64,000 nucleotides of DNA from Asanoa ishikariensis (lineage in GTDB: Bacteria > Actinomycetota > Actinomycetes > Mycobacteriales > Micromonosporaceae), in assembly GCF_900107455.1 (NCBI RefSeq), contig NZ_FNQB01000001.1:1240001-1304000 (forward strand). The letters run 5' to 3'. Of the stretch, positions 1 to 64,000 are shown in pieces. The position numbers and the translations under genes were made by a program. Numbering within the stretch: position 1 is the stretch's first letter; each line of letters begins with the position of its first letter. A model generated the notes under the pieces. It saw only the letters and a program-made list of their open reading frames with translations. It had not been told where the DNA came from and did not search any database.

Positions 1-819
1 GCGCTCGCCGGCGACCGGCCGGTCAGTGACAACGTCCGGCAGGTGCTGACCGAGCAGTACCACCTGAACGACCCGTTCGTGGTGCAGTACGGCTACTACA
101 TGCGGGGCCTGCTGACCGGCGACTTCGGCAAGACCCTCACCGGCCGGCCGATCGGCGACGTGATGTCCGACGCCTGGCCCAACACGATCAAGCTCGCGCT
201 GCTCGCGCTGTTCTTCGCCACGCTGTTCGGCATCGGCGCCGGCCTGGTCGCCGGCCTGCGGCGCGGGAGCGCCTTCGACAACACCACGCTCGCGCTCACC
301 CTGGTCGTCGTCGGGCTGCCGATCATCGTGTTGGCCCCGATCGCCCAACTCGTCTTCGGCGTCAAGCTCGGCTGGTTCCCGACCACGGCCGGCGCCAGAC
401 CCAGCCTCTACGGGCTGATCCTGCCCGCGCTCGTGCTCGGCGCGGCCTCGACCGCGACCATGCTGCGGTTGACCCGCGCCTCGGTGGCCGAGAACGTCCG
501 CGCCGACTACGTGCGCACCGCCCGTGCGAAGGGGCTCTCGGCCCGCCGGGTGGTCGCCGTGCACGTGCTGCGCAACTCGATGATCCCGGTGATCACCCTG
601 ATCGGCGTCGACCTCGGCACGCTGATGGCCGGCGCGATCATCACCGAGGGCGTGTTCAACATCCCGGGCGTCGGCTCCAAGCTGCTCCTGGGCATCCAGA
701 CCGAGGACGGCCCGCTGGTGGTCGGCTTCGTCAGCGTGCTGGTCGTCGTCTTCCTGGTCACGAACCTGCTCGTCGACCTGCTCTACGCCGTACTCGACCC
801 GAGGATCCGGTATGAGTGA
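1..819 (+). CDS. Oligopeptide/dipeptide ABC transporter permease (DppB/OppB family), 5' partial
   Basis: This is the first inner-membrane permease of a peptide-type ABC importer. The frame is open from base 1, so the N-terminus lies outside the window; the GTG at 43 is an internal valine codon. The visible part keeps the family pattern: the periplasmic stretch QYGYYMRGLLTGDFGKTL, several hydrophobic segments, and the EAA loop that docks on the ATPases (VRTARAKGLSARRVV, about bases 510-555). It overlaps the next permease by 8 nt, so the two are translationally coupled. A substrate-binding protein gene is expected just upstream of the window. The transported substrate cannot be told from the sequence. 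Confidence 0.93.
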   Translation, partial: ALAGDRPVSDNVRQVLTEQYHLNDPFVVQYGYYMRGLLTGDFGKTLTGRPIGDVMSDAWPNTIKLALLALFFATLFGIGAGLVAGLRRGSAFDNTTLALTLVVVGLPIIVLAPIAQLVFGVKLGWFPTTAGARPSLYGLILPALVLGAASTATMLRLTRASVAENVRADYVRTARAKGLSARRVVAVHVLRNSMIPVITLIGVDLGTLMAGAIITEGVFNIPGVGSKLLLGIQTEDGPLVVGFVSVLVVVFLVTNLLVDLLYAVLDPRIRYE

Positions 820-1753
820 CCTGGAGATGGCGGCCACCAGCGAGCTCGGCGTCCGCCCGTCGGCCGACCCGTCCGCCGGCCCCGCGTCGACCGCCAGGAC
901 ACGCAGCCTGACCGCCGACGCCTGGTACGACCTCCGCCGCAACTGGATCTTCTGGGTGGCCTCGGCCCTGGTCGTGCTGGTCGTGCTGATGGCGGTCGCG
1001 CCGGGACTGTTCAGCTCGGCCGACCCGACCGCCTGCACCACCCGCCGGCAGTTCGCCGGTCCGTCCGGTGGCGCGATCTTCGGCTACGACTTCCAGGGTT
1101 GTGACGTCTTCTCCCGCACCGTGCACGGCGCCCGAGCGTCGGTGCTGGTCGGCGTCTTCGCCGTACTCATGACCGGGGTGATCGGCCTGGTCTTCGGCAT
1201 GCTGGCCGGCTACTTCGGCGGCTGGCTCGACGCCGTGCTGTCCCGGGTGGTCGACGTCGTGCTCGGCATCCCGCTGCTGCTGGCCGCCATCGTGCTGAGC
1301 AAGCGCCTCTCCGCCGACCAACAGGGCTCCGGCATCGCGACCGTGGTCATCGTGCTGGGCATCCTCGGCTGGACCACCGCGGCCCGGGTGATGCGCTCGT
1401 CGGTGATCGCGGCGCGCAGCCAGGACTACGTCGCCGCGGCCCGGATGCTCGGCGCCGGCCCGCTGCGGATCATGTGGCGGCACATCCTGCCGAACGCGCT
1501 CGCGCCGTTCATCGTGGTGCTGACCATCGCGCTCGGCACGTTCATCGCGACCGAGGCGACCCTGTCGTTCCTCAACATCGGGTTGCGACCGCCGGCGATC
1601 TCCTGGGGCATCGACATCGCGACCGCCGGCAAGCACGTCCGGGAGTCGGCCACGCCACTGGTCGCGCCCTCGGTATTCCTCACCCTGACGGTGCTCGCCT
1701 TCATCATGCTCGGCGACGCCATCCGGGACGCCTTCGACCCGAAGCTGCGCTGA
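812..1753 (+). CDS. Oligopeptide/dipeptide ABC transporter permease (DppC/OppC family)
   Basis: This 313-residue protein is the second permease subunit. A cytoplasmic leader rich in Ala, Ser and Thr (about residues 1-40) precedes a first membrane helix at about 44-66. The periplasmic loop carries GYDFQGCDVFSRTVHGAR, a DppC hallmark. The EAA coupling loop (AARMLGAGPLRIMWRHILPN) is near residues 208-228. The ATG at 812 lies inside the end of the upstream permease, and the stop TGA shares a base with the next ATG (TGATG), so this is one operon. It should form the heterodimeric membrane channel with the preceding product. Confidence 0.95.
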   Translation: MSDLEMAATSELGVRPSADPSAGPASTARTRSLTADAWYDLRRNWIFWVASALVVLVVLMAVAPGLFSSADPTACTTRRQFAGPSGGAIFGYDFQGCDVFSRTVHGARASVLVGVFAVLMTGVIGLVFGMLAGYFGGWLDAVLSRVVDVVLGIPLLLAAIVLSKRLSADQQGSGIATVVIVLGILGWTTAARVMRSSVIAARSQDYVAAARMLGAGPLRIMWRHILPNALAPFIVVLTIALGTFIATEATLSFLNIGLRPPAISWGIDIATAGKHVRESATPLVAPSVFLTLTVLAFIMLGDAIRDAFDPKLR

Positions 1754-2890
1754 TGACCTACTCGAATCCGTACCAGCAGCAATGGCCGAACCAGCCCGCG
1801 CCCGCCGCACCGGTCGTCGCCGGATGGGACGACCCGAACCGGGGTGGCTGGGACACGCCGACCGCGGCCTGGTCGACGCCGCCGAGCCGGGCGCGGGTCA
1901 ACCAGCCGCGCTCCGGTGAGCACCTGCTCGACGTGCGCGACCTGCGGGTCGAGTTCGGCACCCGGGACGGCGTCGCGCATGTGGTCAACGGGGTGTCGTT
2001 CCACGTCGACCCCGGGGAGACGCTGGCCATCCTCGGTGAGTCCGGGTCCGGCAAGTCGGTCACCGCGCAGGCCGTGATGGGCATCCTGGACACCCCACCG
2101 GCAGTGGTACGCAGCGGCCAGGTCCTCTTCGGCGGCGAGGACCTGCTGACGGTGTCCGCCGACCGTCGCCGGCAGGTGCGTGGCCAGGAGATCGCGATGG
2201 TCTTCCAGGACGCGCTGTCCGCGCTCAACCCCGTCTTCCCGGTCGGGTGGCAGATCAGCGAGGCGCTCCGGTCGCGGCGCGGGATCAACAAGGCCGACGC
2301 GCGGCGCCGCGCGATCGAGCTCATGGACATGGTGCAGATCCCGGCCGCGGCGGAGCGCGTCGACGACTATCCGCACCAGTTCTCCGGCGGCATGCGGCAA
2401 CGCGTCATGATCGCGATGGCGCTGGCCATGCGGCCGAAGGTGCTGATCGCGGACGAGCCGACCACCGCGCTGGACGTGACGGTGCAGGCCCAGATCATGG
2501 ACCTGCTGGCGACGTTGCGGGCCGAGCTCGAGATGGCGCTCATCCTGATCACGCACGACCTCGGCGTCGTCGCCGACGTCGCGGACCGGATCACCGTGAT
2601 GTACGCCGGCCGGGTCGTCGAGCACGCCGACGTGCACACGTTGTACGCGCAGCCCGCGCACCCGTACACCCGGGGTCTGTTGGCCTCGGTGCCCCGCCTG
2701 GACCATCGCGGGCACGGCCTGCACTCGATCAGCGGGACGCCACCGAACCCAGCGGCCATTCCCGACGGCTGTGCCTTCCACCCGCGGTGCCCGTGGGCGC
2801 AGCAGGTGTGCCGGATGACCGCGCCGACGCTGGTGCGGATCGGCCGGCTCGACCGGGCCAGCGCCTGCCACTTCCCGCCGGAGGCACTCG

Positions 2891-2907
<17 letters not shown>
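1753..2907 (+). CDS. Peptide ABC transporter ATP-binding protein (DppD/OppD family)
   Basis: This 384-residue protein is one of the two ATPases of the importer. Walker A is GESGSGKS (about 95-102), the signature is SGGMRQR, Walker B is VLIADEP, and the C-terminal Cys-rich oligopeptide-transporter tail (CAFHPRCPW) is present. The ATG at 1753 overlaps the permease stop by one base; longer upstream reading only shadows the permease. The first 55 or so residues are a low-complexity tail rich in Pro, Gln and Trp (PYQQQWPNQPAP), which most family members lack. The gene overlaps the next ATPase by 17 nt. Confidence 0.95.
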
Positions 2908-3901
<994 letters not shown>

Positions 3902-3968
3902 CGCGCTTGGGGTGTCACTGCCCTATTTGCTCGGTTAATCCTGGAATGATCCCCGAGGTTGCTCGTCG

Positions 3969-5441
3969 GTGGGGGTCTGGGTGAAACGTCGGTCTGTCGT
4001 GCGGTTCGCGGTCGCGGTCAGCGTGCTGCTGGTGGCCTCGCTCATCTCGGGACCGGCGCCCGCGGCGCGTCCCGATACCGGACAGGACCGCGGCTACGGG
4101 CCGCAGGACCCGCCGCTGATGGCCTTCGCGTGGACACAGTTGACGCCGGGCGGGACCCAGGTCAGGTACGCCACCCCGGAAGCCGACTGCCCTTCGCTGG
4201 TGGTCACGGTCGGCGGTCAGTCCTCGAAGCGGCAAATGGCGCTCGAGTCCCGGCTGGATCGCTATCCGACCTCGGCCACCCTGTGCGCCCTGCGGGTCGA
4301 GCGGGCCGTCACCGCCGCGCGGATCGACACCGGCGGCGTCGGCGTACCCGTGCATCCCGATCCGTTCGGTGTCGTGCCGTTGCCCGACTGGACGCGGCCC
4401 AACGCGACCAAGCCTCGGCCTGAGAACATCGCCGTCATCGGCGACACCGGGTGCCGCATCCCGGACGCCGGCCCGATGCAGGACTGCACGCCACCGGGCT
4501 GGCCGCTGTTGCCGGTGACGGACAGCGCCGCCGTCCGCCCGGTGCCGCCCGACCTGGTCGTCCACGTCGGCGACTACCTCTATCGGACCAGGCCCAGCCG
4601 GCAGCCGACGCCACTGTGCGGTGCTACGGGGCTCGGCAACAACGCACACACCTGGGGCTGTCTGGTCACCGACTTCTTCCTGCCGGCGGAGAACCTGCTC
4701 GGCCAGGCGCCGTTCGTGTTCGTCCGCGGCAACCACGAGAACTGCGGACGCAGCGGCGAGGTGTGGTTCCGGTACCTGGCGACCACGCCGAGCACGACCG
4801 CGTGTTCCGGTTCGCACCCTGAGGACTTCACGCCGCCGGAGCGGATCGACGCGGGGACGCTCGGGCTGATCGTGATGGACACGTCGTGCGCGTCCGACGA
4901 AGGCTCGACCTGCGATCACGGCGCTCGCCTGGCGACCTATACGGCGCAGTTCAACGAGATCAACAACAACCTGGTGCGCGGCGGCGACAACTTCCTGCTC
5001 AGCCACACGCCGCTGTGGGCCGTGCACGGGCGCACCGCCAGCAACAACCCACGGTGGATCGACGAGTTGCTCGACGACGCGGTGCGGGCGTCCGGCGCTC
5101 ATCAGCTCGACCAGCGGATCACCGTGGTGCTGTCGGGCCACGTGCACCTGTACCAGGCGCTCGACTTCGGCGTCACCACCGCGGCCCGCCGGCCGCCGCA
5201 GCTCACCGTGGGCGCGTCGGGCACCACACTCGACCGGCAGGACTGGGTCGACGGCGACATGATCGGCAAGGACGTCGACGGTGAGCCGCTGGGGCAGCTC
5301 ATCACCCGGCGCGAGTTCGGGTACGCGGTGCTGCGCGACCTGTCGCCTCGGTGGAACGTGCGGTTCTTCGACCAGGCCGGCACGGTGGTGGCCGGCACCG
5401 ACTGTGACCTCGGGCCGGCGCAGTTCGTCGGGTGCTCTTAG
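3969..5441 (+). CDS. Secreted calcineurin-like metallophosphoesterase
   Basis: This protein of about 490 residues has a Sec-type signal peptide (KRRSVVRF followed by a hydrophobic core and an Ala-x-Ala site near residue 35). The metal-binding blocks of the calcineurin-like fold are in order: GDTG (about 158), GDYLY (about 199), GNHE (about 254), SHTPLW (about 344) and GHVHLY (about 389). It should be an exported phosphomonoesterase or phosphodiesterase; the substrate is unknown. GTG 3969 has GAGG upstream; GTG 3981 gives a shorter, more typical signal peptide (MKRRS) and is an equally good start. Its stop TAG interlocks with the stop of the convergent reductase gene. Confidence 0.88.
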   Translation: MGVWVKRRSVVRFAVAVSVLLVASLISGPAPAARPDTGQDRGYGPQDPPLMAFAWTQLTPGGTQVRYATPEADCPSLVVTVGGQSSKRQMALESRLDRYPTSATLCALRVERAVTAARIDTGGVGVPVHPDPFGVVPLPDWTRPNATKPRPENIAVIGDTGCRIPDAGPMQDCTPPGWPLLPVTDSAAVRPVPPDLVVHVGDYLYRTRPSRQPTPLCGATGLGNNAHTWGCLVTDFFLPAENLLGQAPFVFVRGNHENCGRSGEVWFRYLATTPSTTACSGSHPEDFTPPERIDAGTLGLIVMDTSCASDEGSTCDHGARLATYTAQFNEINNNLVRGGDNFLLSHTPLWAVHGRTASNNPRWIDELLDDAVRASGAHQLDQRITVVLSGHVHLYQALDFGVTTAARRPPQLTVGASGTTLDRQDWVDGDMIGKDVDGEPLGQLITRREFGYAVLRDLSPRWNVRFFDQAGTVVAGTDCDLGPAQFVGCS

Positions 5442-6460
5442 GGGATCTTGCGGGACTGCTGGCCGACGCCGGCCGGGCCGTAGGGGTAGTCGGCGACGCG
5501 CGGTGCGCTGGCCTCGTCGAGGCGGGCGCGTTCGGCGGCGTCGAGCACTAGGTCGCCGGCGGTCAGGTTGTCGTCGAGCTGCTCGGTCGTGCGGGCGCCG
5601 AGGATCACCGACGTGACAGCGGGCGCGTCGGCGAGCCAGGCCAGTGCGACGGCCGCCATCGACGCGTCGCGCGCCTCGGCGACCGCACGCACGGCGTCGA
5701 CCACCTGCCAGGTCTGCTCGGAGGCGTTGCGGCCGGCGTACGCCTCGACGCCCCGGTTGGGGTTCTCGCCCAGCCGGGTCGCGCCGGTCGGCAGTTCGTC
5801 GCGGCGGTACTTACCGGTCAGCCAGCCGCCGCCGAGCGGCGACCAGGGCAGGATGCCGATGCCCTCGTTGAGGCAGACCGGCACGACCTCGTGCTCGATG
5901 TCGCGGGCCAGCAGGTTGTACTGCGGCTGCACCGTCACGATCGGCGAGAGGCCGCCGAACCGGGCCAGCAGCGTCGCCTTCTGCAACTGCCAGCCGACGA
6001 AGTTGCTGACACCGACATAACGGATCTTGCCCGCGCGTACGGCGTCGTCGAAGAAGCGCAGCGTCTCTTCGATCGGGGTCTGCGGGTCCCAGGCGTGCGC
6101 CTGGTAGAGGTCGATCGTCTCGACGCCGAGCCGGGTCAGGCTCGCGTCCAGCGCACGGGACAGGTGCACCCGGGAGAGCCCGGCGTCGTTGCCGCCGTCG
6201 CCCATCGGGAAACGGCCCTTGGTCGCGATCACCAGCCGGTCGCGCACGTCGGGACGGTCGCGCAGCCAGCGCCCGATGATCTGCTCTGAGATGCCCCGCG
6301 AGTAGACGTCGGCGGTGTCGAGGAAGGTGCCGCCGGCCTCGACGAACCGGTCGAGCTGGGCGTGGGAGCCGGCCTCGTCGGTCTCGTTGCCGAACGTCAT
6401 CGTGCCGAGGCACAGCGTCGACACGATGGTTCCCGTGGACCCGAGCTTGCAGTAGCGCAT
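5438..6460 (-). CDS. Aldo/keto reductase
   Basis: This NADPH-dependent reductase of about 340 residues has the full AKR catalytic tetrad: Asp48 and Tyr53 (LDTADVY), Lys81 (ATKGRF) and His122 (YQAHAW). The SNF cofactor-site motif (VGVSNFVGWQ) and the C-terminal LGARTTEQL NADP-binding segment are present. I chose the ATG at 6460 (MRYCKLGSTG) because GGAGGT lies 4 nt upstream and AKRs normally begin right at this strand; an in-frame ATG at 6493 would add 11 unsupported residues. The stop codon overlaps the convergent phosphoesterase stop by 3 nt. The substrate is unknown. Confidence 0.93.
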   Translation of the reverse strand: MRYCKLGSTGTIVSTLCLGTMTFGNETDEAGSHAQLDRFVEAGGTFLDTADVYSRGISEQIIGRWLRDRPDVRDRLVIATKGRFPMGDGGNDAGLSRVHLSRALDASLTRLGVETIDLYQAHAWDPQTPIEETLRFFDDAVRAGKIRYVGVSNFVGWQLQKATLLARFGGLSPIVTVQPQYNLLARDIEHEVVPVCLNEGIGILPWSPLGGGWLTGKYRRDELPTGATRLGENPNRGVEAYAGRNASEQTWQVVDAVRAVAEARDASMAAVALAWLADAPAVTSVILGARTTEQLDDNLTAGDLVLDAAERARLDEASAPRVADYPYGPAGVGQQSRKIP

Positions 6461-6529
6461 GCCGACCTCCGTGCTGATCATTGGCCGGGCCAATCTAACC
6501 CGAGAGCACCTCAGGTGCGCGGCGGGGTG

Positions 6530-7276
6530 TTAGGCCAGGACGAGTCCTAGGAGCAGCGCGGTGAAGAAGATCAACTGGGTGGAGTGGATCAGGATGCCCA
6601 GCCAGGCGCTGCGGAAGCGCTTCGTCGGGTAGGCGAAGAGCAGGCCGGACAGCGTCGCGGTGGGAATCGACCAGGGCTGGTGCAGGTGGTACGCGCCGAA
6701 CAGGACCGCGTTGGCGATCCAGTCGGTCTTGCCGAACGCCGCCCGCATCCTTGGCAGCAGCAGGCCGCGGAACAGGAGCTCTTCGCCGAGGACGGTGTTG
6801 AACGTCAGCATCATGACGATGGCGGCGAACAGTGGCCAGTTGTCGCGCAGCGCGGCCTGGCCGTCTTCGGAGCTCAGGAAGGCGCCGAAGTCGTGGCTGG
6901 CTACGGGTGGCACGTTGATCGGCAGGAACTCGAGCGCGGCGAAGCCGAGGGCGAACGGGATCGCCCAGAGCCAGAGTCGGCCGCCGCGCCGGGTCTCGGT
7001 TTTGGGTGCACGTAGCCAGAGTGCGTCCCGAATGCTGCGGGTCTCTCGGCTTTCTCGGTTTGCCAAGATCCACGCCAGGAGGAACTGCCAGACCAGGCCG
7101 GCGGTGAGTGCGCCGATGAGGGCCTCGGCGAACCGGCGTGGGCTCGGGTCCGGTCCGGCTATCGCGGGCGCGACGACCCAGGCCAGCGCGGCCATCGGCA
7201 GCGCCGCGGCGGCCCAGACGGCCAGCACGCCGGTGCGGGTGTACTGCGTTGTCTGCTTGGTGGCTGTGACGGTCAT
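6530..7276 (-). CDS. CPBP-family intramembrane metalloprotease (CAAX protease-like)
   Basis: This 248-residue polytopic membrane protein has the CPBP catalytic motifs: GEELLFRG (EExxxR, Glu165, Glu166, Arg170) and FGAYH (His197). Several hydrophobic segments surround them. Family members are glutamic-type intramembrane peptidases related to Rce1. The target here is unknown. The start at 7276 has AGGAG six bases upstream; the longer reading (MPASRDQERT) lacks a ribosome site. It diverges from the MFS gene across a 140-bp gap. Confidence 0.9.
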   Translation of the reverse strand: MTVTATKQTTQYTRTGVLAVWAAAALPMAALAWVVAPAIAGPDPSPRRFAEALIGALTAGLVWQFLLAWILANRESRETRSIRDALWLRAPKTETRRGGRLWLWAIPFALGFAALEFLPINVPPVASHDFGAFLSSEDGQAALRDNWPLFAAIVMMLTFNTVLGEELLFRGLLLPRMRAAFGKTDWIANAVLFGAYHLHQPWSIPTATLSGLLFAYPTKRFRSAWLGILIHSTQLIFFTALLLGLVLA

Positions 7277-7381
7277 GGTCCGCTCCTGGTCGCGGGATGC
7301 AGGCACTGTCCATCGTGGTCACCGGAGTGGGTCGGGTCGATCCGGCCAGCCGCCGGGTTGGTGGGGTGCTGGCCCTACCGC

Positions 7382-7410
7382 TTGCAAACCGTACGTACGT
7401 ATTGTTAGAT
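7382..7410 (+). promoter_or_regulatory. Promoter of the MFS gene with a palindrome in the spacer
   Basis: TTGCAA (7382-7387) and TTAGAT (7405-7410) are separated by exactly 17 bp, and the start ATG is 6 nt further, so the transcript is probably leaderless. The spacer contains the perfect 10-bp palindrome TACGTACGTA (7392-7401), positioned where a repressor would occlude RNA polymerase. Confidence 0.55.
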
Positions 7411-7416
7411 CGACCC

Positions 7417-8667
7417 ATGATCGGCAAGCTGCTGCCGGCGCCGGGTACGCCGCGGGTCCTGATGTTCGCCACGCTGGTGAACACGGTCGGCAATGGCGCG
7501 TACCTGGCCACGGGGGCGTTGTTCCTCACCCGCTCGGTCGGCCTGACGCCGGGTCAGGTCGCGTTGGGGCTCAGTGCCGCCGCGTTCGCCGGGATCGTTT
7601 TGAGCACGCCGATGGGCGCGTTGGTCGACCGGTGGGGGCCGCGCGGGGTGCAGGTGGCGGCGCTGCTCGCGCTCGCGGGGTGCTTCGCGGGGCTGACCCG
7701 GGTGCACCACCTGTGGTCGTACGCGCTGCTCGCCTGCGTGATCGCGGTGGGCGACGCGACGGTCAAAGCGGCGACCGGCGCGATGATCGCGGGCGCGGTG
7801 CCGCCGGCCGAGCGGGTCCGCACGCGGGCGTTCATCCGCTCGACCAACAACGCCGGCATCGCCCTAGGAACCGCCGCCGCCGCGGTGCCGCTGTTGCTCG
7901 ACAGCCGGGCCGGCTACCTGGCGGTGCTGTTCGGCAACACGGCCAGCTACCTGCTCGCGGCGGTGGTGGCCAGCCGCGCGGGCCAGGTCACGCGCGCACC
8001 GCGGCCGCCCGGCGGACCAAGGCTGGCGGCCCTCCGCGACCGGCCGTTCGTGGCGTTCGCGTTGGTCGACGGAGTGGTCGCCTCCCTGTACAACGGGCTG
8101 TTGGCGCTGGCCCTGCCGCTCTGGCTGGTGACCCGCACCCACGCACCGGCCACCCTGGTCTCGGCCGCGTTGCTGGTCAACACGATCGGCTGCGTCACGC
8201 TCCAGGTCTGGGCGTCGCGCGGCGTCTCGACCGCGGCCGACGCGGTGCCGGTCAGCCGCCGCGGGGCACTGGTGGTCGCCGCGTCCTGTGTCCTCTTCGC
8301 GCTGACCGCCGGCCGCTCGGCCCGACTGGCCGGCGCGCTGGTCCTGACGGCCGCGGCGGTGCACGTGCTGGGCGAGCTCTGGCTCTCCAGCGCGACGTTC
8401 GCGGTGGCCTTCGACCTGGCGCCGGACTGGGCACAGGGCCAATATCAGGGCGCACTGCAAACAGGACGCCAAATAGGCAACATGCTGGCGCCGCCACTGC
8501 TCACCGGCTTGGTAATAGGCTGGGGCGGGCCGGGATGGGTCGTGCTGGCGGCGGTGTTCGCGGTGGCCGGCCTGGCCTACCCGCCCATCGTGCGGTGGGG
8601 CCTGCGCCAGCGAGTGCCCGCCATCCCTCGCGTTAGCAAGGGACCCTTATACAACGGAAAGCGTTAA
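7417..8667 (+). CDS. Major facilitator superfamily transporter
   Basis: This 416-residue protein has about 12 hydrophobic helices and the MFS loop 2-3 motif region (STPMGALVDRWGPRGVQ). It resembles drug-efflux MFS proteins (LPLWLVTRT, GQYQGALQTGRQIGNM). No Shine-Dalgarno sequence precedes the ATG at 7417, but a promoter ending 6 nt upstream explains this as a leaderless mRNA. The last dozen codons (RVSKGPLYNGKR) are supplied by a repeat unit, described separately, so the tail may be a recent replacement of the original C-terminus. The transported compound is unknown. Confidence 0.9.
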   Translation: MIGKLLPAPGTPRVLMFATLVNTVGNGAYLATGALFLTRSVGLTPGQVALGLSAAAFAGIVLSTPMGALVDRWGPRGVQVAALLALAGCFAGLTRVHHLWSYALLACVIAVGDATVKAATGAMIAGAVPPAERVRTRAFIRSTNNAGIALGTAAAAVPLLLDSRAGYLAVLFGNTASYLLAAVVASRAGQVTRAPRPPGGPRLAALRDRPFVAFALVDGVVASLYNGLLALALPLWLVTRTHAPATLVSAALLVNTIGCVTLQVWASRGVSTAADAVPVSRRGALVVAASCVLFALTAGRSARLAGALVLTAAAVHVLGELWLSSATFAVAFDLAPDWAQGQYQGALQTGRQIGNMLAPPLLTGLVIGWGGPGWVVLAAVFAVAGLAYPPIVRWGLRQRVPAIPRVSKGPLYNGKR

Positions 8668-8679
8668 CAAGGTGCCCTT
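8631..8679 (+). repeat. Pair of 18-bp direct repeats at the MFS/RraA junction
   Basis: Copy 1 is CGTTAGCAAGGGACCCTT (8631-8648) and copy 2 is CGTTAACAAGGTGCCCTT (8662-8679); 15 of 18 positions agree and the copies start 31 bp apart. Copy 1 encodes the MFS C-terminus. Copy 2 contains the GTG start codon of the next gene. Each copy is itself partly self-complementary (AAGG/CCTT core). Confidence 0.7.
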
Positions 8680-9298
8680 CCTTAACGACTTCGCGACCGT
8701 ACCCACGACGACGTTCGCCGACCTGCTGGACCGCAGCCAGGTAATGGATTTCGGCGTCCGCCCACTGTGGGCACCGATGCCCCGGTTCGCGGGCCCGGCC
8801 TATCCGGTGCGCTGCCCGCCGGGCGACAACCTGATGCTGCACGCGGCGATCTACCGCGCGCCGGCCGGCTCGGTGGTGGTGGTCGAGACCGGCGACGTCG
8901 ACTACGCGGTGGCGGGCGGGAACGTCTGCGCTGTGGCGCACCGGCGGGGGATCGCGGGCTTCGTCGTGGACGGTGTGATCCGCGACCTGGCCGAGGTGCG
9001 CGAGATGGGCTTCCCGGTCTTCGCCCGGGGCGTGATCCCGAAACCCGGCACCAAGGCAGCGGTGACGCCGCTCGACGAACCGGCCCGCTGCGGAGGAGTG
9101 CTGGTGCACCCGGGCGACCTGGTGGTGGCCGACGAGGAGGGCGTCGTGGTGATCCCGCACGACCACCGCACCACTGTTCTCGAAGGCGCCCGAGCGAAAC
9201 TCGCCGCGGAGGCGGAGGAGACGCTCGACGAGTGGGAAGCGGCGCATCACGCCCGCATCGACGCGATCCTCCGCGAGAACGGCTTCGTCGAGAACTAA
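8672..9298 (+). CDS. RraA-like protein (RraA/4-hydroxy-4-methyl-2-oxoglutarate aldolase family)
   Basis: This 208-residue protein has the RraA fold signature: GG (AGGNV, about 82) followed about 20 residues later by VVDGVIRD, where Arg-Asp is the metal/substrate motif of HMG/CHA aldolases. Members act as divalent-metal aldolases or decarboxylases; a few regulate RNase E. Which applies here is not visible. The GTG start at 8672 lies inside a repeat unit, and no other start fits the family N-terminus (ATVPTTTFADLLDRS). It may be cotranscribed with the MFS gene 4 bp upstream. A terminator follows immediately. Confidence 0.85.
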   Translation: MPFLNDFATVPTTTFADLLDRSQVMDFGVRPLWAPMPRFAGPAYPVRCPPGDNLMLHAAIYRAPAGSVVVVETGDVDYAVAGGNVCAVAHRRGIAGFVVDGVIRDLAEVREMGFPVFARGVIPKPGTKAAVTPLDEPARCGGVLVHPGDLVVADEEGVVVIPHDHRTTVLEGARAKLAAEAEETLDEWEAAHHARIDAILRENGFVEN

Positions 9299-9322
9299 AG
9301 GCGCCGCCCTCCAGCGGCGCCT
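9299..9322 (+). terminator. Hairpin after the RraA-like gene
   Basis: AGGCGCCGC (9299-9307) pairs perfectly with GCGGCGCCT (9314-9322) around a CCTCCA loop, starting one base after the TAA stop. No U-tract follows, as is usual for high-GC actinobacterial hairpin terminators. Confidence 0.6.
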
Positions 9323-9377
9323 GCGAAGGCGTGGCCGGTTCGCGCTGCCTGCGTCGGATTGGCTGGCGGCCGAGCAC

Positions 9378-9557
9378 GCTGGTGTGGGCTGGTTGTCGGG
9401 CGGGGTGTGGGGTGTGCCGGCCGCTGTCGTGGGGGCAGTGACCACGTGTGGTTCCGGCGGCTGTGGCGCTGGTGTGGACTGGTTGCCTGGCGGGTCGCGG
9501 GATTTGCCGGCCGCTGCCGTGGAGGCGGTGACCGCGTTCGGTTTCGGCGCCGGTGAC
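9378..9557 (+). repeat. Imperfect tandem repeat, two 90-bp units
   Basis: Units 9378-9467 and 9468-9557 both begin GCTGGTGTGG and agree at 72 of 90 positions by my alignment. The period is 30 codons, and the frame starting at 9384 repeats a GW/DWL..GG..PAA pattern, so the array could be a decayed protein repeat. Further weak similarity may extend upstream of 9378. Confidence 0.65.
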
Positions 9558-9623
9558 GGGACGTCAGTGCGGATCGTCGGCCGGCGCCATCCCCGCGGAC
9601 GGCGGTCGGGAGTCTTCGCGCGG

Positions 9624-9665
9624 GCCTACGTGTTTTGGCACGTAGGCACATGCCGGAACATGTGC
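9624..9665. repeat. Two stacked perfect hairpins
   Basis: GCCTACGTG (9624-9632) pairs with CACGTAGGC (9639-9647) around TTTTGG. The next palindrome, CACATG (9647-9652) with CATGTG (9659-9664) around CCGGAA, follows directly. Both loops are 6 nt. The arrangement resembles a dispersed palindromic (REP-like) unit or a structured RNA element rather than a terminator, since no gene ends here. Confidence 0.6.
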
Positions 9666-9827
9666 GCCGCCGGGGAACAACCCCGCCACCGCCTCGGTAT
9701 CGCCGATGCCCAGCAGCGGTAAGGCGAGCTGGCACGTCGCGGCGGCCTCAGCCATGGCCGCGATCAGACCGTCGCGGCCACCGGCGAGCTTCCGGCGGCC
9801 GCACCATCGCCCCCACCCCGGCTAAAG

Positions 9828-9845
9828 GCCGGCGGTGACGCCGGC
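9828..9845 (-). terminator. Hairpin after the alarmone synthetase gene
   Basis: GCCGGCG (9828-9834) pairs perfectly with CGCCGGC (9839-9845) around a 4-nt loop, 20 bp beyond the minus-strand stop at 9865. On the minus strand it is followed by CTTT, which fits an intrinsic terminator for this operon. Confidence 0.6.
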
Positions 9846-9864
9846 TTGATCGGTAGGACGTGCG

Positions 9865-11070
9865 CTAGGGGTCTTCGGACTGGGTCGCCGGTTCTTGGTC
9901 GCGTGGCTTGATCTGCCGCGGCGGTTGAGAAGCCTTGGCCGGGCGCCGATCTCTTGTCGAGCGGTCGGGCTGGGTCGCCTGGCGTTTCCCGTATCGGTCG
10001 GCGGCGTTCGTCAGGTCGTCGGCCAAGCCGCTTCGGCGGGCTATCCGTTCCAGTTCGCCGTCGCCGCCCTCGGATATCAGGTAGAGCAGCACGATGTCTG
10101 GCGCTACCGCCCAGGGGGTGTAGGTAGAGCTTTCCTCGCGGAAGCCCGCCAACCATTGCTTGTCGTTGGCTGCTCTCGTCATGAGGTCGGCGAGTTCACC
10201 CAGGGTTTCGATGCCGCCGCGGCGTAGGGCCGTCACCAGGCGGGAGACGCTGTTTTCCCACAGCCCCGAGGTGTCTGTTTGTCGATCTGGTGTCGACCAT
10301 AGGTCGATCATGGATTTCGTGTCCGAGTCGGATCGCCAGCCGGCCGATTCGGCCGCGTCGTGGAGTTGGCGGATCGGTAGCTTGGACCACATCTCGCGGA
10401 GGGCGTCCCGGTCGACCGGCAGGCGTCGCCACTCGGCGCGGCCTTCCTTTGAGCGGTACAGCTTGCGGGTGGATGTCACGCTCTCGCGGAAGTCGTCGAA
10501 CAGTTCGTCGCTGGTTTCCAGCATCGCGGCCACGCGGTAGAGCTTTCGCCGGCCGTCTTCCGGGACCTCGCTTTCGGTTTTGTATTCCAGACTGTGGCTG
10601 ATCAGCGCCCACGCGTGTTGCAGGATCGACCTGACCTGCAACTCCGCGACGAGGTCCTTGTAGTCGCTCCATTCGGGCAGCGAACTGCGCGGCTCGCGGA
10701 GCCGGATGAGCATGTGCTCGCTGCTGTATCCGAAGGTGGCTACGTTGCCGCGGCCGTGGTGCACCGCTTCGACGATCTCGAACTCGCGCTCGACGAGTTG
10801 GGTGACCTCTTCCACGTCGCCGAGGTAGCGGGTGATGACCCGTACGCCGATCTTGTCAGTCAACGAGTCCAGGTCTTTGTAGGTCTTGCGGCGCAGCTTC
10901 TCCGCCACGCTCTTGCCGTCTTTCGCCCGCGCCTCGACCGAGTCGATTTCTATGTCGGTCTCCCGGCACAGGCTGTCCAGCAGAATGCGCAACGCGTCCG
11001 CGAACCGTTGATAACGCGGCCAGTCCGACTCGTACTGGACCCGAAGTTTCGAGACGGTCCGGTCCTCCAT
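9865..11070 (-). CDS. Single-domain RelA/SpoT-type alarmone synthetase with C-terminal extension
   Basis: This protein of about 401 residues carries only the (p)ppGpp synthetase fold, with no HD hydrolase or TGS domain. Visible motifs: RAKDGKSVAEKL (Ser54, Lys58), TDKIGVRVI (Asp72, Arg77), FGYSSEH (Tyr115, His119) and ELQVRSILQHAWALISH (Glu143, Gln145, Arg147, His152), then YK at 163-164. Residues from about 200 on form a charged, helical extension of unknown role ending in a disordered Pro/Gln/Asp tail, about twice the size of a minimal small alarmone synthetase. I chose ATG 11070 (MEDRTV, GAAGG upstream) over TTG 11127. It is the last gene of a three-gene operon. It uses more T-ending codons than its neighbours by eye. 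A toxin-type synthetase is possible. Confidence 0.85.
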   Translation of the reverse strand: MEDRTVSKLRVQYESDWPRYQRFADALRILLDSLCRETDIEIDSVEARAKDGKSVAEKLRRKTYKDLDSLTDKIGVRVITRYLGDVEEVTQLVEREFEIVEAVHHGRGNVATFGYSSEHMLIRLREPRSSLPEWSDYKDLVAELQVRSILQHAWALISHSLEYKTESEVPEDGRRKLYRVAAMLETSDELFDDFRESVTSTRKLYRSKEGRAEWRRLPVDRDALREMWSKLPIRQLHDAAESAGWRSDSDTKSMIDLWSTPDRQTDTSGLWENSVSRLVTALRRGGIETLGELADLMTRAANDKQWLAGFREESSTYTPWAVAPDIVLLYLISEGGDGELERIARRSGLADDLTNAADRYGKRQATQPDRSTRDRRPAKASQPPRQIKPRDQEPATQSEDP

Positions 11071-11130
11071 GAAGCTCGGGCCTTCCCGCGAGACGGTCGA
11101 GACTGGAATTGTATGACCAGCGGGCAATCG

Positions 11131-12369
11131 CTATTCGGTCGTGAGGTGCCAGGTCGGGCCGTCGGGGGTGTCGCGCAGTTCGACGCCGGCCGTTGTCAGC
11201 CGGTCGCGGACCGCATCGGAGGTGGCGTAGTCGCGGTTTTCCCTGGCCCTCGTGCGTAGCTCTACCAAGGCCTCGACGAACGGCCCGACCGTCTCGGCCG
11301 GGTCGGCCGCGCCCCGCCGGGCTAGCTCGCCGAGCCGGACCACCATGCCGCGCAGCACCGACCGTGGATGGTCGGCGCCGTCGTTGGTCTCGGTGTCGCC
11401 GGCCCAGTCGACGATGGCCTGCTCGAGCTCGAGCATCGCCGCCACGCAGGTGTCGACGTCGCGTGCCGCGAGGGCCGTGGTGAATCGGGCGTCGAGGGCA
11501 TCGGCCGCACCCCGCAACGAGGGCTGGTCGGCCGGCGAGGCGAGGTCGAGGGCCGGGAGCGCCACGGGGACCGGGACCACCGCGGCCGACGGGCCAGCCG
11601 AGAGGTCCGCGAAAGACAGCACTGTGCCCGCAGGGAAGACCGCGCTCACGCCCGACCGGCGCAGCGTCAGCGCCCCGTTGCCGGACACCGTCGCCGTCTT
11701 CGCGTCGAGGTCGAAGACGACCGCCGTGTGCTCGTCGACGCCGATGATCAGGTGGCCCGGTGGAAGCGAAGCCTCGAGAGCGGCCAGGCGCTGCGCGCCC
11801 AGGTAGCAGTAGCGGGTGTCGTGGTTGCCGCCCTCCGCGTTGTCGTAGTGCGGGATGAGCACCGCCGGGAAACCCAACACGCCCTCGATCAGGTTGAGCC
11901 CCGGCTCCCAGTGCGGCTCGATGCCGGCCTTGTAGATCTCGTAGACCGGCACCGTGTGCGTGCCCAAGGTCAACGCTGCTGCGGACGCGAACAGCACCAC
12001 GCCCGAACGGGCCAGCTTGTCGGCCAGAAGCTCGGGGATCGCGGTCTCCCGCCACTGCCGCAGCGTGTAGGTCGGGCTGCCCGGACCGGCGAACACCCAA
12101 CCAGCCGCACGTAAAGACGCGAGCGCGAGCTCCTGGGCCACCGCGTCGACCGGCGGCCTCCGCCACGAGACCACCGAGACCGTGCGACCGACGCTCTGGT
12201 CGAAGTAGCGGACCGCGCGCTCCGAGATGTCGTCGGCGTTGGACTGGAAGCCGTAGGGCGTGTCGAGCAGCACGCTGGGGCCGGTCACCCGCTCGAACAC
12301 CGCCCGGTGCGGCTTGACCATCGTCGGCGCCGTCTCGCCGGAGCCCATCACCACCAGCAGCCGGCTCAT
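11131..12369 (-). CDS. Peptidase S51-like domain fused to a cysteinyl-tRNA synthetase C-terminal-like domain
   Basis: This 412-residue protein has two parts. Residues 1 to about 250 resemble the cyanophycinase/peptidase S51 (type 1 glutamine amidotransferase-like) fold: MGSGETAPTM, FAGPGSPTY, and the nucleophile-elbow equivalent FASAAALTLG. Residues from about 275 on match the DALR and tail region of cysteinyl-tRNA synthetase, ending in RTRARENRDYATSDAVRD and then LRDTPDGPTWHL, which in CysS follows the anticodon domain. No HIGH or KMSKS synthetase motif is present, so it cannot charge tRNA by itself. Its start overlaps the hydrolase gene upstream by 4 nt, and the alarmone synthetase lies 60 bp downstream. 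Function unknown. Confidence 0.8.
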   Translation of the reverse strand: MSRLLVVMGSGETAPTMVKPHRAVFERVTGPSVLLDTPYGFQSNADDISERAVRYFDQSVGRTVSVVSWRRPPVDAVAQELALASLRAAGWVFAGPGSPTYTLRQWRETAIPELLADKLARSGVVLFASAAALTLGTHTVPVYEIYKAGIEPHWEPGLNLIEGVLGFPAVLIPHYDNAEGGNHDTRYCYLGAQRLAALEASLPPGHLIIGVDEHTAVVFDLDAKTATVSGNGALTLRRSGVSAVFPAGTVLSFADLSAGPSAAVVPVPVALPALDLASPADQPSLRGAADALDARFTTALAARDVDTCVAAMLELEQAIVDWAGDTETNDGADHPRSVLRGMVVRLGELARRGAADPAETVGPFVEALVELRTRARENRDYATSDAVRDRLTTAGVELRDTPDGPTWHLTTE

Positions 12370-13169
12370 GACCGCACCAGCGAGAGGAGATCGGCGGCCA
12401 CCTCGGCGGGGTGTTGTGCGTGCAGGTCGTGGTCGCCACCGGCGTAAGGACGTACAACGGCGTCAGGGATCGACGCGGCGACCGAAGGCGACGGAAGACC
12501 CCGACCGGCCGGCATCAGCAGGACAGGCATCGTCAACGCCGGATACCACTGCGCAGGCGGCTCGTCGTACATGCTCCGCAGGATCTCCATATGCCGCGCG
12601 ACGGGCAACCGCCGCGACACCAGCCCGTCAGCGTCGACCCGCAGGTTGGCCAGGGTCGCCTCGACGGCGGAGGCGGACCAGTCCGGGTGCCCGGACCGCA
12701 GCCGCGCGCGGAAATCGGAAGCTCGCAGGCCGTCGAGCTCCGGCGGCCGCAACGCGGCCGCGCACGCGGACCAGGAGCCGAACGTGGCGGGCAGGTCGAT
12801 CCAGCCGCCGTCGACCAGGGCCAGCGCTCCGACGACCCCGGGAAAGGCAGCCGCCAACCGCACGACGACGTTGCCGCCCCACGACTGACCCGCGACGATC
12901 GGTCGGGAGAGACCCAGGGAAGCGATCACGGCGGCCAGGTCAGCCGCCGCGGCCGCGGTGGAGAAGCCTGAGGAGGGCAGATCCGACTCGCCATGCCCGC
13001 GCAGGTCGACGGCGTAGGACGGATGCCCGGCCGCGGCCAGCGCCGAAGCCACCTCGGACCAGAGCCGGGCGTTGGACGCCAACCCGTGGACGAGCACGAA
13101 CGCGGGCGCCGACGGGCCCGCCGTGTGGAGCACGTTGAGCCCGACGCCTTCGGCGACTGTCACCTTCAC
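12366..13169 (-). CDS. Alpha/beta hydrolase
   Basis: This 267-residue enzyme has the alpha/beta-hydrolase core: oxyanion motif LVHGLAS (about 27-33), DLRGHGESD, nucleophile elbow GQSWGG (Ser96) and a late His in GGDHDLH (about 247). The substrate is unknown. It is the first gene of the operon. Its GTG start at 13169 has no Shine-Dalgarno sequence but sits 6 nt after TACATT, so translation is probably leaderless. The stop overlaps the next ATG (ATGA). Confidence 0.88.
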   Translation of the reverse strand: MKVTVAEGVGLNVLHTAGPSAPAFVLVHGLASNARLWSEVASALAAAGHPSYAVDLRGHGESDLPSSGFSTAAAAADLAAVIASLGLSRPIVAGQSWGGNVVVRLAAAFPGVVGALALVDGGWIDLPATFGSWSACAAALRPPELDGLRASDFRARLRSGHPDWSASAVEATLANLRVDADGLVSRRLPVARHMEILRSMYDEPPAQWYPALTMPVLLMPAGRGLPSPSVAASIPDAVVRPYAGGDHDLHAQHPAEVAADLLSLVRS

Positions 13170-13181
13170 GGCGTGAATGTA
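13165..13181 (-). promoter_or_regulatory. Leaderless-type -10 with overlapping palindrome, hydrolase operon
   Basis: TACATT (minus strand, 13181-13176) precedes GTG 13169 by 6 nt. The perfect 13-bp palindrome TTCACG-G-CGTGAA (13165-13177) spans the start codon and reaches into the -10 hexamer. This is a plausible autoregulatory operator, though no regulator gene is adjacent. Confidence 0.4.
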
Positions 13182-13200
13182 GCCGCGCCCAGTGACAGTT

Positions 13201-14118
13201 TCAGATCCCCCGGCCGTACCGGTGCAGGGTCGAAAGCACGTTCTCGACCTTGACGGCGCCGGTCAGCGCGGCCATGGCGATCGCCGTGCGCGGCTCGCGC
13301 CAGTTGGCCCGCACCGCCTGCCGGGTCCACTTCCACGCCTCGGCGCGGTTGCCGGAGGCCGCGTTCCAGCAGGCGAGCTGGCCGTAGACCCGGGCCGCGC
13401 CAGGCGCGCAGCCGCGGATCTCCGGGTGCCGGTCCATCATCCAGCGCAGGGAGGAGATCTTCGTCTGGTACTCGTACGCGTATTGCGAACTGCGCCCCCA
13501 GAGCACCTGCACCAGCGGCTCGTCCACGTGCACGATCGGATGCCGGCGGGCGGCCCGCAGCAGCAGGTCCCAGTCCTCGTTCTGCGAGCCCGGCGCGTCC
13601 TCCGCGACCAGCCCGATCCGGTCGGACTCGACCAGCGCGGACCGCGACATCAGGAACGTCGACGAGTGCAGCATCGCCATCCGCGAGCGGGCCAACTCGG
13701 CCACGCCGACGGACGCCATCCCGGCCAGCCGGGGAGTGACCTTTCCCTGGTACGACACGGCTATCGCGCAGGTCGCGAACTCGGCCGAGGAGGCCTGCAA
13801 CGCGGGCACCTGGACCCGCAGCTTGTCCGGCGCCCACTCGTCATCGTCGTCGCAGAAGGCCACCAGGTCGGTGTCCAGGGCGAGGATCCCGCTGTTGCGG
13901 GTGCCGGCCAGACCCGACGTGCGCCAGTTCGAGATGACCATCACGGGTACGCCGTCCGTGGTGGCCAGCAACAGGTCCGGCTCGGTCTGGTCGAACGCCA
14001 CCACGACCCGCAACTGTCCCGGGTAGTCCTGCCGGCGCACCGCTTCCAACGCCCGCCGGAGCAACTCCGGCCGGTTGCGGGTCGGGATGACCACACCGAC
14101 CGACGGCCACGGGGTCAC
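13201..14118 (-). CDS. Family 2 glycosyltransferase
   Basis: This 305-residue cytoplasmic GT-A enzyme would transfer a sugar from a nucleotide donor during surface polysaccharide assembly. It shows VGVVIPTRNRP at the N-terminus, the metal-binding acidic cluster FCDDDDEW (Asp90-93) and the catalytic-base region QNEDWDLLLR (about 180-188). The start GTG 14118 overlaps the sulfotransferase stop by 4 nt (GTGA), so the two are coupled; upstream open frame is only the sulfotransferase shadow. Donor and acceptor are unknown. Confidence 0.92.
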   Translation of the reverse strand: MTPWPSVGVVIPTRNRPELLRRALEAVRRQDYPGQLRVVVAFDQTEPDLLLATTDGVPVMVISNWRTSGLAGTRNSGILALDTDLVAFCDDDDEWAPDKLRVQVPALQASSAEFATCAIAVSYQGKVTPRLAGMASVGVAELARSRMAMLHSSTFLMSRSALVESDRIGLVAEDAPGSQNEDWDLLLRAARRHPIVHVDEPLVQVLWGRSSQYAYEYQTKISSLRWMMDRHPEIRGCAPGAARVYGQLACWNAASGNRAEAWKWTRQAVRANWREPRTAIAMAALTGAVKVENVLSTLHRYGRGI

Positions 14119-15062
14119 CGCGCACCACCGCGCGAGACCATGACCGGGTAGCCGTAGGCGCGCAGCAGCGGGGCGCACACCGCGCCGACCAGCCGCCGGT
14201 CGGTGGCCGGCAGGCCGCGCAGCCAGCCGTCGTCGCGGCGCAGCGGTATCCGGCCGACCGAGAACCGCATCGGGTTGCCGGCGGCGCTGTGCCCGGTGGT
14301 CAGGTCGGCGTGCGACTCGGTCAGGAAGTCCAGATCGGAGTCGTCGAGGGTGAGCCCGGCGAAGGAGGCCAGCGCGTGCAGGCCCGCGCGCGGGTCGGCG
14401 ACGAACTGCTCGTAGCGGACTCGCAGCAACGGCACGCCAAGGCGGGCCAGCAACCCGAACGCGGCGTTGTGCGCGTTCCAGAGCATGGCCGAGCGGCCGG
14501 GGGAGTAGCGCGTCATCTCGCTCTCGCCGTCGGCCTCCGGCCGGGCCACCACCTTGGTCCAACTGTGCGCGACGCCGCGCGGATCGCGTACGACGTGCGC
14601 CACCCGCAGGTCGAGGTCGGCGGACCAGCGCAGGCAATGCGCCAGCGCGCTGTGCTTGGACGAGTCGACGAGCACGGACGCCCCGGTCACCTCGGCCGCC
14701 GCTTGGTAGACGGCGGTGTAGTAGCCGGCGTACTCGCGCACCCGCACGCGGTAGTCGTCGGGCAGCCGGGTCGAGGCGAGCCGCGGGATGTGCCGGGTCC
14801 GTTCCACCGTCGCTTGGAGCGCCAGCACCCGGTGGACGTCGACGTTGGACCAGCCGCCGAACGCGAGCTCGCCGACCCGAGTCCAGAACTCGCATTCGGA
14901 GAAGCGGTCGCCGCATCCGCAGCGTTCGTCGCCGCGGATGTCGCGTTGCCAGAGGTGCACGACCTCCCCGAGCGCGCAGACCCCGGGCAGCTCACCGAGC
15001 AGCCGTTCGACCAGCGTGGTGCCGCTGCGGCCCAGTCCGCCGACGAAGAGTAGCCGTGCCAC
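14115..15062 (-). CDS. PAPS-dependent sulfotransferase (first of two)
   Basis: This 315-residue protein has the 5'-phosphosulfate-binding loop GLGRSGTTLVERLL (about 9-22) and the 3'-phosphate motif VVRDPRGVAHSW (about 157-168). A Cys-rich insert CGCGDRFSECEFW follows at about 48-60, typical of an actinobacterial sulfotransferase subgroup. It is coupled to the GT2 gene downstream, suggesting it sulfates the same glycan. Start GTG 15062 is preceded by GGTGGG. It diverges from the WecG/TagA gene across 50 bp. Confidence 0.9.
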   Translation of the reverse strand: MARLLFVGGLGRSGTTLVERLLGELPGVCALGEVVHLWQRDIRGDERCGCGDRFSECEFWTRVGELAFGGWSNVDVHRVLALQATVERTRHIPRLASTRLPDDYRVRVREYAGYYTAVYQAAAEVTGASVLVDSSKHSALAHCLRWSADLDLRVAHVVRDPRGVAHSWTKVVARPEADGESEMTRYSPGRSAMLWNAHNAAFGLLARLGVPLLRVRYEQFVADPRAGLHALASFAGLTLDDSDLDFLTESHADLTTGHSAAGNPMRFSVGRIPLRRDDGWLRGLPATDRRLVGAVCAPLLRAYGYPVMVSRGGAR

Positions 15063-15112
15063 TTTTACCCACCTTCGCTCGTTTCACACACATAACGAGC
15101 GGGAGAGCCGAA

Positions 15113-15880
15113 GTGTCGCTTCATTACGGATTTGCCCGAGTTCACCTGGACGGTTCTCGGCTCCACATGATCACCGAACGCCGGGTGGTCACCGTGGTTC
15201 GGCAGGCACTGGCGCGCGGGCACGGCGGGCGCATCCTCACGCCCAACGTCGACATCGTCCGGCAGGCCAGGCTGGACCCGGAGGTGCGGTCCTTCCTGGA
15301 CGACGCCACCCTGGTCGTCGCCGACGGGATGCCGCTGGTCTGGGCCAGCCGGCTGGCCCGCAACCCGCTGCCGGAGCGGGTCACGGGTTCCAACCTCATC
15401 TGGTCGCTCTCCGCGGGGCTGGCCGAGGACGCCCGCTCGGTCTTCGTGCTCGGCGGCGACTCACCGGCGCTCGCCGAGCAGGCCGCCGACAAGCTGGCCG
15501 AACGCTTTCCGGGCCTGAGCGTGGCCGGCCACGAATCTCCACCCTTCGGCTTCGACGCTGACCCCGCCGCGGTCGACGAGGTCGTCGCCACCGTCAGGGC
15601 GACAAAACCGGACCTGGTCTTCGTCGGCATCGGCTTCCCCCGGCAGGAGCGGCTGATCGGCCGGCTGCGCGCCGAGCTGCCGGACACCTGGTTCCTCGGC
15701 TGCGGCATGGCCGTCAACTTCGTGGCCGGCCTCCAACACCGTGCGCCGGCGTGGATGCAGCGGGCCGGCCTGGAATGGGCGCACCGGCTCAAGACCGAAC
15801 CTAGGAGACTGGCCCGCCGCTACCTGCGCCACGACGCCCCGTACGCCCTGCGCCTGTTGGCCACCGCGAGCCGACGCTAA
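15113..15880 (+). CDS. WecG/TagA/CpsF-family glycosyltransferase
   Basis: This enzyme of about 255 residues belongs to GT26, which transfers N-acetylmannosamine-type sugars to a lipid-linked acceptor. Family blocks are intact: TPNVDIV, ADGMPLVWASRL (with the catalytic Asp), GIGFPRQE and GCGMAVNFVAGLQHRAPAWMQ. I start it at GTG 15113 because GGGAG lies 7-8 nt upstream; the open frame reaches back to 15056 without a ribosome site. It is the only plus-strand gene in the middle of a minus-strand surface-glycan cluster. Its stop interlocks with the convergent lipoprotein gene stop. Confidence 0.92.
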   Translation: MSLHYGFARVHLDGSRLHMITERRVVTVVRQALARGHGGRILTPNVDIVRQARLDPEVRSFLDDATLVVADGMPLVWASRLARNPLPERVTGSNLIWSLSAGLAEDARSVFVLGGDSPALAEQAADKLAERFPGLSVAGHESPPFGFDADPAAVDEVVATVRATKPDLVFVGIGFPRQERLIGRLRAELPDTWFLGCGMAVNFVAGLQHRAPAWMQRAGLEWAHRLKTEPRRLARRYLRHDAPYALRLLATASRR

Positions 15881-16875
15881 GGAGCGTTGGCCAACGACCC
15901 CGCCAACTCCTTGAACGCCGCGAAGGCCTGCTCGTCGTCGGAGATCTTGAAGTGCAGGGTCGACGGGTTGTCGTCCGGATCCGAGTCGAAGTACGCGACC
16001 GCGCGGATCTGCGGGTTGGCCTGGAACACCCGCGTCGCGTCCCGCATCCACTCCGCGCGGCGATCCGGCCCCCACTCCCGGGCCACCCCGAACTCGCCCA
16101 CGATGATCGGCTTCGGCCGCTCGCCCGCCCACTTCAGGAAGTTGCCCATCAGCTCGTCGAGCGGCCGGTACGAGCTGCTCGCGTAGACGTCGACGCACGT
16201 CCAGTCGACCTGGTCGTCGCCCGGGTAGAACAGCGGCGCGTCACCCCGGTCGAAGCCCTCGGCGGTCGGGCACCACACCCACGACGCGTTGGTCGCGCCC
16301 TCCTCCTTGAAGATCTGCCGGGTGTACTTCCACGCCGCGATGTAGTCCTCCGGCGACCACATCGTCGCCCGCAGGTTGGGTCGGTCCATCTCCCAGCGGA
16401 ACCGCATCATCACCGGCCGCTTCGCGCGCGCGACCCGCTTCGCCTGCGCACGGATCATCTCGTCGTGCTGACCGTCCAACATGGATCGCGTGTCGCCGGA
16501 CGCCCAACTGACCATCACGATGCTGCCGCGCTTCACGTACTCCTTGTCGGTCTCGGTCCAGAACTTCTCGTCGAAGGTCCGGTAGGTGTTGATCACGTCG
16601 AACCGGCGACCGAGCTTCTTCTCGACACCGAGCACCGCGTCGCGGCGTCCCGCCTGCCCCCACACCGCCGGCTTGACCCAGGCGCCGACCCAGACCCTGT
16701 CCGTGGGCGGCTTGACCGGTCCGCTCTCGAACGGTCCTGTTCTGGTCGCCACCCCCGGGGGATGCCGGCCGAAATCGGCCGACGGCGCCGGTGAGGGGTC
16801 GGTCGCGGTGCAGCCCGCCAGTGCGGCGGCGAGAACGATGACGGACACAACGGCGGCGGGGATACGCGCGACCAC
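15877..16875 (-). CDS. GH26-like glycoside hydrolase lipoprotein
   Basis: This 332-residue protein has a lipoprotein signal peptide with lipobox LAGC (Cys22), so it is anchored outside the membrane. The rest resembles beta-mannanase-type (GH26-like) TIM barrels: the putative acid/base Glu is in RFRWEMDRPN (about 162) and the putative nucleophile Glu in VGEFGV (about 260). It shares this architecture with the plus-strand protein at 24084-26075. In this context it may trim or release the exported polysaccharide. Start GTG 16875 follows AGGAG. The family assignment rests on motifs only. Confidence 0.75.
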   Translation of the reverse strand: MVARIPAAVVSVIVLAAALAGCTATDPSPAPSADFGRHPPGVATRTGPFESGPVKPPTDRVWVGAWVKPAVWGQAGRRDAVLGVEKKLGRRFDVINTYRTFDEKFWTETDKEYVKRGSIVMVSWASGDTRSMLDGQHDEMIRAQAKRVARAKRPVMMRFRWEMDRPNLRATMWSPEDYIAAWKYTRQIFKEEGATNASWVWCPTAEGFDRGDAPLFYPGDDQVDWTCVDVYASSSYRPLDELMGNFLKWAGERPKPIIVGEFGVAREWGPDRRAEWMRDATRVFQANPQIRAVAYFDSDPDDNPSTLHFKISDDEQAFAAFKELAGSLANAP

Positions 16876-16918
16876 GTTTCTCCTCTTTCGTCGGACGGAC
16901 CGTAAACCCGGGCGTCGG

Positions 16919-18514
16919 TCAACCGCTCTTGCGGCGACCAGGGCGAAGCGCCTTCAAGGCGTCCAACGCGAGCGGCCCGCGCAGGAGGCGGACACCGGCC
17001 AGATACGTGGTGACCGCTACACCCAGGGCGGTCACCGTGGCGACGGCTCCGGTCCCGAGGGTGAGACCGACGATCCGCGGCGCGACGCCGAAACTGAGCA
17101 CCGTGACCCCGGCCGCGGACAGCCAGCCGGCGCCGAACGGGTGCAGCCCCAGCCCGAACCCGACCTGGGCGAGCGGCAGCACGTTGTTGGCCACCACGGC
17201 GGCGGCCAGCCCGATCGCGGCGCCGAGCGCGCCCAGCCTGGGTATCAGGGCCAGGTCGAGGGCGATCGTCAGGCCGAGTGCGACCAGCACGTTGCCCAGG
17301 TTCCAGGCAGTCCGTCCGGCCATGGACAGCACGATGTCGACCATCCCGCAGCCGGTCGCCACCAGCATCGCTGCCGCCAGCACCACGACGATCGTGGCCG
17401 CATCGCGGTAGGCGGAGCCGAAGATGCTCAGGTACGCCGGCGCGTACGTCATCACCAGCAGGTAGAGCGGCCAGGTGAGCAGCACGAGCCAGCCGGTCGC
17501 GGTCTGGTAGAGGGTGTTGGCGGCGGTGCGGTCCTTCAGGGCGAGCGCCTCGGCCAGCCGGGGCTGCACGGCCTGCGAGATGCCCTGGTTCGCGAACTGG
17601 CCCAGCACGACGAACCGGCCCGCGACCGCGTACAGGCCGGCGGCGCCGAGCCCGGCGAGCGCGGCGACCAACAGCACGTCGACCCGTTGCAGGGCGAGTT
17701 GGGCGACCGAGGCGATCGAGCGCGGGCCGGTGAACCGCCAGAACTGCCGCCGCATGCTGGCCCGGTGCGAGCGCTTCACCCGGGTCGGCACGATGTCGCC
17801 CATGGTCTTGGTGTGCGCGCGGTGCAGCGCGTAGCCGGCGAGCAGGGCCGTCGGGACGTAGGGCAGCGCCCAGGCGAGCGCGAACAGGCTCGGGCTGGCC
17901 GCGCCGCTGACCGCAACCGCCGCGACTCCGGCCGTCTGGAGTCCGGGCCGGACCAGCTTGTCGAGCAGCACGGTCGGCCGGATCAGGCGGTAGCCGCGGG
18001 TGGCCGCGAGCAGCGTGTCGGACAGCACGGCCAACGGCACGAACGCGGCGAGCAGGCGGAGCTGGGTGGCCAGTTCCGCGTGCACCGGCGGCGGTGCGTC
18101 ACCGGCGGTCAGCCGGGCCAGCTCGGGCGCGGCCACGAACAGCGCCACCCCGACCGCCAGCGCCGCGCAGACCACGGGTGCGAAAGCACTGCGCAGGCAG
18201 GCACCGAGCAGGAACCCGTGTCCCCGGGCGCGCAGCCGGGCCGGCCAGTAGACCAGCCCCGTCTGGGTGCCCAGCTTCGCCAGCGTCGAGGTGAGCACGA
18301 ATGCCGCCGTGGCGGCGAAGAACGCGCCCGCGTGCTCGGGACCGAGCCGGTGCGCCACCAGCCAGGTGACCGCCAGTCCGGCCAGCCCGGCCACGCCCGC
18401 GCCGAGGATCCCCGCCGCCCCGCCCCGGGCGACACCGCCGATCGCCTTCTTCGTCTCCGCCGCGGCCTCGGGCGACTCGGCGACGAACGCGGGGAGCGCC
18501 GGGGGCGCGGTCAT
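16919..18514 (-). CDS. Polysaccharide flippase (MATE/MOP superfamily, Wzx-like)
   Basis: This integral membrane protein of 531 residues has about 12-14 helices and would flip lipid-linked oligosaccharide across the membrane. It shows the paired-repeat architecture of MOP flippases, with LGPEHAGAFFAATAAF in the first half and RVDVLLVAALAGLGAAGLYAVA in the second. ATG 18514 overlaps the second sulfotransferase stop (ATGA), so it belongs to the same transcription unit. The longer open frame upstream is a shadow of neighbouring genes. Confidence 0.9.
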   Translation of the reverse strand: MTAPPALPAFVAESPEAAAETKKAIGGVARGGAAGILGAGVAGLAGLAVTWLVAHRLGPEHAGAFFAATAAFVLTSTLAKLGTQTGLVYWPARLRARGHGFLLGACLRSAFAPVVCAALAVGVALFVAAPELARLTAGDAPPPVHAELATQLRLLAAFVPLAVLSDTLLAATRGYRLIRPTVLLDKLVRPGLQTAGVAAVAVSGAASPSLFALAWALPYVPTALLAGYALHRAHTKTMGDIVPTRVKRSHRASMRRQFWRFTGPRSIASVAQLALQRVDVLLVAALAGLGAAGLYAVAGRFVVLGQFANQGISQAVQPRLAEALALKDRTAANTLYQTATGWLVLLTWPLYLLVMTYAPAYLSIFGSAYRDAATIVVVLAAAMLVATGCGMVDIVLSMAGRTAWNLGNVLVALGLTIALDLALIPRLGALGAAIGLAAAVVANNVLPLAQVGFGLGLHPFGAGWLSAAGVTVLSFGVAPRIVGLTLGTGAVATVTALGVAVTTYLAGVRLLRGPLALDALKALRPGRRKSG

Positions 18515-19383
18515 CGGCGCCAGACCGGCGGGTGGCCGAGCCATTCGGTCAGGCGGTCGTCGTGCGCCGCGAAATGTCCGGTGAGGTCGCGCCGGGTCTG
18601 TTCGTCCATGCCGGACTCGCGCGGTCGGGCGTTGTGCCGCTCGAACGGGGGATAGCCGAGGTTCGGCAGCCCCAGGAAGGCCAGCACCTCGTCGTAGACC
18701 TCTTCCGGCGTGGTGAAGAACCGTTCGCTCTCCACCACCAGCATCCGGTCGCGGCCGATCCGGCCGGCCATCGCCGAGAGGTACGTCGCGTACTCGCCGC
18801 GGGCCCGGTAGGCGTGGTGCTGGTGGGCGAAGCTGTAGTAGGTCGGATCGTCGGCGAGCCGTTCCTCCTGGCCGTGCAGCCGGCCCGGCTCGAGCGCGAG
18901 CGCCCGGGCGAACGACGGCTCCGCCTCGAAACCCCGGGCCAGCTCGTGCGCGTGCTGCGAGTAGGCGCGCTCGACCGGGTCGCGGACCAGCGTGACCAGC
19001 TTGACGCCGGGCAGGTCGCGGGCGATCCGGGCGACGGCGTGCGGGTGGTACATGTAGTAAGGGCTCGACTCGAAGGTCTGCGCCGGCACCCCGAACCGCT
19101 CTTCCACCTTGGCGGCGGTGCGCTGGAGCGGGAAGTGCCCGCGATACCACGACAGCCCGTGCTGATATGAGGTGTCGAAGTAGTGCACACCTTTGTGCAG
19201 CACGGCCTTGAGCACCACCGGGTGCGCGGCCAGCGCGCGGTACAGCGAGGTCGTGCCGCACCGCTGGCCGCCGCAGATCAGGAACGACGGCAGCATCCGG
19301 GCCGGCGCGGTGATCCGCCCGTACGACCGGGATCCGAAGTGGACGACCCGCTTGACCGGGGTCGGGACATGTGACGACTTCAC
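18511..19383 (-). CDS. PAPS-dependent sulfotransferase (second of two)
   Basis: This 290-residue protein resembles carbohydrate sulfotransferases of the heparan N-sulfotransferase type. The 5'-PSB loop is CGGQRCGTTSLYRAL (about 38-52), and the 3'-phosphate motif is VRDPVERAYSQ (about 133-143), followed by HNARPRES near the C-terminus. It lies between the flippase and the kinase-like gene, overlapping both by 4 nt. Its sequence is not close to the first sulfotransferase, so the glycan may be sulfated at two positions. Start is GTG 19383. Confidence 0.9.
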   Translation of the reverse strand: MKSSHVPTPVKRVVHFGSRSYGRITAPARMLPSFLICGGQRCGTTSLYRALAAHPVVLKAVLHKGVHYFDTSYQHGLSWYRGHFPLQRTAAKVEERFGVPAQTFESSPYYMYHPHAVARIARDLPGVKLVTLVRDPVERAYSQHAHELARGFEAEPSFARALALEPGRLHGQEERLADDPTYYSFAHQHHAYRARGEYATYLSAMAGRIGRDRMLVVESERFFTTPEEVYDEVLAFLGLPNLGYPPFERHNARPRESGMDEQTRRDLTGHFAAHDDRLTEWLGHPPVWRR

Positions 19384-20639
19384 CGGAACGCCTCCACGCG
19401 GCGGACGAGAACGGGCAGCAGCCAGGTGCCGAGCACGCCGAGCCGGGCACCGGCCTCGGCCTGCCGGTCGGCGAGATAACGGGCGGCCAGGTCGATCAGG
19501 TAGAGCAAGGCGGTGAGCTCGGCCGCCGCCCTGGGCACCTCGAACGGTGCGAGCAGCCGCGGCGCCCGGGTGACCGTGCGCTCGACGGCGGCCGCCGCGT
19601 CGGGGTCGGTCTGGATCCGGCGCTGTAGCTCGTAGTGCAGCGCGTCGAATCCCATCGGCACGCCCAGGGTGAACCGTTCCCAGTCCCAGACCAGCAGCGA
19701 TCCGGCCAGCGTGGCCATGTTCCAGGGCGCCCAGTCGCCGTGCCAGGCCCCGTACCGCAGGTCGGTGTCGCCGGCCCGGGCGGCCAGGTCGCGGGCGGCC
19801 GCGGCCAGTGCGGCACCGTCCGGCCGGTCGGCGACGCCGGCCAGCCGCTCGCGCAGCTCCGACCAGTACGGGCTGGTCGACAGCCAGCCCTTGGACGTGC
19901 CGCAGCACAGCGCGACCGCCCGCTGAGCGGCGGCCAACCGCTCGGCGCTGAGCGGCGCCCGTGGCTGCCAGACCGGCAGCGCGCTCTGGACCAGCACCTG
20001 GTGGCCCCGCCACTGCCCGCTGTGCAGCACGCTGGGGATGGTGACGTCGTCGACCACGGCGTGTGACAGCGCTTCCAGCGCCGAGGTCTCGGCCCGCACC
20101 AGCCGGCGGGTCAACGGTCCGGTGCCCATCTTGCCGAAGCCGACCGTGCGACCGTCCCGGGCGATGAGCTGGAGCACGGGTTTGCGGTTGGCCCGTGCCG
20201 GTCCGATGTGGATGCTCAACGCGACGTCGGCACCGAGCACCCGGTGCAGGTAGCCGTCGATGGTCTCCGCATCCGGCCCGTAGACCCGGATCCGGTCTCG
20301 CAGCAGCAGCCCGCTCGCCCCGCTGCGCAGTGCGGTGACCACTGCGTCCCGCTTGAGCTTGGCGATCCGGCCCTGCGGCTCGGCGTAGCGGCGGACCGCG
20401 GCGGCGGCGATCCGCCGGGACCGGGCCGGCACCAACAGCCGTGGCCGCCGCAAATCCGGCACGACCAGGTAGTCGGCCACCGCCGTGCCGGCCACCCGGC
20501 CGTCGGTGTCGTCGCCCGGAGCCCCGTCGGTGAAGCAGGGCGCCGGATAGAGCAGATCCAGCACTTCGCGCAGGTAGGCCGCACGTAACTGGGCGTCCCG
20601 CGCGCGTAGGTGGGCCGGCGCCGTGGCGACAGGGCTCAA
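19380..20639 (-). CDS. Aminoglycoside phosphotransferase-like kinase
   Basis: This 419-residue protein ends in an APH/choline-kinase-type fold: catalytic loop GAWHGDWAPWN (His300, Asp302, Asn307) and metal-binding VWDWERF (Asp319). Its N-terminal 150 or so residues are unassigned. Given its place between polymerase and sulfotransferase genes, a sugar or lipid-carrier phosphorylating role is more likely than drug resistance. The start is TTG 20639, which overlaps the upstream stop (TTGA) and has GGAG nearby; no ATG or GTG in frame fits. Substrate unknown. Confidence 0.78.
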   Translation of the reverse strand: MSPVATAPAHLRARDAQLRAAYLREVLDLLYPAPCFTDGAPGDDTDGRVAGTAVADYLVVPDLRRPRLLVPARSRRIAAAAVRRYAEPQGRIAKLKRDAVVTALRSGASGLLLRDRIRVYGPDAETIDGYLHRVLGADVALSIHIGPARANRKPVLQLIARDGRTVGFGKMGTGPLTRRLVRAETSALEALSHAVVDDVTIPSVLHSGQWRGHQVLVQSALPVWQPRAPLSAERLAAAQRAVALCCGTSKGWLSTSPYWSELRERLAGVADRPDGAALAAAARDLAARAGDTDLRYGAWHGDWAPWNMATLAGSLLVWDWERFTLGVPMGFDALHYELQRRIQTDPDAAAAVERTVTRAPRLLAPFEVPRAAAELTALLYLIDLAARYLADRQAEAGARLGVLGTWLLPVLVRRVEAFR

Positions 20640-22027
20640 GGGGTCACTCCGCTCTTCTCCTGGGGCGAAGTCGCGTTGCGCCAGAGCAGCGCGTACGCGA
20701 GGAACATGAACGCCAGCGGGGTGACCAGCGTGTTGTACCAGAACATCGCGACGAACGAGCCGACCAGCGCGCAGCCGCCGGCGATCCCGATCGGGCTGCG
20801 GTCCCGCCGGAACCGCCAGAGCCCGTAGCCGAAGAAGCCCAGATAGCCCAGCGTGCCGATCAGCCCGTGCGCGAAGATGAGCTGCCAGAACTGGCCGTTG
20901 CCCCCGATGGTGAAGTTGCCGCAACGCTCGCAGTCGTGGCTCTCGCCCACGGTGATCGAGTTCCGGCCGCCGATCGTGGTCCGGGTCGACCCGAAGCCGA
21001 TCAGCGGCGACTCGACCGCGCCGGTCACCGCCCGCTCGACCAGGTACGAGCGGACGCCGTTGGACTTGCCGTTGTCGAGCCGCGCGTTGACGACGTCGCC
21101 CAGCGGGGTGACCACCAGGGCGGCGCCCAGCGCGGCGAGTGCGGCGATCAGCACGCCGATCACCCAGACCCGGCCGGCGAGGGCGAGGCGGATGGCCGCG
21201 TACAACGCCGCGACGCCGATGCCGATCCACAGCCCCCGGTTCAGCGAGATCACCACGGGGATGACGGACACCGCGAGGCAGGCCACGGCGAGCACCCGGG
21301 TCCGGCGACGGCTGGCCGCGCCGAAGACCGCGGCGCAGAACCAGACCATCAGCAGGCAGAAGTTGTTGCCCCAGGTGTTCGTGTAGCCCCAGGGTGCCGC
21401 CGGGCGAGGCCGGTCGTCGCCGAGGATGTCGTGGATCTGGGCCGCGTACGGGTGGACCAGGCTCCGGATGAAGCCCTTGTCGCGGATGTGTTCGGGCAAC
21501 AGGAGCTCGATCGGCGAGGTGAACTCGAACGTGCCGGCGAAGACGCCGAGCAGTCCGCCGGCGACCGTGACGGCGAACAGCCAGGCGAGCTGCCGGACCA
21601 GTTTGGCCATCGGTAGCTCGCGCTCGGTCAGGTTGCCGGCGTAGAGCAGGAGCACGGTCAGCGCGGCGTACTCGCCGAGCCGGAACAGCACCCCGGGGAT
21701 CCGTTCGATCCCGCGCTCGGGCACCGTGCCGATCGGGTCGGCACCGAGGACGGCGACACCGATCACCAGCACGGCGAGGAACACGACCCAGAACGCGAAC
21801 CCGGGTGGCAGCCGCACGGCGCGCCCCGACGTGTGCACCTTGATCAGGTACCAGGCCATCGGCACGGCGGCCATCGGGAAGATCAGGACGCCGAGGCCGA
21901 GCGCCCACCACAGTGGATAGAGCAGGAGGATTCCGGTCAGCGGCCAGGCGGGAAGCCAGACGTCCGGTGCCAGCGGCCGCCGCGCCGAAGCGGGGCGGCC
22001 ACGGTCACGAAGCGGTGTGCTGACCAT
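20636..22027 (-). CDS. O-antigen ligase/polymerase-like membrane protein (Wzy/WaaL-like)
   Basis: This 463-residue polytopic protein has about 10-12 hydrophobic segments and one large extracytoplasmic loop (about 270-370), the architecture of Wzy polymerases and O-antigen ligases. The loop carries RSYLVERAVTGAVESPLIGFG, in the region where this family keeps a conserved Arg. It is flanked by the flippase-kinase genes downstream and the chain-length gene upstream, completing a Wzx/Wzy-type export set. The ATG at 22027 overlaps the chain-length gene by 23 nt. Confidence 0.85.
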   Translation of the reverse strand: MVSTPLRDRGRPASARRPLAPDVWLPAWPLTGILLLYPLWWALGLGVLIFPMAAVPMAWYLIKVHTSGRAVRLPPGFAFWVVFLAVLVIGVAVLGADPIGTVPERGIERIPGVLFRLGEYAALTVLLLYAGNLTERELPMAKLVRQLAWLFAVTVAGGLLGVFAGTFEFTSPIELLLPEHIRDKGFIRSLVHPYAAQIHDILGDDRPRPAAPWGYTNTWGNNFCLLMVWFCAAVFGAASRRRTRVLAVACLAVSVIPVVISLNRGLWIGIGVAALYAAIRLALAGRVWVIGVLIAALAALGAALVVTPLGDVVNARLDNGKSNGVRSYLVERAVTGAVESPLIGFGSTRTTIGGRNSITVGESHDCERCGNFTIGGNGQFWQLIFAHGLIGTLGYLGFFGYGLWRFRRDRSPIGIAGGCALVGSFVAMFWYNTLVTPLAFMFLAYALLWRNATSPQEKSGVTP

Positions 22028-23897
22028 TGTTGGCGGCGCGGTCCATGTCGCGGAGGGTTTCGCCGTCGAGCCGGCGCAGCACCGCGGTGTCGGGGTCCTC
22101 GGGCTTGGCGCGGCCGGGGCGCCGGGGCGCCGTCGGCCGGTTGCGCAGCCGGGGCTGACTGCCGGAGAGGTTGACGCCGGCCACGCTCAGGTCGCCGGAG
22201 TCGTCCTCGGCACCGGAGGGCCGGGCCCGGGGCAGGTCGCGGCCCTTGTCGGCCCGCTGGTCGCCTCGGCCCTCGCCCCGCAGCACCTCGCCGGAGGGGT
22301 CCAGGTCGCGCAGGTCGTCGAAGTCCGGCGTGTCCTCGTCGTGGCTGAAGTCGGCGTCGTCGTCGCCGAGCCCGGACTGGCTTTCCGCGGCCGGCACGAG
22401 CCGGGGGATCACCACGGTGCCGAGCAGCGGCGTGCCGACCCGGGTGAGCTGGGCGACGGCGTCGACCACCTCGGGGCGGCGGGTGCGCCGCAGCTCGACC
22501 GTGAGGATCGCCGCGTCGGCGAGGCGGGCCAGGCTCTGCGCGTCCGCGCTGCTGGCGGTGGAGGGTGCGTCGATCACCACGTACCAGTCCCGGCGGCGGA
22601 GCTGGCCGAGCGCCTGGCGCAGCGCCTGCGACTGGAGCAGTCCGCCGGCACTGCCGGTGCCGCCGGTGGTGATCACCCGCAGCGACGGCACGCGGGGTGC
22701 CCGCTGCACGGCCGCGCGCAGCGGGACCTTGCCGGTCAGCACGTCGCCGAGGCCCGGTGTGGCGCCGACTCCGAACAGCCGTGCCAGTGGCGCGGCGTCG
22801 ACCATGCTGTCCGGCAGGTGGGCACCGAGCAGCAGCACCTCACTGCCGCTGCGCGCCATGGCGGCGGCCAGGTTGGCGGCGACCAGGGTGGACGCCACCC
22901 CCCGGCTGGCGCCCGCGACGACCACGACCCGGTCCTCGGGACGCAGGCTGGCCAGCACCTCGTTGCGCAGGCGGTTGAAGGTGCGGCCGCCGGTCGCGTA
23001 CGGCTGGAAGACCTCGTCGAGCTGCGGACCGCTGGCCAACGTGAGCTCGGCCAGCACGGGCACCCGGGACGCCCGCTCCACGTCGGCGGCCGCTCGGACC
23101 CGGCGGTCGAGCCGCTCGCGGATCACCGCGACCGACAGGCCGAGCAGCAGTCCCAGCATCGCGCCGGTGGCCAGGTTGAGCTTCCGGTTGGGCTTGCTCG
23201 GCGTGGTCGGCAACTGCGCGTCACTGATGATCTTGCCTGCGCTGACCGTCTCGGTGGTCAGGTCGTTGAGCTTGCCGCTCAGCGAGTTGAGCTGGCTCTG
23301 GTTGGTGCTGCGCTGGCTCTCCAGGCTCGGCCGCGACGCGCTGTCCCGGGGCAGGTCGGCGAGCTTGGAGTTGATCTGGGTGAGGCTCGTGTTGAGCTGC
23401 TTGACCTTGCTGTTCAGTGCGGAGATCTGCGCGTCGATGCCGGCTTGCGCGCTGGCCTCGCGGTTGCGCAGGTACGCCTCGGCGAAAGCGTGCGAGCCGG
23501 TCTGTGCCCGGGCGGGATCGGCCGACTTGTAGGTGATCTCCAGGACCGCGGTGTTCGGCGGGACGGTGACCGAGACGCCCTTGGCCAGCACGTCCGGCGC
23601 GTCGCCGGAGCGGAGCAGGTCGGCCGCCCCGACCGCGATCTGGGTCGAGCCGACTAGCTGCGCTTCGGTGTCGAGGTTGATGTCGCCCTTGGTCCGGCCG
23701 CCGGCCACGTTCGTGTCCTGGCCGGCCGGCTGTACGAGGACGGAGGTGACCGACTCGTAGGTCTTCGGCATGACCTGGGTGGCGCCGAGGCCGGCGCCGA
23801 CTCCGAGCGTGCAGCCGAGTACGACGAGCCACCACTGCCTGCGGAGGAGGCCGAGGTAGTCCGAAAGGTCGGGCGCGGTGGGGCCGGTGGTTTCCAC
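22005..23897 (-). CDS. Chain-length determinant (Wzz) with degenerate BY-kinase-like domain
   Basis: This 630-residue inner-membrane protein should control polysaccharide chain length. Wzz features: helix 1 at about 23-43, a coiled-coil periplasmic domain (about 150-230), and helix 2 at about 240-258. A cytoplasmic P-loop ATPase-like domain follows, but its Walker A equivalent reads GASRGVASTL (about 325) with no Lys, the A' motif reads LLLGAHLP with no Asp, and the C-terminal 120 residues have no tyrosine. Only the Walker B-like VVIDAPS remains. It is therefore probably a pseudokinase with a structural or regulatory role. It heads the minus-strand cluster and diverges from the GH26-like gene. 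Confidence 0.88.
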   Translation of the reverse strand: METTGPTAPDLSDYLGLLRRQWWLVVLGCTLGVGAGLGATQVMPKTYESVTSVLVQPAGQDTNVAGGRTKGDINLDTEAQLVGSTQIAVGAADLLRSGDAPDVLAKGVSVTVPPNTAVLEITYKSADPARAQTGSHAFAEAYLRNREASAQAGIDAQISALNSKVKQLNTSLTQINSKLADLPRDSASRPSLESQRSTNQSQLNSLSGKLNDLTTETVSAGKIISDAQLPTTPSKPNRKLNLATGAMLGLLLGLSVAVIRERLDRRVRAAADVERASRVPVLAELTLASGPQLDEVFQPYATGGRTFNRLRNEVLASLRPEDRVVVVAGASRGVASTLVAANLAAAMARSGSEVLLLGAHLPDSMVDAAPLARLFGVGATPGLGDVLTGKVPLRAAVQRAPRVPSLRVITTGGTGSAGGLLQSQALRQALGQLRRRDWYVVIDAPSTASSADAQSLARLADAAILTVELRRTRRPEVVDAVAQLTRVGTPLLGTVVIPRLVPAAESQSGLGDDDADFSHDEDTPDFDDLRDLDPSGEVLRGEGRGDQRADKGRDLPRARPSGAEDDSGDLSVAGVNLSGSQPRLRNRPTAPRRPGRAKPEDPDTAVLRRLDGETLRDMDRAANNGQHTAS

Positions 23898-24083
23898 GGG
23901 TGGTTCAACGGGCGGGCCGGGTCTCGCGTAACTCGCCCGTGGGGGGACGAATCAGTACATAGGGCGTACTGGTCGGTCACCCATAAAAACCGCTAAGGCT
24001 CCCAAGTAGCTGATTTTGGATAAAGTCGGACGTGTGCACCATCAGCCACGCCGGTAGACAGGCGTCACGATGGAGGGAAAGTG

Positions 24084-26075
24084 ATGGTCAGACCATTCGG
24101 AGCACGCGCCGCGATCGCGGCTGGCCTCACCGGCTTCGCCATCCTGGCGGGCGTCGTCGGCGGTGCCCTCGGGTCCAATCCCGACCTCCGTCTGGCGGCC
24201 AGTGCCGACGGCTACACCACGACCGTCGCCGACGGGCCGAACAGCGGCCGCCTCCAGTTGGTCGCCGGCGGCATGGGTGGCGGTGCCGCGGTCACCTACC
24301 TCAAGTTCGACGTGACCAGCCAGCGGGCCAAGCGCAAACCGGCCGCGGCGGAGCTCACGCTGACCCGGCGGGCGGGCGCGCTGCCACCGCTGATCGAGCT
24401 CAGCGCGGTGCCCGCGACCTCGTGGCTGGAGGACCGGCTGGACCGGCGGAGCGCGCCGCGCCTGGGCTCGGTGATCGCCGCCGCACGTCCTGGGCGCTCC
24501 GACAGGTCGGTCCGGTTCGACGTCTCCAAGGCGATCAAGGGCCGGGGGACGTACGCGTTCGCGGTGACCGCTCCCGGCGGTGGGCTGGCCGACTTCTTCG
24601 ACGCCGACGACGTGCGGCCTTCGCAGGGCCGGACCGAGCCGACACTGCGGGTGTCCTGGCAGGACGCTGTGCTCCCGTGGTTGGGCGGTGGCGGTGCTCC
24701 GGGGATTCCCGGTGGCGGCGGTGCGCCCGGCATCCCCGACCCTGACGACGTGCCCGGGGTGCCCGGGGGCGGCGGAGCGCCGGGCGTGCCCTCGTTCCCT
24801 CGGCCGAGTCTGCCGCCGCTGCCCGACCTGCCGGATCTGCCCGACCTACCCGACCCGGACCCGACTGATGACCCGACGACGCCGGCCCCGACGCCGACCC
24901 AGACTCCTACGTCGACTCCGACCGTGACTCCGACGACGGATCCGACCACGCCTCCGCCGACCACGAACCCGACGCCGACCACCAACCCGACGCCGACCAC
25001 CAACCCGACTCCGACCAGTGACCCGACTCCGACCGTTGGGCCGACCACGCCGGCTCCGACGACCAGCCCGACCGTCGGGCCGACCACGCCGACGCCGACC
25101 CCGACCACAGACCCGACGCCGGGTGACCCGCGCTGCACGTTGGGCGCGAAGCTCGTACCCACGTGTGGGGTGCTCTGGGGTGTCGCACCTGGTGCGCATA
25201 CCGACCAGTCACGCGACGAGGCGCTGGCCGACTTCGAGTCGGACACCGGCCGGACGCAGGCGATCTACCACGCGTATCACCGTGGCACCGAGATCTTCCC
25301 GACCTCGATGGAAATGCGGCTGGCCCGCGACCCGGCCAAGCCCCGCCTGCTGTTCCTCAACTGGAAGCCGACGGGCGCGAGCTGGGCCCAGATCGCCCGT
25401 GGCGACGAGGACACCGACAACTACCTGGACCGGCTGGCCGAGCACATCCGCGACAACTTCAACGAGCCGTTCTACTTCACCGTGCACCACGAGCCGGAGA
25501 ACGACGTCCGGGCGAGCAGCGGTTCCGGCTACACGGCCACCGACTACCGGAACATGTTCCGCTACGTCATCAACCGCATCCGCGCGCAGGGCGTGACCAA
25601 CCTGGTGTCGGTGATGGTGCACATGGCGTACATCCCATGGCTGACGCAGTCGTGGTGGGAGGACCTGTATCCCGGTGACGACGTGGTCGACTGGCTGGCC
25701 TGGGACGTCTACGCGCACAGCGTTCCCGGCGAGCACGGGTACGGCGACTTCAGCGAGTTGATGAACCGCACGTCCAGCAGCGCGCCGGACTGGCCGGGCT
25801 TCTACAACTACGCGGCACAGCGGCATCCGAACAAGCCGTTCATGCTGGCCGAGTGGGGCGTCTGGTACTCGTCCCAGGACCGCGACCACCAGGCCGAGGT
25901 GTTCGATTCGGTGGCCAAACAGCTCTCGCTGTTCCCGAGGCTCAAGGCGATGGTCTACTTCGACACGCCGGCCGACCAGAGCGGCAAGGACTCGCGGGTG
26001 ACCCGCACCGCCGACGGCCTGGCCGCGTACCGCCGGCTCGGTCTGGACCAGAACTTCCAGGTGGACCTGAAGTGA
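24084..26075 (+). CDS. Exported modular protein: beta domain, Thr/Pro linker, GH26-like domain
   Basis: This protein of about 663 residues starts with a signal peptide (hydrophobic core at about 12-30). A beta-rich domain like DNRLRE modules follows (about 40-195; YLKFDVTSQ, FDVSKAIKG), then a Gly/Pro repeat (GGGGAPGIP), then a long linker of TPT/TNP repeats (about 270-350). The C-terminal GH26-like catalytic domain has the putative acid/base Glu in FTVHHEPEND (about 473) and nucleophile Glu in LAEWGV (about 592). The linker suggests it crosses the cell wall or sits in the glycan layer. ATG 24084 is 6 nt from GGAGGG; GTG 24081 is too close. Confidence 0.8.
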   Translation: MVRPFGARAAIAAGLTGFAILAGVVGGALGSNPDLRLAASADGYTTTVADGPNSGRLQLVAGGMGGGAAVTYLKFDVTSQRAKRKPAAAELTLTRRAGALPPLIELSAVPATSWLEDRLDRRSAPRLGSVIAAARPGRSDRSVRFDVSKAIKGRGTYAFAVTAPGGGLADFFDADDVRPSQGRTEPTLRVSWQDAVLPWLGGGGAPGIPGGGGAPGIPDPDDVPGVPGGGGAPGVPSFPRPSLPPLPDLPDLPDLPDPDPTDDPTTPAPTPTQTPTSTPTVTPTTDPTTPPPTTNPTPTTNPTPTTNPTPTSDPTPTVGPTTPAPTTSPTVGPTTPTPTPTTDPTPGDPRCTLGAKLVPTCGVLWGVAPGAHTDQSRDEALADFESDTGRTQAIYHAYHRGTEIFPTSMEMRLARDPAKPRLLFLNWKPTGASWAQIARGDEDTDNYLDRLAEHIRDNFNEPFYFTVHHEPENDVRASSGSGYTATDYRNMFRYVINRIRAQGVTNLVSVMVHMAYIPWLTQSWWEDLYPGDDVVDWLAWDVYAHSVPGEHGYGDFSELMNRTSSSAPDWPGFYNYAAQRHPNKPFMLAEWGVWYSSQDRDHQAEVFDSVAKQLSLFPRLKAMVYFDTPADQSGKDSRVTRTADGLAAYRRLGLDQNFQVDLK

Positions 26076-26120
26076 CCAGGTGCGGGTGCCCCCTCCTCGG
26101 GGGGCACCCGCCGTGGTCAC
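26072..26120. terminator. Bidirectional hairpin terminator containing both stop codons
   Basis: An inner stem GCGGGTGCCCCC (26082-26093) pairs perfectly with GGGGGCACCCGC (26100-26111). An outer stem GTGACCA (26072-26078) pairs with TGGTCAC (26114-26120). The outer arms contain the TGA stop of the plus-strand gene (26073-26075) and the TGA stop of the convergent minus-strand gene (26119-26117). Confidence 0.8.
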
Positions 26121-26581
26121 GAGAGCTTCGCGAGGTACGCGGCCAGCGCGTCGTAGGACTGACCGGCGCCCTCGGACATCCCGGACTCGATCATGCCGTC
26201 GCGCTCTTCCTTCGTGTCGAAGCGCGTGACGCTGGTGACGGTGGTCTTGCCGTCGTCCTCGGTCAGCTCCAGCGTCTCCACGCAGATCTGGCCGGGCATG
26301 CCCTCGAACTCGAACGTCTGCACGATCCGGTTCGGCGCCTGGATCTCCCGGTACTCGCCGCGGAACGCCCAGTCGCCGTCGGGCGCGTGCTCGACGAAGC
26401 GCCAACGGCCGCCGACCCGGAAGTCCAGCTCGCAGTCGAGCGGATTGCCGCGCCCCCACCAGTGCTTGACGTGTTCGCACGAGGAATGCGCGTCGAAGAC
26501 CAGGGCGAGCGGCGCGTCGAACACCCGCACCATCTTGACTTCCAGGTCGGACGGTGTGGTCACGGTCAGGTTCTGCGACAT
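26117..26581 (-). CDS. SRPBCC / AHSA1-like domain protein
   Basis: This 154-residue single-domain protein has the START-like helix-grip fold seen in AHSA1 proteins: VFDAPLALVFDAHSSCEHVKHWWG near the N-terminus, GGRWRFVEH in the middle and a C-terminal amphipathic helix (SYDALAAYLAKL). Such proteins bind small hydrophobic ligands; the ligand is unknown. It starts one base after the ArsR-type regulator stop. The ArsR-SRPBCC pair is a recurrent two-gene operon in Actinobacteria. Confidence 0.9.
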   Translation of the reverse strand: MSQNLTVTTPSDLEVKMVRVFDAPLALVFDAHSSCEHVKHWWGRGNPLDCELDFRVGGRWRFVEHAPDGDWAFRGEYREIQAPNRIVQTFEFEGMPGQICVETLELTEDDGKTTVTSVTRFDTKEERDGMIESGMSEGAGQSYDALAAYLAKLS

Positions 26582-26582
26582 C

Positions 26583-26906
26583 TCAGTTCTCCTTCTGGAT
26601 CTTCGTCAGATACGTGCCCAGTTCGTCATAGCGCTCCTCCCAGAAGCGCCGGTACTCAGTCACCCATTCGGCGACCCCACGCAACGGCGCGGCGTCCAAC
26701 CGACACGGCCGCCACTGCGCGTGTATGCCCCGAGTGATCAGCCCGGCCCGCTCGAGCACCTTCAGGTGCTTGGACACGGCCTGCAAGCTGATCGGAAACG
26801 GCTCGGCGAGCTCGTTGACCGTGGCCTCTCCCTCCGCGAGCCGAGCCAGAATCGCCCGCCGCGTGGGGTCAGCGAGTGCGCTGAACACCTCGCTCAACCG
26901 GTCCAC
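26583..26906 (-). CDS. ArsR-family transcriptional regulator
   Basis: This winged-helix repressor of about 107 residues has FSALADPTRRAILARLAEGEA, the recognition-helix region PISLQAVSKHLKVLERAGL and the wing. The metal-binding Cys motif ELCVCDL is absent, so it is not a metal sensor; it belongs to the metal-independent group usually paired with SRPBCC proteins. I chose GTG 26906 (MDRLSEVF) because AGGAAGG lies 8 nt upstream; TTG 26924 would overlap that site. It probably represses its own operon through the two operators upstream. Confidence 0.9.
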   Translation of the reverse strand: MDRLSEVFSALADPTRRAILARLAEGEATVNELAEPFPISLQAVSKHLKVLERAGLITRGIHAQWRPCRLDAAPLRGVAEWVTEYRRFWEERYDELGTYLTKIQKEN

Positions 26907-26920
26907 CCCGCCTACCTTCC

Positions 26921-26980
26921 TCAACCACTCGGTTAATCAACCCATAAGTTGAATATGCTGCGTACGGCCACCGCTGTCAA
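26921..26980 (-). promoter_or_regulatory. ArsR operon promoter with two tandem operators
   Basis: On the minus strand TTGACA (26980-26975) and CATATT (26957-26952) are spaced exactly 17 bp. Downstream lie two adjacent 16-bp imperfect palindromes, TCAACCCATAAGTTGA (26937-26952) and TCAACCACTCGGTTAA (26921-26936), covering the likely start of transcription. Both match the pattern TCAACCnnnn(R)GTTRA, as expected for an autorepressor. Confidence 0.7.
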
Positions 26981-26997
26981 GCCGTTCGCGGGTTTTC

Positions 26998-27774
26998 CTA
27001 GGGGCGGCGGTGGTACTTCGGGCCGTCCGCGTCGCCCATCTCGCCCCGGTAGACGCCGTGGCGCAGCTCGGACACGTAGCCCTCCAGCTCGGGCATGCCC
27101 ATCCGCCTGGCCGTGTCGAGCTCGGCCTCGACGTCGTAGGGGACGCGCACGAACTGGATGCCGAACGGAGCCTCGCGCTCAGAGCCGACGGCGCCTTCGA
27201 GGATCACGTACACCGGCGTGGGGTCGTCCATCGCGTTTCCGACGCTGCCGGTGTTGAACAGCGTCCGGCGGTTGCGGTCCACCTCGTAGAACGGGTCGTG
27301 CGTGTCGCCGTAGCCGACGATGGTCGGTGGTGGGCCGTCGCCGGTCGCCGGGGTGTTCGCGAACATCCCGAGGAACTCGTCCTCGTCGTGGTCGAACCGC
27401 ACGCGGCGGTGCACGCTGGCCGCGGAGGCGTGGAAGAGCCGCACCTGCCGGCCGCTGAGCAGGAAGTCGTGGCTGAAGGGCAGACCGCGCAGCCACGCGC
27501 CCTGGCCGTCGGCGAGTTGCGCCAGCCACCACGCCATCGCCTCGTTGTCGTACGTCCGGTCCGGGTCGGGCAGGAAGTCGTCCCAGTTGCCGAGGATGTT
27601 GACCTCGCACCGCTGCTGGCAGATCTCGACCACCTCGCGGCCGCGCGGACCTTTGCCCACGTAGTCGCCGAGGTTGAAGATCCGGTCGATCCCACGCGCG
27701 TCGATGTCGGCCAGGACTGCCTCGAGCGCGGTCAGATTGCCGTGGACGTCAGAGATGAGAGCGATGCGATCCAC
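26998..27774 (-). CDS. Calcineurin-like metallophosphoesterase (YfcE/diadenosine tetraphosphatase type)
   Basis: This 258-residue cytoplasmic protein has the phosphoesterase metal motifs: ALISDVHGN (about 4-12), NLGDYVGKGP (about 37-46), ILGNWDD (about 62-68), FHASA and GYGDTHDPF. The last two replace the usual HGH and GHTH blocks with close variants, so the second metal site is slightly divergent. There is no signal peptide. GTG 27774 lacks a ribosome site but follows TACCAT by 6 nt, indicating a leaderless mRNA. Substrate unknown. Confidence 0.85.
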   Translation of the reverse strand: MDRIALISDVHGNLTALEAVLADIDARGIDRIFNLGDYVGKGPRGREVVEICQQRCEVNILGNWDDFLPDPDRTYDNEAMAWWLAQLADGQGAWLRGLPFSHDFLLSGRQVRLFHASAASVHRRVRFDHDEDEFLGMFANTPATGDGPPPTIVGYGDTHDPFYEVDRNRRTLFNTGSVGNAMDDPTPVYVILEGAVGSEREAPFGIQFVRVPYDVEAELDTARRMGMPELEGYVSELRHGVYRGEMGDADGPKYHRRP

Positions 27775-27780
27775 GCCCCG

Positions 27781-27786
27781 ATGGTA
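27781..27786 (-). promoter_or_regulatory. Leaderless-type -10 (TACCAT) of the phosphoesterase gene
   Basis: TACCAT lies 6 nt upstream of the GTG start on the minus strand, matching TANNNT-N6/7-start. No clear -35 hexamer is visible. Confidence 0.45.
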
Positions 27787-27819
27787 GGCGAGGCGTGATC
27801 TTGCGATAGACCGCGCGAG

Positions 27820-27850
27820 CGTGCCCGGGTCCCCCTCGAACCCGGGCACG
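27820..27850 (-). terminator. Hairpin after the DUF4386 gene
   Basis: CGTGCCCGGGT (27820-27830) pairs perfectly with ACCCGGGCACG (27840-27850) around a 9-nt loop, 15 bp beyond the minus-strand stop at 27865. No U-tract follows. Confidence 0.65.
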
Positions 27851-27864
27851 TCGGCGGGTGTCAG

Positions 27865-28554
27865 TCAGGCGTAGGCCGGCACCTCGGGGCGGCTCGTGTG
27901 TCGCGCCGCCGCCTCCGCTCGGCTCGCACTGCGCAGAATGCTGACGCTGATCGCCAGCGTCCACAGGCTCCACAGCGCGCCCATGCTCGCGGTGGTTCCC
28001 CAGCCCTGCGCGCTGTAGAAGTCGGCGGCGTCGTCACCGAAGAACACCGCGGGGACGAAGGCCAGGTTGATCACCGCGAGGACGTACGCGGAGCGGCCCA
28101 CCCACTTCGGCAGGAACCGCAGCCGGCCCACCGCGATGCCCAGCGCGACAAGCAGCAGCGCCATCAGCAGGCGGGAGATCCCGCCCTGCATCAGGTACTG
28201 GGCCGCGGCGAACGGGCCCTCGGTGGTCGTGTCGATGTCGCGGTCGACGGAGATGGCCGCGCCGGCCTCCATCGACTGCGTCACGAAGACCATGACCACC
28301 CAGAGCGCGCCGGCCACCTGGATGAGGCTCGCCAGCCACTCCGCGCGGGGGTCGACCGTGCGGATGAGCTGCCGCAGCCCGGCGAAGAACACGAGGTAGA
28401 GCGTGCATCCGGTGATCCCGACCAGGCTGCGGGTCAGGATGTCCCAGTCGGGCGGCGTCTCGTAGAGGAAATAGAGCGGCACCTGCGCGACGATGAACAG
28501 GCTGGCCAGGATGCCGAAGGTGCCGGCGGTGCGGCGGGTTGCTGCCTCGCTCAC
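27865..28554 (-). CDS. DUF4386-type integral membrane protein
   Basis: This 229-residue protein has about six hydrophobic segments with the DUF4386 look: RRTAGTFGILASLFIVAQVPLY at the N-terminus and LLMALLLVALGIAVGRLRFLP later. The biochemical role of the family is unknown. GTG 28554 has AAAGGAC seven bases upstream. It is transcribed divergently from a TetR regulator, with two identical-type operators between them, so it is very likely repressed by that TetR. Confidence 0.8.
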   Translation of the reverse strand: MSEAATRRTAGTFGILASLFIVAQVPLYFLYETPPDWDILTRSLVGITGCTLYLVFFAGLRQLIRTVDPRAEWLASLIQVAGALWVVMVFVTQSMEAGAAISVDRDIDTTTEGPFAAAQYLMQGGISRLLMALLLVALGIAVGRLRFLPKWVGRSAYVLAVINLAFVPAVFFGDDAADFYSAQGWGTTASMGALWSLWTLAISVSILRSASRAEAAARHTSRPEVPAYA

Positions 28555-28609
28555 GGCGAGTCCTTTCGTTGGGTACGAACACGGCGGCGCGCACGGCGGC
28601 GAGCCGCGA

Positions 28610-28626
28610 CGAGACGTATCGTCTCG
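28610..28626. promoter_or_regulatory. TetR operator 1
   Basis: Perfect 7-3-7 palindrome CGAGACG-TAT-CGTCTCG in the divergent DUF4386/TetR region. Its half-site is shared with operator 2. Confidence 0.75.
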
Positions 28627-28663
28627 CACGCTTTCGACGCTAGGCTCCGGTTCGCCCCTCCGT

Positions 28664-28680
28664 CAAGACGGACCGTCTCG
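28664..28680. promoter_or_regulatory. TetR operator 2
   Basis: Near-perfect 7-3-7 palindrome CAAGACG-GAC-CGTCTCG, one mismatch from operator 1 in the half-sites. Its centre is 54 bp from that of operator 1, and it ends 9 bp before the TetR -10 hexamer. Confidence 0.72.
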
Positions 28681-28689
28681 TCTTCTTGC

Positions 28690-28695
28690 TAAACT
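28690..28695 (+). promoter_or_regulatory. Leaderless-type -10 (TAAACT) of the TetR gene
   Basis: TAAACT is 7 nt upstream of ATG 28703, so the mRNA probably starts at or next to the start codon. Operator 2 covers the position of the -35 region. Confidence 0.5.
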
Positions 28696-28702
28696 TCGGC
28701 GC

Positions 28703-29278
28703 ATGAGCCCGAACCTGGACCGCCGCAACGAGCGGTCGCGCCAAGCGATCATCGAGGCGGCCATGGCCCTGTGCCGTGAGCAAGGGCTCGCCCGCACGAC
28801 CGTCGAGGAGATCGCCAAGCGGGCCGGCGTCGGCAAGCAGACGATCTACCGTTGGTGGCCGTCCAAGACCGCGGTGGTCGAGGAGGGCATCAACGAACTG
28901 GCCGGCACGGCGACCGACTTCCCGGACACCGGGGACCTGCTCGCCGACCTACGCACCCAGATGGCCGGCGTGGCGTCGATCCTGTCGAGCCCGCTGTTCG
29001 CGCCCTACCTCAGCCTGATCGGGGCGGCCCAGGACGACCCGGAGCTGGCCAAGTCGTTCCTGGACGGCCTGGTCAAACCACGGGTGAACGCGGCCCGCGA
29101 ACGCCTGCGGGCGGCCCAGGACCAGGGCCAACTGCGCGCGGACGCCGACCTCGACGACGTGGTCGAGCTGCTCTACGGCCCGATCTACTACCGCGCGCTG
29201 CTGCACACCCGCCCACCATCGCCGGCGCAGGTCGACGAGCTTCTCCGCATCGCCTTCGCCGGTCTGGCCCCGCGCTGA
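28703..29278 (+). CDS. TetR/AcrR-family transcriptional regulator
   Basis: This 191-residue repressor has the TetR N-terminal DNA-binding domain: RQAIIEAAMALCREQGLARTT, EEIAKRAGVGKQTIYRWWPSK (about 35-55), then a helical ligand-binding domain with a TetR_C-like end. The ATG at 28703 has no Shine-Dalgarno sequence; the open frame upstream of it runs through the operators and is not coding. The stop shares a base with the next ATG (TGATG), so a hydrolase is cotranscribed. The ligand is unknown. Confidence 0.93.
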   Translation: MSPNLDRRNERSRQAIIEAAMALCREQGLARTTVEEIAKRAGVGKQTIYRWWPSKTAVVEEGINELAGTATDFPDTGDLLADLRTQMAGVASILSSPLFAPYLSLIGAAQDDPELAKSFLDGLVKPRVNAARERLRAAQDQGQLRADADLDDVVELLYGPIYYRALLHTRPPSPAQVDELLRIAFAGLAPR

Positions 29279-29940
29279 TGAGCACGGTTGTCCTGATCCA
29301 CGGTGGGCTCTGGGACGACGACATGAACGCGGACCGGTTCTGGCGCCGGCCCGGGATCGTGACCGGTCTGGAGCGGCACGGCATCGAGGTGCTGGCGCCC
29401 GATCGGCCAGCGCGGGCACCGGGTTGGGCGGCCGAGGCCGATCAGCTCGCGGCGGTGCTGCCCGACCGGCCGATCATCCTTGTCGGGGGGTCCAACGGCT
29501 GCTCGACCGCGGTACGCCTCGCCCTGGCGTGGCCGGAACGGGTCGCGCGGCTGCTGTTGGCCTGGCCGGCCACCGCCGGCGACCCGGACGTCGACGCCCG
29601 CACCCGCCAGGGCCTCGCAGACCTCGGTGCCGCACCGCAGATAGCCGACGCGCTGCTGGCGGGCCAGACGCTGCGCGGCCTTAGCGACGACGAGCTGGCC
29701 GAGATCAAGGCACCCGTCGGCGTGCTCCCCTCGGTCCCGGAGAACCCGATGCACCAGCGGCGCACCGTCGACGCCCTGCTGCGCATCCTGCCCGACGCCG
29801 TCGAGCTGCCCGGCTGCCCCGAACCTCCCCGCCCGGAGTTCACGGCCGAGGCCTTCGTCGCCGGGTTCAGTGTTTGGGCTCTACCCAGCCCGTCTCGGTC
29901 AGGTAGTCCAGGACCGTACCCACCGCTTCGTCCACGCTGA
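29278..29940 (+). CDS. Alpha/beta-fold hydrolase
   Basis: This 220-residue protein has VVLIHGGLWDDD at the N-terminus, APDRPARA, and the nucleophile elbow VGGSNGC (Ser about 65). No clear catalytic His block is visible after PSVPENPMHQRR, so activity is uncertain. The last 24 or so codons (ALPSPSRSGSPGP) are read from the antisense of the APS kinase gene: the two genes overlap convergently by 74 nt. That tail is low-complexity and probably acquired by loss of an earlier stop. It is coupled to the TetR gene. Confidence 0.75.
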   Translation: MSTVVLIHGGLWDDDMNADRFWRRPGIVTGLERHGIEVLAPDRPARAPGWAAEADQLAAVLPDRPIILVGGSNGCSTAVRLALAWPERVARLLLAWPATAGDPDVDARTRQGLADLGAAPQIADALLAGQTLRGLSDDELAEIKAPVGVLPSVPENPMHQRRTVDALLRILPDAVELPGCPEPPRPEFTAEAFVAGFSVWALPSPSRSGSPGPYPPLRPR

Positions 29941-31390
29941 GCGTGCTCGTGTCGATGGTGAGCTCCGCGTCGCGCGGGGTCTCGTAGGGGTCGTCGATCC
30001 CGGTCATGCCCTTGATCAACCCAGCTCGGGCCTTGGCGTAGAGGCCCTTGCGGTCGCGCTGCTCGCAGACCTCCAGCGGCGTCGCCACGTGCACCAGCAC
30101 GAAACCGGCACCCGCCAGCGTGGCCATCTCGCGGGCCGTCTTGCGCGCCTCGGCATACGGGGCGATCGGGCAGCAGAGCGCCATCCCGCGGTGGCGGGCC
30201 ACCTCGGCCGCCACCCAGCCGATCCGGCGGATGTTCAGGTCGCGGTCTTCCTTGCTGAAGCCGAGGCCCGCGGACAGTTCCCGCCGCACCACATCGCCGT
30301 CGAGCAGGGTCACCGTGCGGTCGCCGGTCTCGCGCAGGTGGTCCGCGATGCCCCGGGCGACCGTCGACTTGCCGGAGCCGGACAGCCCCGTCAGGAACAC
30401 CACGATGCCGCGCTGGCGGCGGGGTGGGCGGGCGCGGGCCAACTCCTTGGCCACCGCCGGCGGGGTGTGCCACTCGGGCAGCGGGAAGCCCCGGTCGAGC
30501 AGGTCGTCGATCTCGTCGTTGCGCAGCGCCAGGCGGCGGTTGCGGGGCGGGATGTCGTCGCGCCAGCGCCACTGGCCGTCGCGGTTGTCGTAGGCGAGCT
30601 CCCGCGGGACCAGCACCCGCGGGCCGCCGCCGGAGAGCATGTCGCCGGTGGAGAGCAGGTGGGTGACGCCGTAGGCGGCGGCGACCCGTGCCCGCAGCAG
30701 CGCGTCGCGGATCTCGTCGCCGCGGCGGACCAGCGGCACCGCGACCAGGGTGGCGGGCGGCATCCGGTCGCGGGCGGCGAACACCGTGCGGACCAGCACC
30801 TCCGGCGACAGACCGCCGGGGCCGGCGTCGCCGACCGGGATCAAGATCAAGACATGGGCGGCCAGCGTACGCGCGGCGTGCGCGATCTGGGCCAGTTGCG
30901 GCCGGTGCAGTGGGCGGTCGGCGACCACGCCGAGGACCCGGCCGGGTGGCAGCAGCTCGCGTACCTCGGCGGGCGTGCGGCGCAGCCGTTGGAACGGGCC
31001 GTGCCGGCCGTCGCCGATCTGCCGGACCACACCACCCACGCCGTAGCGGCCCTCGCGCGTCGGCCAGGCGTCACCGACCTCGATCGCCGCGATCGGGGCG
31101 CCCTCCTGGTCGGTGAGCACCACCGAGCGTTGGGTCGGGTCCTCGAGGACGAGGCCGAGGGCCAGCGACTCGGGGATCTCCAGGGTCACCGGCAGCGGCC
31201 AGGGAGTCCCGTCGGCGAGCCGGCCGCGGCGTTGGAGAGCGGTCAGGTCGGCTCGGCCGAGGAAACCGGTCAGCGGCGCGTAGGCGCCGGTGAGCAGCAA
31301 CTCCAGGTCGGCGAGCTCGCCCGGCCGAGGGTTGTATGCCGGCGCGTCGCGCAGCATCTCGTCGGGCATCAGCCAACCGCGCTCGCTCAA
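29867..31390 (-). CDS. cysC: Adenylylsulfate (APS) kinase with N-terminal degenerate ATP-sulfurylase domain
   Basis: This protein of about 507 residues would make PAPS from APS. The C-terminal kinase is intact: Walker A GLSGSGKST (about 332-340), DGDVVRRELSAGLGFSKEDR, RRIGWVAAEVARHRG, the CPIAPYAEAR loop and KGLYAKARAG. The N-terminal half has the ATP-sulfurylase fold (APAYNPRPGELADLELLL, GAYAPLTGFLG), but the catalytic QTRNPxHRxH motif reads VADRPLHRPQ and the GRDHAG motif is replaced by LLSTGDML, so sulfurylase activity is unlikely. I start it at TTG 31390 (MSERGWLMPDE) because GAGGGGG lies 5 nt upstream; ATG 31369 is the alternative. It may feed the two sulfotransferases. Confidence 0.88.
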   Translation of the reverse strand: MSERGWLMPDEMLRDAPAYNPRPGELADLELLLTGAYAPLTGFLGRADLTALQRRGRLADGTPWPLPVTLEIPESLALGLVLEDPTQRSVVLTDQEGAPIAAIEVGDAWPTREGRYGVGGVVRQIGDGRHGPFQRLRRTPAEVRELLPPGRVLGVVADRPLHRPQLAQIAHAARTLAAHVLILIPVGDAGPGGLSPEVLVRTVFAARDRMPPATLVAVPLVRRGDEIRDALLRARVAAAYGVTHLLSTGDMLSGGGPRVLVPRELAYDNRDGQWRWRDDIPPRNRRLALRNDEIDDLLDRGFPLPEWHTPPAVAKELARARPPRRQRGIVVFLTGLSGSGKSTVARGIADHLRETGDRTVTLLDGDVVRRELSAGLGFSKEDRDLNIRRIGWVAAEVARHRGMALCCPIAPYAEARKTAREMATLAGAGFVLVHVATPLEVCEQRDRKGLYAKARAGLIKGMTGIDDPYETPRDAELTIDTSTLSVDEAVGTVLDYLTETGWVEPKH

Positions 31391-31551
31391 ACCAACCCCC
31401 TCGGTCAATCCGCGCCCAAGTGTCTCAGCCCGGCACTCGAAGGGTCGAGTCGGACCCACCTATCCCTTTAGGGCCTGTCTCAGGGTTTGTCTCAGGGAGA
31501 GTTCAGGCGAGATCCGGGGTGCGCCGGATCCACGGAGGTGACGCTGGGTCA

Positions 31552-31557
31552 TACGCT
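31552..31557 (+). promoter_or_regulatory. Leaderless-type -10 (TACGCT) of the ABC-2 cassette
   Basis: TACGCT precedes GTG 31565 by 7 nt. It decides the start: an in-frame GTG at 31538 would need a ribosome site that overlaps itself. Confidence 0.45.
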
Positions 31558-31564
31558 GAGCCGC

Positions 31565-32479
31565 GTGACACTCATCGCGACCGAGTCGCTCACCAAGACG
31601 TACGGCGGCCGGGTCACCGCGCTGTCCGACCTAACGGTCAGCGTCGAGCCGGGGATCATCGGGCTGGTCGGCGCCAACGGCGCGGGCAAGTCGACCTTGA
31701 TCAAAATCCTGCTCGGGCTGCTGCCACCGACGTCCGGCCGGGTGCACGTGCTCGGTCTGGACCCGACCGTCGATCCGATGGGAGTCCGGGCCCGGGTCGG
31801 CTACATGCCCGAACATGACTCGCTGCCGCCGGACCTCAGCGCCGCCGAACTGGTCACGCACCTCGGCCGGATGAGCGGCCTGCCGAAGACCACTGCCCGT
31901 GAGCGCGCCTCCGAGGCGCTGCGGCACGTCGGCCTCTACGAGGAGCGCTACCGCCAGGTCGGCGGCTACTCGACCGGCATGAAGCAGCGGGTGAAGCTGG
32001 CCCAGGCGCTCGTCCACGATCCCGATCTCCTGCTGCTCGACGAGCCGACCAACGGCCTCGACCCGGCCGGCCGCGACGCCATGCTGGCGCTCGTGCAGCG
32101 GATCGGCACCGAGTTCGGCATCTCCGTGGTCGTCTGCTCGCACCTGCTCGGCGAGGTCGAGCGGATCTGCGACCACCTGATCGCGATCGACGGCGGCAAG
32201 CTGCTGCGCTCCGACAACGTCTCCGCGATGACCACCTCGACCGACGTGCTGGTCGTCGAGGTCAGCGAGGGCAGCGAAGAGCTCGAGCAGCGGCTGCTCG
32301 AGATGCGGCTGCCGGTCACCCGCGACGGCCACGCGCTGCTCGTACCCCTGGAAGACGATCTGACCTATGACCGGATCCTGACCGCGGTGGCCGATCTCGA
32401 CCTGCCGCTGCACCGCCTCGACCAGCGCCGCCACCGGGTGGCCGAGCTCTTCGCCGACCGGGAGGCCGCGCATGTCTAG
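31565..32479 (+). CDS. ABC-2 type exporter ATPase (first)
   Basis: This 304-residue ATPase has Walker A GANGAGKST (about 36-44), a signature variant GYSTGMKQR, Walker B LLLLDEPTNGLD and a switch His (CSHLLGEVE). It resembles the CcmA/NatA-type ATPases of two-component ABC-2 exporters. It overlaps the following permease by 8 nt. The four genes to 34956 form a cassette with two ATPase-permease pairs, possibly a heteromeric exporter. The substrate is unknown. Confidence 0.93.
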   Translation: MTLIATESLTKTYGGRVTALSDLTVSVEPGIIGLVGANGAGKSTLIKILLGLLPPTSGRVHVLGLDPTVDPMGVRARVGYMPEHDSLPPDLSAAELVTHLGRMSGLPKTTARERASEALRHVGLYEERYRQVGGYSTGMKQRVKLAQALVHDPDLLLLDEPTNGLDPAGRDAMLALVQRIGTEFGISVVVCSHLLGEVERICDHLIAIDGGKLLRSDNVSAMTTSTDVLVVEVSEGSEELEQRLLEMRLPVTRDGHALLVPLEDDLTYDRILTAVADLDLPLHRLDQRRHRVAELFADREAAHV

Positions 32480-33337
32480 CCCCGCGGGTGTCATCCATGA
32501 CATCGGATACCAGCGGTACGAGGGCGAGCGGCTCGGTCGTGGCGACGTGTTCCTCGCGCTCTACGCGGCCAGCCTGCGCACCGCGTTCGGACTGGGCCGC
32601 AGCTTCAAGGCGAAGATCTTCCCCTGGATCATCGTGGGCGTGGTCGCGATCGTCGGCATCGTCATCATGGCGATCCGGGCGCAGACCGGCGAGGTCGTCA
32701 TCAAGTACGCGGAGCTGCCTGAGGTCCTGGGCACCCTGATGGTGCTGTTCGTGGCGATCGCCGCACCGGAGCTCGTCTCCCGCGACCTGCACAGCGGCGT
32801 GCTCCCGCTCTATTTCTCGCGCCCGCTGCGCCCGGCCGACTACGCGCTGGCCAAGCTGTCCGCCCTGGTCACCGCGATCGTGCTGGTGTGGGGCGGTGCG
32901 CAGGTGCTGGTCTTCATCGGGGCCGCGTTCTCGGTCAAGGGCTTCGGCAACGTGATGAACGAGTTGGCCGACGCCGGCCTGGGCGTGGTCTACACGGCGC
33001 TCTACGCGGTCGTCTTCGGCAGCATCGCGATTCTGGTCGCGTCCCTGCTGAAGCGACGCGCGGTCGCGGCGGCGGCGATCGTCGGCTCGTTCCTGATCAC
33101 CGGGCCGATCGTGGCCATGTTCTACATCCTGCCGTCCGAGACGGCGCACCAACTGGCCCAGTTGTTCAACCCGGCGAGCCTGGTCGGCGGCGTCGGTGAC
33201 TGGCTCTTCGAGCCGTCGAGCTCGAACGAAGAGCTGGGAATCGGTCCCTTCGGGCCGCTGTACGCACTGGTCGCGCTCGGTCTGATCGCACTGTGCGTGA
33301 CGCTGCTCATCGCCCGCTACCGGAAGGTGTCGAAGTC

Positions 33338-33341
<4 letters not shown>
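32472..33341 (+). CDS. ABC-2 type transporter permease (first)
   Basis: This 289-residue protein has about six membrane segments and the pattern of actinobacterial ABC-2 permeases: IGYQRYEGERLGR at the N-terminus, APELVSRDLHSGVLPLYFSRPL (cytoplasmic elbow near residue 100), and a C-terminal helix pair. It overlaps the ATPase before it and the ATPase after it (ATGA). Confidence 0.9.
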
Positions 33342-34245
<904 letters not shown>

Positions 34246-34246
<1 letters not shown>

Positions 34247-34956
34247 TGTCCACGGTCGCCTGGATCACCACGCGCGGCCTGCTCGGTCGGCGCCGGTTCC
34301 TGCTGCTCCTGCCACTGCCGATCCTGATGATCGGGGTCGCGCTCATCCCGCGTTTCGAAGGAGTCAGCCCGCAGGAGTGGGCCCAGCCCGTCCTCGTCGC
34401 GATGGGCTTCACCACGTTGCTGCCGATCGTCGCGCTGATCGTCGGCACCGGCGTGCTCGGCGCGGAGATCGACGACGGCACGATCACGCACATCCTGTCC
34501 AAGCCGCTGGCGCGCTGGCGGATCGTCGTGCCGAAGCTGCTGGTGGCGATCGCGGTCACGGCCGCCAGCGCGGCGGTCCCCTTCTACATCGTCGGCGCGC
34601 TGGCCTCCGGCCCGCGGCTGGGCATCGGCCTGGTGGTCGGCTCCACGGTCGGCGCCGTGCTCTACTCGACGATCTTCGTCGCGCTGAGCCTGATCTCCCG
34701 GCGCCCGGTGCTGCTCGGCCTGGTCTACGTGATCATTTGGGAGGGCCTGCTGTCGAACCTGGTCAGCGGGACCCGGGTGTTGTCGGTTCAGCAGTACGCG
34801 CTGACCATCGCCGACAAGGCCTCGGCATCGGACCTCCTGAACGGCAACGTGTCGTTCGCGGTGGCGGTCGTGATGAGCATCGTGGTGACAATCGGCTTCC
34901 TGGTGCTGGCCATCCGCAAGCTGAGCTCGTTCTCGGTGACGGGGGAAACCAGCTAA
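34246..34956 (+). CDS. ABC-2 type transporter permease (second)
   Basis: This 236-residue protein has six predicted helices and the elbow motif GAEIDDGTITHILSKPL (about 73-89), comparable with RDLHSGVLPLYFSRPL in the first permease. It closes the four-gene exporter operon. Its TAA stop interlocks with the TAG stop of the convergent membrane protein. Confidence 0.9.
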
Positions 34957-35756
34957 GGCAGCGCGCTCGGCACCAGCCATTCAGGTAGTGAGCGTAGGAG
35001 CGCGACCAGGATCGAGATGACGATCCCGGTGAGGAACATGAGACCGAGACCGGTCAGCCCGGAGTATCGCTTGGGCTGGCCGGTCTTCTTGTCCGGCGCG
35101 GGCGACACGGGCTCGGCCCACGGTCGTTCGACTCGTAGCCACAGCAGCATGCCGAGGCCGAACGGGAGCCCGCCCAGGAAGAACCAGAACCAGCGGGTGC
35201 CCAGTTTCGGCGCCGGCCCCTGGATCAGGATCGCCAGGCAGAGCAGGGCGAGGATCGTGGCCAGCACGGGCGGGAAATAAGGCACCGGATTGCCCTGGCG
35301 ATCCGTCGGCAGGAGCCGGGCCAGGTCGTCGGACCGGGTCGGTGGACTGACGACCGAGAAGTCCGACCCGGGTTGGATGGGTTGAAGCTGCCCAGGCTCC
35401 GTCGGCACACCGTCGAGCGAGTAGCCCGACCGAGGATCGCCGGCCGGGACCTGCGCGTAGTGCACCCGGCCGAAGCCCGTGCGCCAGATGAAGACCTGTG
35501 GGGCCGCGTCGCCGCTGTAGGTGAACGGCACCGCGGTGAACCAGAGCAACGAGCCGTTGGCGTCGCCGAACGAGTCGGCCCATTGATAGGAGACGACCCT
35601 GTCGGCCGCGGCGTCGGCCTCGGCCCGCTCGAACGTGGCGGCCCGGGGCGCCACCCACCACGCGGCGGCGGCCCAGACCACCCAGAGCCCGACCAGGGCG
35701 AGCCGGAGCACCGGGAACACCCGTGACGGGGCCCGCACCGCATCTACGACCGTCAT
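34953..35756 (-). CDS. Membrane protein of unknown function
   Basis: I do not recognise the family. The 267-residue protein has one N-terminal helix (about 16-36; LALVGLWVVWAAAAWWVAP), an extracytoplasmic region of about 120 residues (SLLWFTAVPFTYSGDAAPQVF), and three C-terminal helices separated by short charged loops (about 160-260). The layout suggests a surface-exposed domain anchored at both ends. It lies upstream of ppc on the same strand with a 37-bp gap, so cotranscription is possible. Nothing in it indicates an enzyme. Confidence 0.7.
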   Translation of the reverse strand: MTVVDAVRAPSRVFPVLRLALVGLWVVWAAAAWWVAPRAATFERAEADAAADRVVSYQWADSFGDANGSLLWFTAVPFTYSGDAAPQVFIWRTGFGRVHYAQVPAGDPRSGYSLDGVPTEPGQLQPIQPGSDFSVVSPPTRSDDLARLLPTDRQGNPVPYFPPVLATILALLCLAILIQGPAPKLGTRWFWFFLGGLPFGLGMLLWLRVERPWAEPVSPAPDKKTGQPKRYSGLTGLGLMFLTGIVISILVALLRSLPEWLVPSALP

Positions 35757-35793
35757 GACGCTGATGGTCGCAGCAGGGTGCGACAGCTTTCAA

Positions 35794-38586
<2,793 letters not shown>

Positions 38587-38614
38587 GGGTGCGCTCCTTA
38601 CGGCGGTGCGGGGC

Positions 38615-38628
38615 GGACAGCGCTGTCC
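38615..38628. promoter_or_regulatory. Perfect 14-bp palindrome upstream of ppc
   Basis: GGACAGCGCTGTCC lies 28 bp upstream of the ppc start codon in the 143-bp gap shared with the S66 peptidase gene. Its position fits an operator in the ppc 5' region. The binding protein is unknown. Confidence 0.45.
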
Positions 38629-38717
38629 CGTGCATGATGATGCTACCTGCGCCAACTGGACCGGCGGGCGGTGTGGCCGTTGCCTCCTGGGTGGTTAATC
38701 CCGTTTGCGAGGGTGAC

Positions 38718-38723
38718 TAACCT
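38718..38723 (+). promoter_or_regulatory. Leaderless-type -10 (TAACCT) of the S66 peptidase gene
   Basis: TAACCT lies 6 nt before ATG 38730 and no ribosome site precedes the ATG, so the mRNA is probably leaderless. Confidence 0.5.
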
Positions 38724-38729
38724 GCCCTC

Positions 38730-39755
38730 ATGGAGTACCCACCGAAGCCTCGGCCCGGGTCGCGCGTCGCGGTGATCTCCCCGTCGGCCGGCCTGCCAGC
38801 GATCTTCCCCGAGGTGTTCGAGCTCGGGCTGCGCCGCATGCGCGACGAGTTCAAGCTGGAGCCGGTGGAATTTCCCACCACCAGGGTGCTGGGCGCAGCA
38901 CCGGCGGACCGCGCCCGCGACGTCATGGCGGCGTTCGCCGACCCGACGATCGACGCGGTCGTGGCGACCATCGGCGGCGACGACCAGCTACGGATCCTGC
39001 GCTATCTGGACCCGGCGGTCCTGCGCGCCAACCCGAAGCCGTTCTTCGGCTACTCCGACAACACCACCCTGCTCAACTACCTCAGCGGCCTCGGCATCGT
39101 CGGCTACCACGGCGCCTCGGTCCTGGTGCAGTTCGGCCGAGCGGGCTTCATCCACCCGCTGACCCGCGACTCACTCTCGGCGGCGCTGTTCCACTCGGGT
39201 TGGTTCGACCTGGCCGCGTCGCCGGACTACACGGACGAGCCGGTCGACTGGCGCACTCCCGATTACGAGAGCGCCCAGAACACCATGTTTCCCTCGGCGG
39301 GCTGGCGCTGGCACGGCACGAGCGCCTCGGTGACCGGGCGGCTGTGGGGCGGCAACATCGAGGTCCTGACCTGGCTGCTCGCGGCCGACGTGGTCGCCGC
39401 CCCGCCGCCGGGCGCGGTCTTCTTCATGGAGACCTCGGAAGACATGCCGCCGGCGACCGAGGTCTACTACATGCTCCGCAACCTCGGGGAGCGTGGCTGG
39501 CTGACCGACGTGCCGGCCATCCTGGTCGGCCGGGCCAAGTGCTGGGACATCGGGAACCGGCTGGCACCTGACGCGAAGCGCGCGTACGCCGACGACCAAC
39601 GCGCGGCGGTCCTGCGAGCGGTCGGCGAGTACGCCCCGGACGCGGTGGTCGTCCTCGACCTCGACATCGGCCACACGGACCCGCAACAAATCCTCCCGTA
39701 CGGCGGCGAGGTCCGCGTCAACGCCGAGGAGCGCACGATCTCCGTCCGCTATTGA
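38730..39755 (+). CDS. Peptidase S66 family protein (LD-carboxypeptidase/MccF-like)
   Basis: This 341-residue serine peptidase family member cleaves L,D-bonds in muropeptides or, in MccF, microcin C-type conjugates. It has RVAVISPSAGLP, the nucleophile motif FGYSDNT (Ser about 111), the VTGRLWGGNIEVLTWL block with the catalytic Glu, and the catalytic His in LDIGHTDPQ. The length and SPSAG start look closer to the MccF-like subgroup than to LdcA, but I cannot separate them firmly. It stands alone between ppc (divergent) and the NACHT gene. Confidence 0.88.
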   Translation: MEYPPKPRPGSRVAVISPSAGLPAIFPEVFELGLRRMRDEFKLEPVEFPTTRVLGAAPADRARDVMAAFADPTIDAVVATIGGDDQLRILRYLDPAVLRANPKPFFGYSDNTTLLNYLSGLGIVGYHGASVLVQFGRAGFIHPLTRDSLSAALFHSGWFDLAASPDYTDEPVDWRTPDYESAQNTMFPSAGWRWHGTSASVTGRLWGGNIEVLTWLLAADVVAAPPPGAVFFMETSEDMPPATEVYYMLRNLGERGWLTDVPAILVGRAKCWDIGNRLAPDAKRAYADDQRAAVLRAVGEYAPDAVVVLDLDIGHTDPQQILPYGGEVRVNAEERTISVRY

Positions 39756-39795
39756 GCCATGAGTCTCGCCCAATCGCGTGACGACTATGACCGTG

Positions 39796-39805
39796 ATCAA
39801 TTGAT
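39796..39805. promoter_or_regulatory. 10-bp AT-rich palindrome upstream of the NACHT gene
   Basis: ATCAATTGAT lies 53 bp before the NACHT start in an otherwise GC-rich 102-bp gap. It could be a regulator site or part of the promoter. No convincing -35/-10 pair is visible. Confidence 0.3.
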
Positions 39806-39857
39806 AGCCTCCTGAGTGATCGTCGCAGCTGCGTTGGTCAACTGAGGAGTCTCGGCC

Positions 39858-42800
39858 ATGCCGATCGAGAAGGCCGTTTTCAATGCTGTCGGCCCCGTCG
39901 CGAAAATGCTGTGGACCAAGTTCTTCGCCCAACCACAGGGCGCCGGGCTGGCGACCAAGACTCCCAAACTCGACAGCAGGCTGCCGTTCACCAAGCCCAA
40001 GACCAGCCTTGACGGGGCCGATCTCGACCGGCTGACGACCAAGTTGGCGAGCCGGCTGGACGAGATGCGAAAGGCGGAGTTCCCCGATCTCGCCGAGGGG
40101 GATGTCGCCGTCGCGATCGAGCGGGTCGGGCGGGCGCTCGAGCGCGTCGCGCCGCTCGACGCGACCAAGCTGTTCGAGCTGGACCTGCGGCCCGAGCGGC
40201 TGGCGAAGCTGGTCATGCAGGTTCCGCGAAACGCCGAGCGGCGCGCCGACATGGGCTCCGGCGGTCGGTTCTTCGATCGAATCCTCGATCTGGTCTGCGT
40301 GCACATCGTCGAGTTCTTCACCACCCGACCGGAGTTCGAGCGTCGTGCGGCGGTGGAGCAGATCCGGCGCTCCGGCACGCCGGCGAGCAGTTCCGGCCCC
40401 ACGTCGGCGCGGGCGGCCGACTACATCGCGTTCGAGCGGCAGTACGCCGATTCGGTCGTACGGCGCATGAACAAGGTCAGCTTCTACGGCCTGCGCAGCG
40501 GCGGCTATCCGGACGAGATGTCGCGCGATCATCCGCTCGATTCGACGTACGTCCCGTTGCGGGCCGCGCCGACCACGCCCGGCGGGAGGGCGGAGTCCGC
40601 GCTGTCGGCAGGTGCTTCGCCGCTCGAAGAGGTGCTGGGAGACAACCGGCGTCTGATCATCACCGGGTCGGCGGGCACGGGCAAGACGACGGCGATGCAG
40701 TGGCTCGCGCTGTCCGCCGTGGGACACGTGGACAACTCCCTGTCCGCGAGATTGCGGGGCGTGATGCCCTTCTTCCTGCCGATCAGGACGTTCACCGAGG
40801 CGAAGGCGTTCCCCGATCCCGAGAGTTTTCTCCTGCCCATCGCTCCGCATTCCGCCGGAGCGATGCCGCACGGCTGGGTCCACGACTGCCTGCGCAGCGG
40901 GCGCGCGGCGGTGCTCGTCGACGGCATCGACGAGATACCCAAGCCCCGCCGCCAGGCGGCGGTGAAATGGGTCGCGAGCTTGGTGGAGGAGTTCGAGAAC
41001 GCGCGATTCGTCGTGACGTCTCGGCCTGCCGCCCTCGAATCCGCCTGGTCGAGTCTTCCCGGCTTCGCGGGCTACGAGTTGACGCCGGCGTCACCCGACG
41101 ACGTCCAGGCGATGCTCCGCAGTTGGTCACAAGTCGCCGACCTGGACCCTTGGGCGAGGGAGGCGACCGACGAGCTGACGGAGCTGGCGGGGTCACGACC
41201 GCACCTGGCCCGCCTTCTGGGTAATCCCGCTCTGTGCGCACTCGCGTGGAGGTTCGCCGCGCACGGCTCGGGTAGCAGCGTTCCCGCAGACGTCATGTCG
41301 TTGTGTGACGCGAGCGTCAATCTCTTCGTGAGTCGTCGGGACATGGCACGCGGCCTTTGGGCAACCGAGGACGTCTGGCTCAACGTGCGCGAGCATCGCT
41401 ATCTGCTGGCTTCCATCGCCTGGTGGATGACCCGCAACGGGCTCGAATCGGCGCCGGTCGCCGCCGTCATCGATCAGATCGCCCAGGAGCTGCCCCGGGT
41501 CTATCCGCAGGCGGGTAGCAGCGGTCCCGACCAGCGGGAAGCGGCGGAAAGGGTCCTGCGGTTCCTGCTGGTCAGGTCCGGGTTGGTCGGCCGCGTCGCC
41601 GACGATCGGATCGGTTTCTCGAACGACACCATTCGGGACTACCTGTCAGCGGTCGGCGCCCTCGGCCGCGGAGACGCCAGCATGCTCGCCAATGACGCGC
41701 CGAACGGTCGATGGGAGCAGACCACCGTGATGGCGACCGCCTTGGAGCCCTCGCTGGTCGACCTCCTTCTCTCGCGAGCACAGGACGGTGGGGCCGATCG
41801 TCCGGATCTGCTGAGGCTGCTCGGTGCTGCCCTCGAAATGGGTGGTCGCGCGCCGGCCGGCGCCTTCGAGCAAACGGTTGCCCGGCTTGTTCCGCCGGCC
41901 GACACGAGCGAGGCGGGCGTGCTCGCGGCGTGCGGTCCGGCCGTTCTGCCGTTGCTCGCCGCGTTGCCAGACCTTTCCGAAGCACAATCGGCGGCGGTGA
42001 TCAGGACGGCCGCCCTGATCGGCGGTCCCGCCGCCCTCGACCTGATCCGTCGCCACCGCTCGGACGACCGGCCATCGGTGGTGGCGGAGTTGGTCCGTGG
42101 CTGGCCGAGGTTCGATCCGGAGACCTACGCCCGGGAGGTCCTCGCCGAGGCCGCTCTCGCCGCCCAGTCGCTGCGGGTCGACAGCGAGGTCCTGCTTCCC
42201 CACCTGCGCTTCCTCACGCAACTGACGAGGCTGCGATGCACGGGTGATCTCGACCTCGGCAAGCTCGACCGCCCCTCCGCGTTGGACACGGTCGAGATCC
42301 GGGACAACTCGGTGCTGACGTCGGACGACCTGCGTCCACACCTCGACGGGCTGACGACGTTGATCCTGGAGAACTGCCCGGCCTTGACGGACCTCTCGGT
42401 CCTGGACGGCGCGAGGCTGCTGCGGCTGTGTGTCCGCGACTGCGCCGTCGACCTGCGGACGATACCGCCGGGGTGCACCGCCGAACTCGAACTCGAGCTT
42501 CAGGCATCTGGGTCGCTCGCGGACCTGCCCGCCGCGCTTCCCCTGGTACGGCTGGCCTGGCCTTCGACCTCGGCGCAGGTGCGGGATCTTGGCCTCGTCG
42601 CGCGGTATCCGTCCCTGCGGGATCTGACCACCTCGGGCTGGCCGACGCTGGCGGAGTTCGCGGTGCTGGCCGCGCTGCCGGATCTACAGGCTCTGGAGAT
42701 CAACGGCGCGGTCATCGACGACTTCGCGCCGCTCGCCGCGCTGACGAACCTTCGCCGGCTCCGCGTCTCGTACTACGTTGCCCCGTCCGACCCGTCGCCG

Positions 42801-42911
42801 ATCGGGCGGCTTGCCCACCTCGGTCGGCTGTGCCTAGAAAACCGGGGGATCGGCCCAGCATCATTCGACGAAGCCGCGATTGGCACGAAAGCCAAGGTCA
42901 CGTTGCGGTAG
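39858..42911 (+). CDS. NACHT-domain STAND ATPase with leucine-rich repeats (NLR-like protein)
   Basis: This 1017-residue protein has three parts. Residues 1 to about 180 are helical and resemble the NACHT N-terminal helical domains of actinobacterial STAND proteins (VEFFTTRPEFERRAAVEQI). The NACHT ATPase follows: Walker A GSAGTGKTT (about 270-278), Walker B AVLVDGIDEIP (about 351-361), sensor VVTSRP (about 384) and a winged-helix region with RDYLSAVGAL. From about 780 to the end are leucine-rich repeats (LTTLILENCPALTDLSVLDG). Bacterial relatives are antiphage sensors that oligomerise on ligand recognition; no separate effector gene is adjacent. GAGGAG lies 8 nt before ATG 39858. Confidence 0.88.
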   Translation: MPIEKAVFNAVGPVAKMLWTKFFAQPQGAGLATKTPKLDSRLPFTKPKTSLDGADLDRLTTKLASRLDEMRKAEFPDLAEGDVAVAIERVGRALERVAPLDATKLFELDLRPERLAKLVMQVPRNAERRADMGSGGRFFDRILDLVCVHIVEFFTTRPEFERRAAVEQIRRSGTPASSSGPTSARAADYIAFERQYADSVVRRMNKVSFYGLRSGGYPDEMSRDHPLDSTYVPLRAAPTTPGGRAESALSAGASPLEEVLGDNRRLIITGSAGTGKTTAMQWLALSAVGHVDNSLSARLRGVMPFFLPIRTFTEAKAFPDPESFLLPIAPHSAGAMPHGWVHDCLRSGRAAVLVDGIDEIPKPRRQAAVKWVASLVEEFENARFVVTSRPAALESAWSSLPGFAGYELTPASPDDVQAMLRSWSQVADLDPWAREATDELTELAGSRPHLARLLGNPALCALAWRFAAHGSGSSVPADVMSLCDASVNLFVSRRDMARGLWATEDVWLNVREHRYLLASIAWWMTRNGLESAPVAAVIDQIAQELPRVYPQAGSSGPDQREAAERVLRFLLVRSGLVGRVADDRIGFSNDTIRDYLSAVGALGRGDASMLANDAPNGRWEQTTVMATALEPSLVDLLLSRAQDGGADRPDLLRLLGAALEMGGRAPAGAFEQTVARLVPPADTSEAGVLAACGPAVLPLLAALPDLSEAQSAAVIRTAALIGGPAALDLIRRHRSDDRPSVVAELVRGWPRFDPETYAREVLAEAALAAQSLRVDSEVLLPHLRFLTQLTRLRCTGDLDLGKLDRPSALDTVEIRDNSVLTSDDLRPHLDGLTTLILENCPALTDLSVLDGARLLRLCVRDCAVDLRTIPPGCTAELELELQASGSLADLPAALPLVRLAWPSTSAQVRDLGLVARYPSLRDLTTSGWPTLAEFAVLAALPDLQALEINGAVIDDFAPLAALTNLRRLRVSYYVAPSDPSPIGRLAHLGRLCLENRGIGPASFDEAAIGTKAKVTLR

Positions 42912-42966
42912 GGAACAAATCGGACACGTACGTCGTTCTATCTGCGGCAGGAAACGCAAACGCGGG

Positions 42967-42995
42967 TTGTCGTACGCCCGGCGTACGCTTAGAAC
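42967..42995 (+). promoter_or_regulatory. Putative mfd promoter with a palindrome in the spacer
   Basis: TTGTCG (42967-42972) and TAGAAC (42990-42995) are 17 bp apart. The perfect 7-3-7 palindrome CGTACGC-CCG-GCGTACG (42971-42987) fills almost the whole spacer. The transcript would start near 43002 and carry a leader of about 58 nt. Confidence 0.5.
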
Positions 42996-43006
42996 CGCAC
43001 GTCGCA

Positions 43007-43031
43007 CCCCCCGTCCTTGCCGGTCGGGGGG
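43007..43031 (+). promoter_or_regulatory. Hairpin in the mfd leader (or terminator of the NACHT gene)
   Basis: CCCCCCG (43007-43013) pairs perfectly with CGGGGGG (43025-43031) around an 11-nt loop. It lies between the proposed mfd transcription start and the GAAAGGA ribosome site (43047-43053). It may act as a leader structure or as a terminator for transcription entering from the NACHT gene. Confidence 0.45.
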
Positions 43032-43059
43032 CCGTCCTGCGTGCCCGAAAGGATCATCC

Positions 43060-46000
43060 ATGCTTCAAGGTCTGCTGGCCGCGGCCCTGGGTGACGCGGG
43101 GTTGGCCCGTGCGCGCGACCTTGCCCGGGCCGGTTTCCCCGACGCTGACGGGCTCGATCTCACCGCGCCCGCCGCCCTGCGCCCGTTCGTGGTCGCCGCT
43201 GTCGCGGCCGCCACCGACGGCGCCGATCGACCCGTGCTCGCTGTCACCGCCACCAGTCGCGAGGCCGACGACCTGGCCGCCGCGCTGGGCAGTTTGCTTC
43301 CCGAGGACCAGATCGTCAGCTATCCCGCCTGGGAGACGCTGCCCCACGAGCGGCTCTCGCCCCGTTCCGACACCGTCGGGCGTCGGCTCGCGGTCCTGCG
43401 CAGGTTGGCCCACCCCGAGGGCAACCCGGTCAAGGTCGTCGTGGCCCCGGTGCGGAGCATGCTTCAGCCTCAGCTCAAGCGGCTCGGCGACCTCGAGCCG
43501 GTCGCCCTGAACGCCGGAGCGGACGCCGATCTCGACGAGGTCGCGCACCGGCTCAACGACATGGCGTACGCCCGGGTCGACCTCGTCACCAAGCGCGGCG
43601 AGTTCGCCGTACGCGGTGGGATTCTCGACGTCTTCCCGCCCACCGACGAGCACCCCTCCCGCGTCGAGTTCTGGGGCGACCAGGTCGAGGAGATCCGCAC
43701 CTTCGCCGTCGCTGACCAGCGGACCATCGACAAGGTCGAGACGATGTTCGCCCCGCCGTGTCGCGAGTTGCTGCTCACCGACGCGGTCAAGAGGAAAGCG
43801 CGAGCCCTCAGCGAGAAGCACCCGGAGCTGCTCGAGATCCTCGACAAGCTGGCCGAGGGCATCCCGGTCGAGGGCATGGAGTCGTTGGCGCCGGCGCTGG
43901 TCGGGGTCGACGAGCTCGAGCTTCTGGTGCACTGCATGCCCAGGGACACCCACGTGCTGCTCTGCGACCCCGAGCGGATCCGCACCAGGGCGCACGACCT
44001 CGTGCGCACCAGTGACGAGTTCCTCCAGGCCTCCTGGGCCGCGGCCGCCGTCGGTGGTCAGGCGCCGATCGACCTCGGTGCCGCGGCGTTCAAGACGTTG
44101 GCCGAGGTGCGGCACGCCGCCGCCGAGTTGCGCCAGCCGTGGTGGTCGGTTTCTCCGTTCGGCCTCGTGGAGAGCGCCGTCGAGGCGGGGCCGCAGCCGT
44201 GGGAGGACCCGGTCGAGGCGGTGACCGTCACGCCCGACGCCGGTGACGCGATCGCGCTGTCCGCCCAGCCGACCACGCTCTACCACGGTGAGACCGCGCG
44301 GGTGATCAAGGACGTCGAGGAGTGGCGGGCCGCCGGCTGGGCGGTCGCGCTGGTCTTCGAGGGGCACGGGCCGGCTCAGCGGGCCGTCGAGGTGCTGCGC
44401 GACGCCGGTCTGGGCGCGGTCCTGACCGAGGGCATCGACACGCCACCGGCAAAGGGAGAGGTGCTGGTCACCTGCGGCGGGCTCAACCACGGGTTCGTCG
44501 ACGAGGCGTCCAAGCTGGTCGTGCTGACCGGCAACGACGTGACCGGCGGGCGCGGCGCGACCACCCGCGACATGCGCAAGATGCCCAGCCGGCGGCGCAA
44601 CACGATCGACCCGCTGGAGTTGCGCAACGGCGACTTCGTCGTGCACGAGCAGCACGGCATCGGCAAATACGTCGAGCTCGTGCAGCGCGTGGTCAACGGC
44701 GCGAGCCGGGAATACCTGGTCATTGAATACGCGGCTTCCAAGCGCGGCCAGCCCGGCGACCGGCTCTACGTGCCGACCGACCAGCTCGACCAGTTGTCGC
44801 GCTATGTCGGCGGGGAGACCCCGGCGCTGCACAAGATGGGCGGGTCCGAGTGGCAGAAGGCCAAGACCCGGGCCCGCAAGGCCGTCCGTGAGATCGCAGC
44901 CCAACTGATCCAGTTGTACGCGGCCCGCAAGGCGTCGAAGGGGCACTCGTTCGGCCCGGACACGCCGTGGCAGCGGGAGCTGGAAGACGCGTTCCCGTGG
45001 ACCGAGACGCCCGACCAGCTCTCGGCGATCGACGAGGTCAAGCGCGACATGGAGCAGGCGATCCCGATGGACCGGCTGATCTGTGGCGACGTGGGTTACG
45101 GCAAGACCGAGATCGCGGTACGCGCGGCGTTCAAGGCCGTGCAGGACGGCAAGCAGGTCGCGGTGCTCGTGCCCACGACCCTGCTGGCGCAGCAGCACTA
45201 CAACACGTTCTCCGAGCGGATGAACCAGTTCCCCGTCCAGATCCGGCAGCTCTCGCGGTTCCAGACGCCCAAGGAGGCCGAGGAGACGCTCGACATGGCG
45301 GCGTCCGGCACGGCCGACATCGTGATCGGCACGCACCGGTTGATCCAGTCGGCCACCCGCTTCAAGAACCTCGGCATGATCGTGGTCGACGAGGAGCAGC
45401 GCTTCGGTGTCGAGCACAAGGAGCGGCTCAAGTCGCTGCGCACCTCGGTCGACGTGCTGACGATGTCGGCGACGCCGATCCCTCGTACCCTCGAAATGGC
45501 CATCACCGGCATCCGCGAGATGTCGACGATCGCCACCCCGCCCGAGGAGCGGCACCCGGTGCTGACCTTCGTCGGCGCGCAGGACGACCGCCAGGTCGCC
45601 GCGACCATCCACCGTGAGCTGCTCCGTGACGGGCAGGTCTTCTACCTGCACAACCGGGTCGAGTCGATCGACCGGGCGGCGCGCCGGCTGCGTGAGCTGG
45701 TGCCCGAGGCGCGGATCGCGGTGGCGCACGGCCAGATGGGCGAGGACGCCCTGGAAAAGGTCATGGTCGGCTTCTGGGAGAAGGAATACGACGTCCTGGT
45801 CTGCACCACGATCGTCGAGTCCGGCATCGACATCCCGAACGCCAACACGCTGATCGTGGAGCGGGCCGACCTGCTCGGCCTGGCCCAGTTGCACCAGATC
45901 CGCGGCCGGGTCGGCCGGGGCCGGGAGCGGGCGTACGCCTACTTCCTCTACCCGCCGGACAAGCCGCTGACCGAGCACGCGCACGAGCGGCTGGCCACCA

Positions 46001-46638
46001 TCGCCCAGCACACGGAGCTCGGCGCCGGCATGTACGTGGCGATGAAGGACCTGGAGATCCGCGGCGCCGGCAACCTGCTCGGTGGCGAGCAGTCCGGGCA
46101 CATCGAGGGCGTCGGGTTCGACCTCTACGTGCGGATGGTCGGCGAGGCCGTGTCGGCGTTCAAGGGTGAGAAGCCCGAGGAGGACTTCGACTTCAAGATC
46201 GATCTGCCGGTCGACGCCAACCTGCCGCACGACTACATCGCGGTCGAGCGGCTGCGCCTGGAGATGTACCGCAAGCTGGCCGAGGCCCGCACCACCGAGA
46301 AGCTCGACGAGATCGTCGCCGAGCTGACCGACCGCTACGGCGAGCCGCCGGAGCCGGTCCAGAACCTGGTGGCGATCGCCCGGTTCCGCCTGGTGATGCG
46401 TGCGCAGGGGATCACCGACGTCTCGGTGCAGGGTCGCCACCTGCGGTTCTCGCCGATGCCGTTGCCCGACTCGCGGCAGTTGCGGCTCAAGCGCTACCAC
46501 CCGGACGCGGTCTACAAGTCGGCGACCGACCAGGTCAGCGTCCCGCGCCCGACCACCCGCCGGATCGGCGGGGAGCCGCTGCGCGACCAAGCCCTGCTGC
46601 AATGGTGCGAGCAGTTGGTCAAGGACGTCCTGGGGTGA
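43060..46638 (+). CDS. mfd: Transcription-repair coupling factor
   Basis: This 1192-residue translocase removes RNA polymerase stalled at lesions and recruits UvrA. Domain order: UvrB-like module (about 1-400; SYPAWETLPHERLSPRSDTVG), RNA polymerase-interacting domain (HEQHGIGKY, about 530), helicase domain 1 with Walker A GDVGYGKTE (about 678) and DEEQ box (about 777), helicase domain 2 with TRG region (QIRGRVGRGRERAYAYF), and the C-terminal UvrA-binding inhibitory domain. ATG 43060 has GAAAGGA six bases upstream. The giant minus-strand open frame across it is a shadow. Confidence 0.98.
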   Translation: MLQGLLAAALGDAGLARARDLARAGFPDADGLDLTAPAALRPFVVAAVAAATDGADRPVLAVTATSREADDLAAALGSLLPEDQIVSYPAWETLPHERLSPRSDTVGRRLAVLRRLAHPEGNPVKVVVAPVRSMLQPQLKRLGDLEPVALNAGADADLDEVAHRLNDMAYARVDLVTKRGEFAVRGGILDVFPPTDEHPSRVEFWGDQVEEIRTFAVADQRTIDKVETMFAPPCRELLLTDAVKRKARALSEKHPELLEILDKLAEGIPVEGMESLAPALVGVDELELLVHCMPRDTHVLLCDPERIRTRAHDLVRTSDEFLQASWAAAAVGGQAPIDLGAAAFKTLAEVRHAAAELRQPWWSVSPFGLVESAVEAGPQPWEDPVEAVTVTPDAGDAIALSAQPTTLYHGETARVIKDVEEWRAAGWAVALVFEGHGPAQRAVEVLRDAGLGAVLTEGIDTPPAKGEVLVTCGGLNHGFVDEASKLVVLTGNDVTGGRGATTRDMRKMPSRRRNTIDPLELRNGDFVVHEQHGIGKYVELVQRVVNGASREYLVIEYAASKRGQPGDRLYVPTDQLDQLSRYVGGETPALHKMGGSEWQKAKTRARKAVREIAAQLIQLYAARKASKGHSFGPDTPWQRELEDAFPWTETPDQLSAIDEVKRDMEQAIPMDRLICGDVGYGKTEIAVRAAFKAVQDGKQVAVLVPTTLLAQQHYNTFSERMNQFPVQIRQLSRFQTPKEAEETLDMAASGTADIVIGTHRLIQSATRFKNLGMIVVDEEQRFGVEHKERLKSLRTSVDVLTMSATPIPRTLEMAITGIREMSTIATPPEERHPVLTFVGAQDDRQVAATIHRELLRDGQVFYLHNRVESIDRAARRLRELVPEARIAVAHGQMGEDALEKVMVGFWEKEYDVLVCTTIVESGIDIPNANTLIVERADLLGLAQLHQIRGRVGRGRERAYAYFLYPPDKPLTEHAHERLATIAQHTELGAGMYVAMKDLEIRGAGNLLGGEQSGHIEGVGFDLYVRMVGEAVSAFKGEKPEEDFDFKIDLPVDANLPHDYIAVERLRLEMYRKLAEARTTEKLDEIVAELTDRYGEPPEPVQNLVAIARFRLVMRAQGITDVSVQGRHLRFSPMPLPDSRQLRLKRYHPDAVYKSATDQVSVPRPTTRRIGGEPLRDQALLQWCEQLVKDVLG

Positions 46639-46676
46639 AAACGCGGCGGGTACGGACTCGTGAGAGAGTGTCGACC

Positions 46677-47411
46677 ATGCTTCGTGCCCGCCGCATCGCG
46701 TCGATCGTGGTCGTCGCCGCCCTCGGTCTGGGTGGCCTGGCGGCCTGCCGTTCCGAGCCCTCCGTCGCTGCCTACGTCGGCGACCGGAAGGTCACCGAAG
46801 ACCAGGTGACGCAGATCTTCAACGGTGCGGGAGCGGGCGCTTCGGCGACGCCGGCAGCGGAAGAGCAGCCGGCCGCCGAGCCGACCAAGGTGCCCGGCCC
46901 GGCGGTCAGCCGCCAGCAGGTCGTCGACCTGGAGGTCACGCTCGGCCTGGGCCGTCAGGTCGCGTCCGAGCAGGGCGTGCAGCCGGTCAACGCGGTCACC
47001 GCCGACCAGGTCGCCGGCGAGCTCGGCGTCCCGGCGACGAGCCAGTACGCGGTGGACTACACCGAGTGGGTCAACCTCTCGCAGGGCATCTTCGCCAAGA
47101 TGGGCACCAGCGTGCCGGCCGTGACCGACGAGCAGCTCCAGGGCGTCTACCAGGCACTGGTCAAGGTCAGCGCGATCGAGGCGGGCTTCGACCTGGCGCA
47201 GATCAAGCAGGCCTTCGGCGGCGGCGAGTTCGTCTCGGCCGCGTACCAGCTCACCGGTCTGCTGGAGAAGGCGGCTTCGGCCAACGACACCACGGTCAAC
47301 CCGCGCTACCTGCCGCTGGCCGCCCCGATGGTGGTCTCCTCGCAGGGCGGTGCGATCTTCTACGACCTGCCGTACCTGGTCGGCAGCGACACGGTCAACG
47401 ACCGCGCGTAA
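46677..47411 (+). CDS. SurA N-terminal domain-like lipoprotein
   Basis: This 244-residue protein has a lipoprotein signal peptide with lipobox LAAC (Cys about 24). It starts like SurA/PrsA chaperones (AAYVGDRKVTEDQVTQIF), where the helical N-terminal domain binds unfolded chains, but no peptidyl-prolyl isomerase (parvulin) domain follows, so it is probably a holdase-type lipoprotein. An Ala/Pro/Glu-rich spacer occurs at about 55-75. The mfd-surA-like-mazG order is common in Actinobacteria. ATG 46677 is chosen on GAGAGAG upstream; GTG 46668 is possible. Confidence 0.82.
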   Translation: MLRARRIASIVVVAALGLGGLAACRSEPSVAAYVGDRKVTEDQVTQIFNGAGAGASATPAAEEQPAAEPTKVPGPAVSRQQVVDLEVTLGLGRQVASEQGVQPVNAVTADQVAGELGVPATSQYAVDYTEWVNLSQGIFAKMGTSVPAVTDEQLQGVYQALVKVSAIEAGFDLAQIKQAFGGGEFVSAAYQLTGLLEKAASANDTTVNPRYLPLAAPMVVSSQGGAIFYDLPYLVGSDTVNDRA

Positions 47412-47415
47412 GTAC

Positions 47416-48357
47416 GTGCCCCGGATCCTTCTGCTGGTCACCTCGCCGCGGCTGCCCGCCGGGCTGTTGACCGCCGCCGCCTGGGACGCCGTCCGCGCGC
47501 AGCCCGTGCTGGCCGCCGCCGAGAGCCCGTTGACGTCGGCGGTGCGCGAGGCCGGCGGCACCGTGACGATCGTGCCTCCCACGGTCGACACCCTGCTGGA
47601 ACGGGCACGGGACACCGACATCGTCTGGCTGGCCGGGCCGACCGGCGACCCGGATCTGGCCCGTGAGCTGGGCGTACGCCTGGCCCGGCAACCCGGTCTG
47701 GCCGAGCTCGAGGTGACCTACGGTTCGTGGGACCCGGCCGGCGCCCGGCTGCTCGACGCGGTCGCCGTGATGGACCGCCTCTACTCGCCCGGCGGCGACC
47801 CGTGGAAGCGGGCGCAAACCCACCGGTCGCTGGCCCAGTTCCTGCTGGAAGAGGCGTACGAGGCCTACGACGCGATCGAGGCCGAAGACCTCACCGGCCT
47901 GCGCGAGGAGCTCGGCGACGTGCTGCTCCAGGTGGTGCTGCACGCCCGACTGGCCGAGGAGCTCCCCGAGGGACGCCGGTGGACGGTCGACGACGTCGCC
48001 GCCGGCCTGGTGGACAAGATGATCCGGCGCAACCCGCACGTCTTCGCGGGCACCGAGGTCGGCTCGGTCGACGAGATCATCGACAACTGGGAGCAGATCA
48101 AGAAGGCCGAGAAGTCCCGGGACTCGGTCCTGGACGGGGTCGCGCTGGCCCAGCCCGCGCTGGCACTGGCCGCCAAGTTCCTGCAACGGGCGGAGCGGGC
48201 AGGCATCAGCGTGCCGCTCCCCGAGGGCGACGACCTCGGCGCCCGCCTGCTCCGGCTGGTCGCCGCCGCCCGGGCCGCGGGCGAGGACCCGGAGGCCGAG
48301 CTTCGCGCGGCGGCCCTGCGTTACGCCGACGCCGTCAGGGCGGCCGAGCGCTCCTGA
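47416..48357 (+). CDS. mazG: Nucleoside triphosphate pyrophosphohydrolase MazG
   Basis: This 313-residue enzyme hydrolyses NTPs and dNTPs to monophosphates, cleaning the nucleotide pool. The MazG metal site is visible: LLEEAYEAYDAIE (ExxE) and REELGDVLLQVVLHA (ExxD), plus a second-half NWEQIKKAEK. About 110 residues precede the MazG fold (PRILLLVTSPRLPAG), the variable N-terminal domain typical of actinobacterial MazG. GTG 47416 lies 4 bp after the lipoprotein stop and lacks a good ribosome site, suggesting reinitiation. Its 3' end overlaps the convergent EamA gene by 37 nt. Confidence 0.93.
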   Translation: MPRILLLVTSPRLPAGLLTAAAWDAVRAQPVLAAAESPLTSAVREAGGTVTIVPPTVDTLLERARDTDIVWLAGPTGDPDLARELGVRLARQPGLAELEVTYGSWDPAGARLLDAVAVMDRLYSPGGDPWKRAQTHRSLAQFLLEEAYEAYDAIEAEDLTGLREELGDVLLQVVLHARLAEELPEGRRWTVDDVAAGLVDKMIRRNPHVFAGTEVGSVDEIIDNWEQIKKAEKSRDSVLDGVALAQPALALAAKFLQRAERAGISVPLPEGDDLGARLLRLVAAARAAGEDPEAELRAAALRYADAVRAAERS

Positions 48358-49253
48358 TCCTTGGCGCGCGGTCGGGTCAGCCCGAACGCCAGCCCGGCGG
48401 CGACGGTCAGCACGCCGAGCGCCGGCCCCACACCGGGCAGGGTGGTCGCCATCACGGCGGCGGTGGCGAGGGTGGCGACCGGCATCAGACCGACCAGGAT
48501 GCCGGCCTGTTCGACGCCTAGGCGCTCCAGGCCGATGAACCAGACGACGAACGCCGCGACCGTCATCAGCAACGCCAGGTAGACCAGCGCGCCGGCCTCG
48601 GTCGGTGTGGGGAGCCGCCAGGCGGTGGTTTCGCCGGCCGCCAGGGCACCGCCGAACAGCAGGGGCACGGCCAGGGCGCAGCTGTACGCGGCCACCCGGA
48701 CCGCGCCGAGGCGGGGCAGGACCACCGCGGCGAGCAGCGAGAACAGGATCTCGCCGACGAGCGCGCCGGCGGCGGCGAGCAGGCCGATCCGGCTGGCCTG
48801 GCCGGTGCCCTCGACGAGAGCGGTGCCGGCGACCACGACCACGGCGGCCGCGACGAGACGACCGCTGGGCCGGCCCCGCCGCCCGGCGACCAGCGGGCCG
48901 AGCAACGCCAATCCGAGCGGCGCGGCGCCGATGACGGTGCCGACCACGGCCGGCTCGGTGTCGTGCTTCAACGCGAGCATGATGCACGCGTTGAAGCCGG
49001 CCATGCCGGTCGCCGCGACCACGAGCAGGATGCCGAGCTCGCGGCCGGTCGGGCGGACTCCGGGCCGCGCGCCACCGAGACGCGGGAAACGGTGGGCGAT
49101 CAGGAAGAGCACGGCCGCGGCGGCGGTGTAGCGGATGGCCTGAGCGGTCAGGGTCGGATAGTCGAGCAGAAGCTCGCTCACCGCCACCGAGCTGCCGACC
49201 AGCGTCATGCCGAGCACGCAGAGGGCCACAGCGGTGCCTTTGGAGATGGTCAC
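48321..49253 (-). CDS. EamA/DMT-family transporter
   Basis: This 310-residue protein has ten hydrophobic helices in two EamA repeats (GMTLVGSSVAVSELLLDYPTL, then LVGEILFSLLAAVVLPRLG), like amino-acid or metabolite exporters of the RhaT/YdcZ-type superfamily. ATG 49253 follows GAGGG. It diverges from a MocR-type regulator across 67 bp and is the obvious target of that regulator. The substrate is unknown. Confidence 0.9.
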   Translation of the reverse strand: MTISKGTAVALCVLGMTLVGSSVAVSELLLDYPTLTAQAIRYTAAAAVLFLIAHRFPRLGGARPGVRPTGRELGILLVVAATGMAGFNACIMLALKHDTEPAVVGTVIGAAPLGLALLGPLVAGRRGRPSGRLVAAAVVVVAGTALVEGTGQASRIGLLAAAGALVGEILFSLLAAVVLPRLGAVRVAAYSCALAVPLLFGGALAAGETTAWRLPTPTEAGALVYLALLMTVAAFVVWFIGLERLGVEQAGILVGLMPVATLATAAVMATTLPGVGPALGVLTVAAGLAFGLTRPRAKDQERSAALTASA

Positions 49254-49275
49254 GCCCTCGACGCTAAGAGCACAA

Positions 49276-49295
49276 TGGTCCGGTCAACAGGTCCA
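49276..49295. promoter_or_regulatory. Candidate MocR-binding site in the divergent gap
   Basis: TGGTCC (49276-49281) and GGTCCA (49290-49295) lie 8 bp apart, readable as GGTCC direct repeats or as an imperfect inverted repeat. MocR regulators usually bind paired sites in such a gap. Confidence 0.35.
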
Positions 49296-49320
49296 CTTGC
49301 TGCGTGTTTGGGGAGACCAC

Positions 49321-50694
49321 ATGGAGGCGCTGGTCCAGCTCGACCACTCGCGGCCGGGACTCGGCGAGCAGCTCACGGCCGCACTGCGGGCCGCGATCGC
49401 CGACGGCCGGCTGGCGCCCGGTGCGCGGCTGCCGTCCAGCCGCCAGTTCGCCGCGGACCTGAGAGTGTCCCGAGGTGTGGTGGTCACGGCTTACGAGCAG
49501 TTGGTCGCCGAGGGCCGGCTGATCTCGCAGCAGGGCTCGAAAACGACTGTCGCTTGCTCTGCACCCATCTACGCACCACCCGCTGTCGGGGGTGTTGCGT
49601 ATATGGGTGCAGAGCAAAGCCTGCCGATTGACCTGCGCCCGGGCACCCCTGACCTGGCCGCTTTCCCGCGAGCGGCCTGGCGCCGTGCCTACGAGCGGGT
49701 GCTGGCCACCGCGACCGCGGCCGACCTCGGCTACACCGACGCCATCGGTGCGCCCCGGGTCCGGCAGACGTTGGCCGACTACCTGGGCCGGGTCCGCGCC
49801 GCCCGGGTCACCGCCGACGACGTGGTCGTCACCACCGGCGCCGCGCAGGCCTTCGCGTTGGTCGCGCACCACCTGCGCCAGGCCGGCGCGGTCCGGTTCG
49901 GCGTCGAGGAACCCGGCAGCCCGAGCATCCGGGCCCACATGACGGCGCACGGGCTGCGGCTGGTGCCGATCGCGGTCGACGAAGACGGCCTCGACGTGGC
50001 GGCGTTGCGGGCCAGCGACGTCCAGGCCGTCATGGTCACGCCGGCGCACCAGTACCCGACCGGGGTCGTGCTGGCCCCGCACCGGCGCGCGGAGTTGATC
50101 GCGTGGGCCCGGGAGACGGGTGGACTCATCGTCGAGGACGACTACGACGCCGAGTTCCGCTACGACCGCGACCCGGTCGGCTGCCTGCAAGGGCTCGCGC
50201 CGGACGTGGTCGCGCACCTCGGCTCGGCCAGCAAGGCACTGGCGCCGGCGCTGCGGCTCGGCTGGCTCTGCCCGCCGCGGGACCGCCGACGTGCGGTGCA
50301 CGCCGCCAAGGACGCGGCCGACCACGGTGGACCGGCGCTGGAGCAGCTCGCCTTCGCGGACCTGCTCGCGACCGGCGCGTACGACCGCCACCTGAGACAC
50401 GGCCGGCGGGCCTACCGCCGGCGCCGGGACGCCCTCGTCGCAGCGCTCGCCGCCTACCTGCCGCAGTGCCGGGTGCACGGCGTCGCCGCGGGCCTGCACC
50501 TGGTCGTCGAGCTGCCGCCGGGCACGGACGACGCCGCGCTGGCCGCGAAGGCACACGCCGCGGGCCTCGGCCCGGTGCCACTGAGCGCGACCCGGCTCGC
50601 ACCGGGCGGCCCGCCGGGTCTGGTCATCGGCTACGCCAGCCAGCCGCCGGACCGGATCGCCGCGAGCGTTTACCGGCTGAGCGAGCTGATCTGA
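49321..50694 (+). CDS. MocR/PdxR-type regulator (GntR wHTH fused to aminotransferase fold)
   Basis: This 457-residue PLP-dependent regulator has a GntR winged helix (about 1-75; LGEQLTAALRAAIADGRLAPG, LPSSRQFAADLRVSRG) and an aminotransferase I-like domain: VTPAHQYPTG, EDDYDAEFRYD and the PLP lysine in GSASKALAPALRLGW (about 306). Between them, residues 78-100 are encoded by a 69-nt palindrome inserted in frame (described separately). ATG 49321 has GGGGAGA five bases upstream. It probably controls the divergent EamA transporter in response to PLP or an amino compound. Confidence 0.93.
   Translation: MEALVQLDHSRPGLGEQLTAALRAAIADGRLAPGARLPSSRQFAADLRVSRGVVVTAYEQLVAEGRLISQQGSKTTVACSAPIYAPPAVGGVAYMGAEQSLPIDLRPGTPDLAAFPRAAWRRAYERVLATATAADLGYTDAIGAPRVRQTLADYLGRVRAARVTADDVVVTTGAAQAFALVAHHLRQAGAVRFGVEEPGSPSIRAHMTAHGLRLVPIAVDEDGLDVAALRASDVQAVMVTPAHQYPTGVVLAPHRRAELIAWARETGGLIVEDDYDAEFRYDRDPVGCLQGLAPDVVAHLGSASKALAPALRLGWLCPPRDRRRAVHAAKDAADHGGPALEQLAFADLLATGAYDRHLRHGRRAYRRRRDALVAALAAYLPQCRVHGVAAGLHLVVELPPGTDDAALAAKAHAAGLGPVPLSATRLAPGGPPGLVIGYASQPPDRIAASVYRLSELI
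49552..49620 (+). repeat. 69-nt near-perfect palindrome inserted in frame in the MocR gene
   Basis: Bases 49554-49581 pair with 49590-49617 at 26 of 28 positions (mismatches at 49569/49602 and 49576/49595) around an 8-nt loop. The arms begin TTGCTCTGCACCCAT and end ATGGGTGCAGAGCAA. The full unit, including the outer GC, is 69 nt, exactly 23 codons in the host frame, and encodes a neutral linker peptide (ACSAPIYAPP... to ...YMGAEQS). Codons here are less GC-rich at third positions than in the flanks. It looks like a dispersed palindromic element. Confidence 0.85.
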
Positions 50695-50699
50695 TCGTC

Positions 50700-50705
50700 T
50701 AGGTT
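50700..50705 (+). promoter_or_regulatory. Leaderless-type -10 (TAGGTT) of the DUF885 gene
   Basis: TAGGTT lies 7 nt before ATG 50713 and fixes that ATG as the start; TTG 50704 lies inside the hexamer and is excluded. Confidence 0.5.
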
Positions 50706-50712
50706 GGACGGC

Positions 50713-52335
50713 ATGCCCGAGTTCGTGCCCCTCGCAGAGCGGATCGTCGACGCGCTTCTCGACAGTGACCCGCACCTCGCCGCTTCGGCCGGCGACCACC
50801 GCCTCGACGGCGAACTGCCCAACCTGTCGGCCGACGCGGTCCAGGCGCGGTTCGCGATGTTGCGCGACGCCAGCGGCGCGCTGGCCGAGGTCGACGGCGA
50901 CGCGCTCGACGCTCAGGAGCAGGTTGACCACGCGATCCTGACCGCCCGGGTCGAGCGCGGCATGTTCGAGTTGTCCGAGGTTCGTGAACACGAGTGGAAC
51001 CCGCTCGTGCACAACCCGGGCGACCTGATCCACGAGCTGATCGCGCGTCCGTTCGCACCGGTTGACGTACGACTGGAAAGCCTGACCCAGCGGCTGGAAG
51101 CGGTGCCGGACGCCCTGGCCACCGCGCGCGCCGTGCTCACCGACCTGCCGCGGATCCACGTCGAGACCGCGATCGGGCAGTTCGCGGGCACGGCGGCGTT
51201 GGTGCGCGACGAGGTGCCGGCGATGTTGGAGCAGGCGCCGCCGATGCGGTCGAGCGTGCAGCCGGCCGCGGACGCCGCGGTCGCCGCCCTCGACGAGTTC
51301 GCCGGCTGGCTGCGGGAGCGGCTTCCGACCGCCGAGCGCGACCCCCGGCTGGGCCGTCGGCTCTGGGAGGCGCGGCTCTGGCACACCCTGGACACCGAGC
51401 TCAGCGCCGGCCAGGTGCTCGAGCGGGCGCGGGAGAACCTGGAGCGGGTCGGCGGGGACCTGCGCCGCGCCGCCGCCGAGCTGACCGGTGGCCCCGCCAC
51501 CGACGAGACCGTGCGGGAGGCGCTCGGCCGGCTCGGTGCGGAGCACCCCGACAACGACACGATCGTCGAGCTGGCCAAGGCGACGATGGTCGAGACCACC
51601 GACTTCGTACGCGAGCATGACCTGGTCACGCTCGTCGACGACCCGTGCGTGATCCAGGAGATGCCGGAGTTCGCCCGCGGCGTCGCGGTCGCCTACTGCG
51701 ACTCGCCCGGCCAGCTCGAGACCGCCGAGCTGCCGACGTTCTACTGCATCTCGCCGACGCCGGCCGACTGGTCGCCGGAGCGCGTGGAGTCGTTCTACCG
51801 CGAATACAACAACCACATGATCCGCAACTTGACCGTGCACGAGGCGATGCCGGGGCACTACCTCCAGCTCGCCCACTCACGCCGGTTCCAGGGCACCACC
51901 CGGGTGCGCAAGCTGGGCGTGTCCGGCTCGTTCGCGGAGGGCTGGGCCGTCTACGCCGAGGAGCTGATGACCGGCCTGCGCTTCGGCGGCCTGCCGATCC
52001 GCCTCCAGCAGCTCAAGATGCAGCTCCGGATGACCATCAACGCGATCCTCGACCAGGCCGTGCACTGCGACGGCATGACCGAGGACGAGGCGATGGCGCT
52101 GATGACCGGCCCCGGTTTCCAGGAGGAGGGCGAGGCGGCCGGCAAGTGGCGGCGCGCGCTGCTCACCTCGACGCAGCTCTCCACGTACTTCGTCGGCTAC
52201 CAGGAGATCCTGGACACCGCCCTGCGCCGCCCGGCCGGCACCTCGACCCGCGCCTGGCACGACGCGATGATCGCGCACGGCTCTCCGCCGCCGCGCCACC
52301 TGCCCCTGCTGCTCGGTCTGGAGCCTCGCCTGTGA
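50713..52335 (+). CDS. DUF885-family putative metallopeptidase
   Basis: This 540-residue protein carries the DUF885 zinc signature HEAMPGH (about 377-383) with the downstream EGWAVYAEELM block that supplies a third ligand in this family. The N-terminal half is helical. No signal peptide is present, so it acts in the cytoplasm. Family members are thought to be carboxypeptidase- or dipeptidase-like; the substrate is unknown. The stop overlaps the ASCH gene start (GTGA). Confidence 0.88.
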   Translation: MPEFVPLAERIVDALLDSDPHLAASAGDHRLDGELPNLSADAVQARFAMLRDASGALAEVDGDALDAQEQVDHAILTARVERGMFELSEVREHEWNPLVHNPGDLIHELIARPFAPVDVRLESLTQRLEAVPDALATARAVLTDLPRIHVETAIGQFAGTAALVRDEVPAMLEQAPPMRSSVQPAADAAVAALDEFAGWLRERLPTAERDPRLGRRLWEARLWHTLDTELSAGQVLERARENLERVGGDLRRAAAELTGGPATDETVREALGRLGAEHPDNDTIVELAKATMVETTDFVREHDLVTLVDDPCVIQEMPEFARGVAVAYCDSPGQLETAELPTFYCISPTPADWSPERVESFYREYNNHMIRNLTVHEAMPGHYLQLAHSRRFQGTTRVRKLGVSGSFAEGWAVYAEELMTGLRFGGLPIRLQQLKMQLRMTINAILDQAVHCDGMTEDEAMALMTGPGFQEEGEAAGKWRRALLTSTQLSTYFVGYQEILDTALRRPAGTSTRAWHDAMIAHGSPPPRHLPLLLGLEPRL

Positions 52336-52787
52336 ACCTCGACGACCTGCCGCTGGCCGAGTTCGCTTTTCCCGGCCCGCTGCGCGACAAGCTGGTCGGC
52401 GCGATCCTTTCCGGACAGAAGACCAGCACGTCGGCGCTGCTCGCCGGCTACGGCGACGAGCCGTTGCCCGTGGTGGGCCGGACCTCGGCGGTGGTCGACT
52501 CCGCCGGCAGAAAGGTCGCCGCGATTCAGCTGACCGAGGTACGCGAGGTCCGCATCGGCGACGTCGACCTCCAGCACGCCATCGACGAGGGCGAGGGCTA
52601 TCGGTCGGTGGCCGACTGGCGGGCCGGGCACGAGGAGTTCTGGCACAGCCCGGAGCTGCGCGCGGAGCTCGGCGACCCGGGCTTCACCGTCGACGACGAC
52701 ACGCCGATCATCGCCCAACGGTTCCGGTTGGTCTATCGGGCCGACTCGGCCACGGCCGCGTCGATCAGCCAGCGGGAGATCGAGTAG
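52332..52787 (+). CDS. ASCH-domain protein
   Basis: This 151-residue protein is a single ASCH fold, related to PUA-type RNA-binding domains: FPGPLRDKLVGAILSGQKTST (the conserved GxKxxT segment), LTEVREVRIGDVDLQHAIDEGEGY and the C-terminal strand IIAQRFRLVYR. ASCH proteins are linked to RNA or modified-nucleoside metabolism (for example N4-acetylcytidine amidohydrolase). It is coupled to the DUF885 gene. Its 3' end overlaps the convergent nudC gene by 55 nt. Confidence 0.88.
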   Translation: MNLDDLPLAEFAFPGPLRDKLVGAILSGQKTSTSALLAGYGDEPLPVVGRTSAVVDSAGRKVAAIQLTEVREVRIGDVDLQHAIDEGEGYRSVADWRAGHEEFWHSPELRAELGDPGFTVDDDTPIIAQRFRLVYRADSATAASISQREIE

Positions 52788-53536
52788 GTCGGCGGCAGCG
52801 CGTCCGGCAGGTCGTTCAACGGGAACCAGCGGGCCTCCGCCAGTTCCTTGCCGTCGACGACCGGCTCGGCGCCCGGTGCAGCGGTGGCCAGGAAGCCGGT
52901 CAGCACCACGCCCGGCCCGGACATCGCCCACGGCTGGCTGCCGAAGTAGCGCAGGTTGGAGACGGTCAGGCCGACCTCCTCGCCGACCTCGCGGTGCACC
53001 GTCTCCTCCAGCGACTCGCCCGCCTCGACGAAGCCGGCGACCAGCGCCCACAGCTCGGTCGGCCCGTACGTGTGCTTGACCAGCAGGATCTCGTCACCAC
53101 GGCGGATCGCGGTCAACACGGCGGGGGAGAGTTGCATCGGGACGTACAGGTCGCAACCGGGGCAGCGGCGCGCGTGCTCGCCCGGCACGTCGACCAGCTC
53201 CGTCGCGCAGGCGCCGCAGAACCGGTGACTGTGCCGCCAGGTGACGATCTGTAACGCTCGGCCGGCCAGCGCGGCCAGCGGCTCGCCGAGCGACGCCGCG
53301 ACCGAGGGCCAGCCCCGCCAGCGGCCCAGGGTGTCGATCCGCTCGGGCAGGCCGGCCGCCCAGACCCGGACCCCGTCGAGCGCGCCGAGCGGCACCCAGG
53401 CCACGTCATCAGGGAGTTCGGCGAGGTCGGCGCGGCGCGGGAACGGGGTCAACAGCCGGCGACCGGCGACGAGCACGCAGTGGTCAGCTGGGCTGGGCGG
53501 CGCCGCGGAAACGGCGTCGGGCACGAACCGGCTCAC
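52733..53536 (-). CDS. nudC: NAD+ diphosphatase / NADH pyrophosphatase
   Basis: This 267-residue Nudix enzyme splits NAD(H) into NMN(H) and AMP and can decap NAD-RNA. The zinc ribbon is complete: FCGACATEL and RRCPGCDLY. The Nudix box GFVEAGESLEETVHREVGEE is intact, followed by the NudC-type SQPWAM motif. GTG 53536 has no ribosome site but lies 7 nt after TACCCT, so the mRNA is probably leaderless. It diverges from eno. Confidence 0.95.
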   Translation of the reverse strand: MSRFVPDAVSAAPPSPADHCVLVAGRRLLTPFPRRADLAELPDDVAWVPLGALDGVRVWAAGLPERIDTLGRWRGWPSVAASLGEPLAALAGRALQIVTWRHSHRFCGACATELVDVPGEHARRCPGCDLYVPMQLSPAVLTAIRRGDEILLVKHTYGPTELWALVAGFVEAGESLEETVHREVGEEVGLTVSNLRYFGSQPWAMSGPGVVLTGFLATAAPGAEPVVDGKELAEARWFPLNDLPDALPPTYSISRWLIDAAVAESAR

Positions 53537-53543
53537 GGACCCG

Positions 53544-53549
53544 AGGGTA
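53544..53549 (-). promoter_or_regulatory. Leaderless-type -10 (TACCCT) of nudC
   Basis: TACCCT on the minus strand lies 7 nt upstream of GTG 53536, fitting TANNNT-N6/7-start. Confidence 0.5.
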
Positions 53550-53550
53550 G

Positions 53551-54915
<1,365 letters not shown>

Positions 54916-54927
54916 CCCCGCGTGTGT

Positions 54928-54951
54928 CCGGGGCCTCCGCTGAGGCCCCGG
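54928..54951 (+). terminator. Hairpin after eno
   Basis: CCGGGGCCTC (54928-54937) pairs perfectly with GAGGCCCCGG (54942-54951) around CGCT, 12 bp after the eno stop. No U-tract follows. Partial readthrough into the divisome gene is possible. Confidence 0.7.
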
Positions 54952-54985
54952 CACGCCGGGACCTCGGGGGAGGGGGTGTCGGGAA

Positions 54986-55600
54986 GTGACGCAGCGCCGC
55001 ATGCCCAGCGGGCAGGGACCCTCCCGTCGCCCAACCGGCGCCGGCCGCGGTTCCGCCACCGGGCGGGCCAGCACCGCTAGGTCCAATCGCGAGACCGTCG
55101 TGGCCGCGCGCTCGGCCGGCACACCACGCTCGCCCAACCGGCCGGCCGCCGCTCGCCGGGCCGCACCGGGCGCCACCGCCGGCACCGCACGCCGCACCGC
55201 GGCACCACAGCCGCGCCGGCTGACGGGCCGGGCCACCGTGCTTGTGGCGGTGTTGATCGCGCTGGCGTTGGCGTACACCTACCCGATCCGGGTCTATCTC
55301 AACCAGCAGTCGGACATCGCGGAGATGGAGTCGGCGCAGGCCGCCCAACGCGACACCATCAAGCGGCTGCAGGACGAGGCAGCGCTCTGGAAAGACCCGA
55401 ACTACATCAAGACCCAGGCGAGGAGCCGCTTCTTCATGGTCCTCCCCGGCGAAGAGCTGCTGATCCTGCTCTCGGACCCGGACGGCGCCGCTCGCGACGC
55501 GGGGTTGCCCCCGCCGGGAGCCACGCCGCCCGAGCCCGATCCCTGGTACGGGACGCTGTGGTCCAGTGTCGAAGCAGCCAACGCGGAGAGTGCAGGATGA
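54986..55600 (+). CDS. Septum formation initiator family protein (FtsB/DivIC-like)
   Basis: This 204-residue bitopic membrane protein belongs to the divisome FtsB/DivIC group. A long basic, disordered cytoplasmic tail (1 to about 80, rich in Arg, Pro, Ala) precedes one helix (about 83-100) and an extracytoplasmic coiled coil (about 103-133), then WKDPNYIKTQARSRFFMVLPGE, the hallmark of actinobacterial members. It should link FtsQ and FtsL to septal peptidoglycan synthesis. It is followed by the DUF501 gene with a 4-nt overlap, the usual actinobacterial order after eno. Confidence 0.92.
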   Translation: MTQRRMPSGQGPSRRPTGAGRGSATGRASTARSNRETVVAARSAGTPRSPNRPAAARRAAPGATAGTARRTAAPQPRRLTGRATVLVAVLIALALAYTYPIRVYLNQQSDIAEMESAQAAQRDTIKRLQDEAALWKDPNYIKTQARSRFFMVLPGEELLILLSDPDGAARDAGLPPPGATPPEPDPWYGTLWSSVEAANAESAG

Positions 55601-56115
55601 TCCCCCCGCCACCGGTGCGCGAAGAGGCCACCGAACGCGACCGCGCCGCGGTCGCCGCCCAGCTCGGCCGCCCGCCGAGGGCGATCCGCGCGGTCGCGCA
55701 CCGCTGCCCGTGCAGCCTGCCCTCCGTCGTCGAGACAACGCCGCGGCTCGCCGACGGCACGCCGTTCCCGACGCTGTTCTACCTCACCTGCCCGCGCATG
55801 ACCGCCGCGTGCAGCCGGCTGGAGTCGGCGGGGCTGATGAAGGAGATGGCCGCCCGGCTCGCCGAGGACCCGGAGCTCGCCTCCCGCTACCGGGCCGCCC
55901 ACGAGGACTATCTGGCGCGGCGCGAGGCGGTCGCGCACGTCGAGGAGATCGACGGCATCTCGGCCGGCGGCATGCCGGGCCGGGTCAAGTGCCTGCACGT
56001 GCTCGTCGGGCACGCGCTCGCCGTCGGCCCGGGCGTCAACCCGTTCGGCGACGAGGCCCTGGAGCAGATCGGCCCGTGGTGGGAGGGCGGTCCCTGCGTC
56101 GAGGTGGCCGACTGA
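55597..56115 (+). CDS. DUF501-family protein
   Basis: This 172-residue protein matches DUF501: VAAQLGRPPRAIRAVAHRCPCSLPSVVET, GTPFPTLFYLTCPRM, and the late block GGMPGRVKCLHVLVGHALAVGPGVNPFGD with conserved Cys and His that look metal-binding. Function unknown. It is conserved beside the FtsB-like and Ppx genes in Actinobacteria. GGAGAG lies upstream of ATG 55597. Confidence 0.92.
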   Translation: MIPPPPVREEATERDRAAVAAQLGRPPRAIRAVAHRCPCSLPSVVETTPRLADGTPFPTLFYLTCPRMTAACSRLESAGLMKEMAARLAEDPELASRYRAAHEDYLARREAVAHVEEIDGISAGGMPGRVKCLHVLVGHALAVGPGVNPFGDEALEQIGPWWEGGPCVEVAD

Positions 56116-56618
56116 TGGCCGACATCGTCGTCCGGCGGGCCCGCACCAGCGACGTGCGGGCGATCCGTGGGTTGATCGACGCGTTCAGCCCCGGCGGCCG
56201 GCTGCTCAGCAAGGCCACTGTCACGCTGTACGAAGACGTGCTGGAGTTCTGGGTCGCGGTCGACGGCGACACCGTCGTCGGCTGCGGCGCGCTGCACGTG
56301 ATGTGGGAAGACCTGGCCGAGATCCGCACGGTCGCGGTCGACAAGGCCCGCCAGGGGCGCAAGATCGGCCACGAGCTGGTGACCGCACTGCTCGCCGCGG
56401 CGCGCGATGTCGGCGTACGCCGCGTGTTCGTGCTCACTTTCGAGACCGACTTCTTCGGCCGGTTCGGCTTCCGGGAGATCGACGGAGCCCCGGTGCCGCA
56501 GGCGGTGTTCGAGCAGCTCCTGCGCTCGTACGACGAAGGTGTCGCGGAGTTCCTGGACCTCGAACGCGTCAAACCCAACACCCTGGGCAACACCCGGATG
56601 CTGCTGCACCTCTCGTAG
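56115..56618 (+). CDS. argA: Amino-acid N-acetyltransferase (mycobacterial ArgA type)
   Basis: This 167-residue GNAT enzyme resembles the short single-domain L-glutamate N-acetyltransferase of mycobacteria (first step of arginine synthesis). Matching blocks are VVRRARTSDVRAIRGLID, VTLYEDVLEFWVA, VVGCGALHVMWEDLAEIRTVAVD, GRKIGHELV (acetyl-CoA loop), RVFVLTFETDFFGRFGF and GVAEFLDLERVKPNTLGNTRM. The similarity is from memory of that family. It starts on the base overlap TGATG with the DUF501 gene. Confidence 0.85.
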   Translation: MADIVVRRARTSDVRAIRGLIDAFSPGGRLLSKATVTLYEDVLEFWVAVDGDTVVGCGALHVMWEDLAEIRTVAVDKARQGRKIGHELVTALLAAARDVGVRRVFVLTFETDFFGRFGFREIDGAPVPQAVFEQLLRSYDEGVAEFLDLERVKPNTLGNTRMLLHLS

Positions 56619-56621
56619 TGT
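56616..56621 (+). promoter_or_regulatory. Leaderless-type -10 (TAGTGT) of the Ppx/GppA gene
   Basis: TAGTGT lies 7 nt before GTG 56629, and its first three bases are the stop codon of the preceding gene. It would give ppx its own transcript in addition to readthrough. Confidence 0.42.
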
Positions 56622-56628
56622 CGACCTT

Positions 56629-57546
56629 GTGACCCGGGTAGCTGCCATCGACTGTGGAACCAACTCCATCCGCCTGCTCGTCGCCGACGTCGGCCCCGAC
56701 GGGGCCTTGACCGACGTGACCCGCCGGATGGAGATCGTCCGGCTGGGCCAGGGCGTCGACCAGACCGGCCGGCTGGCGCCGGAGGCGATCGAGCGGACCC
56801 GGGTGGCGCTGGCCGACTACACGGCGCAGATCCGTGCGCTCGGAGCGTCTCGGGTGCGGATGTGCGCGACCTCGGCGTCCCGCGACGCGGCCAACGCCAC
56901 CGACTTCACCGACATGGTGCTGACCACCCTGGGCGTGGCGCCCGAGGTGGTCACCGGTGACGAGGAGGCGCGCCTGTCGTACACGGGCGCGGTGCGCGGT
57001 CTGGTCGCTCCGGCGCCGTTCCTGGTCGTCGACATCGGCGGCGGGTCCACGGAGTTCGTCACAGGCTCGTCGGCGGCCGGCCCCGAGGCGGCGATCTCGG
57101 TCGACATCGGCTGTGTCCGGATGACCGAGCGGCACCTGCACAGCACCCCACCGACGGCGGCCGAGGTGGCCGCGGCGGAGACGGACATCGCGGAGGCCGT
57201 GGACCGCGCGCTGGCGGCGGTCCCGGGCCGGGACGCGGCGACGCTGATCGGCGTGGCGGGCTCGGTCACGACGGTCGTCGGCATCGCGCTGGACCTGCCC
57301 GGCTACGACCCGACGCGGATCCACCATGCCCGCATCTCCTACGACGACGTGGCGAAGGTGACCGCCGACCTGCTGTCGAAGACTCCGGCGGAGCGCCTCG
57401 AAAACCCGATCATGCACCCGGGCCGCGCGGACGTGATCGGCGCGGGCGCCCTGGTCCTACGGATCATCATGGAACGCGCCGGCATGTCCTCGGTGATCGC
57501 CTCAGAACACGACATCCTCGACGGCATCGCGTACAGCCTGGCGTAG
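56629..57546 (+). CDS. ppx: Exopolyphosphatase / guanosine pentaphosphatase (Ppx/GppA family)
   Basis: This 305-residue protein has the ASKHA-fold motifs AAIDCGTNSIRLLV (phosphate 1), GDEEARLSYTGAV, and LVVDIGGGSTEFV (phosphate 2). It is the short actinobacterial form without the C-terminal HD-like domain. Members degrade polyphosphate or pppGpp, so it may act on the same alarmone pool as the synthetase at 9865-11070. GTG 56629 is 10 bp after the argA stop. Confidence 0.93.
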   Translation: MTRVAAIDCGTNSIRLLVADVGPDGALTDVTRRMEIVRLGQGVDQTGRLAPEAIERTRVALADYTAQIRALGASRVRMCATSASRDAANATDFTDMVLTTLGVAPEVVTGDEEARLSYTGAVRGLVAPAPFLVVDIGGGSTEFVTGSSAAGPEAAISVDIGCVRMTERHLHSTPPTAAEVAAAETDIAEAVDRALAAVPGRDAATLIGVAGSVTTVVGIALDLPGYDPTRIHHARISYDDVAKVTADLLSKTPAERLENPIMHPGRADVIGAGALVLRIIMERAGMSSVIASEHDILDGIAYSLA

Positions 57547-57566
57547 AAAACCGCGTGCGGGTGGGC

Positions 57567-57583
57567 CATATGATTTTCATATG
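57567..57583 (+). promoter_or_regulatory. Toxin-antitoxin operator/promoter overlapping the antitoxin start
   Basis: The perfect 7-3-7 palindrome CATATGA-TTT-TCATATG (57567-57583) contains the -10 hexamer TATGAT (57569-57574), and its last three bases are the antitoxin ATG. The antitoxin dimer bound here would block both polymerase and, on a leaderless mRNA, the start itself. No ribosome site is present. Confidence 0.7.
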
Positions 57584-57784
57584 GTTACCACGGTCAATCT
57601 GCCCGACGCGCTTCACGAGCAGCTCAAGCGGCTCGCCGAAGAAGAGCACCGCTCGATGAACGCCACCATCGTGGTCGCGCTCGAGGAGTACGTCTCGGCC
57701 CGGAGCCGTGGCGCGCGGGTCCGGGAGCTCGCCGGCGAGGTGGTCCAGCGCGACGCCGAGCTGTTGCGGCGGTTGGCGCAGTGA
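57581..57784 (+). CDS. Ribbon-helix-helix antitoxin
   Basis: This 67-residue protein has a ribbon-helix-helix DNA-binding N-terminus (TTVNLPDALHEQLKRLAEEE, then SMNATIVVALEEYV) and a charged C-terminal helix (about 45-67) that should wrap the toxin. It is followed by a Doc-type toxin with a 4-nt overlap. It should neutralise the toxin and repress the operon through the palindrome at its start. Confidence 0.88.
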   Translation: MVTTVNLPDALHEQLKRLAEEEHRSMNATIVVALEEYVSARSRGARVRELAGEVVQRDAELLRRLAQ

Positions 57785-58158
57785 TCCACTACGCCGAGGT
57801 CGACGATCTCGTGGAGATCGCGTCGATCATGTTGGGTGAGGCGCCGCAGATCCGTGACTTCGGCCTGCTCTCGTCGGCCGCGGTCCGGCCGGCCACAGTG
57901 GCGTTCGGCCAGGAGGCCTATACCGATCTGTGGAGCAAGGCGGCCGCGCTGCTGCATTCCGTGTGCATGAACCATGCCCTGATCGACGGCAACAAGCGCC
58001 TGGCCTGGGTGGCCACCCGGGTCTTTCTCGCCCTCAACGGGGTGCCGATCCAGGACGTCGACGTGGACGAGGCCGAGGCGCTCGTGATGGCGGTCGCGAG
58101 CGGTTCGCTGACCGACGTCCCGGCCATCGCCGGTGGTCTTCGCCAGCTTTACGCCTGA
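57781..58158 (+). CDS. doc: Fic/Doc-family toxin
   Basis: This 125-residue protein has the Fic core motif as HALIDGNKRLAW (His about 66, Asp, Asn, Lys-Arg), matching Doc-type HxFxDGNKR except that Phe is replaced by Leu. Doc toxins phosphorylate EF-Tu and stop translation; other Fic proteins AMPylate targets. Short length and operon layout favour the Doc group. Start GTG 57781 overlaps the antitoxin stop. A strong terminator follows. Confidence 0.9.
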   Translation: MIHYAEVDDLVEIASIMLGEAPQIRDFGLLSSAAVRPATVAFGQEAYTDLWSKAAALLHSVCMNHALIDGNKRLAWVATRVFLALNGVPIQDVDVDEAEALVMAVASGSLTDVPAIAGGLRQLYA

Positions 58159-58164
58159 GCAGAA

Positions 58165-58199
58165 AAAGGGGCGCCCCCGGTTCTCGGGGGCGCCCCTTT
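58165..58199. terminator. Bidirectional terminator between doc and ndh
   Basis: AAAGGGGCGCCCCCG (58165-58179) pairs perfectly with CGGGGGCGCCCCTTT (58185-58199) around GTTCT. The A-rich and T-rich ends let it work for both convergent genes. Confidence 0.88.
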
Positions 58200-58201
58200 C
58201 G

Positions 58202-59584
58202 CTATCTGCGGCCGGCTGTCGCCGGTTGCCGTTCGGTTGGCGGCGCCGGGACCTCCGGCGGCGCGGGGATGTGCGGCGTGACGTCCGTGAACTCTTCCTT
58301 CGGGTCGTGTAGCTGACCCAGGGAGACCGTCTCGCGGCGCAGGAACAGCGCCAGCATCCAGTCGATCAGGACCCGCACCTTGCGGTTGGTGGAGGGGATT
58401 CGGCTCAGGTGGTACGCCCGGTGCATCAGCCACGCCACGATGCCGGTGAGCTTGATGCCGTAGACCTGGGCCACGCCCTTGTGCAGGCCGAGGCTGGCCA
58501 CGCTGCCGACGTGCTTGTGCTTGTACTGCGCCGGCTGGCGTCCCCGGATCACCGAGCGGATGTTGTCGGCGAGCTGGTTGGCCTGGCGCACCGCGTGCTG
58601 CGCGCTCGGCGAGCAGAACGCACCCGGCGCACCGGTCAGGTCGGGCACCGCGGCGCAGTCGCCGGCGCTCCACGCGCCCTCGACGACCTCGTCGCCGTCG
58701 ACGACCTGGAGGCTCGCGTTCGTGGTGATCCGGCCGCGCTGGTCCTTCGGCAGGTCGACGAAGTCGAGCATCGGCGACGGCTTGACGCCCGCCGTCCAGA
58801 CGATCGTGTCGGCCGGCAGGCTGTCGCCGTCGGAGAGCTTGACGATGCCGTCGACGCACGACTCCAGGCGGGTGCCGAGGCGGATGTCGAGCTTGCGCTT
58901 GAGCAGCACCTGCACCGTGTACGCGCCCATGTCGCGGTCGACCTCGGGCAGCACCCGGTTGGTCGCCTCGACGAGCACCCAGTGCATCTCGTCGATCGAC
59001 AGCTCCGGGTAGTAGCGCTTGACCGCGTCGTGCGCCATGTCTTCCATCTCGGCCACGGCCTCGATGCCGGCGTAGCCGCCGCCGACGAAGACGAAGGTCA
59101 GCGCCCGCTCGCGTACGGCCGGGTCGGTGGTCGAGGCAGCCACGTCGAGCTGGTCGAGCACGTGGTTGCGCAGGTAGATGGCCTCACCGATGGTCTTGAA
59201 CCCGATGCCGTGCTCGCGCAGGCCGGGAATCGGCAGGGTACGGGAGACGGAGCCGGGCGCCACGATGATGTGGTCGTACTCGATCTCGCGGGGCGGCCCG
59301 ACGATCGGCTGCACCGTGGCGACCTTGCGGTCGTGGGAGACGTCGGTGACGGTCCCGGCGACGATGTGACAGTTGCGGAGTTCCCGACGCAGCGGCACAA
59401 CGGCGTGCCGAGGGGAGATGTTGCCCGCCGATGCCTCCGGCAGGAACGGCTGGTACGTCATGTGCGGCTGGGGATCGACAACGGTCACCTCGGCCTCGCG
59501 GGCACGCAGCTTCTTCGACATGCGAAGGGCTGCGTAAAGCCCGACGTGCCCGGCACCGACCACGAGAATCCGTTGAGGTCTCAC
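58202..59584 (-). CDS. ndh: Type II NADH:quinone dehydrogenase
   Basis: This 460-residue peripheral membrane flavoprotein passes electrons from NADH to quinone without proton pumping. It has the FAD-binding VVGAGHVGLYAAL (about 8-20), MTYQPFLPEASAG, the NADH-binding FVFVGGGYAGIEAVAEM (about 170), and the C-terminal FAD/quinone segment (AGDCAAVPD, QHAVRQANQLADNI). The C-terminal tail after about 430 is Pro/Glu-rich. GTG 59584 (MRPQRILVVG) is the only start that leaves a normal Rossmann N-terminus. Confidence 0.93.
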   Translation of the reverse strand: MRPQRILVVGAGHVGLYAALRMSKKLRAREAEVTVVDPQPHMTYQPFLPEASAGNISPRHAVVPLRRELRNCHIVAGTVTDVSHDRKVATVQPIVGPPREIEYDHIIVAPGSVSRTLPIPGLREHGIGFKTIGEAIYLRNHVLDQLDVAASTTDPAVRERALTFVFVGGGYAGIEAVAEMEDMAHDAVKRYYPELSIDEMHWVLVEATNRVLPEVDRDMGAYTVQVLLKRKLDIRLGTRLESCVDGIVKLSDGDSLPADTIVWTAGVKPSPMLDFVDLPKDQRGRITTNASLQVVDGDEVVEGAWSAGDCAAVPDLTGAPGAFCSPSAQHAVRQANQLADNIRSVIRGRQPAQYKHKHVGSVASLGLHKGVAQVYGIKLTGIVAWLMHRAYHLSRIPSTNRKVRVLIDWMLALFLRRETVSLGQLHDPKEEFTDVTPHIPAPPEVPAPPTERQPATAGRR

Positions 59585-59671
59585 GCCGTCAACGATCCCC
59601 TCAACGGCCCCGGATCGCCGCCTCAGAAGGCCCGTTTGTGATGGAGGACAAGCCTGTGACCTGCATGACAT

Positions 59672-60238
59672 TCACGCTCGGCGTTTGACCAGCCAGCCCA
59701 GGACCGCGGCGATTGTGACGGCCACCACCAAGCCTCCCAGCGCGGCCAGGGTCAGCGAGGTGTCCCCGCCGATGCCGGCGATCGACACCAGGAGCACGCC
59801 GCAGACCGCTGCGGCCAGGACCACCGCTGCCGCTCGGGCGACCCAGCGGGCCAGCACCTCGGTCGCGACCAGGGCGTCGCTGGGCAGCACCGCGGCCAGC
59901 GCGGCCAGGGTGTGCGCCAGGTAGAGCGTGGCCGACAGGCCGAGCAGTCGCCAGAGCTGGATGCCCTCGACCGCCTCGGCTGTCACGATCACCCAGCCGA
60001 CCACGATCGCCACGATGAGCAGCGTGGTCGTCACTCCGCGCGGTGCGAGGGCCGGGAGCACGGCCACGACGACCAGGGCGGCGACGGTGCGCCCGAAGAA
60101 CAGCGCGGGCGGGAAGGCGAAGCCCATCGCGGCCAGGAAGGCGGCGAACAGGCCGACCCGGATCAGCAGCGGGACCATTGTGGCGCGGGTGACGGTGGTG
60201 TGCAGCCGCCGGAACTTCTGCGTGAGCGCCCCGATCAT
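59672..60238 (-). CDS. Membrane protein of unknown function (end of MoxR operon)
   Basis: This 188-residue protein has five or six hydrophobic helices and no recognised catalytic motif. It starts MIGALTQKFRRLHTTVTRATMV and ends LGWLVKRRA. Its ATG overlaps the DUF58 gene stop by 4 nt, so it is the last gene of the MoxR operon. It may form part of a membrane complex with the DUF4129 and DUF58 proteins; function unknown. Confidence 0.75.
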   Translation of the reverse strand: MIGALTQKFRRLHTTVTRATMVPLLIRVGLFAAFLAAMGFAFPPALFFGRTVAALVVVAVLPALAPRGVTTTLLIVAIVVGWVIVTAEAVEGIQLWRLLGLSATLYLAHTLAALAAVLPSDALVATEVLARWVARAAAVVLAAAVCGVLLVSIAGIGGDTSLTLAALGGLVVAVTIAAVLGWLVKRRA

Positions 60239-61595
60239 CGACCCACCGCCTTCGGTGCGGAGGCCAGTCGGGCCACGTCGCGCAGCACCGTGTCGAGGCT
60301 GCCGGCGCCGGCCCAGGCGACCACGGGCACGCCGTGCTCACGGAGCTGGTCGATCATGTTGTCCCGTTCCAGTCGCCAGACCCGGTGGGCGATCTCCGTC
60401 CACGGCCCGCGGGCCGGCGGCGCGGCCTGCTCGGGCATCGTGTCGACCGCGACCACGTAGCGGCCGGAGCGGGCCAGCCGGGCCAGCATCTCCGCCGAGC
60501 GGTTGTCGATCAGCGGGGTGAGCACCACGACCAGCGCGTTGTGCGAGAGCACCTGCGAGCCGAACACCGTGTCGTACGGCTGGAACTCGGCCGGGTACAC
60601 CTTCACGTCCAGCAGCCACTCCAGCACCGTCAGGTACTGCCGGCGGCCGGTGGCCGGACGGAGCCGGCGCGCGACCGGGCCGTACTCCAGCAGCGAGACC
60701 CGGTCGCCCCGGTGCAGGTAGTGCTCGGCGATCGCGGCCGCCGAGCGGACCGTCATGTCGATCACCGAGGCGGAGCCCTTGGCCCCGCCGGAGCGGCCGG
60801 CCTCGTTGAGCACGTCGAGCAGCAGCACGACCTCGGCGTCGCGGTCGGACAGCGTCGCGGCCACGTGCAGGCGCTCGGTGCGCAGCGACACCCGCCAGTC
60901 GATCCGGCGCAGCCGGTCACCCGGTCCGAAGATCCGTACGCCGGCCAGCTCACCGCCCTCGCCGGGCCGCCGGGAGCGGTGGCCGCCGACCAGGCCGGCG
61001 GCGCGCGGCATCGCCTCGTCGGCGTCGAACGGTTCGGTCGACGGGTAGACCCGCACGTTGCGGGCGCCGCTGACCACCGGGCGGCCGGCGATCAGCCCGT
61101 CGCAGGCGGTGATCCGGGCGGACGCCGGGCCGAGTGGGTGCCGGCCCCAGCGCAGCGCCTCGCCGTCGAGCTCGATCTCCTTGGCCCCGCCGCGGGCGAC
61201 CGTGATGACGTGCGGCCGGTCGGCCTTCTCCACCGCGAGCCAGGGCGAGACGAGGGTACGCACGACGACCAGGTCGTAGCCCACCGTGTCGCGGTTGACC
61301 ACCTGGACGCCGGCGGTGAGCCGGGCACCCTCGACGTGGTGGTTGTCGTCCGTGCCCAACCGGATCCGGGGCACCGCGCCCGGCCGGCGGCGCAGCGCGA
61401 AGGCGGTGCCGATCGCGAACGGAGCGGCCAGCACCACCAGGTCGACCCGGCCGAGCAGCACGCCGGCGATCAGCAGGAGGCCGGTGAGCAGCACCGCCCG
61501 CCCGAGCGCGCGGGTCGGCACCCACTGCGGCTCGGCCTGCTCGTCCTCGACCGGCGCCACCACCTCAGGCACCGCCGGCCCCGCGTCAACGAGAG

Positions 61596-61599
<4 letters not shown>
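60235..61599 (-). CDS. DUF58-domain protein (MoxR-associated, vWA-like)
   Basis: This 454-residue protein has two N-terminal helices (about 33-70; AVLLTGLLLIAGVLLG) and a DUF58 core with the signature VRIFGPGDRLRRIDWRVSLRTERLHV near residue 220, followed by a vWA-like fold (VVLLLDVLNEAG, about 265). DUF58 proteins work with MoxR AAA+ ATPases in cell-envelope or maturation roles. It is coupled to moxR upstream and to the small membrane protein downstream, each by ATGA. Confidence 0.92.
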
Positions 61600-62638
<1,039 letters not shown>

Positions 62639-62642
<4 letters not shown>

Positions 62643-63268
62643 AACCTCTCCAATGACTGGACGTACGCCGTCGCGTCGCGCGGCGCCAGGTTGCGGGTGG
62701 GCGGTGTGGCGAGATAGGTCCACAGCGGTTCGCCGAGCAATGCCCGCGCCCGCTCCGGGTCGCCGGCACGGGTCAGGCCGTGTCGCTGGCGAAGCCGCTC
62801 GTCGACGATCTCGGCGAGCGTACGCTGCACGGCGCGGGCAGAGCCGGCGTCGCCGCCGGCCCGTTGCAGCAGGCGTTCCCAGCGGCCGACCACCGTGCGG
62901 AGCGCGTCGCGGTCGCTGAAGTTGTACGAGCCGTCCTCGGTCGCCCCCGCCGAGCGCCGGCGTTGGCGGGTCACCTGGGGTGGGACGAGTGCGCTGGTGA
63001 CCCGGCGCAGCACGATCAGCGCGACGATGACGCCGACGACGGCCACGATCGGCACCGTGTAGCCGGCCACCCGCAGACCGAAGATCGCGACCGCGACGAG
63101 CCCGGCCCCGGCGAACACCGCCTTGATCCACCAGCGCAGGCCGGTGCCGGAGCGGCCACCCCGTCGAGCGGGCTCGTCGTCATCCTCGAACGTGAAGAGG
63201 TCGTCGATCAGGGTCTCGTCCTCGACCCGCTCGTCGAGATCGTCGTCGTAGTCGGCGGAGGTCGTCAT
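62639..63268 (-). CDS. Membrane protein of the MoxR operon, unknown family
   Basis: I do not recognise a named family. The 209-residue protein has an acidic N-terminus (DYDDDLDERVEDETLIDDLF), two helices (about 48-88), and a cytoplasmic C-terminal domain with NFSDRDALRTVVGRWERLLQRAGG and LGEPLWTYLATPP. Proteins of this layout commonly sit between DUF4129 and MoxR genes in Actinobacteria. It overlaps the flanking genes by 4 nt each. Confidence 0.78.
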
Positions 63269-63972
63269 GCTGACACCGCCGCGGTGAGCTCGGTGCGGAT
63301 CCGCTGGAGCGCCGAGCGGGCCTGGGTGCGCATGCGGTCGTCGACCGCGTGGGTGGCGTAGCGGGCCTCGCGGTAGACGTCGGCCAGAGCGGCCAGCACG
63401 TCGGCGCTGATCTGGTGCGCGTGCAGCAGCCGGGCGACCAGGTCGGTCGGGCTGTCGCCGACCCGCTTGGGCGTGCCGGCCGCGGCAGCCGCCTGTTCCA
63501 GCCGCAGCCAACAGGCGATCACCGCCCGGCGCGGGTCGCCGTCGGTGTCGGACAGATCCGTCAGGCCGGCCTCGACGGCCGCGACCACCTGGGCGGCGTC
63601 GGGCGCCGGCGCGGCCGGGTCGGCGTACTTGACCGGGCGGCGCCGCAACCGGCGCAGGCCGTCGCGGACCAGGATCCAGATCACCAGCACGACCACCACG
63701 AGCACGACGGCCGCGCAGAGCACGCCGGCGGCCGGCGCGAGCCAGCCGGGCAGCTCGCGGGGTTCGGCCGCGGCGACCTCTTCCTCTGGCGGGAACGACG
63801 GTTGGATCGGTTGGCTGAAGTCTTCCTGCCCGCCCTGCGCCTGCTCGGCCGCCGGCTTGGCCTCGACCTGGCCGATCTGCAGCGACGAGTGGCCGGCGGC
63901 GAGCGCGGCGAGGCCGAGGAGGCCGACCACCAGCGCGAGCGGCCACCAGCGGCGCAGGGATGCGAGATCCAT
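63265..63972 (-). CDS. DUF4129-domain membrane protein
   Basis: This 235-residue protein has an N-terminal helix (about 9-28), an extracytoplasmic Glu/Pro-rich region, a second helix (about 77-102), and a C-terminal DUF4129 domain (DPRRAVIACWLRLEQAAAAAG, DSPTDLVARLL, YREARYATH). Domains of this type occur in transglutaminase-linked and MoxR-linked envelope systems. GGGGGG lies 8 nt upstream of ATG 63972. The gene is the first complete one of the operon. Confidence 0.88.
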   Translation of the reverse strand: MDLASLRRWWPLALVVGLLGLAALAAGHSSLQIGQVEAKPAAEQAQGGQEDFSQPIQPSFPPEEEVAAAEPRELPGWLAPAAGVLCAAVVLVVVVLVIWILVRDGLRRLRRRPVKYADPAAPAPDAAQVVAAVEAGLTDLSDTDGDPRRAVIACWLRLEQAAAAAGTPKRVGDSPTDLVARLLHAHQISADVLAALADVYREARYATHAVDDRMRTQARSALQRIRTELTAAVSA

Positions 63973-63974
63973 GC

Positions 63975-64000
63975 TTATGCCCCCCTGGCCAACTCCTTGG
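63975..64000 (-). CDS. Possible 3' end of an upstream gene, partial
   Basis: On the minus strand the last bases read KELARGA followed by TAA (63977-63975), ending 2 bp before the DUF4129 start. The close spacing fits another gene of the same operon entering from beyond the right edge. Too little is visible to name it. Confidence 0.35.

Follow-up and report, generated by a model that had tools for sequence, protein, structure and literature searches.

An in-frame palindrome in an Asanoa MocR regulator: a probable member of a dispersed Micromonosporaceae hairpin family

The window analysed here, a 64,000-nt stretch of the Asanoa ishikariensis genome, encodes a MocR/PdxR-like regulator with a palindrome translated in frame between its two domains. 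This palindrome is probably one member of a dispersed family of Micromonosporaceae palindromes, inserted in frame in the MocR gene at about the age of the genus, kept as a hairpin since, and with arms homogenised in trans. Under this scenario a REP/RPE-like dispersed palindrome was fixed as a linker peptide while its hairpin is still maintained. The protein frame is kept open through such an insert in two genes, each in five of the six Asanoa species.

Results

The palindrome and its host gene

The features of the regulator are as follows.

49321..50694, + strand: host gene, MocR/PdxR-like regulator, 457 aa from the ATG at 49321 (longest open reading frame from 49207)
49363..49551, + strand: GntR winged-helix domain, residues 15-77 (Pfam)
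49552..49620, + strand: in-frame palindromic element, 69 nt or 23 codons, residues 78-100
49554..49581, + strand: left arm, 28 nt, pairing with the right arm at 26 of 28 positions
49556..49615, + strand: 60-nt family core (GCTC...GAGC), of this length in 83 of the 98 Asanoa copies analysed
49582..49589, + strand: loop GCTGTCGG, 8 nt, read directly
49590..49617, + strand: right arm, 28 nt
49672..50523, + strand: aminotransferase-like domain Aminotran_1_2, residues 118-401 (Pfam)

The host protein matches the NCBIfam model PLP_TF_PdxR at 381 bits (cut-off 320), and 7pq9 and GabR are among its relatives with solved structures. As the Pfam match to GntR ends at residue 77 and that to Aminotran_1_2 begins at residue 118, the insert sits between both domains, the linker position that the initial annotation had proposed. 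The arms, loop and reading frame it described were likewise recovered, although the codon-boundary edges of the 69-nt unit are partly a matter of choice given the 60-nt core of most copies. The third-position GC content, said to be lower in the element, is 0.478 there against 0.926 in the remaining gene. As RNA, the element is predicted to fold at -51.5 kcal/mol, where shuffled sequences average -22.9 (z -10.5), and none of 200 shuffles folded as well; with 18 copies in the genome, this led us to reject a chance palindrome. No Rfam family reached its gathering score for the element, the best sub-threshold match being 21.5 bits against 36.8.

A dispersed family

Searching the window genome (G000; 9.09 Mb in 11 contigs) with the arm pattern gave 35 matches and a reversed-pattern control none. 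Of its 18 element copies, 17 show both arms by pattern, while the remaining one, at C2:2230138, is shortened and was detected on both strands. A covariance model, for which 35 copies were used, detects the element in all six Asanoa genomes compared (G000 and five others, G001-G005). With E-values of at most 1e-6 it does so in 152 of 354 Micromonosporaceae genomes from 14 of 44 genera; no more than 14 candidates were scored per genome, and the E-values are rough. In the wider class, which served as a control for the model, 7 of 394 genomes had matches, five of them from one other family (f34) with a sister version (L329-L333) whose ends are TTTGCAATG and whose inner box is likewise TACGCA. The Micromonosporaceae consensus consists of an outer box TTTGCTCTGC and an inner box around TACGCA within the 60-nt core; relatives outside Asanoa retain TTTGCTCTGC at the ends, and their interior varies yet still pairs. 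Among the matches listed are at least 80 loci: 19 in Asanoa, 58 in Micromonospora, Catellatospora and Rhizocola, and three beyond the family, which we take for chance. Long perfect palindromes, GGTGCTCTGCACCCA..TGGGTGCAGAGCACC, were also met by pattern in Actibacterium of the Paracoccaceae (L117, L129), and their ends are unlike those of this family.

No phage or plasmid matched the element at E up to 0.01 and no viral contig matched its exact pattern, and a phage, plasmid or viral vehicle was accordingly rejected. The literature, searched at the level of titles and listings, gave no description of this palindrome family, and the literal arm sequence led to works unrelated by title.

For the Asanoa genomes 98 copies were analysed, 11 of 109 fuzzy matches having been left out as non-palindromic. 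They are part of an expected total of about 163, half of the 326 two-strand matches, with G002 sampled least completely (17 of about 54 copies). By our own ORF calling with a codon score, 47 of the 98 lie between tandem genes, 31 between convergent and 11 between divergent genes, and nine lie within ORFs: five in MocR, three in an oxidoreductase gene, and a ninth that is doubtful. A copy at G002 C1:3846791, although placed in an ORF by the calling, was not counted as a third intragenic case, the coding scores of its flanks being low and its G004 counterpart intergenic. Outside Asanoa, the 58 loci among the matches listed include 23 between convergent, 17 between tandem and 7 between divergent genes, 10 too near an end, and one in an ORF; the last (L145, about 3426, Micromonospora arida), read as CSAPAEATVSQPGRRLDGCRA, was placed there by the codon-score ORF call alone. 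This placement between genes is REP-like. The dispersed actinobacterial palindrome that the initial annotation suspected thus exists, with further copies in its own genome and across the family, mostly intergenic.

Some surroundings of the copies recur. Among the 98 copies, 34 have CCTG and 14 have GAACA outside the element ends, compared with 12 and 2 for positions 100 nt away; in Asanoa loci these make up a weak motif pointing outward, AAAGCCTG..CGAACA. Some copies directly follow a terminator-like hairpin, and a role of the element as a transcription terminator is a hypothetical further reading. Tandem arrays of two to three different subtypes, spaced by about 76-87 nt, occur in G002 (L255 and L258, C1:1607109-1607326 and 3452223-3452450) and in G004 (L209, C1:3082134-3082270), and in two Catellatospora loci (L139 and L141, near 6152 and 5967) one element is nested between the outer arms of another. 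In G002 no convincing master gene was called in the interval C1:7040342-7041473, which is flanked by copies.

Age and inheritance of the insertion sites

The MocR orthologues of the six Asanoa genomes share both flanks of the insert, with identities of 81-93%. Of 24 stem pairs, the hairpin keeps 22 in G000, 24 each in G002, G003 and G005, and 21 in G001. In G004 it is eroded to a recognisable remnant, AAPSGPPAAAAGAYVGAEPT, the only one of the six orthologues in which this has happened. Outside Asanoa, 37 genomes had matches and 24 orthologues were examined, in all of which the MocR linker, itself of variable length in these genera, is without the insert. By this comparison of sequences, the MocR insertion predates the split of the known Asanoa species. 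The proposal that the palindrome was domesticated as a linker gains support from the same comparison, with the insert in frame in five Asanoa species and absent from the 24 orthologues of other genera. Of the two outcomes that the initial annotation had named as contrary to its proposal, erosion in every orthologue and a lack of similar DNA elsewhere, neither was observed. Given the eroded G004 copy and the 21 of 24 pairs in G001, the hairpin is dispensable.

A second gene, for an oxidoreductase related to Gfo/Idh/MocA, carries a stable in-frame hairpin in G001, G002, G003, G004 and G005 and is without it in G000. As the site is common to the other five, the simplest reading is that the element was lost from the G000 gene. 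The G002 insert (L302) makes that gene 141 nt longer than the empty G000 gene; its centre is enlarged and the frame is open. Another loss is seen in G003, at the site of G000 C4:609048. No clean empty site or target duplication marking a new insertion was found in the Asanoa comparison, and 10 of the 17 copies analysed in the window genome have orthologous copies matching on both flanks; hence the family looks mostly inherited within Asanoa.

Arm types and paired changes

The arms of each genome tend towards one type. The four bases at positions 8-11 of the arm core are ACCC in G000 (33 of 34 arms), G003 (29 of 30) and G005 (27 of 30), AGCC in G004 (40 of 42) and mostly ATCC in G001 (16 of 26), with G002 heterogeneous (ACCC in 26 of 34). 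When 60-nt cores were compared with non-orthologues of the same two genomes over 41 orthologous pairs, which are not independent of one another, the arms carried no orthologue signal (mean z -0.07, s.e. 0.16) while the loops did (z -0.64, s.e. 0.16). Between G000 and G003, for example, the mean loop distance is 2.20 for orthologues and 5.30 for non-orthologues. The coding copies, like the others, follow the arm type of their species: the MocR peptide reads AYMGAEQ in G000 and G003 and AYLDAEQ in G001; in the oxidoreductase, G004 has YMAAEQ and G001 has YLDAEQ. A counter-example is G000 C2:850889, where G000, G003 and G001 have the same AGCC/ACCC mismatch between the arms, so that arm correction is not always quick.

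Changes in one arm tend to be accompanied by changes in the other. Orthologue groups were limited to pairs with both flanks matching and to one copy per tandem array. Across 16 orthologous loci, 54 species pairs and 1296 stem positions there were 146 two-sided changes, 56 in the left arm only and 52 in the right arm only, and for 126 of the two-sided ones each of the two species has a standard pair. Permuting the right-arm changes within columns gave a mean of 83.7 two-sided changes and a maximum of 101 in 2000 permutations. With one pair per locus, 45 were observed against a permuted mean of 25.7 and maximum of 35. For MocR alone (10 pairs) the excess is weak, with 25 two-sided against 22 one-sided changes, a permuted mean of 17.0 and a permuted maximum of 25, equal to the number observed. 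At one locus kept outside these statistics, G000 C2:1769305 and its G003 counterpart share an identical 14-nt loop, and a C-G pair of the G000 stem is T-A in G003.

The excess of two-sided changes over the permuted expectation is the pattern that template switching between arms would leave. The loop centres are less clear: over the 41 pairs, 4 are inverted (at three loci, one in the oxidoreductase gene), 16 are direct, and 21 are without clear orientation. All inverted pairs have a single, recurrent type of centre, and centres no more than three changes apart also occur in 166 of the 2841 cross-genome pairs of non-orthologues. Since like centres are this common in non-orthologues, replacement by a similar copy could mimic inversion, and the inversions are suggestive only.

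Discussion

It is possible that the MocR copy was kept by selection for its mRNA hairpin, or for its peptide, alone, as a cis-regulatory RNA whose cause is unrelated to the other copies. The initial annotation had offered, as its alternative, a putative RNA hairpin that would tune expression of the host gene. Consistent with that hypothesis, the fold is very stable and compensated changes are seen within MocR. However, the permutation for MocR alone is weak, the same compensated pattern is shared by copies between genes and by another, unrelated gene, G004 keeps the MocR gene without the hairpin, and no Rfam family was recognised at gathering score. Given these points, we regard such selection as an unlikely sole cause.

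The near-perfect inverted arms and the nested Catellatospora copies might instead point to a MITE, in which the arms would be the terminal inverted repeats of an insertion sequence with these ends. Against this, no lone arm was found among the 18 loci in G000. In addition, among 63 copies with full TTT..AAA ends, examined for two-base repeats, 41 share a flanking dinucleotide and every one of these is self-complementary (GC/CG), with none otherwise; the dinucleotides outside TTT..AAA thus extend the palindrome and are not a target duplication. A MITE with an autonomous partner was rejected as none was found in G000, leaving this origin improbable.

A REP element moved by a RAYT (a Y1/HUH transposase), as in enterobacteria and pseudomonads, would also be dispersed, palindromic, mostly downstream of genes and clustered in places. 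Yet Y1_Tnp matches just once among the Asanoa genomes compared (L266, G000 C6:310197-310409); this match is partial with a stop inside, and the partner is absent from the other five genomes. In the 354 family genomes, with those holding weak copies only scored as element-negative, 46 have the element and Y1, 106 the element only, 55 Y1 only and 147 neither (p 0.55). Nor are the tags enriched: of the 98 copies, 7 have GTAG and 20 have CGTC no more than 20 nt from an end, against 13 and 29 when the test is shifted by 100 nt. RAYT-driven movement was rejected on these grounds and is very improbable. If the element had inserted time and again at a small number of hot spots, so that shared sites were not inherited, the resemblance of each species' arms to those of its other copies would be accounted for; this is scarcely credible, as the loops keep locus identity, G000 C2:1769305 and its G003 counterpart combine identical loops with paired arm changes, and G004 MocR holds an eroded remnant.

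The probable history of the MocR palindrome, as a member of a dispersed, mostly inherited family with arms homogenised in trans, is as follows. The comparison of orthologues shows that the in-frame entry of a copy into the MocR linker precedes the separation of the known Asanoa species. Since then this copy would have been read as a linker peptide, tolerated by the protein. Unlike a fossil, the MocR copy seems to be still kept as a hairpin. The symmetry within a copy may be restored by template switching between its arms, to which the two-sided arm changes and the apparent loop inversions at three loci point, perhaps together with selection for pairing. The arm types differ by species at fixed sites across the genome, a pattern that may reflect genome-wide homogenisation. 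As template switching within one copy cannot make dispersed copies alike, something is likely to act in trans, either a putative factor that recognises the arms or ectopic conversion limited to them. A more specific version, which we put forward tentatively as possible but doubtful, is a RAYT-free hairpin system with a putative trans factor of species-changing specificity, in which about twenty copies, coding ones included, would be rewritten in both arms at inherited sites while the loops drift, the amino acids of the host proteins changing as a by-product.

In free-living actinobacteria, and without sign of the usual transposase, two in-frame sites have thus been held for about the age of the genus with the hairpin mostly intact. 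The family may offer a testable case of concerted evolution in a short bacterial repeat, with arms that change jointly in each species and loops that stay partly specific to their locus. It may equally be a testable case of proteins in which the need to maintain a hairpin, of DNA or RNA, determines residues in place of the function of the protein.

The classical examples of palindromes inserted in frame come from Rickettsia and from REPs. New here are the family-wide scale, the in-frame copy in a second gene, and the way in which the arms evolve where sites are inherited. Like the Rickettsia palindromic elements (RPEs), the Asanoa element belongs to a set of dispersed palindromes found in frame within unrelated protein genes, and the initial annotation had drawn this parallel. 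Intragenic RPE and REP inserts code for 20-30 residues (PMC3733652), and the element here, of similar coding length, is likened to them by placement and size. However, RPEs are described as losing the identity of their repeats with time (PMC6649704), whereas the MocR copies keep 21-24 of 24 pairs in five of six Asanoa species. The parallel therefore holds for in-frame insertion and fails for decay, the hairpins here mostly not decaying.

Intragenic REPs and RPEs have been described (PMC3733652), as has a preference for tandem and convergent gene pairs. REP, BIME and REPIN elements with RAYTs are palindromes present in many copies, mostly in the spaces between tandem or convergent genes, at times arrayed and at times inside genes (PMC3733652), as in Asanoa. 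The present family differs in the lack of a GTAG/CGTC tag and of an association with Y1, in its longer, near-perfect stems, and in species-wide arm replacement at inherited sites. In Nematomorpha mitochondria, coding palindromes with arms that change together have been described and template switching proposed (PMC6649704); the arms here differ in belonging to a dispersed bacterial family and in being alike between copies too. Arm homogenisation and spacer inversion are given as signatures of template switching in PMC8604942 and PMC8794818. Template-switch hairpins differ in that the process acts within one palindrome, and it does not alone explain the sameness of the dispersed copies in Asanoa.
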